From a virus, in the IMG/VR virus record IMGVR_UViG_3300044712_000477, positions 1-42,880 of that record: a stretch of 42,880 bases of DNA; one strand, 5' to 3'. Made by a program: the position numbers and the translations under genes. Below the pieces are notes generated by a model. The model ran no database searches, was not told the origin of the DNA, and was given only the letters and a program-made list of their open reading frames with translations. Of this stretch, positions 1 to 42,880 are shown piece by piece. Numbering within the stretch: the first letter of the stretch is position 1; each line of letters starts with the position of its first letter.

Positions 1-17
1 GGATCAGACTCGTGCAT
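1..17 (-). CDS. Start of the dATP/dGTP diphosphohydrolase-like gene (continues at the right end)
   Basis: On the minus strand an ATG at 15-17 opens a frame that runs off base 1 and continues without a break into the gene at 42583-42880 if the ends are joined. The joined gene has 105 codons (104 residues). A ribosome binding site (AGAGGA, about 9 nt upstream) lies between this ATG and the stop of the next gene upstream. The residues gained (MHESDPPGAKLDQGK) match the PGAKLD-type N terminus I recall for this family. Confidence 0.8.
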
Positions 18-30
18 TATCGGTGTCCTC

Positions 31-183
31 TCAATCAAAATCCTGCTGAAACCTTGCTAAATCTTCAGCGCAGCATTTGTGCAATATCCGCATGTGTTCG
101 TCAACTTCCACTTCGGAGTAATGGTTGCCGCGCAGTCTTTGACCACACAGCCAGCAGAATCGCGCTCGGGGTTTTTCTAGCAT
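31..183 (-). CDS. Small zinc-ribbon-like protein (50 aa)
   Basis: A 50-residue protein with a C10-x2-C13 pair and a second cluster H35, C37, C38, which suggests one bound zinc. It is probably a small nucleic-acid-binding or adaptor protein, but no function can be assigned. I chose the ATG at 181-183 because AAGGA sits 7-8 nt upstream; a longer frame begins with a TTG at 225 that has no good site and would overlap the upstream gene. It lies in the leftward early operon, directly upstream of the diphosphohydrolase-like gene that spans the window ends. Confidence 0.6.
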   Translation of the reverse strand: MLEKPRARFCWLCGQRLRGNHYSEVEVDEHMRILHKCCAEDLARFQQDFD

Positions 184-211
184 GGTGGTTCCTTTTAGGG
201 TGGTGCGATAG

Positions 212-448
212 CTATGCTTTGACAAGTTTATCTAACGAATTTTGAACTTGCTGCATTGCCCAGTCGAGTTTGTCCGCTGGCATAATGTCAACTACATCAT
301 TAATTTGGAGTGCAACTGCATCTTCAACACTTCGTTTTCCATTGTCCCTGCCATACATCAGTTTAAAAGTGCGCTGCCAGGTTTCCGGAAGTTGTGCAAG
401 TCCTGCCTTAATCTGTTCTCTGGCGTAATCTTGTAATTGATTATTCAT
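212..448 (-). CDS. Small conserved phage protein of unknown function (78 aa)
   Basis: A 78-residue soluble, mostly helical, acidic protein with the segment TFKLMYGRDNGKRSVEDAV and a C-terminal amphipathic helix. I recognise the general look of a small siphophage early protein but cannot name a family. A perfect AGGAGG site lies 8 nt before the ATG. It is part of the leftward early operon, with zinc-ribbon genes on both sides. No transmembrane segment, signal peptide or cysteine pair is present, so it is likely cytoplasmic. Confidence 0.7.
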   Translation of the reverse strand: MNNQLQDYAREQIKAGLAQLPETWQRTFKLMYGRDNGKRSVEDAVALQINDVVDIMPADKLDWAMQQVQNSLDKLVKA

Positions 449-511
449 CTGATTTCCTCCTGATAAGATAACCCACGTTTATACCGGGCGTGCCGGTCAA
501 ACGCGAGGGGG

Positions 512-712
512 TTATAAGGACGCGGCCCAACGATCAGCGTTGAGTTTATGCCCTACATATTCTGAAAAGCACTTTTCGCAAACAAGCCCCTCGCCATGGT
601 CTTTAGTCGAATAAAAATCATTGCTTGGTGTGCATTGTGATATCTCACCACAAACGCAGCACAGGCAGTTTTTATATCCACGAGCATGGTGAATGGTTTC
701 GATTACATCCAT
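512..712 (-). CDS. Small Cys-rich zinc-finger-like protein (66 aa)
   Basis: A 66-residue protein with Cys at 16, 18, 19, 21 and 27 and a second pair C45-x2-C48, the spacing of a treble-clef or zinc-ribbon fold. The ATG is preceded by AAGGGGA about 8-10 nt upstream. Function is unknown. It is one of several very small Cys-pair proteins in this early operon, which are commonly DNA-, RNA- or polymerase-binding modifiers in phages, but nothing in this sequence decides between these. Confidence 0.65.
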   Translation of the reverse strand: MDVIETIHHARGYKNCLCCVCGEISQCTPSNDFYSTKDHGEGLVCEKCFSEYVGHKLNADRWAASL

Positions 713-741
713 AGCAAAATCCCCTTATAACCAGGTAAATA

Positions 742-760
742 CACCCGATGAAGCCGGGTG
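742..760 (-). terminator. Hairpin after the DUF1064 gene (weak terminator or attenuator)
   Basis: CACCCG (742-747) pairs with CGGGTG (755-760) over a 7-nt loop, just downstream of the stop of the leftward gene ending at 774. On the minus strand it is followed by TATTTACC rather than a clean T-run, so it is at best a weak terminator or an mRNA-stabilising hairpin. Confidence 0.35.
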
Positions 761-773
761 ATTTCCCGGCCCG

Positions 774-1235
774 TTATGTCTCCCTCACATCTATGCCGAG
801 CACACTCTTCATGAGGTGTACCTTCACACGATATACCGGGTCTTTCCGGGTAATGTCAGACTTTGTATCCTCAACCACCATTCGCCCTTCCTCCACATAC
901 ACCGCATCAGCATAGTACCGGAGCGCCGGTTTCTTCCTGCCATTAAGGGTAACAGCGGGGGCAAGCTCAAAGGGCACTTCACGCTTCAAATCTGACACTC
1001 TCCCGGCCTTTTCCATCATCTTCAATTGGCACCATCGGGCATACTGTTTCTTGCTGGCGAATGTTTCACCGTCCACCGTGATTTTTTGGGAGCGGTAACG
1101 GGATTTCTTTTCGGGTTGCGGCTCGTCCTCCGGCTCCTTTGCAATCCCCTTCATCACACAGCCGATTTGACACGTTCGGCATGTAGGGTGTTTTGGCTCG
1201 TAGCATCGGCCTATGGGGCATGGGGGATGAGTCAT
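774..1235 (-). CDS. DUF1064 family nuclease-like protein with N-terminal Cys cluster
   Basis: Residues about 45-153 match DUF1064, a phage family with a PD-(D/E)XK-like layout: TVDGETFASKKQYARWCQLK, then VPFEL and YYADAVYVEEGRMVVEDTKS, where the strand carrying VVEDTK would hold the catalytic Asp/Lys pair. Function in the family is inferred to be recombination or Holliday-type nuclease work. Unusual here is an extra N-terminal segment with five cysteines (C6, C11, C19, C22, C26), probably an added zinc site. The start abuts the stop of the upstream gene at 1236, which implies translational coupling. The protein is 153 aa, longer than typical members because of the Cys segment. Confidence 0.75.
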   Translation of the reverse strand: MTHPPCPIGRCYEPKHPTCRTCQIGCVMKGIAKEPEDEPQPEKKSRYRSQKITVDGETFASKKQYARWCQLKMMEKAGRVSDLKREVPFELAPAVTLNGRKKPALRYYADAVYVEEGRMVVEDTKSDITRKDPVYRVKVHLMKSVLGIDVRET

Positions 1236-1700
1236 TCACTCCCCCTTCAGCCGGACTATGACGGTTTTATCTGCAAATGAATCGGGGAGGACGTGGCAAA
1301 TCATCGCGCCTCCTATAACACTGGTAGCGTGGGTTTCCCACTCCACCACCTCCGGTTCCACCACCGGGCGCTTGTCGATGCCGCGAAGTTCGACCACGCG
1401 ACCGGTGATTTGACGGGCTACTATGTCGGCCCCGTCTTTTTCTCCAAAAGTACCCTGACAACCACCATCATTATTCCTCACCACCATATACCGCACCACC
1501 TCCACATCATCGGTGGGTATGACGGGGTTGACGAGTTGCCAATTTGGGAGATGGAAGTCTTTTAAAGACCTACCTATGCTCATCTGGCTACCATTTTTGC
1601 CGTGGTAGATCACAGCAGAATCTTTATACACTATCCCCTCACACCTGCCCTCGTCTAATACCTTTGCCGCTTCCGAAAGGGTGAGTCCTTCTGTCTTCAT
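1236..1700 (-). CDS. Phage protein of unknown function (154 aa), DUF2829-like N terminus possible
   Basis: A 154-residue soluble protein. Its first 55 residues (LTLSEAAKVLDEGRCEGIVY, later FHLPNWQLVNP) have the look of DUF2829-type phage domains that begin with 'TFSEALEALKEGK', but the resemblance is weak. The rest contains several beta-strand-like stretches and no catalytic motif I recognise. The ATG has a strong AAGGAGA site. It is coupled tightly to the DUF1064 gene downstream. I would annotate it as hypothetical. Confidence 0.6.
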   Translation of the reverse strand: MKTEGLTLSEAAKVLDEGRCEGIVYKDSAVIYHGKNGSQMSIGRSLKDFHLPNWQLVNPVIPTDDVEVVRYMVVRNNDGGCQGTFGEKDGADIVARQITGRVVELRGIDKRPVVEPEVVEWETHATSVIGGAMICHVLPDSFADKTVIVRLKGE

Positions 1701-1711
1701 ACTGTCTCCTT

Positions 1712-1733
1712 AAAAGTGGGGGCCGAAGCCCCC
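1712..1733 (-). terminator. UUCG-tetraloop terminator in the early operon
   Basis: GGGGGC (1718-1723) and GCCCCC (1728-1733) form a perfect 6-bp GC stem. On the minus strand the loop is UUCG, and the stem is followed by ACTTTT. It sits in the 55-nt gap between the leftward genes ending at 1756 and starting at 1700. It likely works as a partial terminator or attenuator, because its T-run is short and overlaps the next ribosome binding site region. Confidence 0.6.
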
Positions 1734-1755
1734 GATGGAGGTTGAGGCTGTTGGA

Positions 1756-2475
1756 TTATGCGATAATAGTGACTTCTTCCGGCACGTTGAGTTTCAACCA
1801 ATCCCGTATCCGCTTGATAGCCTCCAGTGTCCAGCATCCCCCGTCTGCCTCAAATAGCGCCGCCGTGGGTCCGCTGTCGGTCTTTTTCAGCCGGAATACG
1901 AACCTTGACGCAGGTTGATTGATTTCCAGGAATGTACGGTAGGGGGCAAGCTCAATGGGGTTCGGTATCCGCACATCCGCGACTCTAGCAATACCCGCTT
2001 TCGCCTGGACTTCCTGACTGATTCCATCGTCCGTGTAGGTTACATCGGTTTCCTGCCGAAGATTCCCGCACAGGGCGATAATTGCCGCCGTGGTTTCATC
2101 CTGGACGAAATGAGTCTGGAGGTTGATAATGAAGTCCTCGATTTTGAAATAGTTACCGAATGGGAAACTCTTGGGTGCGTGTACTGCGTGGATGAACTCG
2201 TGCCGCTGTTCCCACTCATCTACCAACCTGGAAATCAGTTTTACATTAAGATGATTTTGCACATGGATAATGAGGCCGTTATAGGTCAGCCCGTCCGGGT
2301 TGGCTATCAGGTAGTCCCTGAGTCCGGTAAGGGTACAAATGGTCAGGTCGGCAACGACCGGAGGCACTACTGATGACAGGGATTTTGATGTGTACTTGCG
2401 CCCGTCGATTTCAAAATGCTCAACCGGCGCCAGTGAAATGATGCGGTCGATAAACTCTTTGGTGATGTCTGCCAT
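1756..2475 (-). CDS. Conserved siphophage early protein (DUF2303/YfdQ-like), 239 aa
   Basis: I recognise the overall pattern of a family common in siphophages of Firmicutes and Proteobacteria: IDGRKYTSKSL at the N terminus, LTGLRDYL, the FIINLQTHFVQ segment (about 115-125), then YTDDGISQEVQAKAGIA and the highly conserved PNPIELAPYRTFLEINQPAS followed by PTAALFEADGG and a C-terminal TIIA. It may be distantly related to the E. coli prophage protein YfdQ (DUF2303). Function is unknown; it usually lies beside recombination genes, as it does here. A GGGGAA site precedes the ATG and the gene is 3 nt from its partner upstream. Confidence 0.75.
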   Translation of the reverse strand: MADITKEFIDRIISLAPVEHFEIDGRKYTSKSLSSVVPPVVADLTICTLTGLRDYLIANPDGLTYNGLIIHVQNHLNVKLISRLVDEWEQRHEFIHAVHAPKSFPFGNYFKIEDFIINLQTHFVQDETTAAIIALCGNLRQETDVTYTDDGISQEVQAKAGIARVADVRIPNPIELAPYRTFLEINQPASRFVFRLKKTDSGPTAALFEADGGCWTLEAIKRIRDWLKLNVPEEVTIIA

Positions 2476-2478
2476 GGT

Positions 2479-2835
2479 CTAGTTCCCCGCCTTTCCGCCC
2501 TGGATCGCGGTCGGTTGCGGGAAGGGCATGTTGAGTTGCTCCGGGTTGTGCTCAAAGGCCATGCCGTGACCGGCCTGCTTGCCGATGTAGAACAAGGTCG
2601 TGCAGGGGTGCGCCGGTTGCAGCTTGGGAGTGCATTCAATCAGGACATTGGCAGTTGCGCCGTTGGCGTCGGGCTTAATGGTTACTTTCAAGGTAACTGT
2701 TCGCGCCCCAACCTTTGCGTTCGGGTCCACGATGTTGTCAAGGACCGCCTGCATAGCGTCGTCAAACCGCTCGATAGCGGCACCTTTTGCCAGTGTGAGC
2801 AAACTGGCTTTTTCCTCGTCTGTAAACTGTGACAT
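2479..2835 (-). CDS. Conserved phage protein, 'replication terminator protein'-like (118 aa)
   Basis: The N-terminal half (LAKGAAIERFDDAMQAVLDN, then VTLKVTIKPD) fits a small family often labelled 'replication terminator protein' in clostridial phages and found next to the DUF2303-like gene, the same order as here. That label is an old annotation, not a demonstrated role. The protein is soluble and mixed alpha/beta. AAGGAAA lies about 9 nt before the ATG. It sits between the RecT gene and the DUF2303-like gene, so a role near DNA replication or recombination is likely from context. Confidence 0.65.
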   Translation of the reverse strand: MSQFTDEEKASLLTLAKGAAIERFDDAMQAVLDNIVDPNAKVGARTVTLKVTIKPDANGATANVLIECTPKLQPAHPCTTLFYIGKQAGHGMAFEHNPEQLNMPFPQPTAIQGGKAGN

Positions 2836-2868
2836 TCGTGCTTTCCTTTCTACTTTTAGAGTGTCGTG

Positions 2869-3801
2869 CTACTTATCATCGCATCCAGGTTCACGCTCAT
2901 CCGGCGGCTCCGCATTCGGGCAACTCATGGCGTGTCCGTTCTTCACTCCGCACTCAGGGCATGGCGGCACAGGAAGATCAGGAAATCCGTCATCCTCGCT
3001 GTCCATATTCGGGAGCGTGGTGGTTTCAGTTTTCTCTTCGTTGGTTATGGGGAGCTCGCCGGTTACAACGTCCAGGGGCTCGGAAAAGCGGTTCACGATG
3101 CTTTCAGCGGTAGGGGTAATGCCGGCGTCGGGGGTGATGTCGATGACGTCCTGATTCTCGTCCTCAGTCCGGAGCCCCATAGTTACCTCCGGGCAAAACT
3201 GACGAGCAAAGAAGGTCGCGGCGCGATAGCGCAGCATGAGTTCAGGCATCGTGATCCACTTGCTGCCCGACTTGCTATACCATCCTTCTAGCACCGCCAT
3301 TTCGATTGACACCGGGGCGCTTTCCAGCCTTTCGCCGGTCGCTTTTTCCGTCACCCATGCAACACAGGTCCGGTTCTTGATCTTCTCTTTTACCGTCTTG
3401 GTGCGTTTATTGTTGCCTTCGTAGAAGGTGATTTCGGTGGAAACTTCCTTCTCGGGTTCAGGGTCCGATATCTGAAAGCGCAGGGGCGTGAACTTTCCAG
3501 TGGAATTGATCGAAGAAATCAGGAACTGTGAGGACCACGAGGGACGCCCATGCACAAGGTAAAGGTTCTGCATGACCATCAGGGGATTCGCCCCAATCCG
3601 GTTTGCCATTTCCAGGGCAATAACGCAGTTCGCAACCTTCTCTTTGCCGCGGTACTCCTTTGGTACGAGGTCAGACGCCGCCAGAAGCGCAGCCTGCCGC
3701 TGCAACAGTGCGAATGATGCGGCGGTTCCGAATCCCGCGACTACCTGACCCTGTTCCTCTTTTGTCGCTGGTAGGGTTATCGTGTCTTTTTCAGTACTCA
3801 T
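2869..3801 (-). CDS. recT: RecT-type single-strand annealing protein (310 aa)
   Basis: A RecT/Redbeta-like single-strand DNA annealing protein that would work with the exonuclease encoded 230 nt upstream in double-strand-break repair and genome circularisation. The central block CVIALEMANRIGANPLMVMQ followed by NLYLVHGRPSWSSQFLI is the hallmark of this phage RecT branch; LMLRYRAATFFARQFCPEV (about 205-225) is the second conserved block. The C terminus adds a proline-rich tail with Cys pairs (CPECG near 278, then further Cys), a possible zinc knuckle not usual in RecT. An AAGGAG site precedes the ATG. Subfamily assignment is by eye. Confidence 0.85.
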   Translation of the reverse strand: MSTEKDTITLPATKEEQGQVVAGFGTAASFALLQRQAALLAASDLVPKEYRGKEKVANCVIALEMANRIGANPLMVMQNLYLVHGRPSWSSQFLISSINSTGKFTPLRFQISDPEPEKEVSTEITFYEGNNKRTKTVKEKIKNRTCVAWVTEKATGERLESAPVSIEMAVLEGWYSKSGSKWITMPELMLRYRAATFFARQFCPEVTMGLRTEDENQDVIDITPDAGITPTAESIVNRFSEPLDVVTGELPITNEEKTETTTLPNMDSEDDGFPDLPVPPCPECGVKNGHAMSCPNAEPPDEREPGCDDK

Positions 3802-3815
3802 TTCAATTTCTCCTT

Positions 3816-4025
3816 TTAATACTTAGTAGGATTAAGCCCTAATTGAATACGAAGGATTTCTTTCTGATATTCTTTGCCTTCGCAGTATCCGATTTCATGC
3901 GCCCTGATTATGATTCCCATGAAAGCGCTATAGCAATTTTGATAAACATCTGCCGGTATGTAATCAGCCAAAACAGCCAAGCACTGATCTCTAGTTTTTG
4001 CTTCCGTGATCTTGTCGGGTAGCAT
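3816..4025 (-). CDS. Small protein between RecT and exonuclease (69 aa)
   Basis: A 69-residue helical protein (QCLAVLADYIPADVYQNCY, EIGYCEGKEYQKEI) with no recognised domain. It lies between the exonuclease and RecT genes with 3- and 14-nt gaps and has a good GGAGGT site, so it is translated with the recombination pair. It may be an accessory of that module; this is inference from position only. Confidence 0.6.
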   Translation of the reverse strand: MLPDKITEAKTRDQCLAVLADYIPADVYQNCYSAFMGIIIRAHEIGYCEGKEYQKEILRIQLGLNPTKY

Positions 4026-4028
4026 TTA

Positions 4029-4925
4029 CTACCTCCACTTCGGCATTTCCCATTCTTCAAGCAGGTCTGCCGGTCGTATCTGGTCCAGCGATACGATATG
4101 CAGAGGTATTTCGTAATTCGGGTAGGCTCCCCGAACCTTGCACTCGGCGACCAGACACAACAACCGCCGCACTTCATCCCGCGCCCACTGTAGCCAATCC
4201 GGGTGAATGTATCCGCATCTTACCGGGTGCGGTTCTGACGTTTCGGCGGCAACGAAAATGAACGTGTCATGGTCGATGTTGTTCTCTACAGCGCCGATAC
4301 TGTAATGTCCCGCCTGAATATCGTAGTTCAGTGTCACCATCTGCCGGTCAAACTTGGCAACGTCAGCGCAAGTTTTGTAGTCAATCAGCGCCCTCCGTTC
4401 CGGGTTCAGGTCGATACGTGCCTTGCATCTGAGGCCGGTTCCCGGATCGTCCCATATCAGGGTGAGTTCAGGATTGCCGCGTTTCAGTAGCATTGACGCC
4501 AGCGGGTGACTTTTTAGGCTTTTGTCGATGCCGAATACCGCCGCTGCCTGATCTGCCGTGAGTAGGATCTTGCCAGCGTTGGCTTTTTCAAACTTGTCCC
4601 ACCAATCAATGGCTTTTACGGTTTCGTCACTCGGTTTTTTCGCGTTGATCTGTGTTGATGTGGGTCTTTTGGGCGCGTCGGAAGGCATGACGATGTATTG
4701 AGACAGAAACGCCGCGTCACCTTCCAGGCTGTAGGCGTGGGATGCTCCCCCAAGCGCGAAACATGCCTTGTCCTCTTCCGGCAATAATGCCGCCGCCGGA
4801 TTTTTCCGGAACTTCTTCAGGAAAGAACTGGAGACATAGGGGAGCGCGTGGTACTGTTCAGCCGGGATGTCCTTATAGACTCCCGGAGGTAACGATTCTA
4901 TTTGTTCAGCCAGGTTTCCGTTCAT
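4029..4925 (-). CDS. recE: RecE-type 5'-3' exonuclease (PD-(D/E)XK, 298 aa)
   Basis: This matches the C-terminal nuclease domain of RecE (DUF3799/PDDEXK_1), which resects double-stranded ends for RecT. The opening LPPGVYKDIPAEQYHALPYVSSSFLKKF and ALGGASHAY (His63) are typical. Catalytic residues are visible in order: E153, D172 in the GLRCKARIDL strand, D182 and K184 in LIDYKTC, then Q204-x3-Y208 in QAGHYSIGA. The length fits the nuclease domain alone, without the long N-terminal part of E. coli RecE. It is translated just after a small zinc-ribbon protein and before the accessory gene and recT. Confidence 0.88.
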   Translation of the reverse strand: MNGNLAEQIESLPPGVYKDIPAEQYHALPYVSSSFLKKFRKNPAAALLPEEDKACFALGGASHAYSLEGDAAFLSQYIVMPSDAPKRPTSTQINAKKPSDETVKAIDWWDKFEKANAGKILLTADQAAAVFGIDKSLKSHPLASMLLKRGNPELTLIWDDPGTGLRCKARIDLNPERRALIDYKTCADVAKFDRQMVTLNYDIQAGHYSIGAVENNIDHDTFIFVAAETSEPHPVRCGYIHPDWLQWARDEVRRLLCLVAECKVRGAYPNYEIPLHIVSLDQIRPADLLEEWEMPKWR

Positions 4926-4928
4926 AAT

Positions 4929-5108
4929 TCAGCCCTCATGCGCCATCTGGTCTTTACCACCACAGCGCGTATCTTTGCAGTACATCCCCTTTTTCGATGC
5001 CACAGTTGCCTTTCCTCTTACCCTGGTCCGATATATAATCTCGTCCTCGTACATCTCTGATGAAGGTCTTTCTTTCCCGCAATAAGCACACTTGATAATG
5101 TCATCCAT
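4929..5108 (-). CDS. Small zinc-ribbon protein (59 aa), easily missed
   Basis: A complete 59-residue frame from an ATG at 5106-5108 to a TGA at 4929-4931. It holds two Cys pairs, C7-x2-C10 (KCAYCGKERP) and C44-x4-C49 (YCKDTRCGG), with the spacing of a zinc ribbon. GGAGG lies about 11 nt upstream, inside the 3' end of the coiled-coil gene. It fills exactly the gap between that gene and the exonuclease, so it is probably a real early gene. Function unknown. Confidence 0.65.
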   Translation of the reverse strand: MDDIIKCAYCGKERPSSEMYEDEIIYRTRVRGKATVASKKGMYCKDTRCGGKDQMAHEG

Positions 5109-5111
5109 CTT

Positions 5112-6176
5112 TTATGCGGCCTCCTTTGCCGTTCCTTCTCTGTCAAACTCGTGGCCGCAGTTGGGGCAAACCACCATCCGTTCCAACCGGGCCTGTTCTT
5201 CTGTTTTCCTTTTGGCTTCAGCTTCCTGCCTCAACAGTTCCTCGGTTTCAGCCTTCAGCCTTGCCTCTTCCAGTTCACGCTTCTGGCGGTCAATCTCGGC
5301 CTGTTCAGCGGCAATACGGGCCTCTTCTGCTTCCCGCTTCGCCTTTAGTTCTGCCTCTTCTTTTTCCCGGATTTCGCGGAGGCGTTTTTCCTCGGCTTCA
5401 CGTTCGGCTTTCAGCTTCGCCTCTTCCGCTTCCCGCGCTTCGCGTATCTTCCGATCCTCTTCCTCACGTCGAGCAGCTTCCTCTTTGCGGAGGCGTTCCA
5501 GTTCAGCCCTTTCAGCATCGAGCCTCGCCTGTTCTTCCGCGGCTTTCCGGTCGGCTTCTTCACGCTCGGCTTTAAGACGTGCGGCCTCAGCTTCCTGCTC
5601 TGCCTTGATTCTGGCGGCTTCCTCTTCTGCCGCCTGCTTATCGGCCAGTATCTGCTTCAGCTTGGCAACCGCTTCGACCTTAGCAAACTCGGCCTCTGCC
5701 TTGAATTCCTGATAGTTCTCATCGTCGATAATGAGCCCTTCCACGCCGGGGAGCACTTCAGCAAGCCTCGCGGCGGTCACATTGAGAGCCTTGAGCGGAT
5801 ATTCCTTGATTGTCTGAATCCGTGCCTTGATACTGTCAACACGCTCTTTCTCGATACGGTCCTTTTCAGCCTTTTCTGCTTCCTTACGGGCCTCTTCAGC
5901 CTTGATTGCTGCGTCAATCGGCTGTTCCAGTTTCAGGATTTCCTCGGTGATGCGCCGCGCTTCGGTGTCGATCTGCTTGCACCGCTCCAGGGCCGGAGCT
6001 TTGATCTCTTTACGCGTGGCCTCAAGGGTAGTCCGGAGGGTGACGAGTTCGCGCCGGTCCTTCTTGGCCGCATCCATGCCTTTGGTGGTGGATACTTCGT
6101 ACACCACGCCCTGCATTCTGGTTCTCAGTTCCTGCAATCCTGCCTCTGTTGCGCTGTATTCCTGTATTGCACTCAT
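5112..6176 (-). CDS. Long coiled-coil phage protein with C-terminal zinc finger (354 aa)
   Basis: Residues 1-100 form a conserved phage domain (VVYEVSTTKGMDAAKKDRRE, then EIKAPALERCKQIDTEARRI). Residues about 165-330 are a continuous Ala/Glu/Arg/Lys coiled coil of TolA-like composition, and the end carries VVCPNCGHEFD, a single CxxC knuckle. Such proteins accompany recombination modules in proteobacterial phages; their role is unknown. The Glu/Arg heptads give convincing but false frames on the other strand. The start overlaps the upstream stop as ATGA and has a strong AAGGAGA site. Confidence 0.8.
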   Translation of the reverse strand: MSAIQEYSATEAGLQELRTRMQGVVYEVSTTKGMDAAKKDRRELVTLRTTLEATRKEIKAPALERCKQIDTEARRITEEILKLEQPIDAAIKAEEARKEAEKAEKDRIEKERVDSIKARIQTIKEYPLKALNVTAARLAEVLPGVEGLIIDDENYQEFKAEAEFAKVEAVAKLKQILADKQAAEEEAARIKAEQEAEAARLKAEREEADRKAAEEQARLDAERAELERLRKEEAARREEEDRKIREAREAEEAKLKAEREAEEKRLREIREKEEAELKAKREAEEARIAAEQAEIDRQKRELEEARLKAETEELLRQEAEAKRKTEEQARLERMVVCPNCGHEFDREGTAKEAA

Positions 6177-6355
6177 GGATAATCTCCTTCCCTTTCTTCA
6201 ATCTGTCGCTCCAGCTTCCATTCCTCACGCCGCGCCCGATCCTCTTCATCATCGGGATAGGCATAGTCGTTGTGATAACCTGGAGGTTCCATTCGATCAT
6301 GCCTCAGCTGGCACTTGCGGAGCACCGCAAGGTTGCGTTGGTAATTAGTGCTCAT
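6173..6355 (-). CDS. Small charged protein (60 aa)
   Basis: A 60-residue, highly charged protein (DDEEDRARREEWKLERQIEER) with no Cys and no hydrophobic segment. It has a GAGGG site about 9 nt upstream, and its TGA overlaps the ATG of the coiled-coil gene (ATGA), so the two are translationally coupled. Its own start lies inside the last codons of the preceding 48-residue gene. No homology recognised. Confidence 0.6.
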   Translation of the reverse strand: MSTNYQRNLAVLRKCQLRHDRMEPPGYHNDYAYPDDEEDRARREEWKLERQIEEREGDYP

Positions 6356-6491
6356 ATTCTTGACCCTCTACTATTTGGGCCTGTTCGTAGTATTTGCTGC
6401 GGATAAGATTCTCTGCAATCCGACGAGACATGAGCCCCGACAGTTCCCAATTCCCATTACTCAGATAGCGTAGACGGACAAGACGCGTCAT
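6345..6491 (-). CDS. Small protein of unknown function (48 aa)
   Basis: A 48-residue basic protein (MTRLVRLRYLSNGNWELSG...). I placed the start at the ATG 6489-6491 because it overlaps the stop of the zinc-ribbon gene upstream as ATGA; a longer frame upstream would run through that gene. Together with its neighbours it forms a chain of overlapping very small genes typical of phage early operons. No function assigned. Confidence 0.55.
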   Translation of the reverse strand: MTRLVRLRYLSNGNWELSGLMSRRIAENLIRSKYYEQAQIVEGQEYEH

Positions 6492-6655
6492 GCCGCTATC
6501 CTTCCCGCCGCATCGTCCAGCGCGTGAGCAATGGCCCTGCCGAGGCATTTGGAACATACCTCGACCTCGGCGTAAGCCGTCCCATCCGGGCCGGCCCTGA
6601 GCGTGGCAAGGAGCGGAGCGCCACAGTTTTCACATTTTATGGGTAACTCTAACAT
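6488..6655 (-). CDS. Small four-Cys zinc-ribbon protein (55 aa)
   Basis: A 55-residue frame with a textbook zinc ribbon: C8-x2-C11 (KCENCGAPLL) and C34-x2-C37 (VCSKCLGRA). A strong GGAGGAAGG site precedes the ATG at 6653-6655, and the TGA overlaps the next start (ATGA). The arrangement and motif make it a confident real gene despite its size. The role is unknown; small zinc ribbons of this type often bind DNA or polymerase. Confidence 0.72.
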   Translation of the reverse strand: MLELPIKCENCGAPLLATLRAGPDGTAYAEVEVCSKCLGRAIAHALDDAAGRIAA

Positions 6656-6706
6656 TGCCTTCCTCCATCCCCTGTGATATAAGGGGGCATCGTGTCTGTT
6701 GAAATT

Positions 6707-6736
6707 GCCTCGCTCGCAACGAGGCTTTTCTTATTT
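6707..6736. terminator. Hairpin with T-run on the plus strand
   Basis: GCCTCG (6707-6712) pairs with CGAGGC (6720-6725) over 7 nt and is followed on the plus strand by TTTTCTTATTT. All nearby genes read leftward, for which the T-run is on the wrong side, so it may stop antisense transcripts or act as a processing or stability hairpin downstream of the membrane-protein gene that ends at 6731. Confidence 0.4.
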
Positions 6737-6949
6737 AACGACCTTCCTTCTTCGCCAATCCCTTTCAACCATCCCCGTCAAATCCTTATCCAGCCGGGAC
6801 ATAACCTCTTCCCTCTGAGATTCGGATAACCCCATGGGCGCGGGAGTCGATTTTTCAGTTTTCATCTCGTGGTCAATGGCCCCCGGAATGGCTTGTATAA
6901 GGAGGATGAATAAAACCGCCGCCAGTAATGCTAAAATGATGTTTTTCAT
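6731..6949 (-). CDS. Small single-span membrane protein (72 aa)
   Basis: Residues 3-22 form a hydrophobic segment (IILALLAAVLFILLIQAI) followed by a charged soluble tail rich in Glu, Arg and Lys ending RRRKVVK. It could be an inner-membrane protein with a cytoplasmic or periplasmic helix. The start overlaps the upstream stop (ATGA) and has a GAGGAA site. Early-operon membrane proteins of this kind can be superinfection-exclusion or host-takeover factors, but nothing here shows it. Confidence 0.6.
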   Translation of the reverse strand: MKNIILALLAAVLFILLIQAIPGAIDHEMKTEKSTPAPMGLSESQREEVMSRLDKDLTGMVERDWRRRKVVK

Positions 6950-7155
6950 GTCGGTTCCTCAAAATTCAACTCTTTCCGCGCCGTGAAATGTGCTAGCACC
7001 CAATAAATCAGCGGAAACACCACCAGCGGCCCGGCCAGCATCCCGCCGAGATAGCACATCACATTGCCGTCAATGTCCTCATCTCGGATAAGGAGGATGA
7101 GAGCGGTCAGGATAAGACCGGCGTAAATCCAGGCGAGGGCAATCAAAAAATACAT
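6946..7155 (-). CDS. Small two-span membrane protein (69 aa)
   Basis: Two hydrophobic stretches, about residues 3-23 and 32-57, separated by the acidic loop RDEDIDG, predict a hairpin membrane protein. It is coupled to the next membrane protein by an ATGA overlap and has GGAGCC before its ATG, so the two probably form a functional pair. It has no similarity I recognise and is far from the endolysin gene, which argues against a holin role. Confidence 0.6.
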   Translation of the reverse strand: MYFLIALAWIYAGLILTALILLIRDEDIDGNVMCYLGGMLAGPLVVFPLIYWVLAHFTARKELNFEEPT

Positions 7156-7562
7156 GGCGGCTCCAATCCTTGCAGGCTGTATTCACCGCCCCTGATCTGT
7201 TCAATCGGCGTGATTTTGCCTTGCATGTAGAGCTGGACGGCTTCCTGATCCGTTAGTACCCGCCCGTAGTCGAACTTCAACCCCCTTGCCTCAGCTTCCT
7301 TTTTTGCCAGTTCCAGACTGGATACAATCTGCTTCTCTTCTGGCTTTACCTTATGGTGGTTACCCATGTTGGCGGGAAGGTTGAAGCTGTTTCCAACCAA
7401 CGCCCGTTGCCGCGCCTTGTATTCCTTGGCGCAGTCCCTCACCACCTTACCCTTTCGCATTACCGGCTTGCCGCAAGTGACGCGGCGCTGGAAATTGTCT
7501 TTACGCTCATCCTTTCGCTGCTTCAGTTCCCTTTTGCATACCGGGCAAATACGATCTTCCAT
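7143..7562 (-). CDS. Zinc-ribbon-containing phage protein (139 aa)
   Basis: I start this at the ATG 7560-7562, which has a GGAGGG site 6-8 nt upstream; a longer frame would overlap the winged-helix gene almost completely and has a low-complexity proline-rich start. The 139-residue protein opens with C6-x2-C9 (RICPVCKREL), with C30 and C44 completing a probable zinc site, then a basic region and a C-terminal helix-rich part with DQEAVQLYMQGKITPIEQIRGG. That last segment resembles DNA- or protein-binding tails in phage early proteins. No family assigned. Confidence 0.6.
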   Translation of the reverse strand: MEDRICPVCKRELKQRKDERKDNFQRRVTCGKPVMRKGKVVRDCAKEYKARQRALVGNSFNLPANMGNHHKVKPEEKQIVSSLELAKKEAEARGLKFDYGRVLTDQEAVQLYMQGKITPIEQIRGGEYSLQGLEPPCIF

Positions 7563-7573
7563 GTTTCCCTCCT

Positions 7574-7909
7574 TCAGAATAAAGATAGATTTACTTCCGG
7601 CTTTTCCTTCGCCACACCCCGCACATGGCCCCTGACTACCGTACCCTGCAACCTCGTCACCCCGAGAGCGTCCAGGCGTTTCCGGGCCTCCTTGGGGTTC
7701 AGGAGTTGGTAGATGAACAGCCCACGGGATTCCTGGTGGCACGAGATAGAGAATCCGTTCAGCGGGTCACGGAGTTCTGCTACCGCATCCCGGGAGCCGC
7801 AAACGTGAGCAAGTTGCTGAATGTCTCTGGTGCTGTATTCTCGGCCATCGGATAACAGCGAAAGGACGCGTTGCAGACGGGGCGAGTTTTCAAGTTTGGC
7901 TGCGTTCAT
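7574..7909 (-). CDS. Small winged-helix protein (111 aa)
   Basis: Residues 10-60 look like a winged helix: VLSLLSDGREYSTRDIQQLAH, a turn, then AVAELRDPLNGFSISCHQ and a wing at RGLFIYQLL. Small phage proteins of this shape are thought to be transcription regulators or DNA-end binders. GAGGT lies 3-7 nt before the ATG. The C-terminal 40 residues (RLDALGVTRLQGTVVRG...) are basic and probably disordered. No specific name is justified. Confidence 0.6.
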   Translation of the reverse strand: MNAAKLENSPRLQRVLSLLSDGREYSTRDIQQLAHVCGSRDAVAELRDPLNGFSISCHQESRGLFIYQLLNPKEARKRLDALGVTRLQGTVVRGHVRGVAKEKPEVNLSLF

Positions 7910-7916
7910 GGTTACC

Positions 7917-8117
7917 TCAAATCCTTGACGGCATATGGGCGTTGTTGTAGTAATACTCGCCCTTAATTTCCCTGTCGGGTATCATCTCTATCCCTGTCAA
8001 TTTCAACTCCCTCTCCACACACGGCCCGCAATAGGTGTGCGAGTCCAGACCGGGGATAGGCGAGGGGGTATCGTCTTCACGGACCAGAACTTTACAAACG
8101 CAGCAAATGTGTTTCAT
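7917..8117 (-). CDS. Small treble-clef zinc protein (66 aa)
   Basis: A 66-residue protein with C5/C6-C8 at the N terminus (HICCVCKVLV) and C30-x2-C33 preceded by SHT (DSHTYCGPC), the pattern of small zinc-binding proteins of the 'SHGYCPEC' type. I chose the ATG at 8115-8117 because it overlaps the stop of an upstream 27-codon frame as ATGA. Function unknown. Confidence 0.6.
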   Translation of the reverse strand: MKHICCVCKVLVREDDTPSPIPGLDSHTYCGPCVERELKLTGIEMIPDREIKGEYYYNNAHMPSRI

Positions 8118-8197
8118 TTCCCACCCCACGCCAGCATCCATCTACCCACACCATACGAAGGCCATCTCCTGATAAACCGCTTGTAACGCTTCTTCAT
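8114..8197 (-). CDS. Possible 27-aa basic peptide coupled to the zinc protein
   Basis: An ATG at 8195-8197 opens 27 codons (MKKRYKRFIRRWPSYGVGRW...), strongly basic and aromatic, whose TGA overlaps the ATG of the next gene. A G-rich stretch (GGGGGG) about 7 nt upstream could act as a binding site. It may be a true micro-protein or just a leader that couples translation of the zinc protein. Confidence 0.4.
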   Translation of the reverse strand: MKKRYKRFIRRWPSYGVGRWMLAWGGK

Positions 8198-8209
8198 CGG
8201 GCTACCCCC

Positions 8210-8404
8210 CTACTCTTTATCTACTCCAGATTCCAGCCAGGCCTCGATCTCAGTCCGGAGCCAACCAACGGCATGTAACCCCAATTTTCGACGCTTGGGA
8301 AAGAGACTAGCCTTTTCTAACCGCCAAATAGTAACAGGACTCAACCCCGTTTCCGCTCGCAATTCCTTGACTCTGATAACTTTAGACTCCATTTTTTCCT
8401 TCAT
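8210..8404 (-). CDS. AlpA-type HTH regulator / excisionase-like (64 aa)
   Basis: A 64-residue AlpA/MerR-like helix-turn-helix protein: VIRVKELRAETGLSPVTIWRLEKASLFPKRRKLG contains the recognition helix (TGLSPVTIWRLE) and the wing KRRKL-GLHAVGWLRTEIEAWL. AlpA family proteins activate phage excision genes or act directly as recombination directionality factors. In a phage with a tyrosine integrase at 11.2 kb it is the best candidate for excisionase or its activator. AGGAGG lies 9 nt before the ATG. Confidence 0.78.
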   Translation of the reverse strand: MKEKMESKVIRVKELRAETGLSPVTIWRLEKASLFPKRRKLGLHAVGWLRTEIEAWLESGVDKE

Positions 8405-8418
8405 TTTTTATTCCCTCC

Positions 8419-8817
8419 TCATCGTTTGGTTTGAACCATCGTTGCAAGGACTTCACAGACTGCCGCATGTTTCAGCTTCAAGTCGTCCAGTTCTTTTTCG
8501 AGCGCAGATTGTTTTTTGTGCGGCTGCTCATACCCCCTGTCATGGCAAAGCCAGTAAAGGGGAAGGTCTGACCCGCAAAAATCCATGGCGTCTTTCAGCC
8601 TTTCCCAGGGAAGATTCTTCTTGCCGTTCAGGATCTCCGACCAGTGCGAGGACGAGTAGCCGAGAGCACAGCCGACCTGATCCAGTTCATACCCTGCTGT
8701 CGTGATCATCAGTCGAACGGACGAGACCAGGGAAGGGCATGTTTCAATGATCTGCCAGGGAACTTCCTGTGCGGCCCTTATCGGCATCGGGAGGGGCATT
8801 TGCTTGACGACTTCCAT
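8419..8817 (-). CDS. HTH phage regulator (132 aa), CII/Cro-like
   Basis: Residues about 38-90 carry a lambda-repressor-like helix-turn-helix (LDQVGCALGYSSSHWSEILNGKKNLPWERLKDAMDFCG), followed by a C-terminal heptad-like helix (ALEKELDDLKLKHAAVCEVLA) that could mediate oligomerisation. It is among the first genes of the leftward early operon, where Cro or CII analogues sit. Its 5' leader holds an unusual nested inverted repeat (8833-8867). The specific role is not decidable from sequence. Confidence 0.65.
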   Translation of the reverse strand: MEVVKQMPLPMPIRAAQEVPWQIIETCPSLVSSVRLMITTAGYELDQVGCALGYSSSHWSEILNGKKNLPWERLKDAMDFCGSDLPLYWLCHDRGYEQPHKKQSALEKELDDLKLKHAAVCEVLATMVQTKR

Positions 8818-8832
8818 GCTTTCTGTTCTCCG

Positions 8833-8867
8833 GCGAAGCGTGGCGAAACCGGTTCGCTGTACTTCGC
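8833..8867 (-). promoter_or_regulatory. Nested symmetrical stem-loop in the leader of the HTH gene
   Basis: GCGAAG (8833-8838) pairs with CTTCGC (8862-8867), and inside it GCGAA (8843-8847) pairs with TTCGC (8853-8857). The two stems are separated by a symmetric 4 x 4 internal loop with a 5-nt apical loop. It lies 15-50 nt upstream of the start codon at 8817, so the leader RNA would carry this hairpin. It could be a protein-binding site, an antitermination element or a translational control hairpin. Confidence 0.5.
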
Positions 8868-8889
8868 TCTGGGTCTGAGGTATAAATTT

Positions 8890-9045
8890 TTACAAGTTCT
8901 TACCGGCTCGCTTGCGCAAGGCTTTTTCCCGGTTCTCCTTCGCCAGCCGCTTGATCTCCAGGGACCGGGACAGGGAAGGGGGGTTCAGGATTTGATTCAG
9001 CATCGACTTGATTTCGGCCAGTTCGGCCTTGAGTTCCGCGTCCAT
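8890..9045 (-). CDS. Small charged helical protein (51 aa)
   Basis: A 51-residue frame starting at the ATG 9043-9045: an acidic helix (MDAELKAELAEIKSMLNQIL), a short proline turn and a basic helix (LAKENREKALRKRAG). AAAGGCGG lies upstream, within the end of the ribbon-helix-helix gene, whose stop is 1 nt away. It probably forms a coiled-coil partner of that regulator, but this is inferred only from adjacency. Confidence 0.6.
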   Translation of the reverse strand: MDAELKAELAEIKSMLNQILNPPSLSRSLEIKRLAKENREKALRKRAGKNL

Positions 9046-9046
9046 G

Positions 9047-9193
9047 TCAGGCCGCCTTTAGCCGATCCAGCTCGCGGATAGTAGATTGGCGAATAAAAGC
9101 GGACATGGACAGACCCTGAGATTTCGCCTTGGTCTGAAGTTCCTTTTTAAGGGAATGGGGGAATTTGACTTGGATGAGAATGTCTGTTTTCAT
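9047..9193 (-). CDS. Ribbon-helix-helix DNA-binding protein, first gene of the early operon (48 aa)
   Basis: A 48-residue Arc/CopG-like ribbon-helix-helix protein: the strand TDILIQVKFPHSLK, then helix A (KKELQTKAKSQG) and helix B (LSMSAFIRQSTIRELDRL) with the SMSAFIR turn typical of the fold. It dimerises and binds DNA through the strand in this family. It is the first gene after the leftward promoter at 9261-9289, the position of Cro in lambda, so it may act as the lytic-side switch. An AAGGAT site precedes the ATG. Confidence 0.75.
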   Translation of the reverse strand: MKTDILIQVKFPHSLKKELQTKAKSQGLSMSAFIRQSTIRELDRLKAA

Positions 9194-9259
9194 AATGGTA
9201 TCCTTTACTTTTGCCGCTGTTCATGCTAACAAACTTAAAACGTCATGATTGTTTATGTA

Positions 9260-9284
9260 ATTTGTACATGGAGAGATTACAAAT
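9260..9284. promoter_or_regulatory. Operator-like palindrome over the leftward promoter
   Basis: ATTTGTA (9260-9266) and TACAAAT (9278-9284) form a 25-bp inverted repeat with an 11-bp spacer. It lies between the -10 and -35 of the leftward promoter and ends in the repressor's ATG. This is the expected place for the repressor operator, and binding here would silence the early operon and affect the repressor's own translation start region. Confidence 0.6.
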
Positions 9285-9289
9285 GTCAA
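9261..9289 (-). promoter_or_regulatory. Main leftward early promoter (PL-like)
   Basis: On the minus strand a perfect TTGACA (9284-9289) is followed, 17 bp later, by TACAAA (9261-9266). The -35 overlaps the start codon of the divergent repressor gene. Transcription would start near 9255 and read first into the ribbon-helix-helix gene. It is the best sigma70-type promoter seen in the window. Confidence 0.78.
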
Positions 9290-9633
9290 GAAAAATATTC
9301 AAAACGAAAGATAATTTTGCAAAAATAATTCAACGGGCGAAAATGTGCCACGAAATTCAGACAGATACGAAATTTGCCGAATTTCTGGGAGTGACGAGAC
9401 AGAACTTGTCCGAGTGGAAAAGAAACGGGAGTTTGAAATTAATTGAGGCGGTCAGGGAAAAATGTAACCCTGATAAAGTCGAGTGGATTTTAATCGGAGA
9501 CAAGGAAGCGGCAGAGGATCACACCGATGAAGGCAGACGCGCCGCCGCTTTCTTTGATGGAATAGAGGATGAGGCTACGCGGCTGCGTCTGTACGCTGCT
9601 CTGCTTGATGCGTATAAGTCGCTTTCAGATTGA
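9283..9633 (+). CDS. CI-like phage repressor without protease domain (116 aa)
   Basis: Residues 8-70 match the phage CI helix-turn-helix domain: FAKIIQRAKMCHEIQTDTKFAEFLGVTRQNLSEWKRNGSL, then LIEAVREKCNPDKVEWILIGD. At 116 residues it has only a short C-terminal helix and no LexA-like S24 peptidase domain, so induction must work by a route other than RecA-stimulated self-cleavage. I chose the ATG at 9283 because ATGGAGAG precedes it; frames starting further upstream use TTG or ATG without a site. It is divergent from the early operon and overlaps its promoter. Confidence 0.75.
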   Translation: MSRKIFKTKDNFAKIIQRAKMCHEIQTDTKFAEFLGVTRQNLSEWKRNGSLKLIEAVREKCNPDKVEWILIGDKEAAEDHTDEGRRAAAFFDGIEDEATRLRLYAALLDAYKSLSD

Positions 9634-9796
9634 ACCCGCGAACAATCTGTTCAATAGGCGCTTGCGGTTCCAGGATTAAAAAAATAGTGGTCAGGGTCAC
9701 AGCAGGAGATTTGTTTTCGAGGATGGTGCTTTTGATCTTTCTCAGTTTCACCATTGCATCACAGTCACAGTTGGGGGCCGGGTCGTTTGATTGCAT
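9575..9796 (-). CDS. Small unknown protein convergent with the repressor (73 aa)
   Basis: A 73-residue frame from the ATG 9794-9796, which has a strong AAAGGAGAG site 8 nt upstream. It has a CDCD motif near the N terminus and a hydrophobic central stretch (AVTLTTIFLILE). Its last 59 nt overlap the 3' end of the repressor gene on the opposite strand, so its transcript would be antisense to the repressor tail. It may tune repressor expression or simply be a compact unrelated gene. Confidence 0.5.
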   Translation of the reverse strand: MQSNDPAPNCDCDAMVKLRKIKSTILENKSPAVTLTTIFLILEPQAPIEQIVRGFNLKATYTHQAEQRTDAAA

Positions 9797-10005
9797 TTCC
9801 GTTCTCTCCTTTTTTGGTGGTGATAGCATCGTCATGTAATGGGACATACATACCTTTATTTTTTAGCGCGACAATAATTTTAATGTTTTCAAAATCTATT
9901 TAATGACGTTTAATCTTTTGCAATAAATATCCAACCATGTTGTGATAGCCTACAATCATATTGATATATTTTGACTTATCGGCAAAACGGCCTTAACAAG
10001 AGGGC

Positions 10006-10341
10006 ATGGGCATTGATAGGATTGGTACTCGCATATATCAGGTACGGAAGCGTCTTCGGCTGAACCAGGCCGCATTCGGGAAACTGTTGGGATTAAGCGG
10101 AAACGCCATATCCAGTTATGAGACATCGGATGCTCTCCCCGTCCTCGCTACACTGGTCAAAATTGCCGAGACCGGCAACGTGACAATCGGGTGGTTAACT
10201 ATGGGCGAAGAACAGGAGCCAAAATTAACAAGCGAAGAACTATTGTTGCTATCCATTTTTCGACAGGCTGAAAAAGACGACAAGGATAAGATTATCCAGG
10301 TCGCGGAAATCCTGTCAAAGAAGAATAATGCAGCGAAGTGA
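10006..10341 (+). CDS. XRE-family HTH regulator (111 aa)
   Basis: Residues 5-60 are a clear HTH_3/XRE domain (GTRIYQVRKRLRLNQAAFGKLLGLSGNAISSYE, then TLVKIAETGNVTIGWLTMGE). The C terminus is a short helical segment (EELLLLSIFRQAEKDDKDKIIQVAEIL). It reads in the same direction as the CI-like repressor, 370 nt downstream, and is preceded by an AT-rich 200-nt gap. An AGAGGG run lies unusually close (2 nt) to the ATG, so the true start is not certain. It may be a second lysogeny regulator. Confidence 0.75.
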   Translation: MGIDRIGTRIYQVRKRLRLNQAAFGKLLGLSGNAISSYETSDALPVLATLVKIAETGNVTIGWLTMGEEQEPKLTSEELLLLSIFRQAEKDDKDKIIQVAEILSKKNNAAK

Positions 10342-10368
10342 CAGAATACGTCATTTTTCGAGGAAACC

Positions 10369-10677
10369 ATGAAAAAAACACTTCTAATAGTTTTGCTCAT
10401 CCTGGCCGGCTGCGCGTCGCAGAGTAATTACACCTGGTACCGGGACGGAGCCACAAAAGCCGACATCGAGCGGGACTTTTCGGCCTGTCGCTACGATATG
10501 ACGAAATACGGTCATGTCGATTCGAACGGCCACGCCGGACGCGCCACTGTCGAGGAATACTACCGGAAAAACGAAGTCTGGCGCGAATGTCTGACATCGA
10601 AAGGGTATACCTATATCCCCCTCGATGAGGCAATGCAGCGCCGCGATCTGCGAGCACAGAACCAGCATGGAAAATGA
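10369..10677 (+). CDS. Lipoprotein, probable lysogenic-conversion cargo (102 aa)
   Basis: A type II signal sequence (MKKTLLIVLLILAGC, lipobox LAGC with Cys15) predicts a lipid-anchored periplasmic or outer-membrane protein. The mature part is soluble and has two Cys (C41, C75), which may pair. A GAGGAA site precedes the ATG. It lies between the regulator and integrase genes, the usual place for morons expressed by the prophage, for instance surface-modifying or superinfection-exclusion proteins. No family recognised. Confidence 0.68.
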   Translation: MKKTLLIVLLILAGCASQSNYTWYRDGATKADIERDFSACRYDMTKYGHVDSNGHAGRATVEEYYRKNEVWRECLTSKGYTYIPLDEAMQRRDLRAQNQHGK

Positions 10678-11188
10678 TCTCGCCCTCGCCACGGTTCAGT
10701 ATTTGGTCGCGGTTTCGTTCCTGCAGTCGCGCTCCTGGGCATACGCGCCAGCCGTCGAGGTTGCCCGGCAGGCGGCGCGATATGATGAGCTGATCATCGG
10801 CAGTTCGCTGATCCATTGCGCCCTGTTTGGCCGGTCCAGAGATGAGGCCGCCCGCGCTCATTCGGTCCTCAGATACGTTCAAAAGTTCCGTGGTACTCAG
10901 GTTTATGCCGGCGGCCAGATGGTGCAGAACATTCACACGGTAACGAGGATACTGCAATGCTACCTCAATTCGTGCGCCTGCTCCGATCCTGCCGCATACT
11001 GCAGTTTTGTTTTTCAGGGTTACATTATCCCTTGCCGCCAGCTCGACCAGGGCTGGATCATTTTCGATAGCCGTATCCCGGCCACGCCTGCCGCTCAGGT
11101 TGAAGCCGCCGCCGTTCGCCGTGGCGTCAACTGGTGCCCAGTATTCCAGGTGCAGAATGTCCATCAGATTACATCCCACGAAAAATAG
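10667..11188 (+). CDS. Protein of unknown function between lipoprotein and integrase (173 aa)
   Basis: I start this at the ATG 10667, which overlaps the end of the lipoprotein gene; it also overlaps the integrase start by 32 nt. The 173-residue protein has helical amphipathic segments (AVEVARQAARYDELIIG, VLRYVQKFRGTQVYAGGQMVQNI) and a Cys-rich middle (CYLNSCACSDPAAYC). Third codon positions are strongly G/C, as in neighbouring genes, which supports coding on this strand; a long frame on the opposite strand is a shadow. No function can be assigned. Confidence 0.55.
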   Translation: MENDLALATVQYLVAVSFLQSRSWAYAPAVEVARQAARYDELIIGSSLIHCALFGRSRDEAARAHSVLRYVQKFRGTQVYAGGQMVQNIHTVTRILQCYLNSCACSDPAAYCSFVFQGYIIPCRQLDQGWIIFDSRIPATPAAQVEAAAVRRGVNWCPVFQVQNVHQITSHEK

Positions 11189-12224
11189 ACACCTCCCACC
11201 TGAATACATCGGGCCGAAGTGGTGGTATGTCACCTATTACCCTGAAGGGAAGAAGGGCGGCCAGGTGACGGACAGTTTTTACGGCACCAGGGAGGAAGCA
11301 CGATCCTATGACCTCGAACAGCGCCGCGCCTTCCGCAAAAACCCTATTGCTGCCTCAAGCCAATTCAATTCCCTGCTGCCCGATTTTGTGGCCTCATACC
11401 GCCTTGACCATTTGCCGCAAGGGGTAGAGCGCACCATGCGGTCCCTGGACATCCTGAGCCGGTTTTTTGGCAGGCACAACATAACCTCGATAACTCCAGG
11501 GATGGTAGAGGAATACAAACGCCTGCGCCTGGAAGAGGGTGTCAAACCGGTCACGGTCAATAAAGAACTGTGCGCCCTGTCCACGCTACTGAAATGGGCC
11601 GCTGAGAACGATTACTGTGAGCCGCCAGCCAGAGTAAAAAAGTTCCCCGGCAAGGTTACGAAATCCCCGGTTCCAGTTGTACCGCCTGGCAATGATTTCG
11701 AACGGATCATCGAGCACATGGACCCGCGCACCCGTGGTCTAGCCATGCTGATGTTTTACTGTGGGCTCCGGAGAAATGAAGCTCTACACCTTCAGGCTGA
11801 AGATGTATTGCTCGAGCGGCGCTTGCTGATCGTGAGAGGGAAGGGGAACAAGCAACGGATTGTCCCGCTTCAGCACCCGGAGTTGATCGAGGAACTGAAA
11901 AAGAAACTGGAGGAAGTTAAAAGCGGAGTGCTGTGGATATCGCCATACACCGGGGAATCATACAAGGACATTCGGGACGGCATGAAGGCCGCGGCAAAAC
12001 GAGCAGGGGTTGGTGGTCGCGTTTACAATCACCTACTACGTCACGGATTCGGGACCACGGCCACGGAAAGCGGTATATCCCTGCGCAGCGTTCAAGAGCT
12101 TATGGGACACTCGACCAGCCAAGTCACGGAACTCTACACCCACATTGCCGCAGCGCACCTGACGAGAGAGATGAAAAAGTTTAAGCCCGTAACAAATAAA
12201 GACGATGATAAACCGGCTGAATAA
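11157..12224 (+). CDS. int: Tyrosine recombinase, phage integrase (355 aa)
   Basis: A site-specific tyrosine integrase. The N-terminal arm/core-binding part (about 65-165) precedes the catalytic domain with all six expected residues visible: R205 (CGLRRNEAL), K229 (RGKGNKQRIVPL), H292 and R295 (NHLLRHGFG), H318 (LMGHST) and nucleophile Y327 (LYTHI). I chose the ATG at 11157 (AGGT upstream) because the longer frame has an unconserved basic start that overlaps the preceding gene. It lies 128 nt upstream of a tRNA-Leu gene, the likely attachment region. Confidence 0.92.
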   Translation: MSIRLHPTKNRHLPPEYIGPKWWYVTYYPEGKKGGQVTDSFYGTREEARSYDLEQRRAFRKNPIAASSQFNSLLPDFVASYRLDHLPQGVERTMRSLDILSRFFGRHNITSITPGMVEEYKRLRLEEGVKPVTVNKELCALSTLLKWAAENDYCEPPARVKKFPGKVTKSPVPVVPPGNDFERIIEHMDPRTRGLAMLMFYCGLRRNEALHLQAEDVLLERRLLIVRGKGNKQRIVPLQHPELIEELKKKLEEVKSGVLWISPYTGESYKDIRDGMKAAAKRAGVGGRVYNHLLRHGFGTTATESGISLRSVQELMGHSTSQVTELYTHIAAAHLTREMKKFKPVTNKDDDKPAE

Positions 12225-12320
12225 GCGTGCTCGCCACCACCACGAAGGGGCTTAAAATCCCACCTGTGTTTCTTGATAGTTAATTATACTGATAACTTGC
12301 GACCCTGAAATACAGAAAAG

Positions 12321-12340
12321 TTCAATACAATTCAATACCA
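12321..12340 (+). repeat. Tandem 10-bp repeat just upstream of the tRNA gene
   Basis: Two copies of TTCAATACaA (12321-12330 and 12331-12340) differ at one base and are spaced exactly one helical turn, ending 12 nt before the tRNA. They could be integrase arm-type sites of attP or part of the tRNA promoter. Confidence 0.5.
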
Positions 12341-12352
12341 TTATCTATTTGT

Positions 12353-12439
12353 GCCGAAGTGGCGAAATTGGTAGACGCACGAGACTCAAAATCTCGCGGG
12401 GGCAACCTCATGCCGGTTCGATTCCGGCCTTCGGTACCA
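12353..12439 (+). tRNA. tRNA-Leu (anticodon CAA), CCA encoded
   Basis: A full cloverleaf can be drawn. The acceptor stem GCCGAAG (12353-12359) pairs with CTTCGGT (12429-12435), with a G1:U72 wobble in place of the usual G1:C72. The anticodon stem CGAGA/TCTCG encloses the loop CTCAAAA with anticodon CAA at 12387-12389. A long class II variable arm (12397-12411) and the T arm GCCGG-TTCGATT-CCGGC follow. Discriminator A and CCA are encoded. It closely resembles bacterial tRNA-Leu and reads UUG codons. It is either a phage-carried tRNA or the attP locus that rebuilds a host tRNA on integration. Confidence 0.95.
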
Positions 12440-12455
12440 CAATTAACGCTGAATA

Positions 12456-12488
12456 CCCATAAGCCCTTTATTCGTGCGGGTTTGTGGG
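12456..12488 (+). terminator. Imperfect hairpin after the tRNA
   Basis: CCCATAAGCCC (12456-12466) can pair with GGGTTTGTGGG (12478-12488) with two G-U wobbles. There is no T-run, so it is a poor intrinsic terminator; it may mark the 3' end of the tRNA transcript or separate the plus-strand lysogeny block from convergent late genes. Confidence 0.35.
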
Positions 12489-12550
12489 CCTGAGCGCCGT
12501 ATTTCGTTTCTGAGCCATTTTTCAGGGACGGGCAAGGGTAAGGTATACCC

Positions 12551-12679
12551 CTACTTTTCCTCTTTCCCCTTTTTCACCGGCAAATCCCCCTCCCACTGAT
12601 AATTCACCGCACCGCCATCCTTTTTCAGGTCAACAGTGATGTGTTTCATCAACCAGGATATGAGGGCGCGGAGGTTCAT
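12551..12679 (-). CDS. Last late-operon small protein (42 aa)
   Basis: A 42-residue frame from the ATG 12677-12679 with an AAAGGAAA site upstream: MNLRALISWLMKHITVDLKK, then a strand-like part and a Lys/Glu-rich tail. It is soluble or weakly amphipathic and has no known relatives that I can name. It would be the most distal gene of the leftward late operon, next to the attachment region. Confidence 0.45.
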   Translation of the reverse strand: MNLRALISWLMKHITVDLKKDGGAVNYQWEGDLPVKKGKEEK

Positions 12680-12892
12680 TACTTTTCCTTTGTCCGTGGG
12701 TTCAGCGGTTCTCCACTGAGAGGCCGCTAAAAGGGGTTCGATTCGCGCCGTTACATAATACGGTTACTGGGCCGTTCACCTGTGCGCCTCAGTGCATTAC
12801 CTGCGTTTTCACGCCCCACGGGTTAATGTTCTTTGCCCTTGCCTCGTCGGCCCACGGGTCGGGCGGCCCGTGATTTCAGCGCCGTACTTCGC
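12680..12892. other. Non-coding 213-bp stretch with hairpins
   Basis: I see no convincing gene on either strand. It holds a GC-rich inverted repeat (CACGGG near 12852 with CCCGTG near 12867), another imperfect one near 12693-12717 (AGCGG ... CCGCT) and three copies of CACGGGT or its complement. It lies between the lipoprotein gene and the last small late gene, so it may hold late-transcript processing or termination signals. Confidence 0.4.
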
Positions 12893-13123
12893 CTATTTCC
12901 CCACCAACGCATCAATCGCCCCTGCCGCGCCACCTGTCAATGCCCCTGCCAGTGTTTGGGCCGGGATGGTGACGGAGGGGGTGACGGGAACATTCTTATT
13001 AGCATTGATGTTGATTGCCAGTGACGATGTTGGAGCTGCACCGACGGGGAGGTTGACGGTACAGTTGACGGTTGTACAACCGCACAAGCTAATTGCCAGT
13101 GCCAGCAGTATTATTGTTCGCAT
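12893..13123 (-). CDS. Small lipoprotein, possible outer spanin (76 aa)
   Basis: Residues 1-16 form a lipoprotein signal (MRTIILLALAISLCGC, Cys16). The mature 60 residues are low in charge and rich in Val, Thr, Ala, Pro and Gly. It follows the two-span membrane protein, overlapping its gene by 35 nt, in a region containing the endolysin, so a spanin (Rz1-type) role is possible though it is less proline-rich than classical Rz1. AAGGAG lies 7 nt before the ATG. Confidence 0.6.
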   Translation of the reverse strand: MRTIILLALAISLCGCTTVNCTVNLPVGAAPTSSLAININANKNVPVTPSVTIPAQTLAGALTGGAAGAIDALVGK

Positions 13124-13268
13124 TTTGTGCTCCTTTAGTGCCGCCCACCATCAGCCCCAATAGCCCACCGATACAGATTTTCAAAATGTCGGCATTCCCT
13201 GTTGGCATGGGTATAAAAAGTAACAGGATGATGGTTACGGCGAGACAAACCGCATAGATATAGTTCAT
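13089..13268 (-). CDS. Two-span holin-like membrane protein (59 aa)
   Basis: Hydrophobic segments at residues 3-20 (IYAVCLAVTIILLLFIPM) and about 28-44 (ILKICIGGLLGLMVGG) are joined by a short loop, and a polar tail rich in Asn follows. Size and layout fit a class II holin, and the endolysin encoded 3 kb upstream lacks a signal peptide, so the phage needs one. I placed the start at the ATG 13266-13268 with AAGGAT upstream rather than the longer frame. The assignment is by topology only. Confidence 0.55.
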   Translation of the reverse strand: MNYIYAVCLAVTIILLLFIPMPTGNADILKICIGGLLGLMVGGTKGAQNANNNTAGTGN

Positions 13269-13315
13269 GGGTAATCCTTTGCGGGGCGGTTGCCCGCCCC
13301 TGTCGAGGATGATGT

Positions 13316-13603
13316 TCACTGCGCCGGAAGCACAGATGCCAGGTTGGTGTTGATCAGTTCTGCCCGGTCTGCCAGGGCTTGTACTTTCGCCGGGTCATCT
13401 GCGTTGGCTATTTCGGCCTTCAGTGCCGCCACTTCTGTTGCGATTTGCAGGGAGGTCGCTTCAATTTTGCCAATTGCTGCCGTAAGGTTGTCGAGTGCTG
13501 TGCTCATTTTCCGCATCTCCTGAGTGTTAAGGTTTATCGCGGCTGTGAGTGCCGCCAGTGCTGCATCAAGGTCGCGCGTTGTCCAAAATGTAAACCATGC
13601 CAT
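13316..13603 (-). CDS. Coiled-coil late protein (95 aa)
   Basis: MAWFTFW is followed by long amphipathic helices (LDAALAALTAAINLNTQEMRKMSTALDNLTAAIGKIE, then EVAALKAEIANADDPAKVQALADRAELINTNL). Small proteins of this style sit at the end of tail operons and often precede lysis genes; they are thought to be tail accessory or chaperone proteins. Start choice is uncertain: a second ATG lies 27 nt upstream and neither has a strong site. Confidence 0.5.
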   Translation of the reverse strand: MAWFTFWTTRDLDAALAALTAAINLNTQEMRKMSTALDNLTAAIGKIEATSLQIATEVAALKAEIANADDPAKVQALADRAELINTNLASVLPAQ

Positions 13604-13655
13604 ATTAGAACCCAAAGCCGGATGAGGCATTGCCAGATGTTTGTTATAAATCGTC

Positions 13656-15932
13656 CTAGAAACCGAATATGAAACCGAAACCCCCAAACCCACTACCACC
13701 CCCCATTGAGGGCTGAAATTCATACGCGCCTATGTCTGGGAGTCCTCTTATCTTTTTGCCGAGAAAATCAGTTGTTAGACCAACATCCACCCCGGCATTT
13801 CTACACGGGGATGATGATTGGAGTCGGTAGTCGGTGGATGCTTTGAATAGCGGGTCTCCCGTTGTACTGTGCGAACCACCAGAATTTGCTATATTTGTTA
13901 ACCCATTTGAATATCTATTGTAATCAATCTGTGTGTCCGTTTCGGTAAGGGAAGCGTTATCTACAATGTCTTTAGCCCCTGTGCGTGTGCTATAAAATAT
14001 ATTATTTTTGATAGTTTTCCGGGATATGTCAGTGGCATTGGTGTTAAATCTGACACCCCCAGTTTTGTAATCCACAATGGTACTATTCAAAATAGTAACT
14101 GTTGCCCCTGCGTACCCATCGGAAAACGCATATACGCCGCCATTCAACACACAATTTTTCAATATTGTGGTTGACCCTGCCAATTGAGGGTTGAATATGT
14201 CGCTCTCCTGGCCTTTATCAAATCTCGACCTCTCACCGTCAAAGGTTCCCTCTGTCCACATCATTATCTGCCCGGTATTGTAATTTACATCGCCCCATAC
14301 CATATCTCGGCTGTATGCTGTTGATCCAGTTTTGAGATAAAGTAGATAGTTTGCGGTAGTGGAACTACTGAAAATCTTGAATTTTTTGAACAGTGCAACC
14401 ACGGGAGTTGCCGATATTTTGAATAGATTATTACCTGTGTCGGCAGTGGCTTTTGACATGGATGTGGCGGTAACGCCCTGCCCCTCAACGACTAACATGC
14501 CGGTTGTACTATTCGCTGCCGCCGGATCGCGGAACGAAATCGTTGACGGACTGGCATTTACATAATTTTCAGCCCCCAAAATCAACCGTATACCTAAACC
14601 GAGTTGGCCCGACTCAAACGCCGTCTTCGGCGTAGTCCACGCTGTCGCAGGGGTCATGCCGTTTGTTCCGCTGCCAGTGCTCAGTACAAAATAAACGGGA
14701 TGGATGATGGTCGGGAACTCTTCCGCGTAGTTTCCCTGTTCTGTCACCAGTGTTGTTGACTCTCCATTTTTTCCTGCCCCGGCTCCCGTATCCGAAAAGA
14801 CAAGGTTATTGCCAAATTTGTATAAATTGGCATAGGAAACAGAATTGATTTGCATCCCGTACAACCCTACAACCGACCAGGATGCTCCTTCGTCGGCAGA
14901 TGTCCATATATGTGCTTGCCTGTTTACGGTGCCGGATGCGCTATCAATTTCCTCCATCATGTAGAGATTTCCGGTATTCGACACAAGCCCTGTCCATCCG
15001 TAATGATCGTTCCATGCCTGGATATCGGTATTGGTACGGGTTGGGGTTGCCAGTGTTTTCGCCGCCCGGTAAAACCCGCTATTTGCCGTAGTCTGGCTGC
15101 TAGTGTCAGTGGCCCAATGCACGTAGTTCGTGGACACGAGCAAATCAACTGTACGGTAACTCTGACTTCCTGATAGAGAGGTAAATCCGCTGCGGCTGTT
15201 GTAAGACGCAATCGTAGTGTTATCGGCCCACGCCCCCACACCATCCCAATTTACGATCCCGGATTGAGCATCCGTATCACCAAAACAGACATATACATGC
15301 CCGGTTGCGGCATCGTAAACAACGGCGTGGATGTGCCTCGTGTAGTTTGTGCCGTTAGTATTCCATGTGGCGGCGGCGGTCCAAGTTATGCCGTCGGTGC
15401 TTGACATAAAACGAACCTTATCATTTGTACCGCCAGCTACCCGTGACCCATTTACGTTGTACTCTCCGATAAAATATGTAGTGACACCACCAATAGTTGC
15501 TGTGGTAAATCCGCGATGCAGGGCGTAAACATCAGCGATGTGCGCCCCCCCTTCATCTCCAATCGACAGTACAGGATTATTACTGTTCTGGAGAGTTGCG
15601 CCTCCATCGTTTGATAGGTAGAGGTCGTATAATGATGTAGCCGTGGTTTTTACTAAAATGAATATTTTCCCGGCAGTAGGGGTTGTCCAGACACATTGAA
15701 TTGTTTTTCCCGCCCCAAAATCGTATTGACCGGCAGTGGTTACAGTTCCAATAGCATCTATTTTTTTGACAACGCTCCCGATGCCACCATACATATATGC
15801 GCTGTCTGCTGCGTAGGTCGCCTCATTTATGTATGGAGTTACGGGGTTTATATCAATTTTGACCACTCCCCATGCATGCCCACAGCACGCGACCAGCAGC
15901 ATCATCAAAATCAGTATCAGTTTTTTTATCAT
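13656..15932 (-). CDS. Secreted BNR-like/beta-helix protein with anchor-Q-type C terminus (758 aa)
   Basis: Begins with a Sec signal peptide (MIKKLILILMMLLVACCGHAWG). Residues about 30-400 contain sialidase/BNR-like repeats (SNDGGATL, SSTDGITWTA, SADEGASWSV), then a right-handed beta-helix region, ending in a 'choice-of-anchor Q'-like segment (TGDPLFKASTDYRLQSSSPC ... IRGLPDIGAYEF) and a Gly/Phe tail. It probably binds or cleaves polysaccharide. The ATG 15930-15932 has a GAGGT site; a GTG 12 nt upstream overlaps the preceding stop (GTGA) and is an alternative. Both the signal peptide and the anchor-type end are unusual for a phage tail protein. Confidence 0.7.
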   Translation of the reverse strand: MIKKLILILMMLLVACCGHAWGVVKIDINPVTPYINEATYAADSAYMYGGIGSVVKKIDAIGTVTTAGQYDFGAGKTIQCVWTTPTAGKIFILVKTTATSLYDLYLSNDGGATLQNSNNPVLSIGDEGGAHIADVYALHRGFTTATIGGVTTYFIGEYNVNGSRVAGGTNDKVRFMSSTDGITWTAAATWNTNGTNYTRHIHAVVYDAATGHVYVCFGDTDAQSGIVNWDGVGAWADNTTIASYNSRSGFTSLSGSQSYRTVDLLVSTNYVHWATDTSSQTTANSGFYRAAKTLATPTRTNTDIQAWNDHYGWTGLVSNTGNLYMMEEIDSASGTVNRQAHIWTSADEGASWSVVGLYGMQINSVSYANLYKFGNNLVFSDTGAGAGKNGESTTLVTEQGNYAEEFPTIIHPVYFVLSTGSGTNGMTPATAWTTPKTAFESGQLGLGIRLILGAENYVNASPSTISFRDPAAANSTTGMLVVEGQGVTATSMSKATADTGNNLFKISATPVVALFKKFKIFSSSTTANYLLYLKTGSTAYSRDMVWGDVNYNTGQIMMWTEGTFDGERSRFDKGQESDIFNPQLAGSTTILKNCVLNGGVYAFSDGYAGATVTILNSTIVDYKTGGVRFNTNATDISRKTIKNNIFYSTRTGAKDIVDNASLTETDTQIDYNRYSNGLTNIANSGGSHSTTGDPLFKASTDYRLQSSSPCRNAGVDVGLTTDFLGKKIRGLPDIGAYEFQPSMGGGSGFGGFGFIFGF

Positions 15933-15940
15933 CGCGTACC

Positions 15941-16261
15941 TCACGGAGTCTGAATATCAACAGTCACGGTTACCCTCAGATTACCCGGCGCAACTGCTGC
16001 CGGTGGAGTGGTGACGGTGTTCGACGGTGCACTCTCGCCCCAGGAATTATAGGCCGTCACATAGAACGAATGAGCGCCAGCCGGTACGGTAACGGTTGCC
16101 GTGGTTGCGGTGACGCTGGTTGATTTAGCACCATCAGCATAGACATTATACCCGGTTGCCTGAGATACTCCGTCCCATTCCAGTTTCACCGTTCCAGCGG
16201 TAGCCGACCCTGCTGCCAAAATCATGACGCTTGCCGCGAGTGCTGCGAGAAGTTTTACCAT
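15941..16261 (-). CDS. Secreted single fibronectin type III domain protein (106 aa)
   Basis: Residues 1-22 form a Sec signal peptide (MVKLLAALAASVMILAAGSATA). The rest is one FN3 domain: VKLEWDGVSQATGYNVYAD, then ATVTVPAGAHSFYVTAYNSWGESAPSNTV with the conserved W, Y and SxPS pattern. FN3 and other Ig folds on virions aid surface adhesion, but export through Sec suggests it acts in the periplasm or on the host surface. A GGAGG site precedes the ATG, and it is coupled to the large secreted protein downstream. Confidence 0.75.
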   Translation of the reverse strand: MVKLLAALAASVMILAAGSATAGTVKLEWDGVSQATGYNVYADGAKSTSVTATTATVTVPAGAHSFYVTAYNSWGESAPSNTVTTPPAAVAPGNLRVTVTVDIQTP

Positions 16262-16351
16262 TTTGAAACCTCCATAAATTTATCCTCTGCCCTTCCCGGA
16301 GAGCGCCCACAGTACACCACCATGCGTCGCGGCGGGATAGGAGAGCGGGGG

Positions 16352-16801
16352 TTAAATATTTCCGCTCCACAACTGAATTTCTTTCTCCCTCCGGTTTGCC
16401 AGTCCCGCACAGCGTTTACCATTTACCCGGACCCACTTGCGGAGTTCGTAGGGCACAAGCAAGAAATTGCCGCTGTTGAGCCTCTTCAGCAGTGTTGACT
16501 TGCGAAATGCGCCACATCCGACGTTGAAGGCGAAAATCACCAGGGCGTCGAACTCAAACTGATCGAGCGGAAACGTCACGGCGTCATTTACCGTGCGTTC
16601 TACCGGCCCCACATCAGCCGTAAGCAGATTGATCGCCTCCTCATCGGTGATACCATCATCGAACTTGCCACCCACTATTTCCTCACGTGTCAAGAGATGC
16701 CCAACTCCGATTGTAGCCCTACCTCCCGCATCTTTGTAGACCTGACACCGGCACCCTTCCCATTCCTTAAGTAAGTCAAGTCCGTGTTGACTGATTTTCA
16801 T
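16352..16801 (-). CDS. Endolysin, T4-type lysozyme (GH24, 149 aa)
   Basis: A muramidase that cuts the glycan backbone of peptidoglycan at lysis. The catalytic triad of the T4 lysozyme family is visible: E15 in LKEWEGC, D24 in VYKDAGG and T30 in RATIGVGH. Further conserved parts are QFEFDALVIFAFNVGCGAF and the C-terminal GLANRREKEIQLW. There is no signal-arrest-release or Sec signal, so release depends on a holin. Its ATG overlaps its own operator-proximal neighbour's stop (ATGA), with GGAGG upstream. Confidence 0.92.
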   Translation of the reverse strand: MKISQHGLDLLKEWEGCRCQVYKDAGGRATIGVGHLLTREEIVGGKFDDGITDEEAINLLTADVGPVERTVNDAVTFPLDQFEFDALVIFAFNVGCGAFRKSTLLKRLNSGNFLLVPYELRKWVRVNGKRCAGLANRREKEIQLWSGNI

Positions 16802-16971
16802 TCCCCTACCTCCGGCAGATATGCGCGAGAATCATGAGGGCGAACAGGCCGCATGTCCTCGCCAGTCGGCCTATTGTCTTTCAGGCACGGACTATCCACG
16901 CCCAATGCCAGGCATTGCTGCAAATTGGTTGCGCTACACTCTCCGCTTGGGCTGTTTACACACTTTGGCAT
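16798..16971 (-). CDS. Small Cys-rich protein A (57 aa)
   Basis: The chosen start (ATG 16969-16971, with AAAGGT upstream) gives MPKCVNSPSGECSATNLQQC... with Cys at 4, 12, 20 and 29. The layout resembles that of the next protein upstream, from which it overlaps by 38 nt in another frame. A small zinc- or disulfide-stabilised protein is likely. The stop overlaps the endolysin start, so the two are co-translated. Function unknown. Confidence 0.5.
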   Translation of the reverse strand: MPKCVNSPSGECSATNLQQCLALGVDSPCLKDNRPTGEDMRPVRPHDSRAYLPEVGE

Positions 16972-17122
16972 TCTTCTTACCTTTCGGATACATTTCTGGC
17001 GCCGGTCCATCCGGTGGTTCTTCATCGCGGATCATCGGTCTAGGGCAACGGTCCTGGGCGAATAGCCGAGGACATGCGCGAGGGTCAGCATGACAGATTC
17101 CCTGCCTGGCGCACGTTACCAT
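16934..17122 (-). CDS. Small Cys-rich protein B (62 aa)
   Basis: MVTCARQGICHADPRACPRL has Cys at 4, 10, 17 and 26 in a spacing similar to protein A, then a proline-rich, basic tail ending KVCKQPKRRV. The ATG is 1 nt after the stop of the secreted protein gene upstream, so translation is coupled; no strong binding site. Proteins A and B could be diverged duplicates, a possibility based on Cys layout only. Confidence 0.5.
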   Translation of the reverse strand: MVTCARQGICHADPRACPRLFAQDRCPRPMIRDEEPPDGPAPEMYPKGKKNAKVCKQPKRRV

Positions 17123-17123
17123 G

Positions 17124-17486
17124 TCAGTTGTACTCGACTTGGAAAACTCCGGTTGCTCCAGAGGTAAACGGGGTAACCTTGATCTTTGATACCCCGATTA
17201 TCCTGCCGAAATGCTCATTCGCGTTGATGTGGACATAGTTTGTTGCGTCGTCACCGTAAAACAGTTTCACGTCGATTTCGGGCGTGATGCAGAACCATTT
17301 CTGATCAGTGAACGTAATCGAAACGCCCGCATCGCTGGATATGGTGTGATTCCCCACTGCGTAAGGCGCTGGTCCCTGCATCGGCACCGTCTGCCCGTTT
17401 CTCGCGTGTCCGACCTGCATATCTCCCGCAAATGCCGCCAGCGGTAAAACCATGACCATAAGTGCTACCAGAATAAACCGTTTCAT
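17124..17486 (-). CDS. Secreted small protein of unknown function (120 aa)
   Basis: A Sec signal peptide (MKRFILVALMVMVLPLAAFAG) is followed by about 100 residues of predicted beta-rich sequence (VSITFTDQKWFCITPEIDVKLFYGDD, VHINANEHFG, FQVEYN). The pattern resembles small phage head or tail decoration beta-sandwich proteins, but the signal peptide points to export. A strong AGGAGGT site precedes the ATG. It sits just downstream of a signal-peptide-bearing tailspike gene, so the two may be one exported set. Confidence 0.65.
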   Translation of the reverse strand: MKRFILVALMVMVLPLAAFAGDMQVGHARNGQTVPMQGPAPYAVGNHTISSDAGVSITFTDQKWFCITPEIDVKLFYGDDATNYVHINANEHFGRIIGVSKIKVTPFTSGATGVFQVEYN

Positions 17487-17498
17487 CTCTCGACCTCC

Positions 17499-18932
17499 TT
17501 ATCTCGTAATGTAGCTGCCTGAAACCCACACCGTACCGGAAGCGGGAACAGACAGCGCCGTCGGTGTTCCCGTCAACCAGGTCCACAGCCGTAGCCGCGA
17601 AACTCCGGTATACCCAAGCGCTACCATGGTGCTATTCGTCGGAATAGTGATCCCTACAGGAACGGCCTGGAAAACAGTGTAGGTCTGTGCGTTGTCCACG
17701 GGGTAAGGCAGGCTGATGTCCATCTGCCCGGTGCCACTGTGAGCCGTCCAGGTGACCTCGATGTTGAAATCGACCCTGCTGCCGATTTTGGTGTAGGTGC
17801 CTACCTGCGAGGTATATGTTCCGGTCCCTGCTGATGTTTCCCCGGTAATAACCGGTGTCCAGCTACCCGGCACGCCTATCGCACCACCAGCCTGCATGTT
17901 GTTCGCGCCATTGTCGGTGATGCCAGACACTATCTGCATCCCTGAAATCAGGTTGTATCGGGCATGGCTGCCATAGAGGAAATCTCCGGCTGTATTCGCC
18001 TCGGAATCGCCGCCCAGGAAAGTGTTGTAGCCGTTCAGGTCAACCGGAGGCGAGATATTGATGCCCCTGCCAGTGTTGCTCTCTGCCAGGATGCCGGTAA
18101 AGGCGTTGAAACCCGCCCGCTCGATCCTGAGACCATCTTCGCCATTCTGCAGCACCTGCAGCCTTGTCGCGGTTCCCGCATTGGCGTTATACGATCCGTC
18201 ATGGATGTACACGCCGCGCCGGGTGCAGGCCGAAGCCTTCACATCCAGCAGGCCCCACGAATTTGCGTTGGTTCCCGCGTCGGTCCCGATCCTGATCCCG
18301 TCCCTGCCGCAAGTATTCGCCCACACACGGTCAAGGGATATGTTGTTACTGGTCACCGTGATACAGTCGGATCCTCCGGCATTGCCTATCACCTGGAGGT
18401 CAACGGCGCGTGAGTTTGTGCCAGCCATCGCCAGAATTGATGTGGACAACGAAGGGCCATAAATGGCGCTGGAGTTGATCCCCTGGCCCTTCAGAGTGAC
18501 TGAGGAAGGGACGCTGATCTGACTGTTTACCCGGTATGTCGCAGTCCCGAAAGTGACCACACCTTTCAGGGTTGTTACTGCAGATATGGCGCTGTTGATC
18601 GCCGCCGCGTCATCGGTCGAGCCATTACCCACGGCCCCAAACCATTCCGGTTTTGCCTCTTTCATTCCGGTGACGGTGTAACTGCCCCGGTTGATGTACG
18701 CCCCGGGCTCAAAATGGAGAGTAACGCCCGTCAGGTTGATATTCCCGGTCAGGGTGACCGGAGTTGTCACATGGATGGTTTTACCTGTCGCGTCGCTGGA
18801 CGCAATCGCCGCGACAAGGCTCGTCTTCGCCACCATCTGCCCGTTACTTGATTGAACTAATACCTGACTATGGGCCGACAAAGAAAACGCCGTCAGAATG
18901 GCAATCAGGAGCAGGTTAAAATATCGTCGCAT
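17499..18932 (-). CDS. Tailspike-like pectate-lyase-fold protein with signal peptide (477 aa)
   Basis: After a Sec signal peptide (MRRYFNLLLIAILTAFSLSAHS), residues 75-330 form a right-handed parallel beta-helix of the Pectate_lyase_3 type, marked by the PEWFGAVGNGSTDDAAAINSAI entry motif used by many phage tailspikes. The last 120 residues (SWTPVITGETSAGTGTY ... WVSGSYITR) are a trimerisation/receptor-binding knob. I chose the ATG 18930-18932 with GGAGGATAACG upstream. A signal peptide is not expected on a virion tailspike, so it may be exported to the surface of infected or lysogenic cells. Confidence 0.75.
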   Translation of the reverse strand: MRRYFNLLLIAILTAFSLSAHSQVLVQSSNGQMVAKTSLVAAIASSDATGKTIHVTTPVTLTGNINLTGVTLHFEPGAYINRGSYTVTGMKEAKPEWFGAVGNGSTDDAAAINSAISAVTTLKGVVTFGTATYRVNSQISVPSSVTLKGQGINSSAIYGPSLSTSILAMAGTNSRAVDLQVIGNAGGSDCITVTSNNISLDRVWANTCGRDGIRIGTDAGTNANSWGLLDVKASACTRRGVYIHDGSYNANAGTATRLQVLQNGEDGLRIERAGFNAFTGILAESNTGRGINISPPVDLNGYNTFLGGDSEANTAGDFLYGSHARYNLISGMQIVSGITDNGANNMQAGGAIGVPGSWTPVITGETSAGTGTYTSQVGTYTKIGSRVDFNIEVTWTAHSGTGQMDISLPYPVDNAQTYTVFQAVPVGITIPTNSTMVALGYTGVSRLRLWTWLTGTPTALSVPASGTVWVSGSYITR

Positions 18933-18934
18933 CG

Positions 18935-19570
18935 TTATCCTCCGATTTTGTACCAATTTGTGCCGCTCAACAGGAGCCGGACATATTCAAACTGGGTGTC
19001 AAGCGAGATGGAAGCGCCACCGCATACCGTTTGCCCGCCGACAGACGGCTGAATGATTACCCGGTTTGCGCTGGCATCCGATTTGATGATCACTACCTCG
19101 CCGCTTACCGGGAGGGACGTGGTAACATCCCCGCCGCTCGTATCCACCAGGGTTGATGTCAGGGTAGGAGAGCCACCGTTCTGATTTACGATCATGTTGG
19201 GCGTGTTGAACTGCCCGACGCTGAAGCTGCCACCGTTCGCCATGAACGTTGACCACGAGAGAGCGCTGCCGCCCTCCGGCAAATACGCCATGAAATCGTC
19301 CCAAGTATCCAGGTCCACGTGGCAGAGGTAATACAGGACCTTTCCCGCCGCCCTGGTCGTCGGCCAGAGAGCAATGGTGAATACGCCCGTCGAGTCCGTA
19401 TAGGCCGATACCGGGCCGCTGGCGATACACTCACCGGTTGTCAGATCAAAAGCGTCATGCGGTGCGCCCTGTTGATCCACCATCGTGAACGAGACCTTGA
19501 CGTTTGCCGCCGGCGTGCCGTCAGGGTGGAAAAGTGGCGCTCCGCTATTGGTTACTGTCCGAGATACCAT
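18935..19570 (-). CDS. Tail fibre/tail tip accessory protein (211 aa)
   Basis: The N-terminal half is an Ig-like domain (GTPAANVKVSFTMVDQQGAP ... DSTGVFTIALWPTT), common in proteins that attach fibres to the tail tip. The C-terminal half is beta-rich with a typical phage fibre end (VSGEVVIIKSDASANRVIIQP, LDTQFEYVRLLLSGTNWYKIGG). It lies directly between the tail tip gene and the tailspike gene, so it probably links them. GAGGT lies 6-9 nt before the ATG. Confidence 0.7.
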   Translation of the reverse strand: MVSRTVTNSGAPLFHPDGTPAANVKVSFTMVDQQGAPHDAFDLTTGECIASGPVSAYTDSTGVFTIALWPTTRAAGKVLYYLCHVDLDTWDDFMAYLPEGGSALSWSTFMANGGSFSVGQFNTPNMIVNQNGGSPTLTSTLVDTSGGDVTTSLPVSGEVVIIKSDASANRVIIQPSVGGQTVCGGASISLDTQFEYVRLLLSGTNWYKIGG

Positions 19571-19577
19571 TTTTACC

Positions 19578-21854
19578 TCACAGAGTGAAACTGACGGGCG
19601 ATAACTGACTCATGTCCTGATATGCCTGCCCGTACTTGTTGAATGACTGCAGAATGATGTAGACCGTCTGCCCGACGCGGCTTGCCAAGTACGGATACTT
19701 GAACACCCTGCTATCGAGCCGGGCGAAATAGCTCCCGATGCCATGCGACGCGATAGCCGTACCGTAGGCACCGCGCCGGAGATAGGTCAGGTCGTACTGA
19801 TTCACATCGGTCAAGGTCGCGGTCTCGTAGCTGATCAGCTCGCCGTCAACGTAGCAGAGCGAGTTAAGGTTGTCCGCGTCGGTTTGGGAATAGGTCTGGA
19901 GATCGCCATTGCTCTCCGTCAGGTCCACAGAAAGGGTATTGGTCGTATCAGGGTCGGCATGGGAGGCGAGCGAGGCTATCAAAACGCCCTGTTTTGCCGA
20001 GCCGAACACGGTGCCGACATTGGAGTAGTTCACCTGATCCTGTGACACCCAGATCGCACAACCGCCCCAATCAGCGCCACCAGATACCACCATCCACACT
20101 TCAGGGTTCGAGCCTGAGCGCAGACCGGTCGGAGGCTTGAAGATTATCGGGGTGTTGACATCGCCGGGATCGACGAGCCAATCTGTGTTCGTTCCCCCGG
20201 CGCCGGTCCCGTAAAGTGCCGGCGCATAAACTCCGAGCGGACACTCCTCAGCAGTAATCGACAATAAACCGGTCTCATCCTCCTCGATGCTCTTGATCCT
20301 GACCGGGACATGATCCAGCCCCATGGCCAAGTCCGTGATCGTCACGAGGTCCATCGGCTCCAGCAGGCAGTAATTCCAGCCCAGTTTGAATTCGTAGGTG
20401 TTGCGAATGTAGAGAGTCCGCTGGAGGACGAGCTGCGCTATTGTCTGTGCCACGGTGATGTCGCAAACGAAGTGCATCTGAATCGGGTCTTGCGTCCTGA
20501 GACCTTTGTTCTCGATGTCGGCCTGGTCTTTTGCCTCCGCTATCGCGTAATTGTAATCAGCGGCGCGGTTTGCGTACTCGATCTGAATATGGTTGAAGGC
20601 GTCAGCCGTTGCCGAGCGGGTGCAGAGTATCGGGTCGTCAACCTGCCCACCGAACGAAACCCCACCGCCGCCTTGTGGCGTTGCTCCGGCGCCGGTCGAT
20701 AGAGAGGAATTCACCACCACAAAATCATCATCCGTCAGGTCGAAAACTGGCGTCAGGTTCGGGACGAAATAAACACCGTGTCCTAATGCCGCGCCATCGG
20801 CGTAGGGGATGAGGATCAGCTTTCCCTGACTCCATACGAATTCCGAGTTAGTAGCCTTGGCGATTTCGGCGAGCATGTCTTTTGCCGCCGTCTGCGACGT
20901 GTAGGCCGGAGAGATCAACAGCCCCATGGCTACACAATAGTTTGAGTAATAGGTCAGATCGCCGACGCTTGAGGCCGGAAGTATCCCCGGAAAGGTGGAA
21001 AGCCCGCCACAGAGGATATCCCGCACGATCACAGCGGGATTCTCGTCAAGGCAACCTGCTACTGAGGAATGATATTCGGTCTCCAGGTAATGAAAATCGC
21101 CGGTCAGGACGCCAGCCGGATAACCGCCAGTGATGGTGATGTCTGCCGTAATCCAGCCGATTGTCAGGGTGCCATAAAGGGTGATGACGATGGCAGTCGG
21201 TGTTACCGTTGACGTCCAGTTGCTCTGGGGAACACCATTTATGTAGACATTGTCAACGCTGATCGCGTTGCTGATGTTCGCGGTATAAAACCGGGTGTGG
21301 CCATTACAGATGCCTATCTGTACGCCCGCCTGCTGCTGCTGTGTTTGCTGGTTGAAGGTGATCACGGCATTCGTCGGCCCGATTTGCGCGGTGTAGCCTG
21401 TGACCAGCCCGCCGTTGACGTAGATTGCGTCGATGCTCTGAATGCGCCGCAGGGGTATCACATAAACGTAGAACTTGCCCTTGGCGAAGCCGAAATTGAA
21501 GCCAGATATAGTTTTTACTACGTCAGCGGCTGTCATCCCGAGGCCGGAAACCTCGAAGGTGAAGTTCGGTATTGCAGCGTTATCGCCCATGTCCACTTGC
21601 GGACCCGACACATAGGCCAGGCCGGAGTAATTGAGTGCCTGGTCGGGGTGATAGGCAGTAGCCCATCCCCATGCAGCCTGATCCCGTGCACCCAAGAACG
21701 CAGAGAGACCTTTCTCGTCAATGTATTGGTGTGCGGTCTTGCCTACCCAGAACCTACCGATACCGGCAATAGGACCCTCGCACAGCGCCAGGATAAACGC
21801 CGCATAGTATTCATATCCTGTGACTTGTTGTCCGCTGCTGCCGCCGAAACCCAC
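19578..21854 (-). CDS. Tail tip/host specificity protein (GTA gp15- and gpJ-like, 758 aa)
   Basis: This is the baseplate hub-type protein at the tail tip. FILALCEGPIAGIGRFWVGK near the N terminus is the classic segment of this family, followed by FEVSGLGMTAADVVKTISGF, the IEYANRAADYNYAIAEAKDQADI stretch and C-terminal Ig-like regions. It starts with GTG, whose G is the last base of the TAG of a 62-residue frame upstream (TAGTG). In relatives the two parts are, as far as I recall, one protein, so this is a split gene joined by reinitiation or a -1 shift. It follows the NlpC/P60 gene in the gene-transfer-agent order. Confidence 0.85.
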   Translation of the reverse strand: MGFGGSSGQQVTGYEYYAAFILALCEGPIAGIGRFWVGKTAHQYIDEKGLSAFLGARDQAAWGWATAYHPDQALNYSGLAYVSGPQVDMGDNAAIPNFTFEVSGLGMTAADVVKTISGFNFGFAKGKFYVYVIPLRRIQSIDAIYVNGGLVTGYTAQIGPTNAVITFNQQTQQQQAGVQIGICNGHTRFYTANISNAISVDNVYINGVPQSNWTSTVTPTAIVITLYGTLTIGWITADITITGGYPAGVLTGDFHYLETEYHSSVAGCLDENPAVIVRDILCGGLSTFPGILPASSVGDLTYYSNYCVAMGLLISPAYTSQTAAKDMLAEIAKATNSEFVWSQGKLILIPYADGAALGHGVYFVPNLTPVFDLTDDDFVVVNSSLSTGAGATPQGGGGVSFGGQVDDPILCTRSATADAFNHIQIEYANRAADYNYAIAEAKDQADIENKGLRTQDPIQMHFVCDITVAQTIAQLVLQRTLYIRNTYEFKLGWNYCLLEPMDLVTITDLAMGLDHVPVRIKSIEEDETGLLSITAEECPLGVYAPALYGTGAGGTNTDWLVDPGDVNTPIIFKPPTGLRSGSNPEVWMVVSGGADWGGCAIWVSQDQVNYSNVGTVFGSAKQGVLIASLASHADPDTTNTLSVDLTESNGDLQTYSQTDADNLNSLCYVDGELISYETATLTDVNQYDLTYLRRGAYGTAIASHGIGSYFARLDSRVFKYPYLASRVGQTVYIILQSFNKYGQAYQDMSQLSPVSFTL

Positions 21855-22042
21855 TATTTGCCCCCGGAGCTTTCGCTCAGTTTTGGCAACCCAAAGAAAT
21901 CCGCTGTCCAGATCACGTTACAGCTCACCCGGGTCGTACCATAGACAATCGGTCGCACCGCGCCATAGGCAGAAGTCTGTATCCGCACGCTCTTTATCGC
22001 GGTCGGCTGCTTTGATTGAGTGCCGCCCTTGCCCATTCCCAT
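21854..22042 (-). CDS. Separate N-terminal piece of the tail tip protein (62 aa)
   Basis: MGMGKGGTQSKQPTAIKSVRIQTSAYGAVRPIVYGTTRVS and NVIWTADF match the usual first ~60 residues of tail tip proteins (basic start, then RIQTS-YG--RPIVYG-TR). Here it ends in a Ser/Gly-rich hinge and TAG. The ATG overlaps the stop of the NlpC/P60 gene (TAATG), and the TAG overlaps the GTG of the large part. Either both are made and assemble, or a -1 shift in the GGGGGC run before the stop fuses them. Confidence 0.65.
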   Translation of the reverse strand: MGMGKGGTQSKQPTAIKSVRIQTSAYGAVRPIVYGTTRVSCNVIWTADFFGLPKLSESSGGK

Positions 22043-22485
22043 TATTCGCCACCCCACACGCTGTACACGCCCGTCAGCCGCTTGATGAGTTCCTGCTCCG
22101 CGCCGTTATCCTCCATCACGCAGCAGCCGGTGAAGGCGTGGATGATGATCGGCCATTCCTTGACAAAGGCGAGATGACACGCCAGCCGCCCGTACCGGTA
22201 GACCACGATATCGCCAGGGAGCGGTTCCCGTCCTTTGACCTCATGACAGACTTGCTGCAGGATGCCGAGCAGGATTTCTTCATTCCGGTGTAGGTTGAAG
22301 CCTTCCAGAACGACCGGCAGCTGCTGTCCCGTGATAAGCCCACAGTTGACGAGCACCTGGTGGACGAAACGCCCGCAGTCCACACCCACGCCCTTGATGC
22401 AGGCGTTCAGGTGAAAGGGAGTTTTCAGCCAGCTTTCAGCCTCCGCAATCACCGCCTGTCTCTGTGTTTGCTCTTGCTCGGTCAT
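22042..22485 (-). CDS. NlpC/P60 tail assembly peptidase (147 aa)
   Basis: A cysteine peptidase domain of the NlpC/P60 type found at the tail tip (lambda gpK, GTA gp14). Catalytic Cys37 lies in GVDCGRFVHQVL, His104 in LACHLAFV and a further His116 in IIIHAF. It would process a tail protein or open peptidoglycan locally during DNA entry. Its position between DUF2163 and the tail tip gene is the order seen in Rhodobacter-type gene transfer agents. The start follows the previous stop by 1 nt; there is no strong binding site, so coupling is likely. Confidence 0.85.
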   Translation of the reverse strand: MTEQEQTQRQAVIAEAESWLKTPFHLNACIKGVGVDCGRFVHQVLVNCGLITGQQLPVVLEGFNLHRNEEILLGILQQVCHEVKGREPLPGDIVVYRYGRLACHLAFVKEWPIIIHAFTGCCVMEDNGAEQELIKRLTGVYSVWGGE

Positions 22486-22486
22486 A

Positions 22487-23569
22487 TCAGTAGGCCGTTT
22501 CTGCTGGAGGAATGAACGGCTCCCCGCTGAAATGAGTCAGGTTGCTGAATTTCGCGTTACAGGTCACCATTGTTTTGTCGCATCCCGCGTAAACGTGGAA
22601 CGTGTCACCTACTGCCGGAGGGTAAGGGAACGGTAGGGAGAAGGTGAGCACTCCCGGAGCGTAGCTTTTGACCGTCCTGGAAATGCCGCTATTCATCCCA
22701 CTGGTGAAAACTACCGTCCCGAGATCGAACCAGCCCGCCGTCTGGTAGGTAAAATCGCCGGAGATGATCAGCCCATCGGCTGGAGGCGTCGGGAACAAAA
22801 TCAATGCTTCCGTGCCTTTGTATTCAGCCGTCCAGGTGGTCTGAGGTATCCCGTTGATGTAGATCGCCGTGCAGACCGTGACAAGGCGCGGGAACATGGC
22901 AACGAACTGTGATTTTTCGCCGTCTGCCAGGCCGAAGGTGTACATCGAGTAGGTCCCTGTGGTGCCGCCCGCTTGTGTCAGCCCGCAGTTGATAAGGCTC
23001 TGGGTGCTCCCTGCCAGTACGCTCGATGCTACCTGGTAGGTCGCTTTATTCACTCCGCAGCCAGAGTCATACAAGGCGTGTCGACAGGTTGTTTGGTAAA
23101 TGTTGAGCGGTAATTTTAAGTTGAGCTTGAACAGGTCGGACTTAATAGAAATCGGAATCTGTGTCCTGCCGCCCTGTTGAATATCGGAGATGAAGCCGCC
23201 AAAACGGTAAATTTTCGATATGTAGTCTGCCCAGGTCGGAGCGAAAAACGCCCGCTCAACGAGGAATGTCGCATTATCCAGAATCCCCTTGTATGCCGCG
23301 CCTGCCCAGGTATCCCCGCCGATCATGTCGGATGCGTCAGGGTAGACGGTAATCTGCATATCATCGACCTCAACGCCGACGCTCTGCTTGATCGAACTCC
23401 GCACGATCAGAGGCGAAGACAGAAAAGTATTCCCGCCGACAGTCAGCGGCTGGTCCAGGCTGGTATACCTGAGCACCAACCCATTCATGGTGGTGATGGT
23501 GTACAGATCGGCCATCAGGTATTGGTCAGCCGAGGCAAACAGCGCTATGAGTAGAGGGTCGTTGATCAT
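22487..23569 (-). CDS. DUF2163 tail protein (GTA gp13-like, 360 aa)
   Basis: N-terminal DUF2163 domain (LYTITTMNGLVLRYTSLDQPLTVGG, SSIKQSVGVEVDDMQITVYP) that binds the distal tail ring in this phage class, with the diagnostic Cys cluster YQTTCRHALYDSGCGVNKATY (about 160-180) and a C-terminal CDKTMVTCNAKFSNLTHFSGEPFIP motif. An inserted beta-rich part (about 200-290) resembles the insertion in the tail tip and DUF2460 genes. Start codon ATG lies 4 nt after the upstream stop, so it is translated by coupling. Confidence 0.85.
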   Translation of the reverse strand: MINDPLLIALFASADQYLMADLYTITTMNGLVLRYTSLDQPLTVGGNTFLSSPLIVRSSIKQSVGVEVDDMQITVYPDASDMIGGDTWAGAAYKGILDNATFLVERAFFAPTWADYISKIYRFGGFISDIQQGGRTQIPISIKSDLFKLNLKLPLNIYQTTCRHALYDSGCGVNKATYQVASSVLAGSTQSLINCGLTQAGGTTGTYSMYTFGLADGEKSQFVAMFPRLVTVCTAIYINGIPQTTWTAEYKGTEALILFPTPPADGLIISGDFTYQTAGWFDLGTVVFTSGMNSGISRTVKSYAPGVLTFSLPFPYPPAVGDTFHVYAGCDKTMVTCNAKFSNLTHFSGEPFIPPAETAY

Positions 23570-23573
23570 GTCG

Positions 23574-25670
23574 TCATTTCACGCTGATAAACTGCAGCTT
23601 CTGCAGATCCCAGAGGTTGTGCATAAACTGGTTGAATTCGGCCATGTCGTCCATAAACCGGCAGCGGAAGTAATAGGAGAAGTCGGCGCGTACTACCACC
23701 CCGCTACCGGGAGCCGTGTCAAATGTGATCAAACCGGTATCGCTCATTGTCCAGCCGGAAGTCTGCCGCACGTTATCGAGATAGATGGTTGGCGTGCCGC
23801 TGATGTCCTTGAATGGTTCGGTGAAACCACCCAAAGTGCGGACCAGTTGAAATGTCCTGAGTGTTCCGGTGCCAGTCCCGATCAGCTGATGTTGCACTGA
23901 ACAGTCGTCCGGATCCCGGTACAGGAACGTGTCGAAGGATCCCCGGCGCGACAGGAAGAAACCCATGAGGTTTTGCAGTTCCTGATATGCCGCATCTGCC
24001 CGGAGGATTTCAAATTGCAGATCGAACTCCCATCGCGGATAGGACCAGAAAGACGCCCGCTTTTCCGTGCCGCTTGCCGATACCTGAACGGAGGTGGAGA
24101 AAATCGGCTTTTTCACCCGGTCCCAGGACAGTCCGGCGAATGTCGGGAATATGGTTCTCGTATCCGGAACATACGGTGTGCCACCACCGCCACCGCCCTG
24201 ACCGCCACCGCCGCCAGGTTGAACGACCACGATCCGCTCATACGCCCCGATATCGTAAGCCGCACCCTGTGGCCTCGCGGTGCCGATGATATCCGTCAGC
24301 ACTTCAGCCAGCGTTGCGCCTACATTCAGCGCCGGGCTTGCCGCCTGTAGGGTGAAATCGTGGTTCGATATGTCGGAAAATAGGGGATCTGTCCCACTTA
24401 TCGAATGGTCGTCGAACGCAGTAGCCGCTTGCCATGCCGCCAGGGTGTATGCGGTAGAAGTGCGCTGCATCCAGATGATGTTACTGCCGCCCGGGTTGTA
24501 ATAGAGGTTGTAATCGCACTCGAAATTAGTCAGCCCGCCCGAAGGGTCGTTGATCCATAACTGGTAGCCGGTACAATTACTGATGATGTTGTTTTTTACC
24601 TTGTTGTTGTGCGAGTAGTACCCGCCGCTGGCGGTCAGCGAGATGCCGCCATAGTAGCCAAGGGGAGCGGTGTTTTCGTCAACGGTGTTGTTATAGACCT
24701 TCCAACCGCAGGTGCAGATAAGCTCGATACCAGCCCTGCCGGAATGGTGGACCACATTATTGAAGATCAGACTATTGGTATCGACTCCGCGCAGATCGCC
24801 GTCAGGGGTGTTCGTGTAGCTGATCGCCTCGATGCCGGTACCTTTGCCGGTCCCGCTCCAGGACAGGACCCTGTTGTTGTAGCAGGTGCCGTTGAACCAC
24901 TGTTCGAACTGGATACCGTTATCGTCGTAATCCCAAATGAGGTTGTTGTAGCACTCGTTGTAATCTTCCCTGGCGCCGGCGCCGTCGAAATTGATCCCGC
25001 GACCACATCCGTAAACGGTGTTGTTCCTGGCGATGCTGTACTTGATGTAGTTCATCAGCCAAGCGCCACGGGTCGTATAATCGTGGATAATGTTCGTATC
25101 GATCAGGGTATGGTCACATGAACCGTATCCCGCAAAGATACCCGTCGCCCACTGGCTAATTCCGTTCAATTCCGAATTGATAACCTGACAATGACTGCCG
25201 TAAAACCTGACTGCTCCCTCGATGTAGCAGTTATCGAGAACAAAATAATCGTTGCCGCCATTGGGGTAGTTGTTCGACCCAAGCCAGATATCGCCGGTAG
25301 GCTCATTATCCGCAGTGCCGGTCTTGTCAAAGTCGATGGAATACGTTTTGCCGTCGGAATAGGTCGTGTAGCTGGCGAGCAGCCGCATATTCCGGAAAAT
25401 ATAACCGTGCTGCCTGCCACCAGTGCGGATAGTGCGCCGGTTGCCCGAGGTAACAGTGACTACTTCAGTGCCGTATGCCTGCACCGTGATCGGAGACAAC
25501 TGGCTGCCTGTGGTCTTGATTATCAGGTGTTCCGAGTACGTCCCACCACGGATGTATACCGTATCTCCGGCAGCAACAGTATTGAGAGCCTTCTGGATAG
25601 TTAGGAACGGTGCACCAATGGTCCCGGCTGCGTTGTCGTTCCCTGTAGTGGCTACATAGTAGGTGCTCAT
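23574..25670 (-). CDS. Fusion: beta-helix domain plus DUF2460 distal-tail domain (698 aa)
   Basis: Residues 1-470 form a right-handed parallel beta-helix (MSTYYVATTGNDNAAGTIG start, many NN-x-ltG-type repeats, ending with an anchor-Q-like TDPLFSDISNHDFTL ... YDIGAYE). A polyglycine hinge (about 485-495) then leads to residues 505-698, a DUF2460 distal tail domain (FPTFAGLSWDRVKKPIFSTS, YPRWEFDLQFEILR, LMGFFLSRRGSFDTFLYRDP). DUF2460 proteins normally stand alone at about 200 residues. The start overlaps the tape measure stop (ATGA). This may be a tail tip with a built-in polysaccharide-binding or -degrading arm. Confidence 0.8.
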   Translation of the reverse strand: MSTYYVATTGNDNAAGTIGAPFLTIQKALNTVAAGDTVYIRGGTYSEHLIIKTTGSQLSPITVQAYGTEVVTVTSGNRRTIRTGGRQHGYIFRNMRLLASYTTYSDGKTYSIDFDKTGTADNEPTGDIWLGSNNYPNGGNDYFVLDNCYIEGAVRFYGSHCQVINSELNGISQWATGIFAGYGSCDHTLIDTNIIHDYTTRGAWLMNYIKYSIARNNTVYGCGRGINFDGAGAREDYNECYNNLIWDYDDNGIQFEQWFNGTCYNNRVLSWSGTGKGTGIEAISYTNTPDGDLRGVDTNSLIFNNVVHHSGRAGIELICTCGWKVYNNTVDENTAPLGYYGGISLTASGGYYSHNNKVKNNIISNCTGYQLWINDPSGGLTNFECDYNLYYNPGGSNIIWMQRTSTAYTLAAWQAATAFDDHSISGTDPLFSDISNHDFTLQAASPALNVGATLAEVLTDIIGTARPQGAAYDIGAYERIVVVQPGGGGGQGGGGGGTPYVPDTRTIFPTFAGLSWDRVKKPIFSTSVQVSASGTEKRASFWSYPRWEFDLQFEILRADAAYQELQNLMGFFLSRRGSFDTFLYRDPDDCSVQHQLIGTGTGTLRTFQLVRTLGGFTEPFKDISGTPTIYLDNVRQTSGWTMSDTGLITFDTAPGSGVVVRADFSYYFRCRFMDDMAEFNQFMHNLWDLQKLQFISVK

Positions 25671-28300
25671 ACCGGATTCACCTGTGGGTTAAAGTTCCGG
25701 GCCTGAACAGCGAGCGTTGATGCTATCGCCTTCCCGTTGTTCATAAAGAACTGCTTGACCGACTTTGTGTCAATGGCGTTCACGTTGAAGTTGACATGCT
25801 GGACGGCGCCACCCCTGGCGCCCTGTTTCCCTCCGGCCATGTTGCGGATCACGTCGGCATACTGAGCAGGGAGAACCATCTCTCTAGCGTGGAGCTGCGT
25901 TACCGGATTGACCCCAGCCGGGATGTCGTAACCCTTCGCTGCAGACGCCTGAATTGCATACCCTTGCCCCATGCCCTCCATCATTGCCGCCGCAGCCGCA
26001 GCCAGCGCCGGGCCTGCGTAGGGGATGGAAGCAACCGCTGCAGCCGCAGCCATGGCGGCAACCGCTGTGTAAGATTCAACCGCCGCCACGTTCGCCGAGG
26101 ATCTGATAGCCTGCGACTCGACGTCTGCCGCTGTCTGGGATGCAACCCGAGTCTGGTCCTGTGCCTGACTGCAGAGGGTCATCATGATTTGCTGCTTTAT
26201 CCACTCCATCCCCATTTGCAGGGCCATATCCACGAAAGAATCAAGGATACCCGCGGCCATCTGCTGCATGGCCTTCTTGAACGTCAGCGTGCCGTTGATC
26301 ATCCCCTTGATCGCGCCGGAGAACACCTGAGAGATGGACTGAAAAACCTTCTGCCAGGACTTGATCGAATCCTGGGACGCCTGGAGGTCGAGCTTGTGGA
26401 CATTGGCAACGTGCTTCTTCTGTAGCTTCTCGATTTCGAGCAATGCCTTCTGATGCTCAATGGTCCCTTGACGCAACAGCTTGACCTTGTTCTGGAGGGA
26501 CTGCAGGTCGATCTGGTATTCCTGCTCGACCAGTTTGCGCTCCCGGGCCAGATATTCCTGCTCGCTGATTGCCTCGATATTGCGGAGATAGTCGAGGTCG
26601 TCCCGCTTCATCTGAACGGTGATCATGTTGAGTTCGCGCTGGTGGTCAAGGATGTTTTCCTGCCGCTTTTTAACGTCCTCGTCGTGCTCGCGTTCGGCCT
26701 TCTCGATCTCCCGCAGCATGGATTTGTATTCTTTCGACTGCTCGCCGTATGCGGCCTTGATGCGCTGCGCTTCCTGCTTGACGATGTTGATCCGGTCGAT
26801 GGACCCGGCAAGGGCCGCGTCATACTTGGTCTTCAGGACGACTATCTCGGCCTGCAACGACTCGTGAGCCAGCTGCTTTTCGAGCTGGTAGACCTTATGG
26901 TTGATTGCAATCCGTTCTTTCTGCGACAGGTCGGCAACCTTCAACTTTTCCTGCCAGTAAATAAGCTCTTCGTTTTTCGAATCCTTAAAGAACTCCCGCT
27001 CTTTCTCCAGCATGATCTCAAGGGATTCGGTCCATTCGGGAACGCGGGAGGGTGTCTCTTTCTCCTTTTTACCCTTGCTCTTGTCAACCTTCGCGTCATC
27101 GTCATACTGGGCGCCACCGCCACCGCCGAGGGAAGAAGCCTTGCTCCCTTTCAGCCCGAGGATTTTGGCCGCGCTGTCAACGGTGTCCACGGCTACCTTC
27201 TTCATCCTGGTAGAGTAATCCTGAGCAGCATTGCCCATATTGCGCCAGCCCTGCGCTCCTTCGTGCATCACTCCGGCGAAATCACCCTGCAGCGCCTTTT
27301 TCACGATACTGGCGCTCGTTGTAGCCGCGTCGGCCATCATCCTGAATGCTGTACTGATGTGGATATAGGCAATCTCAGCCGTTGCAGCGCAGTCCAGAAA
27401 AACAATGGAGAGCGTCTGAATTGCAACCTTGAAGACGTGGACCAGCTCTGGCCCCTGTGAGCCAAGCCACGCACCCAGTTGTGTCAGGATAGGAATTACC
27501 GCGCTTCCGATCATGATGTTGAGCGAGCGGAATACCTCTTTCACGTCCACCATTGCCAGCCGGTAGGCTTTGTACTGCGCTACGCCTTCAGGACCGACGA
27601 CCAGGTGAAGTTCTTCGGCGCGTCGTTTCGCTTCGGCCATCACTTCAGCGTTCAGTTGGATGAATTTCGCGTTGTCCAGCGCCGCCCGGCCATAAACCGC
27701 CATCATGGCAACGTCCCGGTCTTTACCTTCCTTGTAGCCCAGGAGCACCTTGTTGGCGTTCAGCATGATCTCGATCATGTCCAGGGTTTTACCGTTGGCG
27801 TCCTTGGTGGCAATGCCCATCTGGTTCAGCCCGGCCTCGTTGCTCTTGAGATTCCGCACCAGCCCCTTGAGCGAGCCGGAAATCTGTTCCTGTGACACGC
27901 CGAGCCGCTCAGAGGCTACCACCAGGACTGACGCCCTTTCAGTGGTGACGCCCAACTGCCGGGAGAGTTTTATTGCCTCGCCGGTCCATTCCATCGTCTG
28001 AGATACCGCATGTTTGAACGCGGACCCTCCGGCAAGAACGGCAGTAATGGCAATGAACGCGCCCTGGACCTTGCCGATCGCGCCAGTGACGGACCCCATA
28101 GCGGTATTGACTCCGGCGAACCCGCTCTTAACTTCGGCCTGCACCTTCGTCATACTGGCGGCAACCTGCATCTGCATCCGCTGGAATGATTCGGTGATCT
28201 GGTTTGCTGTGGCGCGTGAAACCATAACGGCTTCATCACAGCCCGCCTGCATGGCACCTGTTGTCGCGCCGAATTGTACCTGTACCAGTTTGTCAGCCAT
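25667..28300 (-). CDS. Tail tape measure protein (877 aa)
   Basis: Sets tail length and forms the channel for DNA entry. Its 877 residues are almost all helical, with a hydrophobic segment near 80-95 (AFIAITAVLAGGSAF), long charged coiled coils between 420 and 670, and an alanine-rich hydrophobic part near 770-810 (AVAAMAAAAAVASIPYAGPALAAAAAAMM). At roughly 0.15 nm per residue this predicts a tail near 130 nm. It follows the tail chaperone frameshift pair, as always in siphophages. AAGGAAA precedes the ATG. Confidence 0.88.
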   Translation of the reverse strand: MADKLVQVQFGATTGAMQAGCDEAVMVSRATANQITESFQRMQMQVAASMTKVQAEVKSGFAGVNTAMGSVTGAIGKVQGAFIAITAVLAGGSAFKHAVSQTMEWTGEAIKLSRQLGVTTERASVLVVASERLGVSQEQISGSLKGLVRNLKSNEAGLNQMGIATKDANGKTLDMIEIMLNANKVLLGYKEGKDRDVAMMAVYGRAALDNAKFIQLNAEVMAEAKRRAEELHLVVGPEGVAQYKAYRLAMVDVKEVFRSLNIMIGSAVIPILTQLGAWLGSQGPELVHVFKVAIQTLSIVFLDCAATAEIAYIHISTAFRMMADAATTSASIVKKALQGDFAGVMHEGAQGWRNMGNAAQDYSTRMKKVAVDTVDSAAKILGLKGSKASSLGGGGGAQYDDDAKVDKSKGKKEKETPSRVPEWTESLEIMLEKEREFFKDSKNEELIYWQEKLKVADLSQKERIAINHKVYQLEKQLAHESLQAEIVVLKTKYDAALAGSIDRINIVKQEAQRIKAAYGEQSKEYKSMLREIEKAEREHDEDVKKRQENILDHQRELNMITVQMKRDDLDYLRNIEAISEQEYLARERKLVEQEYQIDLQSLQNKVKLLRQGTIEHQKALLEIEKLQKKHVANVHKLDLQASQDSIKSWQKVFQSISQVFSGAIKGMINGTLTFKKAMQQMAAGILDSFVDMALQMGMEWIKQQIMMTLCSQAQDQTRVASQTAADVESQAIRSSANVAAVESYTAVAAMAAAAAVASIPYAGPALAAAAAAMMEGMGQGYAIQASAAKGYDIPAGVNPVTQLHAREMVLPAQYADVIRNMAGGKQGARGGAVQHVNFNVNAIDTKSVKQFFMNNGKAIASTLAVQARNFNPQVNPV

Positions 28301-28891
28301 TGGTTTCCTTGGGTAGGTCGATCCTGCCGCCTGCCGCCATGAAGTCCGCTATGAAATCGTTCAGGCCCTTCTTTTCCTGCTGTTCAGGTTCTTCCTGCTT
28401 GACTCCGAAATATGCCGCCAGTCGGTATACCTGAATGTGGACCGGTGGAAATACCTTCCAGTGCTCATTCATTGCTTTTAGCCGGGGTAACGTCATGTTG
28501 TCCCTGATGTATTCCCAGGTCCAACCTGTAGCCGCTATCAGGAAGGAGTAGAGCTCACCCCAATCGACGCCCCCGGCTGCCCTTCCCCCTCCGGCACCTC
28601 TTCGAGACCGGACCCGCTTACCACAGCAGTGAACGCCGTCGCTATTTCCTGAATGGTGAATTCTTTTTCCCGGTTGAATTCCGGGTCATACGTCTGGATT
28701 GCCGCCTTGACGATCTGCAACTGTTTTCTGAGCAGGTCGAGCGGGATACCTGCCGCCCCGCCGTCCGTCGTGATCTGGTTTGACTCCGCGCCGATTTCCT
28801 TCAATAACTGCTCGAACTCTTCCAGTTGCCCGAAGTTCAGCGGCTTGGCAAAGGTGTGTGTGTCGGAAAATTCGATCTTTATTGCTCTCAC
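28293..28891 (-). CDS. Tail assembly chaperone G-T fusion made by -1 frameshift (about 199 aa)
   Basis: Past the stop-bounded first frame, the -1 frame is open from upstream of the first frame's TGA to 28293 and encodes DWGELYSFLIAATGWTWEYI, RDNMTLPRL and HWKVFPPVHIQVYRLAAYFG, a typical T domain that lacks its own start at the right place. The shift must occur upstream of the first stop; the G-rich run at 28581-28592, with G-GGG-GAA at 28583-28589, is the best candidate though it is not a classical heptamer. Only the last 67 residues would be seen by simple gene finding. The T domain recruits tail tube to the tape measure. Confidence 0.75.
28538..28891 (-). CDS. Tail assembly chaperone G (117 aa)
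   Basis: The upstream partner of the frameshift pair. It is a mixed alpha/beta protein (IEFSDTHTFAKPLNFGQLEEFEQLLKEIG, FTIQEIATAFTAVVSGSGLEEV) with an acidic, proline/Gly-rich end. It starts with GTG, with AAAGGGG 6 nt upstream in the loop of a small hairpin (CAAAAG 28891-28896 with CTTTTG 28904-28909), which may limit its translation. Position between the tail tube and tape measure genes is diagnostic. Confidence 0.75.
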   Translation of the reverse strand: MRAIKIEFSDTHTFAKPLNFGQLEEFEQLLKEIGAESNQITTDGGAAGIPLDLLRKQLQIVKAAIQTYDPEFNREKEFTIQEIATAFTAVVSGSGLEEVPEGEGQPGASIGVSSTPS

Positions 28892-28991
28892 AAAAGCCCC
28901 TTTCTTTTGCCCCCGAGAAGGTACGTTGCGCCAGGCCGCCAGGGGAAACGGCTTTTCGACTGCGCGAGTCTAGGCGCAAGCTGTTGGGTTG

Positions 28992-29723
28992 CTACTCGTC
29001 AAATGACAGTGTTCCTATAACCCCGGACGCATCCGCGAAGCAGGAGAAGTCGAATTCAGGAATCACGAAATCTTCCAGCTTGGTAGCAAAGGTCAGTTTG
29101 TTCGATGTACACTGGTTCAGCACGAAGTGACACGCCTTGCTGTTGTAGATACTGGTGAACGACGCCTGAAAAAACGGGGTGGTGCCGAGGATCTGATTAT
29201 TGATCACCAGCTTTTTCCCGGTAGCTGCTACGGTGTAGGTGTAATTCAACTTCACGCCCAGGCCCGCGTCCGCAGCTGCGAAGGTGTAGACGCCTGCAGA
29301 TACCGAATACTGCCCGGTAGTGGGGTTCGATGCCACCTTGGTCAACGGGAGGCCGGTCAGGGTGAAGGTCACGCCCAGGTCGGCCAGGAAGGTTGCGCTA
29401 TTGGAAACGGTGACGGTGTACGGCCCGGAAGGGGAAGGGATGGTCCCGGCTTCTTCCACCACAACCGCAGTCTCGCCGACTGCCAATGTTTGACCGAAGA
29501 AAATCTGATTGAACATCAGGCTATTAATGTTCGCCTGCTTGGCCTTACATGAGATTTTCCCGGTGCCGCGTGCAATGGCGAGCGGGAACTGGTACTGGCC
29601 GTGCAGTTCCTTGATGTTGAAGGTAAAGTCAAGCGAGACTTCCTGGAGACCGCCGAAACGCGCAGGGGTGCTGTTTGCTGCCGTGGGTACTCCATAGAGC
29701 ACACCAGAACCAAATGAATACAT
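28992..29723 (-). CDS. Major tail tube protein (243 aa)
   Basis: A beta-rich protein with the conserved start SGVLYGVPTAANSTPARFGGLQEVSLDFTFNIKELHGQ and PLAIARGTGKISCKAK that I recognise from siphophage tail tubes, an inserted segment with Ig-like strands (TVTVSNSATFLADLGVTF ... YTFAAADAGL), and a C-terminal strand set (FEATK-type TFATKLEDFVIPEFDF). It polymerises into the tube around the tape measure. An AGGAGGT site is preceded by a conserved hairpin (29736-29755), shared with the capsid and portal genes. Confidence 0.85.
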   Translation of the reverse strand: MYSFGSGVLYGVPTAANSTPARFGGLQEVSLDFTFNIKELHGQYQFPLAIARGTGKISCKAKQANINSLMFNQIFFGQTLAVGETAVVVEEAGTIPSPSGPYTVTVSNSATFLADLGVTFTLTGLPLTKVASNPTTGQYSVSAGVYTFAAADAGLGVKLNYTYTVAATGKKLVINNQILGTTPFFQASFTSIYNSKACHFVLNQCTSNKLTFATKLEDFVIPEFDFSCFADASGVIGTLSFDE

Positions 29724-29735
29724 GGGATACCTCCT

Positions 29736-29755
29736 GACCGGTCATCACGACGGTC
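29736..29755 (-). promoter_or_regulatory. GUGAU-loop hairpin upstream of the tail tube gene
   Basis: GACC-G-GTC (29736-29743) pairs with GACGGTC (29749-29755) over the 5-nt loop ATCAC (GTGAT on the minus strand), with one bulged base. It lies 13 nt before the start codon, directly abutting the ribosome binding site. The same stem-loop occurs upstream of the capsid and portal genes. Confidence 0.6.
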
Positions 29756-29764
29756 AACTCGTTG

Positions 29765-29896
29765 TTATTTTTCTTCTGCGTCCTTGATTTTCTGTATCAA
29801 ATCGTCACGCGCCTGGAGTGCCAGATTGTAGAATTCAGTGTTTAAGCCTTTGTCACAAAACTGCTCGTTAAACCATTGATAAATCAACTCTTCCAT
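29765..29896 (-). CDS. Small acidic protein between tail genes (43 aa)
   Basis: A 43-residue frame from the ATG 29894-29896, with GAGGAT 4 nt upstream right after the tail terminator's stop: MEELIYQWFNEQFCDKGLNT, then an amphipathic helix. It is likely a real late gene because it fills the gap and is coupled. Role unknown; small proteins here sometimes help tail completion. Confidence 0.5.
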   Translation of the reverse strand: MEELIYQWFNEQFCDKGLNTEFYNLALQARDDLIQKIKDAEEK

Positions 29897-29903
29897 AGCA
29901 TCC

Positions 29904-30335
29904 TCACGTTGTCAGAATTTTAATCGGGATGATCGCAACCGTCTGGTCTCCGAGCACGCCCTCGTCCGTTTCGATCCGTCCCTCGATCCAGACATGCGAC
30001 ACGCCTGCAATGCCGAGCGTTTGGGCGTCCTGGCCGGGCAACGGCCTGAGCATGTTCTCAACCGCGTCGATCAGCGGGTTGATGATCGAGGAGGGAGACA
30101 CGCTTGCATCATTGCTGAAGGCGTACAGGTAGAGTTCCGCGTCAAGGTCGTACTTCGCCCGTAAGCCTCGCGTCTGCTGGATCGTTTCGCCCTTCTGGAT
30201 CTGGAACAGTGCCGGTTGCTCGTTGCCGGGAACGTCGGACCAGTGCTTGAGCTTCCTGGATACCGTGTTGAATCCCTGAATGGTCGAGAAGGCCGCAAAC
30301 AGGCCGCTGTAGATTGTTTCCCTGGACACGTTCAT
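29904..30335 (-). CDS. Tail terminator/completion protein (143 aa)
   Basis: Residues 5-80 have the pattern of siphophage tail terminators (IYSGLFAAFSTIQGFNTVSRKLKHWSDVP, PALFQIQKGETI), then LYAFSNDASVSPSSIINPLIDAVENMLRP and a terminal strand. It caps the tail tube ring and joins it to the head. It overlaps the next upstream gene by 4 nt. The assignment rests on pattern and gene order. Confidence 0.75.
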   Translation of the reverse strand: MNVSRETIYSGLFAAFSTIQGFNTVSRKLKHWSDVPGNEQPALFQIQKGETIQQTRGLRAKYDLDAELYLYAFSNDASVSPSSIINPLIDAVENMLRPLPGQDAQTLGIAGVSHVWIEGRIETDEGVLGDQTVAIIPIKILTT

Positions 30336-30814
30336 GCCAGTATCCTTTCGATCACTGCCTCATACTCTCTGATGATGGTCGGCTCGAACTCTGCCAGGGC
30401 AGTACGCAGAAACGAACGCGCAGGCATGTTCATGTGCATGGAGTGGGCGCGGACAGTAATCTTGCGCGGGTTTTTGACAGTCTTCCCGAAGGCCGTTTTC
30501 ATCATCCGCATGTGTTCCTTGACCGTCACCTGCCCCTGAAATCCATACTCGTGGATATGGGCATACTCTTTATTGGTGCCGACAATGGCGGTGAATTCGC
30601 CACCTGACTCCGAGACCTTATAGTTGATCGACCGGCGAAGGGTGCCGGTCCTGTTTCTCAGCACCTGGCCGGAAAGTTTGTTCTTCTGGACGTAGGCCGA
30701 GAGTTTGATCGCCAGCATCTCGGTCGTCTTCTGAATCTCCGGTATCGCCCTGGCCGGTATCTGCTGAATGTCGGCAATGAGCGCCTCTTGCCCGAGGATG
30801 GTAGCCGTAATCAT
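30332..30814 (-). CDS. HK97 gp10-like tail completion/head-tail joining protein (160 aa)
   Basis: Mixed helix and strand protein with LRNRTGTLRRSINYKVSESGGEFTAIVGTNKEYAHIHEYG, the signature of the HK97 gp10/minor tail Z-type family, and the C-terminal PARSFLRTALAEFEPTI helix. It lies between connector and tail terminator with ATGA overlaps on both sides, the usual order. Confidence 0.82.
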   Translation of the reverse strand: MITATILGQEALIADIQQIPARAIPEIQKTTEMLAIKLSAYVQKNKLSGQVLRNRTGTLRRSINYKVSESGGEFTAIVGTNKEYAHIHEYGFQGQVTVKEHMRMMKTAFGKTVKNPRKITVRAHSMHMNMPARSFLRTALAEFEPTIIREYEAVIERILA

Positions 30815-31404
30815 ACCGGCACCACCTTCTGATATTGCCTGAGCAGACTCTTGAACTCGTCCGTCAGGTCGGAAGTAATAAAGGTCACGTTCTCGCCGCC
30901 GATAACCTTCGAGGATATCCCGATGCGGTCCCGTTCTTTGTATTTACGTGCAACCAGGTCAACGGTGACCTGTGCTATATCAAGCGGGATGGAAGTATAC
31001 CCCGCAGTGTAGGCAAGTTTGACGTTGTTCATGCCAAGGTGAAACCGGTAGCCTATGAGCTTAACCGCAGTCGGGTTGTAGACATACCCGGCAGCGCCAG
31101 GAGTAATAGAAACAGGTATCTCCTGACCATCCACCACCACCTGAGAAACGGCGGTGACCGGGTAGGCCGCGAACACCATTGCATGACCTCCTGACCCGTC
31201 CCGATATTCGGTGTAGGATGCCGACTTAAACACCCGGTTCAGGTGGCTCTGAATAAACGTGCTGGCCGCTGTGATCAGCCGAGTCAACAGGATTACCGTT
31301 GCATCGGTGTTGTCGATCACAGCAGGCGTGCCGGTCGTCTTGAGGGTGATCCCCAGGAAACCGGCCACGTCCTGCAAAGTTGTCAGGTCAAGGGCGTCTG
31401 CCAT
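30811..31404 (-). CDS. Head-tail connector, gp6-like (197 aa)
   Basis: Helical N-terminal part (LTTLQDVAGFLGIT, VILLTRLITAASTFIQSHLNRVF), a beta-hairpin with the YTEYRDGSGGHAMVF-type strand, then LAYTAGYTSIPLDIAQVTVDLVARKYKERDRIG, characteristic of HK97 gp6-like connector proteins. It forms the ring below the portal. Its start directly follows the small capsid-associated gene, sharing a base with that gene's stop. Confidence 0.82.
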   Translation of the reverse strand: MADALDLTTLQDVAGFLGITLKTTGTPAVIDNTDATVILLTRLITAASTFIQSHLNRVFKSASYTEYRDGSGGHAMVFAAYPVTAVSQVVVDGQEIPVSITPGAAGYVYNPTAVKLIGYRFHLGMNNVKLAYTAGYTSIPLDIAQVTVDLVARKYKERDRIGISSKVIGGENVTFITSDLTDEFKSLLRQYQKVVPV

Positions 31405-31604
31405 TAGAGTTTAGCCTTCTTTTCCTTCGCTTCTGCTTCAGCCTTCTTTTCCTTCGGTTCTTCTTTATAAAGTTCGAAACCGTGAGTCTTGGCGTCTTCC
31501 ACGCCATCTTCAGGCACTTCGACCAGGCCGTTTTCGTCGGTCGCGTAAAATTCGCCATCGAACCCAAGCCCGCCTGATCCTGTTGGAGATTTCATCAGCA
31601 CCAT
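31404..31604 (-). CDS. Small head-associated protein (66 aa)
   Basis: Contains the short fold GEFYATDENGLVEVPEDGVEDAKTHGFELY, the same 'NGxVxVPxxxxxDxxxxGF' pattern as the secreted protein at 34926-35276, followed by a Lys/Glu/Ala tail. Small phage proteins with this pattern are usual near capsid genes and are thought to be head closure or decoration proteins. A good AAGGGGT site precedes the ATG. It lies after the capsid terminator. Confidence 0.6.
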   Translation of the reverse strand: MVLMKSPTGSGGLGFDGEFYATDENGLVEVPEDGVEDAKTHGFELYKEEPKEKKAEAEAKEKKAKL

Positions 31605-31638
31605 GGTTTACCCCTTCTGCTGTGTATTTCCCTTTTTC

Positions 31639-31680
31639 AAAAAAGACGGGCAGGGTAAGGAGAGAGAACCCCTGCCCGTC
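31639..31680 (-). terminator. Strong intrinsic terminator after the capsid gene
   Basis: GACGGGCAGGG (31645-31655) and CCCTGCCCGTC (31670-31680) form a perfect 11-bp GC-rich stem with a 14-nt loop. On the minus strand it is followed by six T's (31639-31644). It lies 31 nt after the capsid stop, so it would reduce transcription of connector and tail genes relative to the capsid, or require antitermination. Confidence 0.9.
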
Positions 31681-31710
31681 ATCCCACTAGGCCGCAATGG
31701 AGGAAGCGAC

Positions 31711-33285
31711 TTAGTGACCCGGAGCGATATTCCTGATGATGCCGAAGGCGGGCGGGAAGTAGTTTTTGAGTACGCCATCGAAGTACACGCCATACTCGTA
31801 CTTGCGGGTCTTGATCGGCCATTCGATCTGATAGTAGTCTCTGCGCAGGTGCTTCAGAACGATAGAGCCGACGTCATTCAACGGATACGGAATGCTGTTG
31901 GACCAGAACATGATTGTCCCGGAGGGCATATTCGGGTGGACGGTAACCTTTACGTGCTTGTTGGTGATCACGTTCAGGATGCTGCCCACGACCACCCCGG
32001 CCTCGATGGTTCCGAGGTTGTTGGCGTCCATGGTGAACCGGTACAGCGGAGCGCCGCCGTTGGCTATGATGATGGTGTTCATGTCGATCAGCTGCTGCGC
32101 GTTGACAAAAATCTCGTCAGGAGACAGCCGGTAGTTGTTCCAGAAACTCGCAAACGCGGTATCAATTTCAGCAATCCCGCCCGCGCCGTTTGAGGTCAAC
32201 TTGGTCCCGGTTCCAGGAGTCCCGGTTGCGAGGTCGGCGAAATACGCGCCGGAACCGGTCTTCATGATCTGGCTGAGCATCCCGTCATAGACATAGGCAT
32301 TCTTGCTGTTGTCGCTGGCGGTGATCGCACTGAACGGCTGCGCAGTGCTATCGGCTGCTGCGCTGAATACCGCACTGTTGATGGTGGTGACGGCAGTCAG
32401 GTAGAGAGAAGCCGCAGCGTTGGCCGCACCAAAGAACCAGGCGTAGGCAACGGCACCGACTACCGGCGCGACTGTAGCCGCGATTTTGTGCGTTGCGTTG
32501 CCATCGCTGGCAGTGGTTGCGGTCCCGATTGCAGAAGGTCTGCCCACGCCGCCGCCGAATGCTATCGCCTGGCCATCGGCCCCGGTGATGGAATACTGTG
32601 AGGTCAGGAAGTTGCCGCCGGTGGTGTAGTTGGCGAAGGAAATCGCCTGGCCGACCTGGCCGTTATTGACAGCGGCAATCTGCTGATAGCCAGCCAGGGA
32701 CAGTGCCACGCAGCCGACATAGTAAGGAGTCGCAGCCGCAAGTGTGCCGCCAGTTGTCACGTCGGAAACGGTCGGAGTAGGGGTAGCGCTGCCACCGTTG
32801 ATGCCAAGGGTGCCGTTGCCGCCCAGGTCAAGGAATTCCTCCTGGATCATGGTGGCCTGGAGCAACTGAGTTACCGCCAGGGCTTTCAGATCCTCGAAGT
32901 TCTTGGACGCGTAATCGGCCTCAAAGGTCAGGTAGTTTTCCAGGCCGAGTGATACAAACTTGGCGAGGTAGTCAGCGGTGGCCTGTGCCATTACGCCGCC
33001 GCGCTGCCCTTCAGGGACGCCGATCTGGAGCATGGCGGTGTTGATACCGGTTACTGCTCTCCAGTTGCTCTGAATGCCGTAGCCGTCGGCACGCCGGGCG
33101 ATACGGTTGCGGAGCGGTGTCAGGATCGGATAGAGTTTTTTCGAAGGTGCTTCCAGGTCATAGGCAATGAGGCCGCTGGTAGCCGTCGCAGGCTGAGTGA
33201 AAGCACGGACTACATCATCGGGGATAGGCGTTTTCTGCGCCTGCGAAACCAGTTCAATGGTTTCCTGGGTAGGATTGACGTTCAT
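31711..33285 (-). CDS. Major capsid protein with inserted Ig-like domain (524 aa)
   Basis: An HK97-fold capsid protein. N-arm and P-domain parts (LRNRIARRADGYGIQSNWRAVTGI, EGQRGGVMAQATADYLAKFVSLGLENYLTFEAD) and the C-terminal part (SPDEIFVNAQQLIDMNTIIIANGG, RRDYYQIEWPIKTRKYEYGVYFDGVLKNYFPPAFG) are separated by about 170 residues of beta-rich insert (roughly 158-325, with YYVGCVALSLAGYQ and AVAYAWFFGAANAAASLYLTAVTT) that looks like two Ig/FN3-like units. Such inserts decorate the capsid surface. The gene is preceded by two hairpins and followed by a terminator, which fits high expression. Confidence 0.85.
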   Translation of the reverse strand: MNVNPTQETIELVSQAQKTPIPDDVVRAFTQPATATSGLIAYDLEAPSKKLYPILTPLRNRIARRADGYGIQSNWRAVTGINTAMLQIGVPEGQRGGVMAQATADYLAKFVSLGLENYLTFEADYASKNFEDLKALAVTQLLQATMIQEEFLDLGGNGTLGINGGSATPTPTVSDVTTGGTLAAATPYYVGCVALSLAGYQQIAAVNNGQVGQAISFANYTTGGNFLTSQYSITGADGQAIAFGGGVGRPSAIGTATTASDGNATHKIAATVAPVVGAVAYAWFFGAANAAASLYLTAVTTINSAVFSAAADSTAQPFSAITASDNSKNAYVYDGMLSQIMKTGSGAYFADLATGTPGTGTKLTSNGAGGIAEIDTAFASFWNNYRLSPDEIFVNAQQLIDMNTIIIANGGAPLYRFTMDANNLGTIEAGVVVGSILNVITNKHVKVTVHPNMPSGTIMFWSNSIPYPLNDVGSIVLKHLRRDYYQIEWPIKTRKYEYGVYFDGVLKNYFPPAFGIIRNIAPGH

Positions 33286-33301
33286 GTTGTTTGCTCCTTC
33301 G

Positions 33302-33321
33302 GACCTGTCATCACGACGGTC
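33302..33321 (-). promoter_or_regulatory. GUGAU-loop hairpin upstream of the capsid gene
   Basis: GACC-T-GTC (33302-33309) pairs with GACGGTC (33315-33321) over the loop ATCAC, with one bulged base, 17 nt before the capsid start codon. Sequence and shape match the hairpins at 29736 and 37693. Confidence 0.6.
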
Positions 33322-33331
33322 TGATTTTTTC

Positions 33332-33352
33332 GGCCCTGTCTCTCGACGGTCC
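33332..33352 (-). promoter_or_regulatory. Second, variant hairpin upstream of the capsid gene
   Basis: GGCCC-T-GTC (33332-33340) pairs with GACGGTCC (33345-33352) over a four-base loop that is GAGA on the minus strand, with one mismatch and a bulge. It is a tandem variant of the hairpin at 33302, with a GNRA-type tetraloop instead of GTGAT. Confidence 0.5.
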
Positions 33353-33364
33353 TTATTTGGGGAT

Positions 33365-34633
33365 TTACCTCACTCGTATAATTTGCGGGCTCATCTGCGC
33401 CCGTTTGACCAGTTCGAGAGCTGCTTGCTCAGGGGGGAGGCTCTCGATTCTCTTGACTTCCGCTTCCTCTTCGAGTCGCTTGACGCCTGCCGTGTCGTCT
33501 TCCTTGTCCACTACCAGCAATTTACCCTTTGCCGGTTCGGGCTGTGCTTCCAGTTCTACGACACGCTGCACCAGCGCTTCCTTTTCCCCCTTGAGTGTTT
33601 CGTTTTCCCCTGACAGCCTCTTCACGTCGTCTTCAAGGACCGCAAGGCGCTGAACATCGTCATCCTCGCCTGCTGCCTTCTCGACTTTTCCTGCTTCCGC
33701 ACAGCGGTCGCACATGGTGACGCCCATATCTCTCAGGCAATCGCGGATGGTGTTCAGGCGCTCCATGTCCTCGGCAGAGTGGCGCGATCCGGCTCGGGTG
33801 ATGTCGACCGGGGTGTTGACTGCCGTCTTAATGCGGTCGATCTGACCGTCTGACAGGTCGGCGCCTTCAGGGGAGCAAACGGCGAACCGGAGCACTTCAT
33901 TATCTGCGCCGGCGGCAAGCTCCATGATCGACATTTCGCCTGGAGTCCATGTCCCGACCGTGGTGTTTTCCTTGAGTTCTGACACAACGAACTTCTTCAA
34001 TGCCTCAATGGCTGTTTTGAGCGCCGTAACCTGTTCTTCAGCTTCAGGATGCGCCCCATTGTCGGCCTCGGATTGTTCCCAGTTCATAAGCCAGGTTATT
34101 GTTTCCAGTGCGCTCAGTGCTGTTTTAGAGTCGCAAATTTCTTCACCTGCATACCGTTTGATTTCCGGTTCAGATGTTTTTACTTCGGTATCCATACTGT
34201 TTTCCTCCCCGAAAATCCGGTATGCGTCAATAACGCATTCGGGATTTGATGGTCTGTCAACAAGACTGATTTCCGTTATTTCCTTAAGGAATATCCGGCT
34301 ATCCTTCTCGTAGTCCTTCTTTGCCCCTATCGAAAAGCCCTTGTAGACTTTTTCCTTGCACTTCAATTGTGCTGTCGGGTCGACAACCTTGGCCGCGATA
34401 TAGAGGCCCTTATCATCAACCGTGGCTTCCTCGGTAGTTCCCGCTGCCTTCAGGTCGTGCATCTCCCGGATGTTGGCAAACCGCATGTACTCAGGCAGGC
34501 ACTTCTTGACGCTGTTCAGGTCTATCACCGTGCCGTAAGAGTCGATTGCTTCAGTCGTTGCATAGCCGTAGGCTGTGTTCGTGTCCTCGTCGTACCGGGC
34601 TATGTCGACATAGATGTTGTGCTTACTTCCCAT
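33365..34633 (-). CDS. Prohead protease fused to scaffold (422 aa)
   Basis: Residues 1-135 are an XkdF/HK97-type prohead serine protease: YGYATTEAIDSYGTVIDLNSVK, His59 in REMHDLKAAGT, Ser101 in YKGFSIGAKK, then EITEISLVDRPSNPEC. The rest is acidic and helical, with a clear coiled coil near 330-375 (VLEDDVKRLSGENETLKGEKEALVQRVVELEAQ), as expected for a scaffold that is digested during maturation. It lies upstream of the capsid gene. CxxC at about 308-311 (MCDRC) is an added feature of unknown meaning. Confidence 0.82.
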   Translation of the reverse strand: MGSKHNIYVDIARYDEDTNTAYGYATTEAIDSYGTVIDLNSVKKCLPEYMRFANIREMHDLKAAGTTEEATVDDKGLYIAAKVVDPTAQLKCKEKVYKGFSIGAKKDYEKDSRIFLKEITEISLVDRPSNPECVIDAYRIFGEENSMDTEVKTSEPEIKRYAGEEICDSKTALSALETITWLMNWEQSEADNGAHPEAEEQVTALKTAIEALKKFVVSELKENTTVGTWTPGEMSIMELAAGADNEVLRFAVCSPEGADLSDGQIDRIKTAVNTPVDITRAGSRHSAEDMERLNTIRDCLRDMGVTMCDRCAEAGKVEKAAGEDDDVQRLAVLEDDVKRLSGENETLKGEKEALVQRVVELEAQPEPAKGKLLVVDKEDDTAGVKRLEEEAEVKRIESLPPEQAALELVKRAQMSPQIIRVR

Positions 34634-34640
34634 GCGTCAC

Positions 34641-34910
34641 CTACTTCAGGTCATCAGTACGCCGCTTGTGGAATCCCACCAGGGCGTCGTGTGACCCTTC
34701 AAGGGTTGCCAGCCTGGAGTCCAGGCGGGCTGTTTCTCTGATGGTCTGCTCGTGCTTCTGAAACAGCGAGTCAATCAGCTTCTGAAACCTGTTGAGCGTG
34801 TCGTCCAGCTTTGCGATATTGCGATTGAATAGCCAGCCGACAATGGCGATTGCCATCACAACGACCATCACCAGAAACCACGGCGGGACTGCCTTCAGGA
34901 AGTCGGTCAC
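34641..34910 (-). CDS. Single-span membrane protein with coiled coil (89 aa)
   Basis: Residues 10-28 (PWFLVMVVVMAIAIVGWLF) form a transmembrane helix; the rest is a heptad-patterned soluble helix (LDDTLNRFQKLIDSLFQKHEQTIRETARLDSRLATLEG). It starts with GTG preceded by GGGAGG. The shape fits an inner spanin or a lysis/host-takeover protein, but its place between protease and portal genes is unusual for lysis. Function unknown. Confidence 0.6.
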   Translation of the reverse strand: MTDFLKAVPPWFLVMVVVMAIAIVGWLFNRNIAKLDDTLNRFQKLIDSLFQKHEQTIRETARLDSRLATLEGSHDALVGFHKRRTDDLK

Positions 34911-34925
34911 GGTCGGCCTCCCTTA

Positions 34926-35276
34926 TTACTTCAGCTGGAACATCTGCTTGGTCTGGTTCGTGGACACACACAGGAAGGCTTTCGAGTAGTCGGAACTCAT
35001 CGACCACGCGCCTTTCGTGCAGCTCGTTGATGCTGTCGGCCAGGACTTGACCACGATCACGAACCCGGCCCTTAGAAAGTCGTCAATCCTTCGATCCGGA
35101 ACGGTAACCTGGCCGTTTGCGTCCGGGGTGTACACATTGCCGTCACGGTCGGTATACTTGGCAACGCCCGACGGGAATGCAACAGTGGTGGACGCCTGGC
35201 TGATCAGCGGGAACATGGTCAGTGCGGCAATCGCCAAGAACATCAAGCAAACCAGCGCGGTATAGAATTTTTTCAT
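34926..35276 (-). CDS. Secreted 'NGxVxVP' protein (116 aa)
   Basis: A Sec signal peptide (MKKFYTALVCLMFLAIAALTMFPLISQAS) is followed by VAKYTDRDGNVYTPDANGQVTVPDRRIDDFLRAGFVIV and a C-terminal part ending CVSTNQTKQMFQLK. The middle pattern is shared with the cytosolic head-associated protein at 31404-31604, so the two appear to be related folds, one with a signal peptide. I chose the ATG at 35274-35276, 7 nt after AGGAG. It sits between the membrane protein and the portal gene. Confidence 0.6.
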   Translation of the reverse strand: MKKFYTALVCLMFLAIAALTMFPLISQASTTVAFPSGVAKYTDRDGNVYTPDANGQVTVPDRRIDDFLRAGFVIVVKSWPTASTSCTKGAWSMSSDYSKAFLCVSTNQTKQMFQLK

Positions 35277-35321
35277 GGTCATTCTCCTCCCTGCCCGCAA
35301 CAGGGCAGCATCAGGTTATCG

Positions 35322-37667
35322 TTATTCGGGGCTTGCCCCTGTTTCTTCTTCGTCCATCACGACCGGAATGCAATCACAGACACAACGAGGATGGGCGGGC
35401 GCGGTGTCGGAGCCGTCAGGGAAAACATCATCTAAACCAATAACCCCAGCCGATTCGTTTTCATCACATTCATCTTCCTCTTGTTCTCCGTGCTCACTCC
35501 CTACCAGCCACTCTTTTCCAGTCACTATCCCGCTTGCCCGATATGCCGCCATGTTTCCTTCTGAGTCGGCAAAAGCAACTTCCGTCCTGGCTATCATCTC
35601 GGCCCTGCTGTCGCTAAAGGCCGTCGAGCCCTTGATCTCTGTTTCCAGCTTCTGAGTGCTCCAGCCTTCTTCAACCGCATCTGATACGGTAGAGCGGAGC
35701 ATATCGCGGGTACTACCGGTAATCGACCATTCCGCGTCGGGGTTCTCTATCCAGTCGGGATTTTCCTTGGTCCCGATGTTCCTCATCCCTACCAGTTCAG
35801 CGCCCCGATCTTCCGCGTACTCAAGCGCCCGCGTGTTCATCAGGTTGGTGATGTTCTCTTCAGGTTCAAAATTGATCTGGATGAATCCCTCAGACGCGCC
35901 ATCAGCAAAAACTCTTTCCAGCACTTCACATGCCGGTTCTATCAGGTCGGACCAGTTTTTAAAATCCAGTGCTTCAACGATCCGGGCAACGATCCCGTCT
36001 TGTTCTAGTGAGCCCTTCAGGGTCTCGTATGCTCCAGTAACCTGAGCGGCGGCCTCTTCGCTGCGTTCGTTCAGAAAGTCAATGAGGATTGCCCGCAGTT
36101 CCTTCCTGGTCTTGGCTATTACCGGTCGGTCCCGGTCGATACGGGGAATGGACTTTTTTTTTACTCGTTCAATTCGTTCAACATCCGGCGTCGAAACTTT
36201 CTGAACCGCTCCATCCTTGCCCGCTCCTCCCGATCCTCCAGCTGCTGCTTTTCCTGGTCCGTCGGCTGCGTCGGGCTTGAACTTTTTGTCCTTGGCAGTA
36301 TCAGTATTGCCAGCACTGCCAGCACTTGAGTTGCCAGTACCAGGATTGCTATTTTCATCGTTCCCCCCTGGACTACTCATCACGGGCGGCAACGGCTTCT
36401 CCGGTGCCGGTCCTTCCAGCCCTAAGCGGTCTCGCACTTCCTCTGGACTTACCACATACGTCGCGAGATAAATCTGGTCGACCTGCGCCTGTACCAGCGG
36501 GTCAACGTCTTTCGGCTGTTCATACGAGCATTCGAGGTCCTGGTAACCGAAATACTTCCAGATGATCATATCGACCAAGCCCTTGACCCAGGCCAAAATA
36601 GGCGCGTTACCCTGCTCCTTGGCTGCCTCGCTTGCATTTTCTGCCGTGGCCCGGTTCATCTGCTTGATAAACGGTGTCGGCTCTCGTCCGAAGGCGAAAC
36701 AGGTCACTCGGGCAAGCCATTCGTCGTACTCGTCCTTGAGCGCCTTTTCCTTGGTGTCGATCACCTGAGCGCCGCCCGGAATAAACCGCGCACCTCGGCG
36801 GGCGGCTGTGTTCCCGGTCAGGATAGAGTCCCAGAAATCCTGAAACGCCTTGATCTGGTCAGGGTTCCACTCAGGCGGGCAGCCGATGATCGAATCAGGC
36901 GTGTTGCCGTCGGTGTAGTACTGAAGCTGGTGCAGCTGCCGCCGTATGGCGATGTTGACCGTGATGATGATCTGCTCGACCGGCGAGTAGCCGTAAACGC
37001 GATTGCTGCGCTTATTGCGCGGGAAATAGATCAGCTTATCAGCCGAGTAGTCCACTGCCGGAACGCCCTTGATGTACTGCTGATATGCCGGGTCAGGGGG
37101 CAGGGGAGTGCGGCCCGACTCGTCCATGACTCGCTTGATCAGCGCACCGTCCATGATGTCGAGGGCGTAAGGCTTGCCACCCTTGGTCATGCGCGGGTAG
37201 ATCGTGGCCGCGTCGATAACCAGCATATCCTCAAGCACCTGTCTCAACCACTGCTGCCATGGGTGCTGACGGTCGGGGAAGGCAAGGAATTCTTGGACCT
37301 CTTTGCAGCGTGCGTCCTCTTCTGCGTCAACGTCCTTCGGCTTGATCTTGAATTCGACAAGGCAAATCTGGTCCTTGACGGTTTCGATTACCAGGCGCAG
37401 TAGGTCATAAGAGTCGGCCAGGGTACGCAGCTGCTCAAAGGAAATCGGCTCATCCTGGCGCGGGACATAGCGCAGGTTATAACCAACGGGGTAATCCCAT
37501 TGGCGGCCCTGCATGGGCTCTTGGAATACGGGCTGGATAGGTTGACCGGGAGAAAAGGGAACGGCGTCAAGCGCCTGGCCGGGAGTTTTGCCGGATAGGA
37601 CGAACTTGACGCCGTCGATGAGGCGAGCCATAAAACTGAGATCGGTTGTCTTGCCGCCTTCTGGCAT
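35322..37667 (-). CDS. Portal protein fused to MuF-like minor head protein (781 aa)
   Basis: Residues about 40-430 are a phage portal (LRLVIETVKDQICLVEFKIK, VIDAATIYPRMTKGG, YGYSPVEQIIITVNIAIRRQ, the FGREPTPFIKQMNRATAE clip motif). A low-complexity Asn/Ser/Gly/Lys linker spans about 438-510. Residues 530-781 are a MuF/SPP1 gp7-like domain ending in the RTEVAFADSEGNMAAYRASG helix and the PAHPRCVCDCIPVV metal/Cys motif. The two are usually separate genes. In the linker there is a nested out-of-frame gene and an A9 run with a slippery heptamer that could release the portal alone. Confidence 0.88.
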   Translation of the reverse strand: MPEGGKTTDLSFMARLIDGVKFVLSGKTPGQALDAVPFSPGQPIQPVFQEPMQGRQWDYPVGYNLRYVPRQDEPISFEQLRTLADSYDLLRLVIETVKDQICLVEFKIKPKDVDAEEDARCKEVQEFLAFPDRQHPWQQWLRQVLEDMLVIDAATIYPRMTKGGKPYALDIMDGALIKRVMDESGRTPLPPDPAYQQYIKGVPAVDYSADKLIYFPRNKRSNRVYGYSPVEQIIITVNIAIRRQLHQLQYYTDGNTPDSIIGCPPEWNPDQIKAFQDFWDSILTGNTAARRGARFIPGGAQVIDTKEKALKDEYDEWLARVTCFAFGREPTPFIKQMNRATAENASEAAKEQGNAPILAWVKGLVDMIIWKYFGYQDLECSYEQPKDVDPLVQAQVDQIYLATYVVSPEEVRDRLGLEGPAPEKPLPPVMSSPGGNDENSNPGTGNSSAGSAGNTDTAKDKKFKPDAADGPGKAAAGGSGGAGKDGAVQKVSTPDVERIERVKKKSIPRIDRDRPVIAKTRKELRAILIDFLNERSEEAAAQVTGAYETLKGSLEQDGIVARIVEALDFKNWSDLIEPACEVLERVFADGASEGFIQINFEPEENITNLMNTRALEYAEDRGAELVGMRNIGTKENPDWIENPDAEWSITGSTRDMLRSTVSDAVEEGWSTQKLETEIKGSTAFSDSRAEMIARTEVAFADSEGNMAAYRASGIVTGKEWLVGSEHGEQEEDECDENESAGVIGLDDVFPDGSDTAPAHPRCVCDCIPVVMDEEETGASPE
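36154..36162 (-). other. A9 homopolymer with A-AAA-AAG slippery heptamer in the portal-MuF frame
   Basis: The minus strand reads GTA AAA AAA AAG in the portal frame, which contains A-AAA-AAG, the dnaX-type heptamer. A -1 shift here ends after 24 further codons (next -1 stop TGA), giving a portal without MuF. A homopolymer of this length may also cause transcriptional slippage, or be a sequencing error. Confidence 0.5.
36161..36358 (-). CDS. Candidate nested membrane protein in the portal-MuF linker (65 aa)
   Basis: Inside the linker of the portal-MuF gene, in the +1 frame, an ATG with a strong AGGGGGG site 5 nt upstream opens 65 codons: a transmembrane N terminus (MKIAILVLATQVLAVLAILILP) and a basic/acidic helical tail (QQLEDREERARMERFRKFRR). 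The TAA lies at the A9 run. The host frame here has an unusual excess of A/T-ending codons (GCT, ACT, AGT, AAT), as expected if this second frame were selected for. It resembles small phage lysis or inner-membrane proteins, but is not matched to a family. Confidence 0.45.
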   Translation of the reverse strand: MKIAILVLATQVLAVLAILILPRTKSSSPTQPTDQEKQQLEDREERARMERFRKFRRRMLNELNE

Positions 37668-37692
37668 TCATGCCCCGTGTGCCGCTTGTCGT

Positions 37693-37709
37693 ACTGTCAT
37701 CACGACAGT
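37693..37709 (-). promoter_or_regulatory. GUGAU-loop hairpin upstream of the portal gene
   Basis: ACTGTC (37693-37698) and GACAGT (37704-37709) form a perfect 6-bp stem with the loop ATCAC (GTGAT on the minus strand). It is 26 nt upstream of the portal start, downstream of the promoter at 37739-37766. It matches the hairpins at 29736 and 33302. Confidence 0.6.
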
Positions 37710-37738
37710 TTTCTGTACTATGAAAGGATTAACTTGAC

Positions 37739-37766
37739 AATGTACATAGCAAATGGCAAATGTCAA
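37739..37766 (-). promoter_or_regulatory. Leftward promoter before the portal gene
   Basis: On the minus strand TTGACA (37761-37766) is followed after 16 bp by TACATT (37739-37744); the -35 overlaps the terminase stop. CTTGACATTTG and ATGTACA match the early promoter at 9261-9289 exactly in both blocks. CTTGACA (37733-37739) and TGTCAAG (37761-37767) also form an inverted repeat over the site, which suggests repressor control. Confidence 0.6.
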
Positions 37767-39187
37767 GACTTTTTCGCTTGTTCCTCCTGCCGGCGCTGTG
37801 CCTCGGCCTGGTAGAAATCCAGTATACCAAACGTGTTGTCGTTCAATTCCGCGAAGGCGTCAGCGAGTGCGTCAACCTGGTCATCGTGGGCGCCGTTCGG
37901 GAAAGACCGCATCTCTGCAATCAGGGCGTCATTCCATTCTGCCCGGAGCACCATCACGTTTCCGACATTGACCTGAGCGGCAAACGGTTCAGCCCGAACC
38001 ACCTTGTCGCCGCTGATCGGCTTCGCTGTGACCGTGTACCCCGTCAGCTTCCCGACGAAATAGGATACCTGCGCCTTCCCTGCTTGCCCTGGATCCTGCG
38101 GCAGCCGGACACGCACAGCTGTCGTGTCCCGATGTGCCGTGTTGACGAGCGCATTCTCCACCTCGTGCGGAGCTCCCTGAAAGCGGCTGACGTCTGCGAT
38201 GATGAACCGACCGTCAGGACATATCCCCAGTTTGCCCCCGGCCGTCCAGTCGCCATCGTTTTCCGTTGCCGCCAGATCCCACGCCCGTACGAACCTGGTG
38301 CCGGCAGGAACCGCGCCGACCACCGGCATGTTGTCGGGCCGGAAGATATTGCCCTCGGGAAGGCTCGGCTCCTGTTGATACTGCCCCGAAAAAGTGTAAG
38401 GTTTTGCCTTCTTCATCCTCTTTAAGTCATCGACCGTGTGCTTTTCCGGCCAGAGTGCGGTTCCATCGTCCTGGAGGGTTTTCAGACAGAGGTGTTCCCA
38501 CTCCTCGCCATTGCCGCCATTGAGCAACCACCCGGCCAGATCCGCTTCGTGCAGCCGCTGCATGATCAGAATAATCGGAGTGTCAGGGCTGTTTTTCCTG
38601 GACTCGAGCGTATTCTGAAACCACTCGATGACACCCTGCCGGATTACGTCACTCCTGGCCTCGTCGGCCTTGTGAGGATCGTCGATGATGATCGCACCAC
38701 CGAAGCCCGGGCGATGCTTGCCGGCGCCGTAGCCCGTGATGGTGCCACCAGCTCCGACAGCGTAGACGCAGCCGCCCTTCGTGGTGCGCCATTCGTCCTT
38801 GGCGCTGCTGTCGGTCCTCAGTTGTGTTTCGGGGAAAATTTCCTGGTACGCGGGGTGCTGAACCAGTTCGCGGGTCTGCCAGGCGTTGTTCGCCGCGAGC
38901 CGACCGGAATATGAGGTGTGGATGAATTCGGCGTCGGGACATTTTCCCAGGCACCAGGCCATGAAGTTGACAACTGCCAGTTCGGTCTTGGAATATCGGG
39001 GAGCTACATTGACGATCAGCCGTTTGCACTCGCTAGAGTACACCCGCATGAGGGCGTTACAGATTTGTTTGTGGTGCTGGCCGCGTAGCCATTTGTAGCC
39101 GCGCCTTTTAAAAAACATCCAGCGGCTGAAAAAATAAAAATCCTCTTTCGCCTTATGAACGTGCGGGAGTTCTCGCGGCTCGCTCAT
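37763..39187 (-). CDS. terL: Terminase large subunit (474 aa)
   Basis: The packaging motor ATPase and nuclease. The Walker A variant is VAPRYSKTEL (62-68, Lys67), Walker B is AIIIDDPHK (Asp169/170), and the coupling QRLHEADL (210-217) follows. The RuvC-like nuclease residues are D304 (RAWDLAAT), D332 (FIIADVSR) and D435/D436/D439 (HDDQVDALADAF). Length and motifs match phage TerL. It overlaps the small subunit by 4 nt, and its TGA overlaps the -35 of the portal promoter. Confidence 0.93.
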   Translation of the reverse strand: MSEPRELPHVHKAKEDFYFFSRWMFFKRRGYKWLRGQHHKQICNALMRVYSSECKRLIVNVAPRYSKTELAVVNFMAWCLGKCPDAEFIHTSYSGRLAANNAWQTRELVQHPAYQEIFPETQLRTDSSAKDEWRTTKGGCVYAVGAGGTITGYGAGKHRPGFGGAIIIDDPHKADEARSDVIRQGVIEWFQNTLESRKNSPDTPIILIMQRLHEADLAGWLLNGGNGEEWEHLCLKTLQDDGTALWPEKHTVDDLKRMKKAKPYTFSGQYQQEPSLPEGNIFRPDNMPVVGAVPAGTRFVRAWDLAATENDGDWTAGGKLGICPDGRFIIADVSRFQGAPHEVENALVNTAHRDTTAVRVRLPQDPGQAGKAQVSYFVGKLTGYTVTAKPISGDKVVRAEPFAAQVNVGNVMVLRAEWNDALIAEMRSFPNGAHDDQVDALADAFAELNDNTFGILDFYQAEAQRRQEEQAKKS

Positions 39188-39714
39188 ATCTCACGGTCGA
39201 GCAGCTCCAGGGATTTCGTGTATTCCTCGGCGGTCATGGAGGTTGTCGGTATTGGCCCGCCTCCTGGGCCAGAATGCTCGTGCTTATCCGTGAACAGCTT
39301 CAGGTGCCGCCCGAGTAGTTCAAGGGATGGTGTCTTGGGTGAGAGTTTCAGAACAAAATTACCTTGTTTGTCCCATCCCCAGCCGATAATTGCCCGCCTG
39401 ACATCTTCCGGCAGGGTAGGGATATCTTCTGGTCCGTTGATTTTATGTCCTGCGATATCAGCAGCATCATAGAGCGCCATGCGGGCGATTTCCTTCAACA
39501 CGCGCTCAGCTGTGATATCTACCGCCGCCGCTCGTTTGTCCATTTCGGTCTGAATAGCGGCAGCAATCTCAGGTTTTCTCAGGTTTTCGTGTCCTATTGC
39601 ATCAGCACGTTTTGTTGAATATCCCGCCCTGATAGCGGCCTGGGTAGCGTTCAGGTCACATAGGTACTCCTTCACGAACATCTGCTGCTTGGCTGTCAGC
39701 TGGGCCTTTCTCAT
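39184..39714 (-). CDS. terS: Terminase small subunit (176 aa)
   Basis: Terminase_2-type small subunit that recognises the packaging site: LTAKQQMFVKEYLCDLNATQAAIRAGYSTKRADAIGHENLRKPEIAAAI is the classic N-terminal helix-turn-helix region, and EIARMALYDAADI and LELLGRHLKLFTDKHEH follow. It is the first gene of the late operon; just upstream is a bidirectional terminator and an unusual G-poor tract that could hold the packaging site. Confidence 0.9.
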   Translation of the reverse strand: MRKAQLTAKQQMFVKEYLCDLNATQAAIRAGYSTKRADAIGHENLRKPEIAAAIQTEMDKRAAAVDITAERVLKEIARMALYDAADIAGHKINGPEDIPTLPEDVRRAIIGWGWDKQGNFVLKLSPKTPSLELLGRHLKLFTDKHEHSGPGGGPIPTTSMTAEEYTKSLELLDREI

Positions 39715-39767
39715 ACCCTACCAAATACACATTTTCTGTATTTTGTCAAGAGTCGGGTGAAAGGAAA

Positions 39768-39796
39768 GGCCACCTCGCTTGAAGTGGCCCTTTTTT
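39768..39796. terminator. Bidirectional terminator between early/replication and late genes
   Basis: GGCCAC (39768-39773) pairs with GTGGCC (39784-39789) over a 10-nt loop, followed by TTTTTT on the plus strand and, leftward, by TTTCCTTT. It would end the leftward replication transcripts before the terminase genes, so late genes need their own start or antitermination. Confidence 0.8.
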
Positions 39797-39955
39797 GCTT
39801 TACCACTACACTACAACACCAAACTGCGCCCCCACAATACTCCACTCTACATATCCATTACCCCACGTGACTACACCACACCCTTACCAGACGTAACGCA
39901 ACGAAACGGTGCACCACCTTGACATCACACTACCTTTCATCACTCTACCTTACCC
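39797..39955. other. G-poor, C/A-rich tract, possible packaging or origin region
   Basis: About 155 nt with almost no G on the plus strand, and repeats such as CACTACACTACAACACC and ACTACACCACACCC. No gene fits well; an 18-codon frame on the minus strand is too short to trust. It lies between the terminator and the RAMP-like gene, directly upstream of terS. Cos or pac sites often lie here, but no cos-like symmetric site is evident. Confidence 0.45.
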
Positions 39956-40525
39956 CTACTTCACGCTCACCACCGTGAACCGGCCATATCCACCGTTTCT
40001 AAACTGACCAAGCCCCTGAAGTTCACCATACGCGAACAGCTCCATGATGAGCTTTTCGCTCAGGTCTTTATGCTCGATCCAGCCGATCTGGAAGGTTATT
40101 TCCGTACCTGCCGCGATGTAGTCGGAACGCGCCAGTGTCACTCGTGGGCCTTGTGGGGTTTGCGCCCGAAGTGGCCGCTCAAGTACGCCATCAGGCTCTA
40201 CCTTGCCCAGTCTCACCTTGCGCGGGAAAACAAAGAGGTTGTTCGAGAGTTTACTCCGCAGGTTCTGAATTTTTGCGTTGTCCTTCAGGATGTTGCCAGC
40301 GTTCTTGATAAAGCCCTTGATGAAGTAATCGTAGACAAACAGGCCTTCTTCATCCTTGTGGAAACCTGTCCACCCCTTTTCTTCGATCTCCTCGACCGTT
40401 TCTGATTCCCCATTGAGACCTTCAGGGGCTTTTGATTCAATGTAGCTCTTGTAAATTTCCTTATCTTTCGGCACCGTTCCCAGCATTTCCGTTTCCAGTC
40501 TGATTGTCACAGTTTTCTTTTCCAT
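39956..40525 (-). CDS. Conserved siphophage protein with RAMP-like C terminus (189 aa)
   Basis: I recognise a family from clostridial and other siphophages: LGTVPKDKEIYKSYIESKAP, GWTGFHKDEEGLFVYDYFIKGFIKNAGNILKD, GVLERPLRAQTPQGPRVTLARSDYIAAGTEI and a C-terminal ELQGLGQFRNGGYGRFTVV. The last segment looks like the glycine-rich loop of RAMP proteins (Cas5/6/7-type RNA-binding ferredoxin folds). Function is unknown. An AAAGGGG site precedes the ATG. It is the last gene of the leftward replication transcript, before the terminator at 39768. Confidence 0.7.
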   Translation of the reverse strand: MEKKTVTIRLETEMLGTVPKDKEIYKSYIESKAPEGLNGESETVEEIEEKGWTGFHKDEEGLFVYDYFIKGFIKNAGNILKDNAKIQNLRSKLSNNLFVFPRKVRLGKVEPDGVLERPLRAQTPQGPRVTLARSDYIAAGTEITFQIGWIEHKDLSEKLIMELFAYGELQGLGQFRNGGYGRFTVVSVK

Positions 40526-40712
40526 TCTTTTCCCCTTTCTTTACTCTGTCCCCTTTTCCTGTAAAACGTCCATATTTCCCCTGTACGCCCTTTTTATTGT
40601 CCACCCCTACCTCACCCCTTGACTTGTATTGAAAAGTGGCGTGTGCGCTTTGCTGCTTTGCGTGGTGATAGATTTCAGTGCTACGCCGCCTGGCCTCTTC
40701 TATCTGATCCAC
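40461..40712 (-). CDS. Doubtful basic protein between replication genes (83 aa)
   Basis: A GTG at 40710-40712 opens 83 codons that fill the 155-nt gap and overlap both neighbours. The first 35 residues (DQIEEARRRSTEIYHHAKQQ) look natural, while the rest is Lys/Gly/Asn-rich low complexity. There is only a weak GGATGG site. It may be a real small basic protein or a decaying gene; I keep it at low confidence. Confidence 0.35.
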   Translation of the reverse strand: MDQIEEARRRSTEIYHHAKQQSAHATFQYKSRGEVGVDNKKGVQGKYGRFTGKGDRVKKGEKNGKENCDNQTGNGNAGNGAER

Positions 40713-41220
40713 TGTCCATCCGCTCTGTTTGTCCGGGTTCCCCTATCAATCCTTTCTCTCTGTAAAACGCCTCAGTATCCCGGTAAACAGCACTATACTC
40801 CCGGTGAGGATATTTCCGCGCCATCTCCGCGATACGTTTCAATTTCTCGTCGGGTTTCGCATCTCCGGCACAGAAAATCATGCACTCGAAAGCATCTTTC
40901 TCAAACTCACCTTTAGGCCGGTAGTCGTAAAGCGTCCGCTTTTCCTCCGCTTTCATCCTCTGTGCTTCACGTTCCCGCTCCTGGACCTGTTCCTCCCGGA
41001 TGTGCTTACCTTCCTGGAGGATAATGTCACGGATTTTACCGATAGGAACCAGCATGTCAGGATGAAAATCCGTTTCAACCTTCATAACTGCCGCATGGAT
41101 CGCCGCATTCGGTTCGTCCTTTATTGCTGGCCATATCTTCGCGGCCTGCTCGTCGGTATATCCGCGCCGAAACATCTTGGAAATGATCCGCATTGCGTCG
41201 ATGAAGTCTTGCTGTCTCAT
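40681..41220 (-). CDS. Helicase-loader-like replication protein (179 aa)
   Basis: The N-terminal 75 residues (MRQQDFIDAMRIISKMFRRGYTDEQAAKIWPAIKD, then FHPDMLVPIGKIRDIIL) recall the small phage replicative helicase loaders (G39P/lambda P-like), followed by a charged coiled coil (EEQVQEREREAQRMKAEEKR) and a basic C terminus. It overlaps the initiator-like gene by 4 nt (ATGA), the usual O-P or initiator-loader order. The family call is by pattern and place, not by a unique motif. Confidence 0.55.
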   Translation of the reverse strand: MRQQDFIDAMRIISKMFRRGYTDEQAAKIWPAIKDEPNAAIHAAVMKVETDFHPDMLVPIGKIRDIILQEGKHIREEQVQEREREAQRMKAEEKRTLYDYRPKGEFEKDAFECMIFCAGDAKPDEKLKRIAEMARKYPHREYSAVYRDTEAFYREKGLIGEPGQTERMDSGSDRRGQAA

Positions 41221-42020
41221 GTCGCCTCCATTCCGCTGATCAGTTTGCCTAATCGGTCAGGGTCAATTTCATTTGGGGATGACCGTCCGTTTTTGAGCAC
41301 CGAGACGAGATATGGGATAGGGTCTTTTGCTTGATTGGCTAAAGTTGTCTGGAGGGCGTCCATAATCGCTTCAGGGGTGTAGTCTCGACAGATATCCTGG
41401 AGTACGGTCTTTTGAGCACCAGAAACCATCCTCCCAGTTTTTTTCTCCACCTCCCGGTTGAGTTCGGCCAGGGTCATTTTTTTTGAAGCTTCCGGCAAAA
41501 CCTCACGGGGGGGTATGGGGGGGTTATAAGATGGAGATGGAGATGGAGATGGAGATGGAGATGGGCTTATACGGTTCGTTAACGGTCGTTCAACGGTCGT
41601 TAAACGCTTGAAATCATCTGATGAAATAGCTGTAAACCCTTGATTTTTTAAGTCATTATAAAGTTCCGGATGGGTTTTTGCCATGCGGCTGAAGCGCGAT
41701 TTATCCGACCTTTCGACTGCCGATGATGCATATCCGTTATGGTCACACCAGTCATGGAGTACATAATTGCCCTCCGTTCCATCAACGAATTTAACGTCGT
41801 TCAACGCCGTTACAAATTCGTTAGGGTCGTTAGGCCATCCGGCCATAATTGCAATATCGGTATTATCCAATCCGGTCAAATTTCCATCGGACCGTTCCAT
41901 TGCAACGGTGATCCAAAGGTCAAGCAGATAGTCGGTTGAGCCTGGCCCCAGTATCATTTGCAGTTTTTTCCGTTTGCGGTTCCCTTTAAAGGAAACACTT
42001 ATCCGAATATCAGTATTCAA
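41217..42020 (-). CDS. Phage replication initiator-like protein (267 aa)
   Basis: Residues 1-120 look like the winged N-terminal domain of phage replisome organisers (DIRISVSFKGNRKRKKLQMILG, LDLWITVAMERSDGNLTGLDNTDIAIMAGWPNDPNEF). A linker with an SP repeat (about 150-165) is encoded by a hexamer repeat, and the C-terminal 100 residues are a helical, DnaD-like region (ELNREVEKKTGRMVSGAQKTVLQDICRDYTPEAI). Start is TTG with AGAGG 6 nt upstream. The coding DNA near 41578-41606 carries three CGTTnAACG motifs that may be the origin. Confidence 0.65.
   Translation of the reverse strand: MNTDIRISVSFKGNRKRKKLQMILGPGSTDYLLDLWITVAMERSDGNLTGLDNTDIAIMAGWPNDPNEFVTALNDVKFVDGTEGNYVLHDWCDHNGYASSAVERSDKSRFSRMAKTHPELYNDLKNQGFTAISSDDFKRLTTVERPLTNRISPSPSPSPSPSPSYNPPIPPREVLPEASKKMTLAELNREVEKKTGRMVSGAQKTVLQDICRDYTPEAIMDALQTTLANQAKDPIPYLVSVLKNGRSSPNEIDPDRLGKLISGMEAT
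41529..41565 (+). repeat. Hexamer microsatellite coding Ser-Pro repeats
   Basis: ATGGAG is repeated almost six times, giving the SPSPSPSPSPS linker of the initiator-like protein on the minus strand. Replication slippage here would change the linker length by 2 residues per unit without breaking the frame. Confidence 0.85.
41578..41606. repeat. Three tandem CGTTnAACG iteron-like motifs (candidate origin)
   Basis: CGTTAACG (41578-41585), CGTTCAACG (41587-41595) and CGTTAAACG (41598-41606) are spaced about one helical turn. A further CGTTCAACG is at 41798-41806, inside the same initiator-like gene. This recalls the lambda origin, which lies within the O gene. Confidence 0.5.
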
Positions 42021-42035
42021 TGGTTGCCTCTCGAT

Positions 42036-42167
42036 TTATGTGCCAGACCACCTTAGAACGCAAAAAGCCCCTAACAGATCACCGGGGAAGGTAAAATGAT
42101 TATCGCTGTCCAAGGCAAAAAAATCATCAACCCGGTAATCTGTTAGAGGCTCTTTGTAAGTTCGCAT
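42036..42167 (-). CDS. Possible 43-aa leader protein upstream of the initiator
   Basis: An ATG at 42165-42167 with AAAGGG about 8 nt upstream opens 43 codons (MRTYKEPLTDYRVDDFFALD...) that end 16 nt before the initiator's TTG. The coding sequence contains both arms of a long inverted repeat, so it may be a leader peptide whose translation controls hairpin formation, or it may be chance. Confidence 0.4.
   Translation of the reverse strand: MRTYKEPLTDYRVDDFFALDSDNHFTFPGDLLGAFCVLRWSGT
42062..42151 (-). terminator. Long stem-loop attenuator in front of the initiator gene
   Basis: A 21-bp arm (42066-42086) pairs with 42131-42151 with only two mismatches, leaving a 44-nt loop that can form an inner ATGATT/AATCAT stem. 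On the minus strand the stem runs straight into a T-run (GGCTTTTTG). It thus resembles a terminator placed just before the initiator gene and after the promoter at 42202-42230. Confidence 0.55.
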
Positions 42168-42201
42168 TTTATACCCTTTTACAATGATAATCTACCTTGG
42201 A

Positions 42202-42230
42202 CATGTACATAATACACAATACATGGACAA
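42202..42230 (-). promoter_or_regulatory. Leftward promoter of the replication module
   Basis: On the minus strand TTGTCC (42225-42230) and TACATG (42202-42207) are separated by 17 bp, and a better -10 TATTAT with TTTACT at 16 bp also exists nearby. It lies just after the YkgJ-like gene and shares the ATGTACA block with the promoters at 9261 and 37739. Flanking CATGTA/TACATG arms form an imperfect operator-like repeat. Confidence 0.5.
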
Positions 42231-42243
42231 AGTAAATATTTTA

Positions 42244-42561
42244 TCATCTCCCAATCAACGACCTGCCTTTATTCCATACCCGGACCGGCAAGCTGAACCG
42301 CTCCAGATCCTTCCGCTTGAACTTCCGCGCTAATATCCTGCAATCCAATTCCTTGCACATCTGCGGTTTGTCATCGTGGATCGCGCAACCTTCAGGGGTC
42401 AGATAGATACAGTCTCCATTCGGCTTATGGTCCAGCATTAAATGACCTGGAAAACGCTCGTGAGGCACCGTTTGATACTTCAATGGGTCGTCTTGCGGTA
42501 ATATCCGAATGGCGTCGCCTTTACAGCATAGTGTACAACCGTTACATGGTACGTTGTTCAT
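42244..42561 (-). CDS. YkgJ-like Cys-cluster metal-binding protein (105 aa)
   Basis: The CNGCTLCCKGD motif near the N terminus (Cys at 6, 9, 12, 13) with further Cys in GDCIYLTPEGCAIHDDKPQMCKELDC is the pattern of the YkgJ/CxxCxxCC family of putative zinc- or iron-binding proteins. The family's role is unclear; modification or metal supply is suggested. I chose the ATG at 42559-42561 after GGGGGA; a TTG 18 nt upstream is possible. It lies just downstream of the diphosphohydrolase-like gene. Confidence 0.72.
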   Translation of the reverse strand: MNNVPCNGCTLCCKGDAIRILPQDDPLKYQTVPHERFPGHLMLDHKPNGDCIYLTPEGCAIHDDKPQMCKELDCRILARKFKRKDLERFSLPVRVWNKGRSLIGR

Positions 42562-42582
42562 ATCTCCCCCTTTTTTCAACCA

Positions 42583-42880
42583 TCACTTTAAAAAAGTTCC
42601 TGCCCTCAACATTAACTCCAATCTCGCTAACGCATTCCACGCCTCGTGTGCCGCGTGAGGTAGTCCCGATTCCTTATCATGCGATTCGTGCCGTTCTGCC
42701 AGCATGTGGCGCCATTTCGCATCATCATAGCGGTCAACCCCTTCGGGTACATGCTGCCAACCTCCACGGCTGTATTTCTGCGCGCCGTAGGTACTGACTT
42801 TGGCAATCTCATTCAGTGCCAGCGCAAAGTCTTTCAGGAGTGCTGCCATAACCTTCCCCTGATCGAGTTTTGCGCCTGGT
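42583..42880 (-). CDS. dATP/dGTP diphosphohydrolase-like protein (DUF5664), continues at base 1
   Basis: KVSTYGAQKYSRGGWQHVPEGVDRYDDAKWRHM and HESHDKESGLPHAAHEAWNALARLEL match the DUF5664/dATP-dGTP diphosphohydrolase family, which adjusts dNTP pools; conserved Lys, Glu and His of the metal site are in these blocks. An internal ATG at 42847-42849 would lack the conserved N terminus, which is supplied if the frame continues through 42880 into 17-1 (104 residues in all). This continuity shows that the sequence is circular or circularly permuted. Confidence 0.85.
   Translation of the reverse strand, partial: PGAKLDQGKVMAALLKDFALALNEIAKVSTYGAQKYSRGGWQHVPEGVDRYDDAKWRHMLAERHESHDKESGLPHAAHEAWNALARLELMLRAGTFLK

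Follow-up and report, generated by a model that had tools for sequence, protein, structure and literature searches.

The phage and its portal–MuF gene

Does the gene for the portal–MuF fusion protein of a temperate tailed phage encode a second, small membrane protein in another reading frame? Open reading frames (ORFs) nested in another gene are dropped by standard annotation, and such a nested gene was suggested in a preliminary description of the window, by which the whole stretch of DNA analysed (42,880 nt) is meant. The window, a virus record of 42.9 kb, represents a temperate phage with an integrase gene (11007–12224), terminase and lysozyme genes and tail genes, the tape measure among them. 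The features relevant to the question are the following:

35322–37667, minus strand: portal–MuF fusion, host gene of the nested ORF (781 aa; Pfam Phage_portal and Phage_Mu_F; phrog_2662)
36369–36363, minus strand: SD-like AGGGGGG, 4 nt 5′ of the nested ATG
36161–36358, minus strand: nested ORF, ATG at 36358, TAA at 36163–36161; 65 aa, MKIAILVLATQVLAVLAILILPRTK...NELNE
36296–36355, minus strand: predicted membrane helix, nested ORF residues 2–21 (KD 2.95; AlphaFold2 helix 2–20)
36308–36326, minus strand: 9-nt tandem repeat GTGCTGGCA, encoding VLA-VLA, part of the membrane segment
36164–36295, minus strand: tail of the nested ORF, charged and predicted to be helical; not in the relative L007
37763–39187 and 39184–39714: terminase subunits
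16352–16801: lysozyme (Phage_lysozyme) gene, separate from the nested ORF

Behind the integrase gene, on the plus strand, lies a complete gene for tRNA-Leu (CAA) (12353–12439; region 11007–12439), which is a possible attachment site.

The linker between the portal and MuF parts comprises about residues 420–512 of the 781-aa protein. The nested ORF reads in the +1 frame of the portal–MuF ORF. The ORF was found as it had been described, with 65 codons, an AGGGGGG site, a hydrophobic N terminus and a charged tail.

The start site and the membrane segment

The pairing of the AGGGGGG site with the anti-SD sequence was calculated at -10.2 kcal/mol. The median for the 24 gene starts of the phage is -6.1 kcal/mol, and the nested start outscores 21 of them. 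It is also the strongest among the 183 internal out-of-frame ATGs in the phage, which bears out the earlier claim of a strong site. RNA folding near the nested start is unremarkable (z -0.5). The locus has two features expected of an overprinted gene, a second open frame with a start codon inside a verified gene and, at this pairing energy, a ribosome-binding site of its own.

The membrane N terminus, also claimed previously, is predicted from a KD of 2.95 across 17 residues. AlphaFold2, run on the single nested sequence, places helices at residues 2–20 and 34–64 (mean pLDDT 77). Across 175 related portals, no other out-of-frame segment is as hydrophobic. When synonymous codons were drawn 20,000 times according to the codon usage of the genome, a KD of 2.8 was never reached, and shuffling of synonymous codons inside the linker reached it 5 times in 100,000 (1 of 20,000). 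The 9-nt repeat builds part of the segment. Restricting every amino acid to one codon raises the probability of the observed segment to 0.005, and with linked (repeated) codons an ATG followed by a KD of 2.5 anywhere in the window linker has a P of 0.06. One other out-of-frame ORF with an ATG, an SD-like site and a KD of at least 2.8 was found in 1.3 Mb of long ORFs of the collected loci; it lies inside an ORF of 527 codons (L156, minus strand) and, judged by eye, looks like an ordinary membrane gene. Apart from the 9-nt repeat, the combination of the membrane segment and the start site is unusual.

The length of the ORF was ruled out as evidence, since it is expected from the composition of the host gene. 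With the host amino acids fixed, 59% of the synonymous resamplings contain a +1 frame that stays open for 71 codons or more. Stops in the +1 frame need host codons with T at the second position, which are scarce in the hydrophilic linker, and the +1 frame of the linker therefore rarely makes them. The preference of the host frame for A/T-ending codons had been read as a sign of constraint by the second frame. The bias itself is real: 16 T-ending codons are observed in codons 431–463 versus 7.2 expected, and the T3 z score of this stretch is the highest among the 8528 codon windows scored in the phage. However, the bias is ruled out as a specific sign of a second frame, as the linkers of 74 relatives shift likewise (mean z of +0.6 for T3, +1.0 for A3 and -1.0 for C3), including linkers without any nested ORF. 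The charged tail was ruled out as well. Its charge does not change when synonymous codons are shuffled inside the tail; the tail is charged because the host codons end in A, so that third-base composition accounts for it, and it has no counterpart in L007.

No match of the nested protein to Pfam or PHROG families, including the holin and spanin families, was obtained at an E value of 0.01. A tblastn search against 50,697 phage records gave no match, and no relative of the nested protein was found by the viral-contig scan and by BLAST against the ORFs of the collected loci.

The nested frame in related portal genes

Profile searches gave about 160 portal relatives, most of them 36–59% identical. 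The closest one found is L007 (IMGVR_UViG_3300025030_000578), with a portal identity of 55% in pairwise alignment and 52% over the first 620 residues. The relative L169 (IMGVR_UViG_3300037225_000162), which was found via the EGPAPEKP motif, is as close as L007, and the three portals form a clade with a support of 100/99. A portal closer than these two was not found in viral-contig scans, genome scans and surveys of other genomes.

In the initial ORF scan the nested ORF was seen in the window alone; L007 was absent because the scan had a minimum of 35 aa, and a +1 scan of the aligned linkers then revealed it. The L007 linker reads GGGGG-CAAAAA-ATG, then MTMILAALAVPALMVLAASVFLVIKSR-stop, in the same +1 frame and at nearly the same spot as in the window:

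5382–5465 of L007: nested ORF, 27 codons, KD 2.71, SD pairing -8.4 kcal/mol

The predicted 27-codon peptide is nearly all membrane helix and has no long charged tail. What the two peptides share is the membrane span and its short basic terminus (RTK, KSR); only the window has the long tail. In the host alignment the two starts are offset by no more than about a codon and do not fall on exactly the same one, and the similarity of the two peptides does not go beyond composition (P 0.14). Fourfold third positions of the two portal genes are 37% identical versus 28% at saturation. Since these sites are near saturation, the nested feature common to both phages is unlikely to be mere inertia.

The L169 linker has kept GGGG, but both the start codon and the membrane segment are missing. 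In none of the other portals scanned do an ATG, an SD-like site and a comparable segment occur together. L071 contains a hydrophobic +1 linker ORF (KD 2.42) that lacks an SD-like site. In L022 and the near-identical L023–L026, whose portal is shorter, a 23-codon TTG ORF (KD 2.4–2.9) is located at residue 510. A comparable membrane segment together with a start is present in L007 and absent from L169 and the more distant relatives. The preliminary description had regarded loss of the frame from a retained linker as refuting a gene, and such loss is seen in L169, within the same clade, and in the more distant relatives. Judged from sequence, this loss agrees equally well with chance and with a gene that is young or unstable.

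Under synonymous-codon nulls, the joint occurrence of ATG, SD-like site and segment has a probability of about 0.0002–0.006 per positive linker (window and L007). For L007 it is 0.002 by resampling to 0.006 by shuffling, and 0.01–0.02 for ATG and segment alone; the window is a post hoc choice, being the pick of the earlier reader, whereas L007 was not picked by that reader. Under the linked-codon null, ATG and segment together have a probability of 0.06 in the window and 0.14 in L007. Among 74 linkers, with third-base preferences fitted to each of them, an ATG with a +1 segment of KD 2.7 or more is expected 0.006 times and observed twice, both times in one small clade.

Overprinted gene, chance or frameshift

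We consider it an even chance that the nested ORF is a translated, young, unstable and fast-evolving overprinted membrane mini-gene, a reading drawn from sequence features. The strength of the start, the hydrophobicity of the segment, the similar nested ORF of L007 and the excess of such linkers over expectation count for it. Its absence from L169, the lack of the tail in L007, the repeat-built segment, the linked-codon probabilities, the offset start codons, the low likeness of the two peptides (P 0.14), the missing family match and the post hoc choice count against it. The main rival explanation, which falls somewhat short of an even chance, is that the ORF is a by-product of a repetitive linker rich in T-ending codons and that nothing has been selected. 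On this view a T-rich linker of Gly, Ser, Ala, Pro, Asn and Asp in this clade reads by accident as hydrophobic in the +1 frame, and Gly GGG followed by GAT-G may quite conceivably have supplied both the SD-like site and the ATG. Open +1 runs are expected from a hydrophilic linker, the A/T-ending shift is general among portal–MuF linkers, which would also drift to short repeats, and the repeat contributes to the segment. Moreover, L169 retains GGGG without any ORF, L071 has a hydrophobic +1 ORF without an SD-like site, and the linked-codon null gives 0.06–0.14. What chance accounts for poorly is that all three elements coincide, at the low joint probabilities given above, in each of two diverged linkers, that two such linkers belong to one small clade, and that the nested start is stronger than most real gene starts.

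Programmed frameshifting and transcriptional slippage are established decoding devices, and the +1 segment could also be reached by slippage at G6 in the window or at G5/A6 in L007. The portal would then be cut before MuF and end in a membrane anchor. In both phages the stretch of open +1 frame ahead of the ATG is just 6–7 codons long, and the homopolymer runs lie exactly there. We nevertheless regard frameshifting as very improbable: a canonical slippery motif is lacking, the homopolymer runs differ between the window and L007, and slippage needs no ATG at SD spacing. The idea of an overprinted gene in the preliminary description is partly supported, on other arguments. The ORF, its start site, the membrane N terminus and the L007 counterpart stand, while start-site strength and the L007 nested segment replace codon bias and charged tail.

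Proposed origin and function of the nested product

We propose that, if the nested gene is real, ribosomes would initiate internally at AGGGGGG-ATG on the late portal (head-gene) mRNA. The product would be a small single-span membrane protein of 65 aa in the window and 27 aa in L007. The linker can host a nested gene because its conservation is low and, as it is poor in Leu, Ile, Val and Met, it makes hardly any +1 stops; with T at the wobble position, its codons for Gly, Ala, Ser, Thr, Pro, Asn and Asp read in +1 as a string of Leu, Val, Ile and Ala. We infer translation and membrane insertion of the product, whose location would be the inner membrane at a late stage of infection. The earlier proposal of a role in lysis or in membrane targeting of head assembly is a guess. 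A holin-like, lysis-timing or envelope-modifying role is the most likely guess, in itself a doubtful one.

The closest parallel is provided by the embedded sgl (single-gene lysis) genes of ssRNA leviviruses, for which candidates were required to have at least 25 codons, an SD sequence and a membrane domain (PMC7693330). The functional ones are often located in the +1 frame of poorly conserved host regions and are quickly gained and lost between relatives (PMC7693330). The nested ORFs of the window (65 codons) and L007 (27 codons) share the minimum length, the SD sequence and a membrane domain, the latter predicted by hydropathy (KD 2.95 and 2.71). The nested ORF is likewise wholly embedded in the +1 frame of a poorly conserved stretch. 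In contrast to the sgl genes, it belongs to a dsDNA tailed phage, its lysis role is putative and there are two examples only. Nor is it a single-gene lysis system, because the phage has a separate lysozyme gene.

Gene E of the small ssDNA phage phiX174 is a lysis gene nested in gene D, a scaffold gene. Like the nested ORF, it lies on the sense strand in another frame and combines an N-terminal membrane span with a charged C-terminal part. The likeness is one of layout, and a sequence relation to this gene in a scaffold gene of an ssDNA phage is not expected. In the i-spanins of tailed phages a charged helix comes after an N-terminal membrane span, and in the Rz/Rz1 pair Rz1 is a nested gene. 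The nested ORF shows the same span and charged helix; in contrast to the spanins, it has no Pfam or PHROG match and is not located beside the lysozyme gene, and its L007 version is tailless.

Translation of the nested ORF would mean that tailed phages make a second product, a membrane protein, from a core head gene. Hydrophilic linkers have by their composition a +1 frame nearly free of stops, which T-ending codons render hydrophobic, and would in that case be a general birthplace of new membrane genes. It is conceivable, though improbable, that a clade of temperate tailed phages makes late membrane peptides out of frame in the disordered portal–MuF linker. The peptides would then parallel, in dsDNA phages, the embedded lysis genes that ssRNA phages have, and the linker would be a nursery of membrane genes. 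The case supplies a calibrated test that combines start-site energy, a membrane segment, a linker-matched codon null and the nearest relatives.

Other small proteins and sequence features

Further small membrane-protein candidates are encoded in the phage at 13089–13268, 34641–34910, 6946–7155 and 6731–6949. The last two, on the minus strand, overlap by 4 nt and have no family match. The 72-aa ORF 6731–6949 resembles the nested ORF in layout, with MK, a membrane span, Pro and a charged end containing RRR. It is also the best match of the nested protein in the window (pair E value 0.001); homology is not claimed, as segment-preserving shuffles gave a P of 0.02 and the tail alone a P of 0.16. 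Just past the linker, the conserved ERIERVKKK motif has an A9 run in its KKK codons (~36155 on the minus strand of the window, ~5500 in L007), which is a possible slippage site. Downstream of the portal gene, 34926–35282 (minus strand) encodes a 118-aa protein with a signal-like N terminus. Stretches resembling this protein are located near the portal in L010, L043, L054, L056 and L060, and a weaker resemblance is seen in a 411-aa protein of L007.
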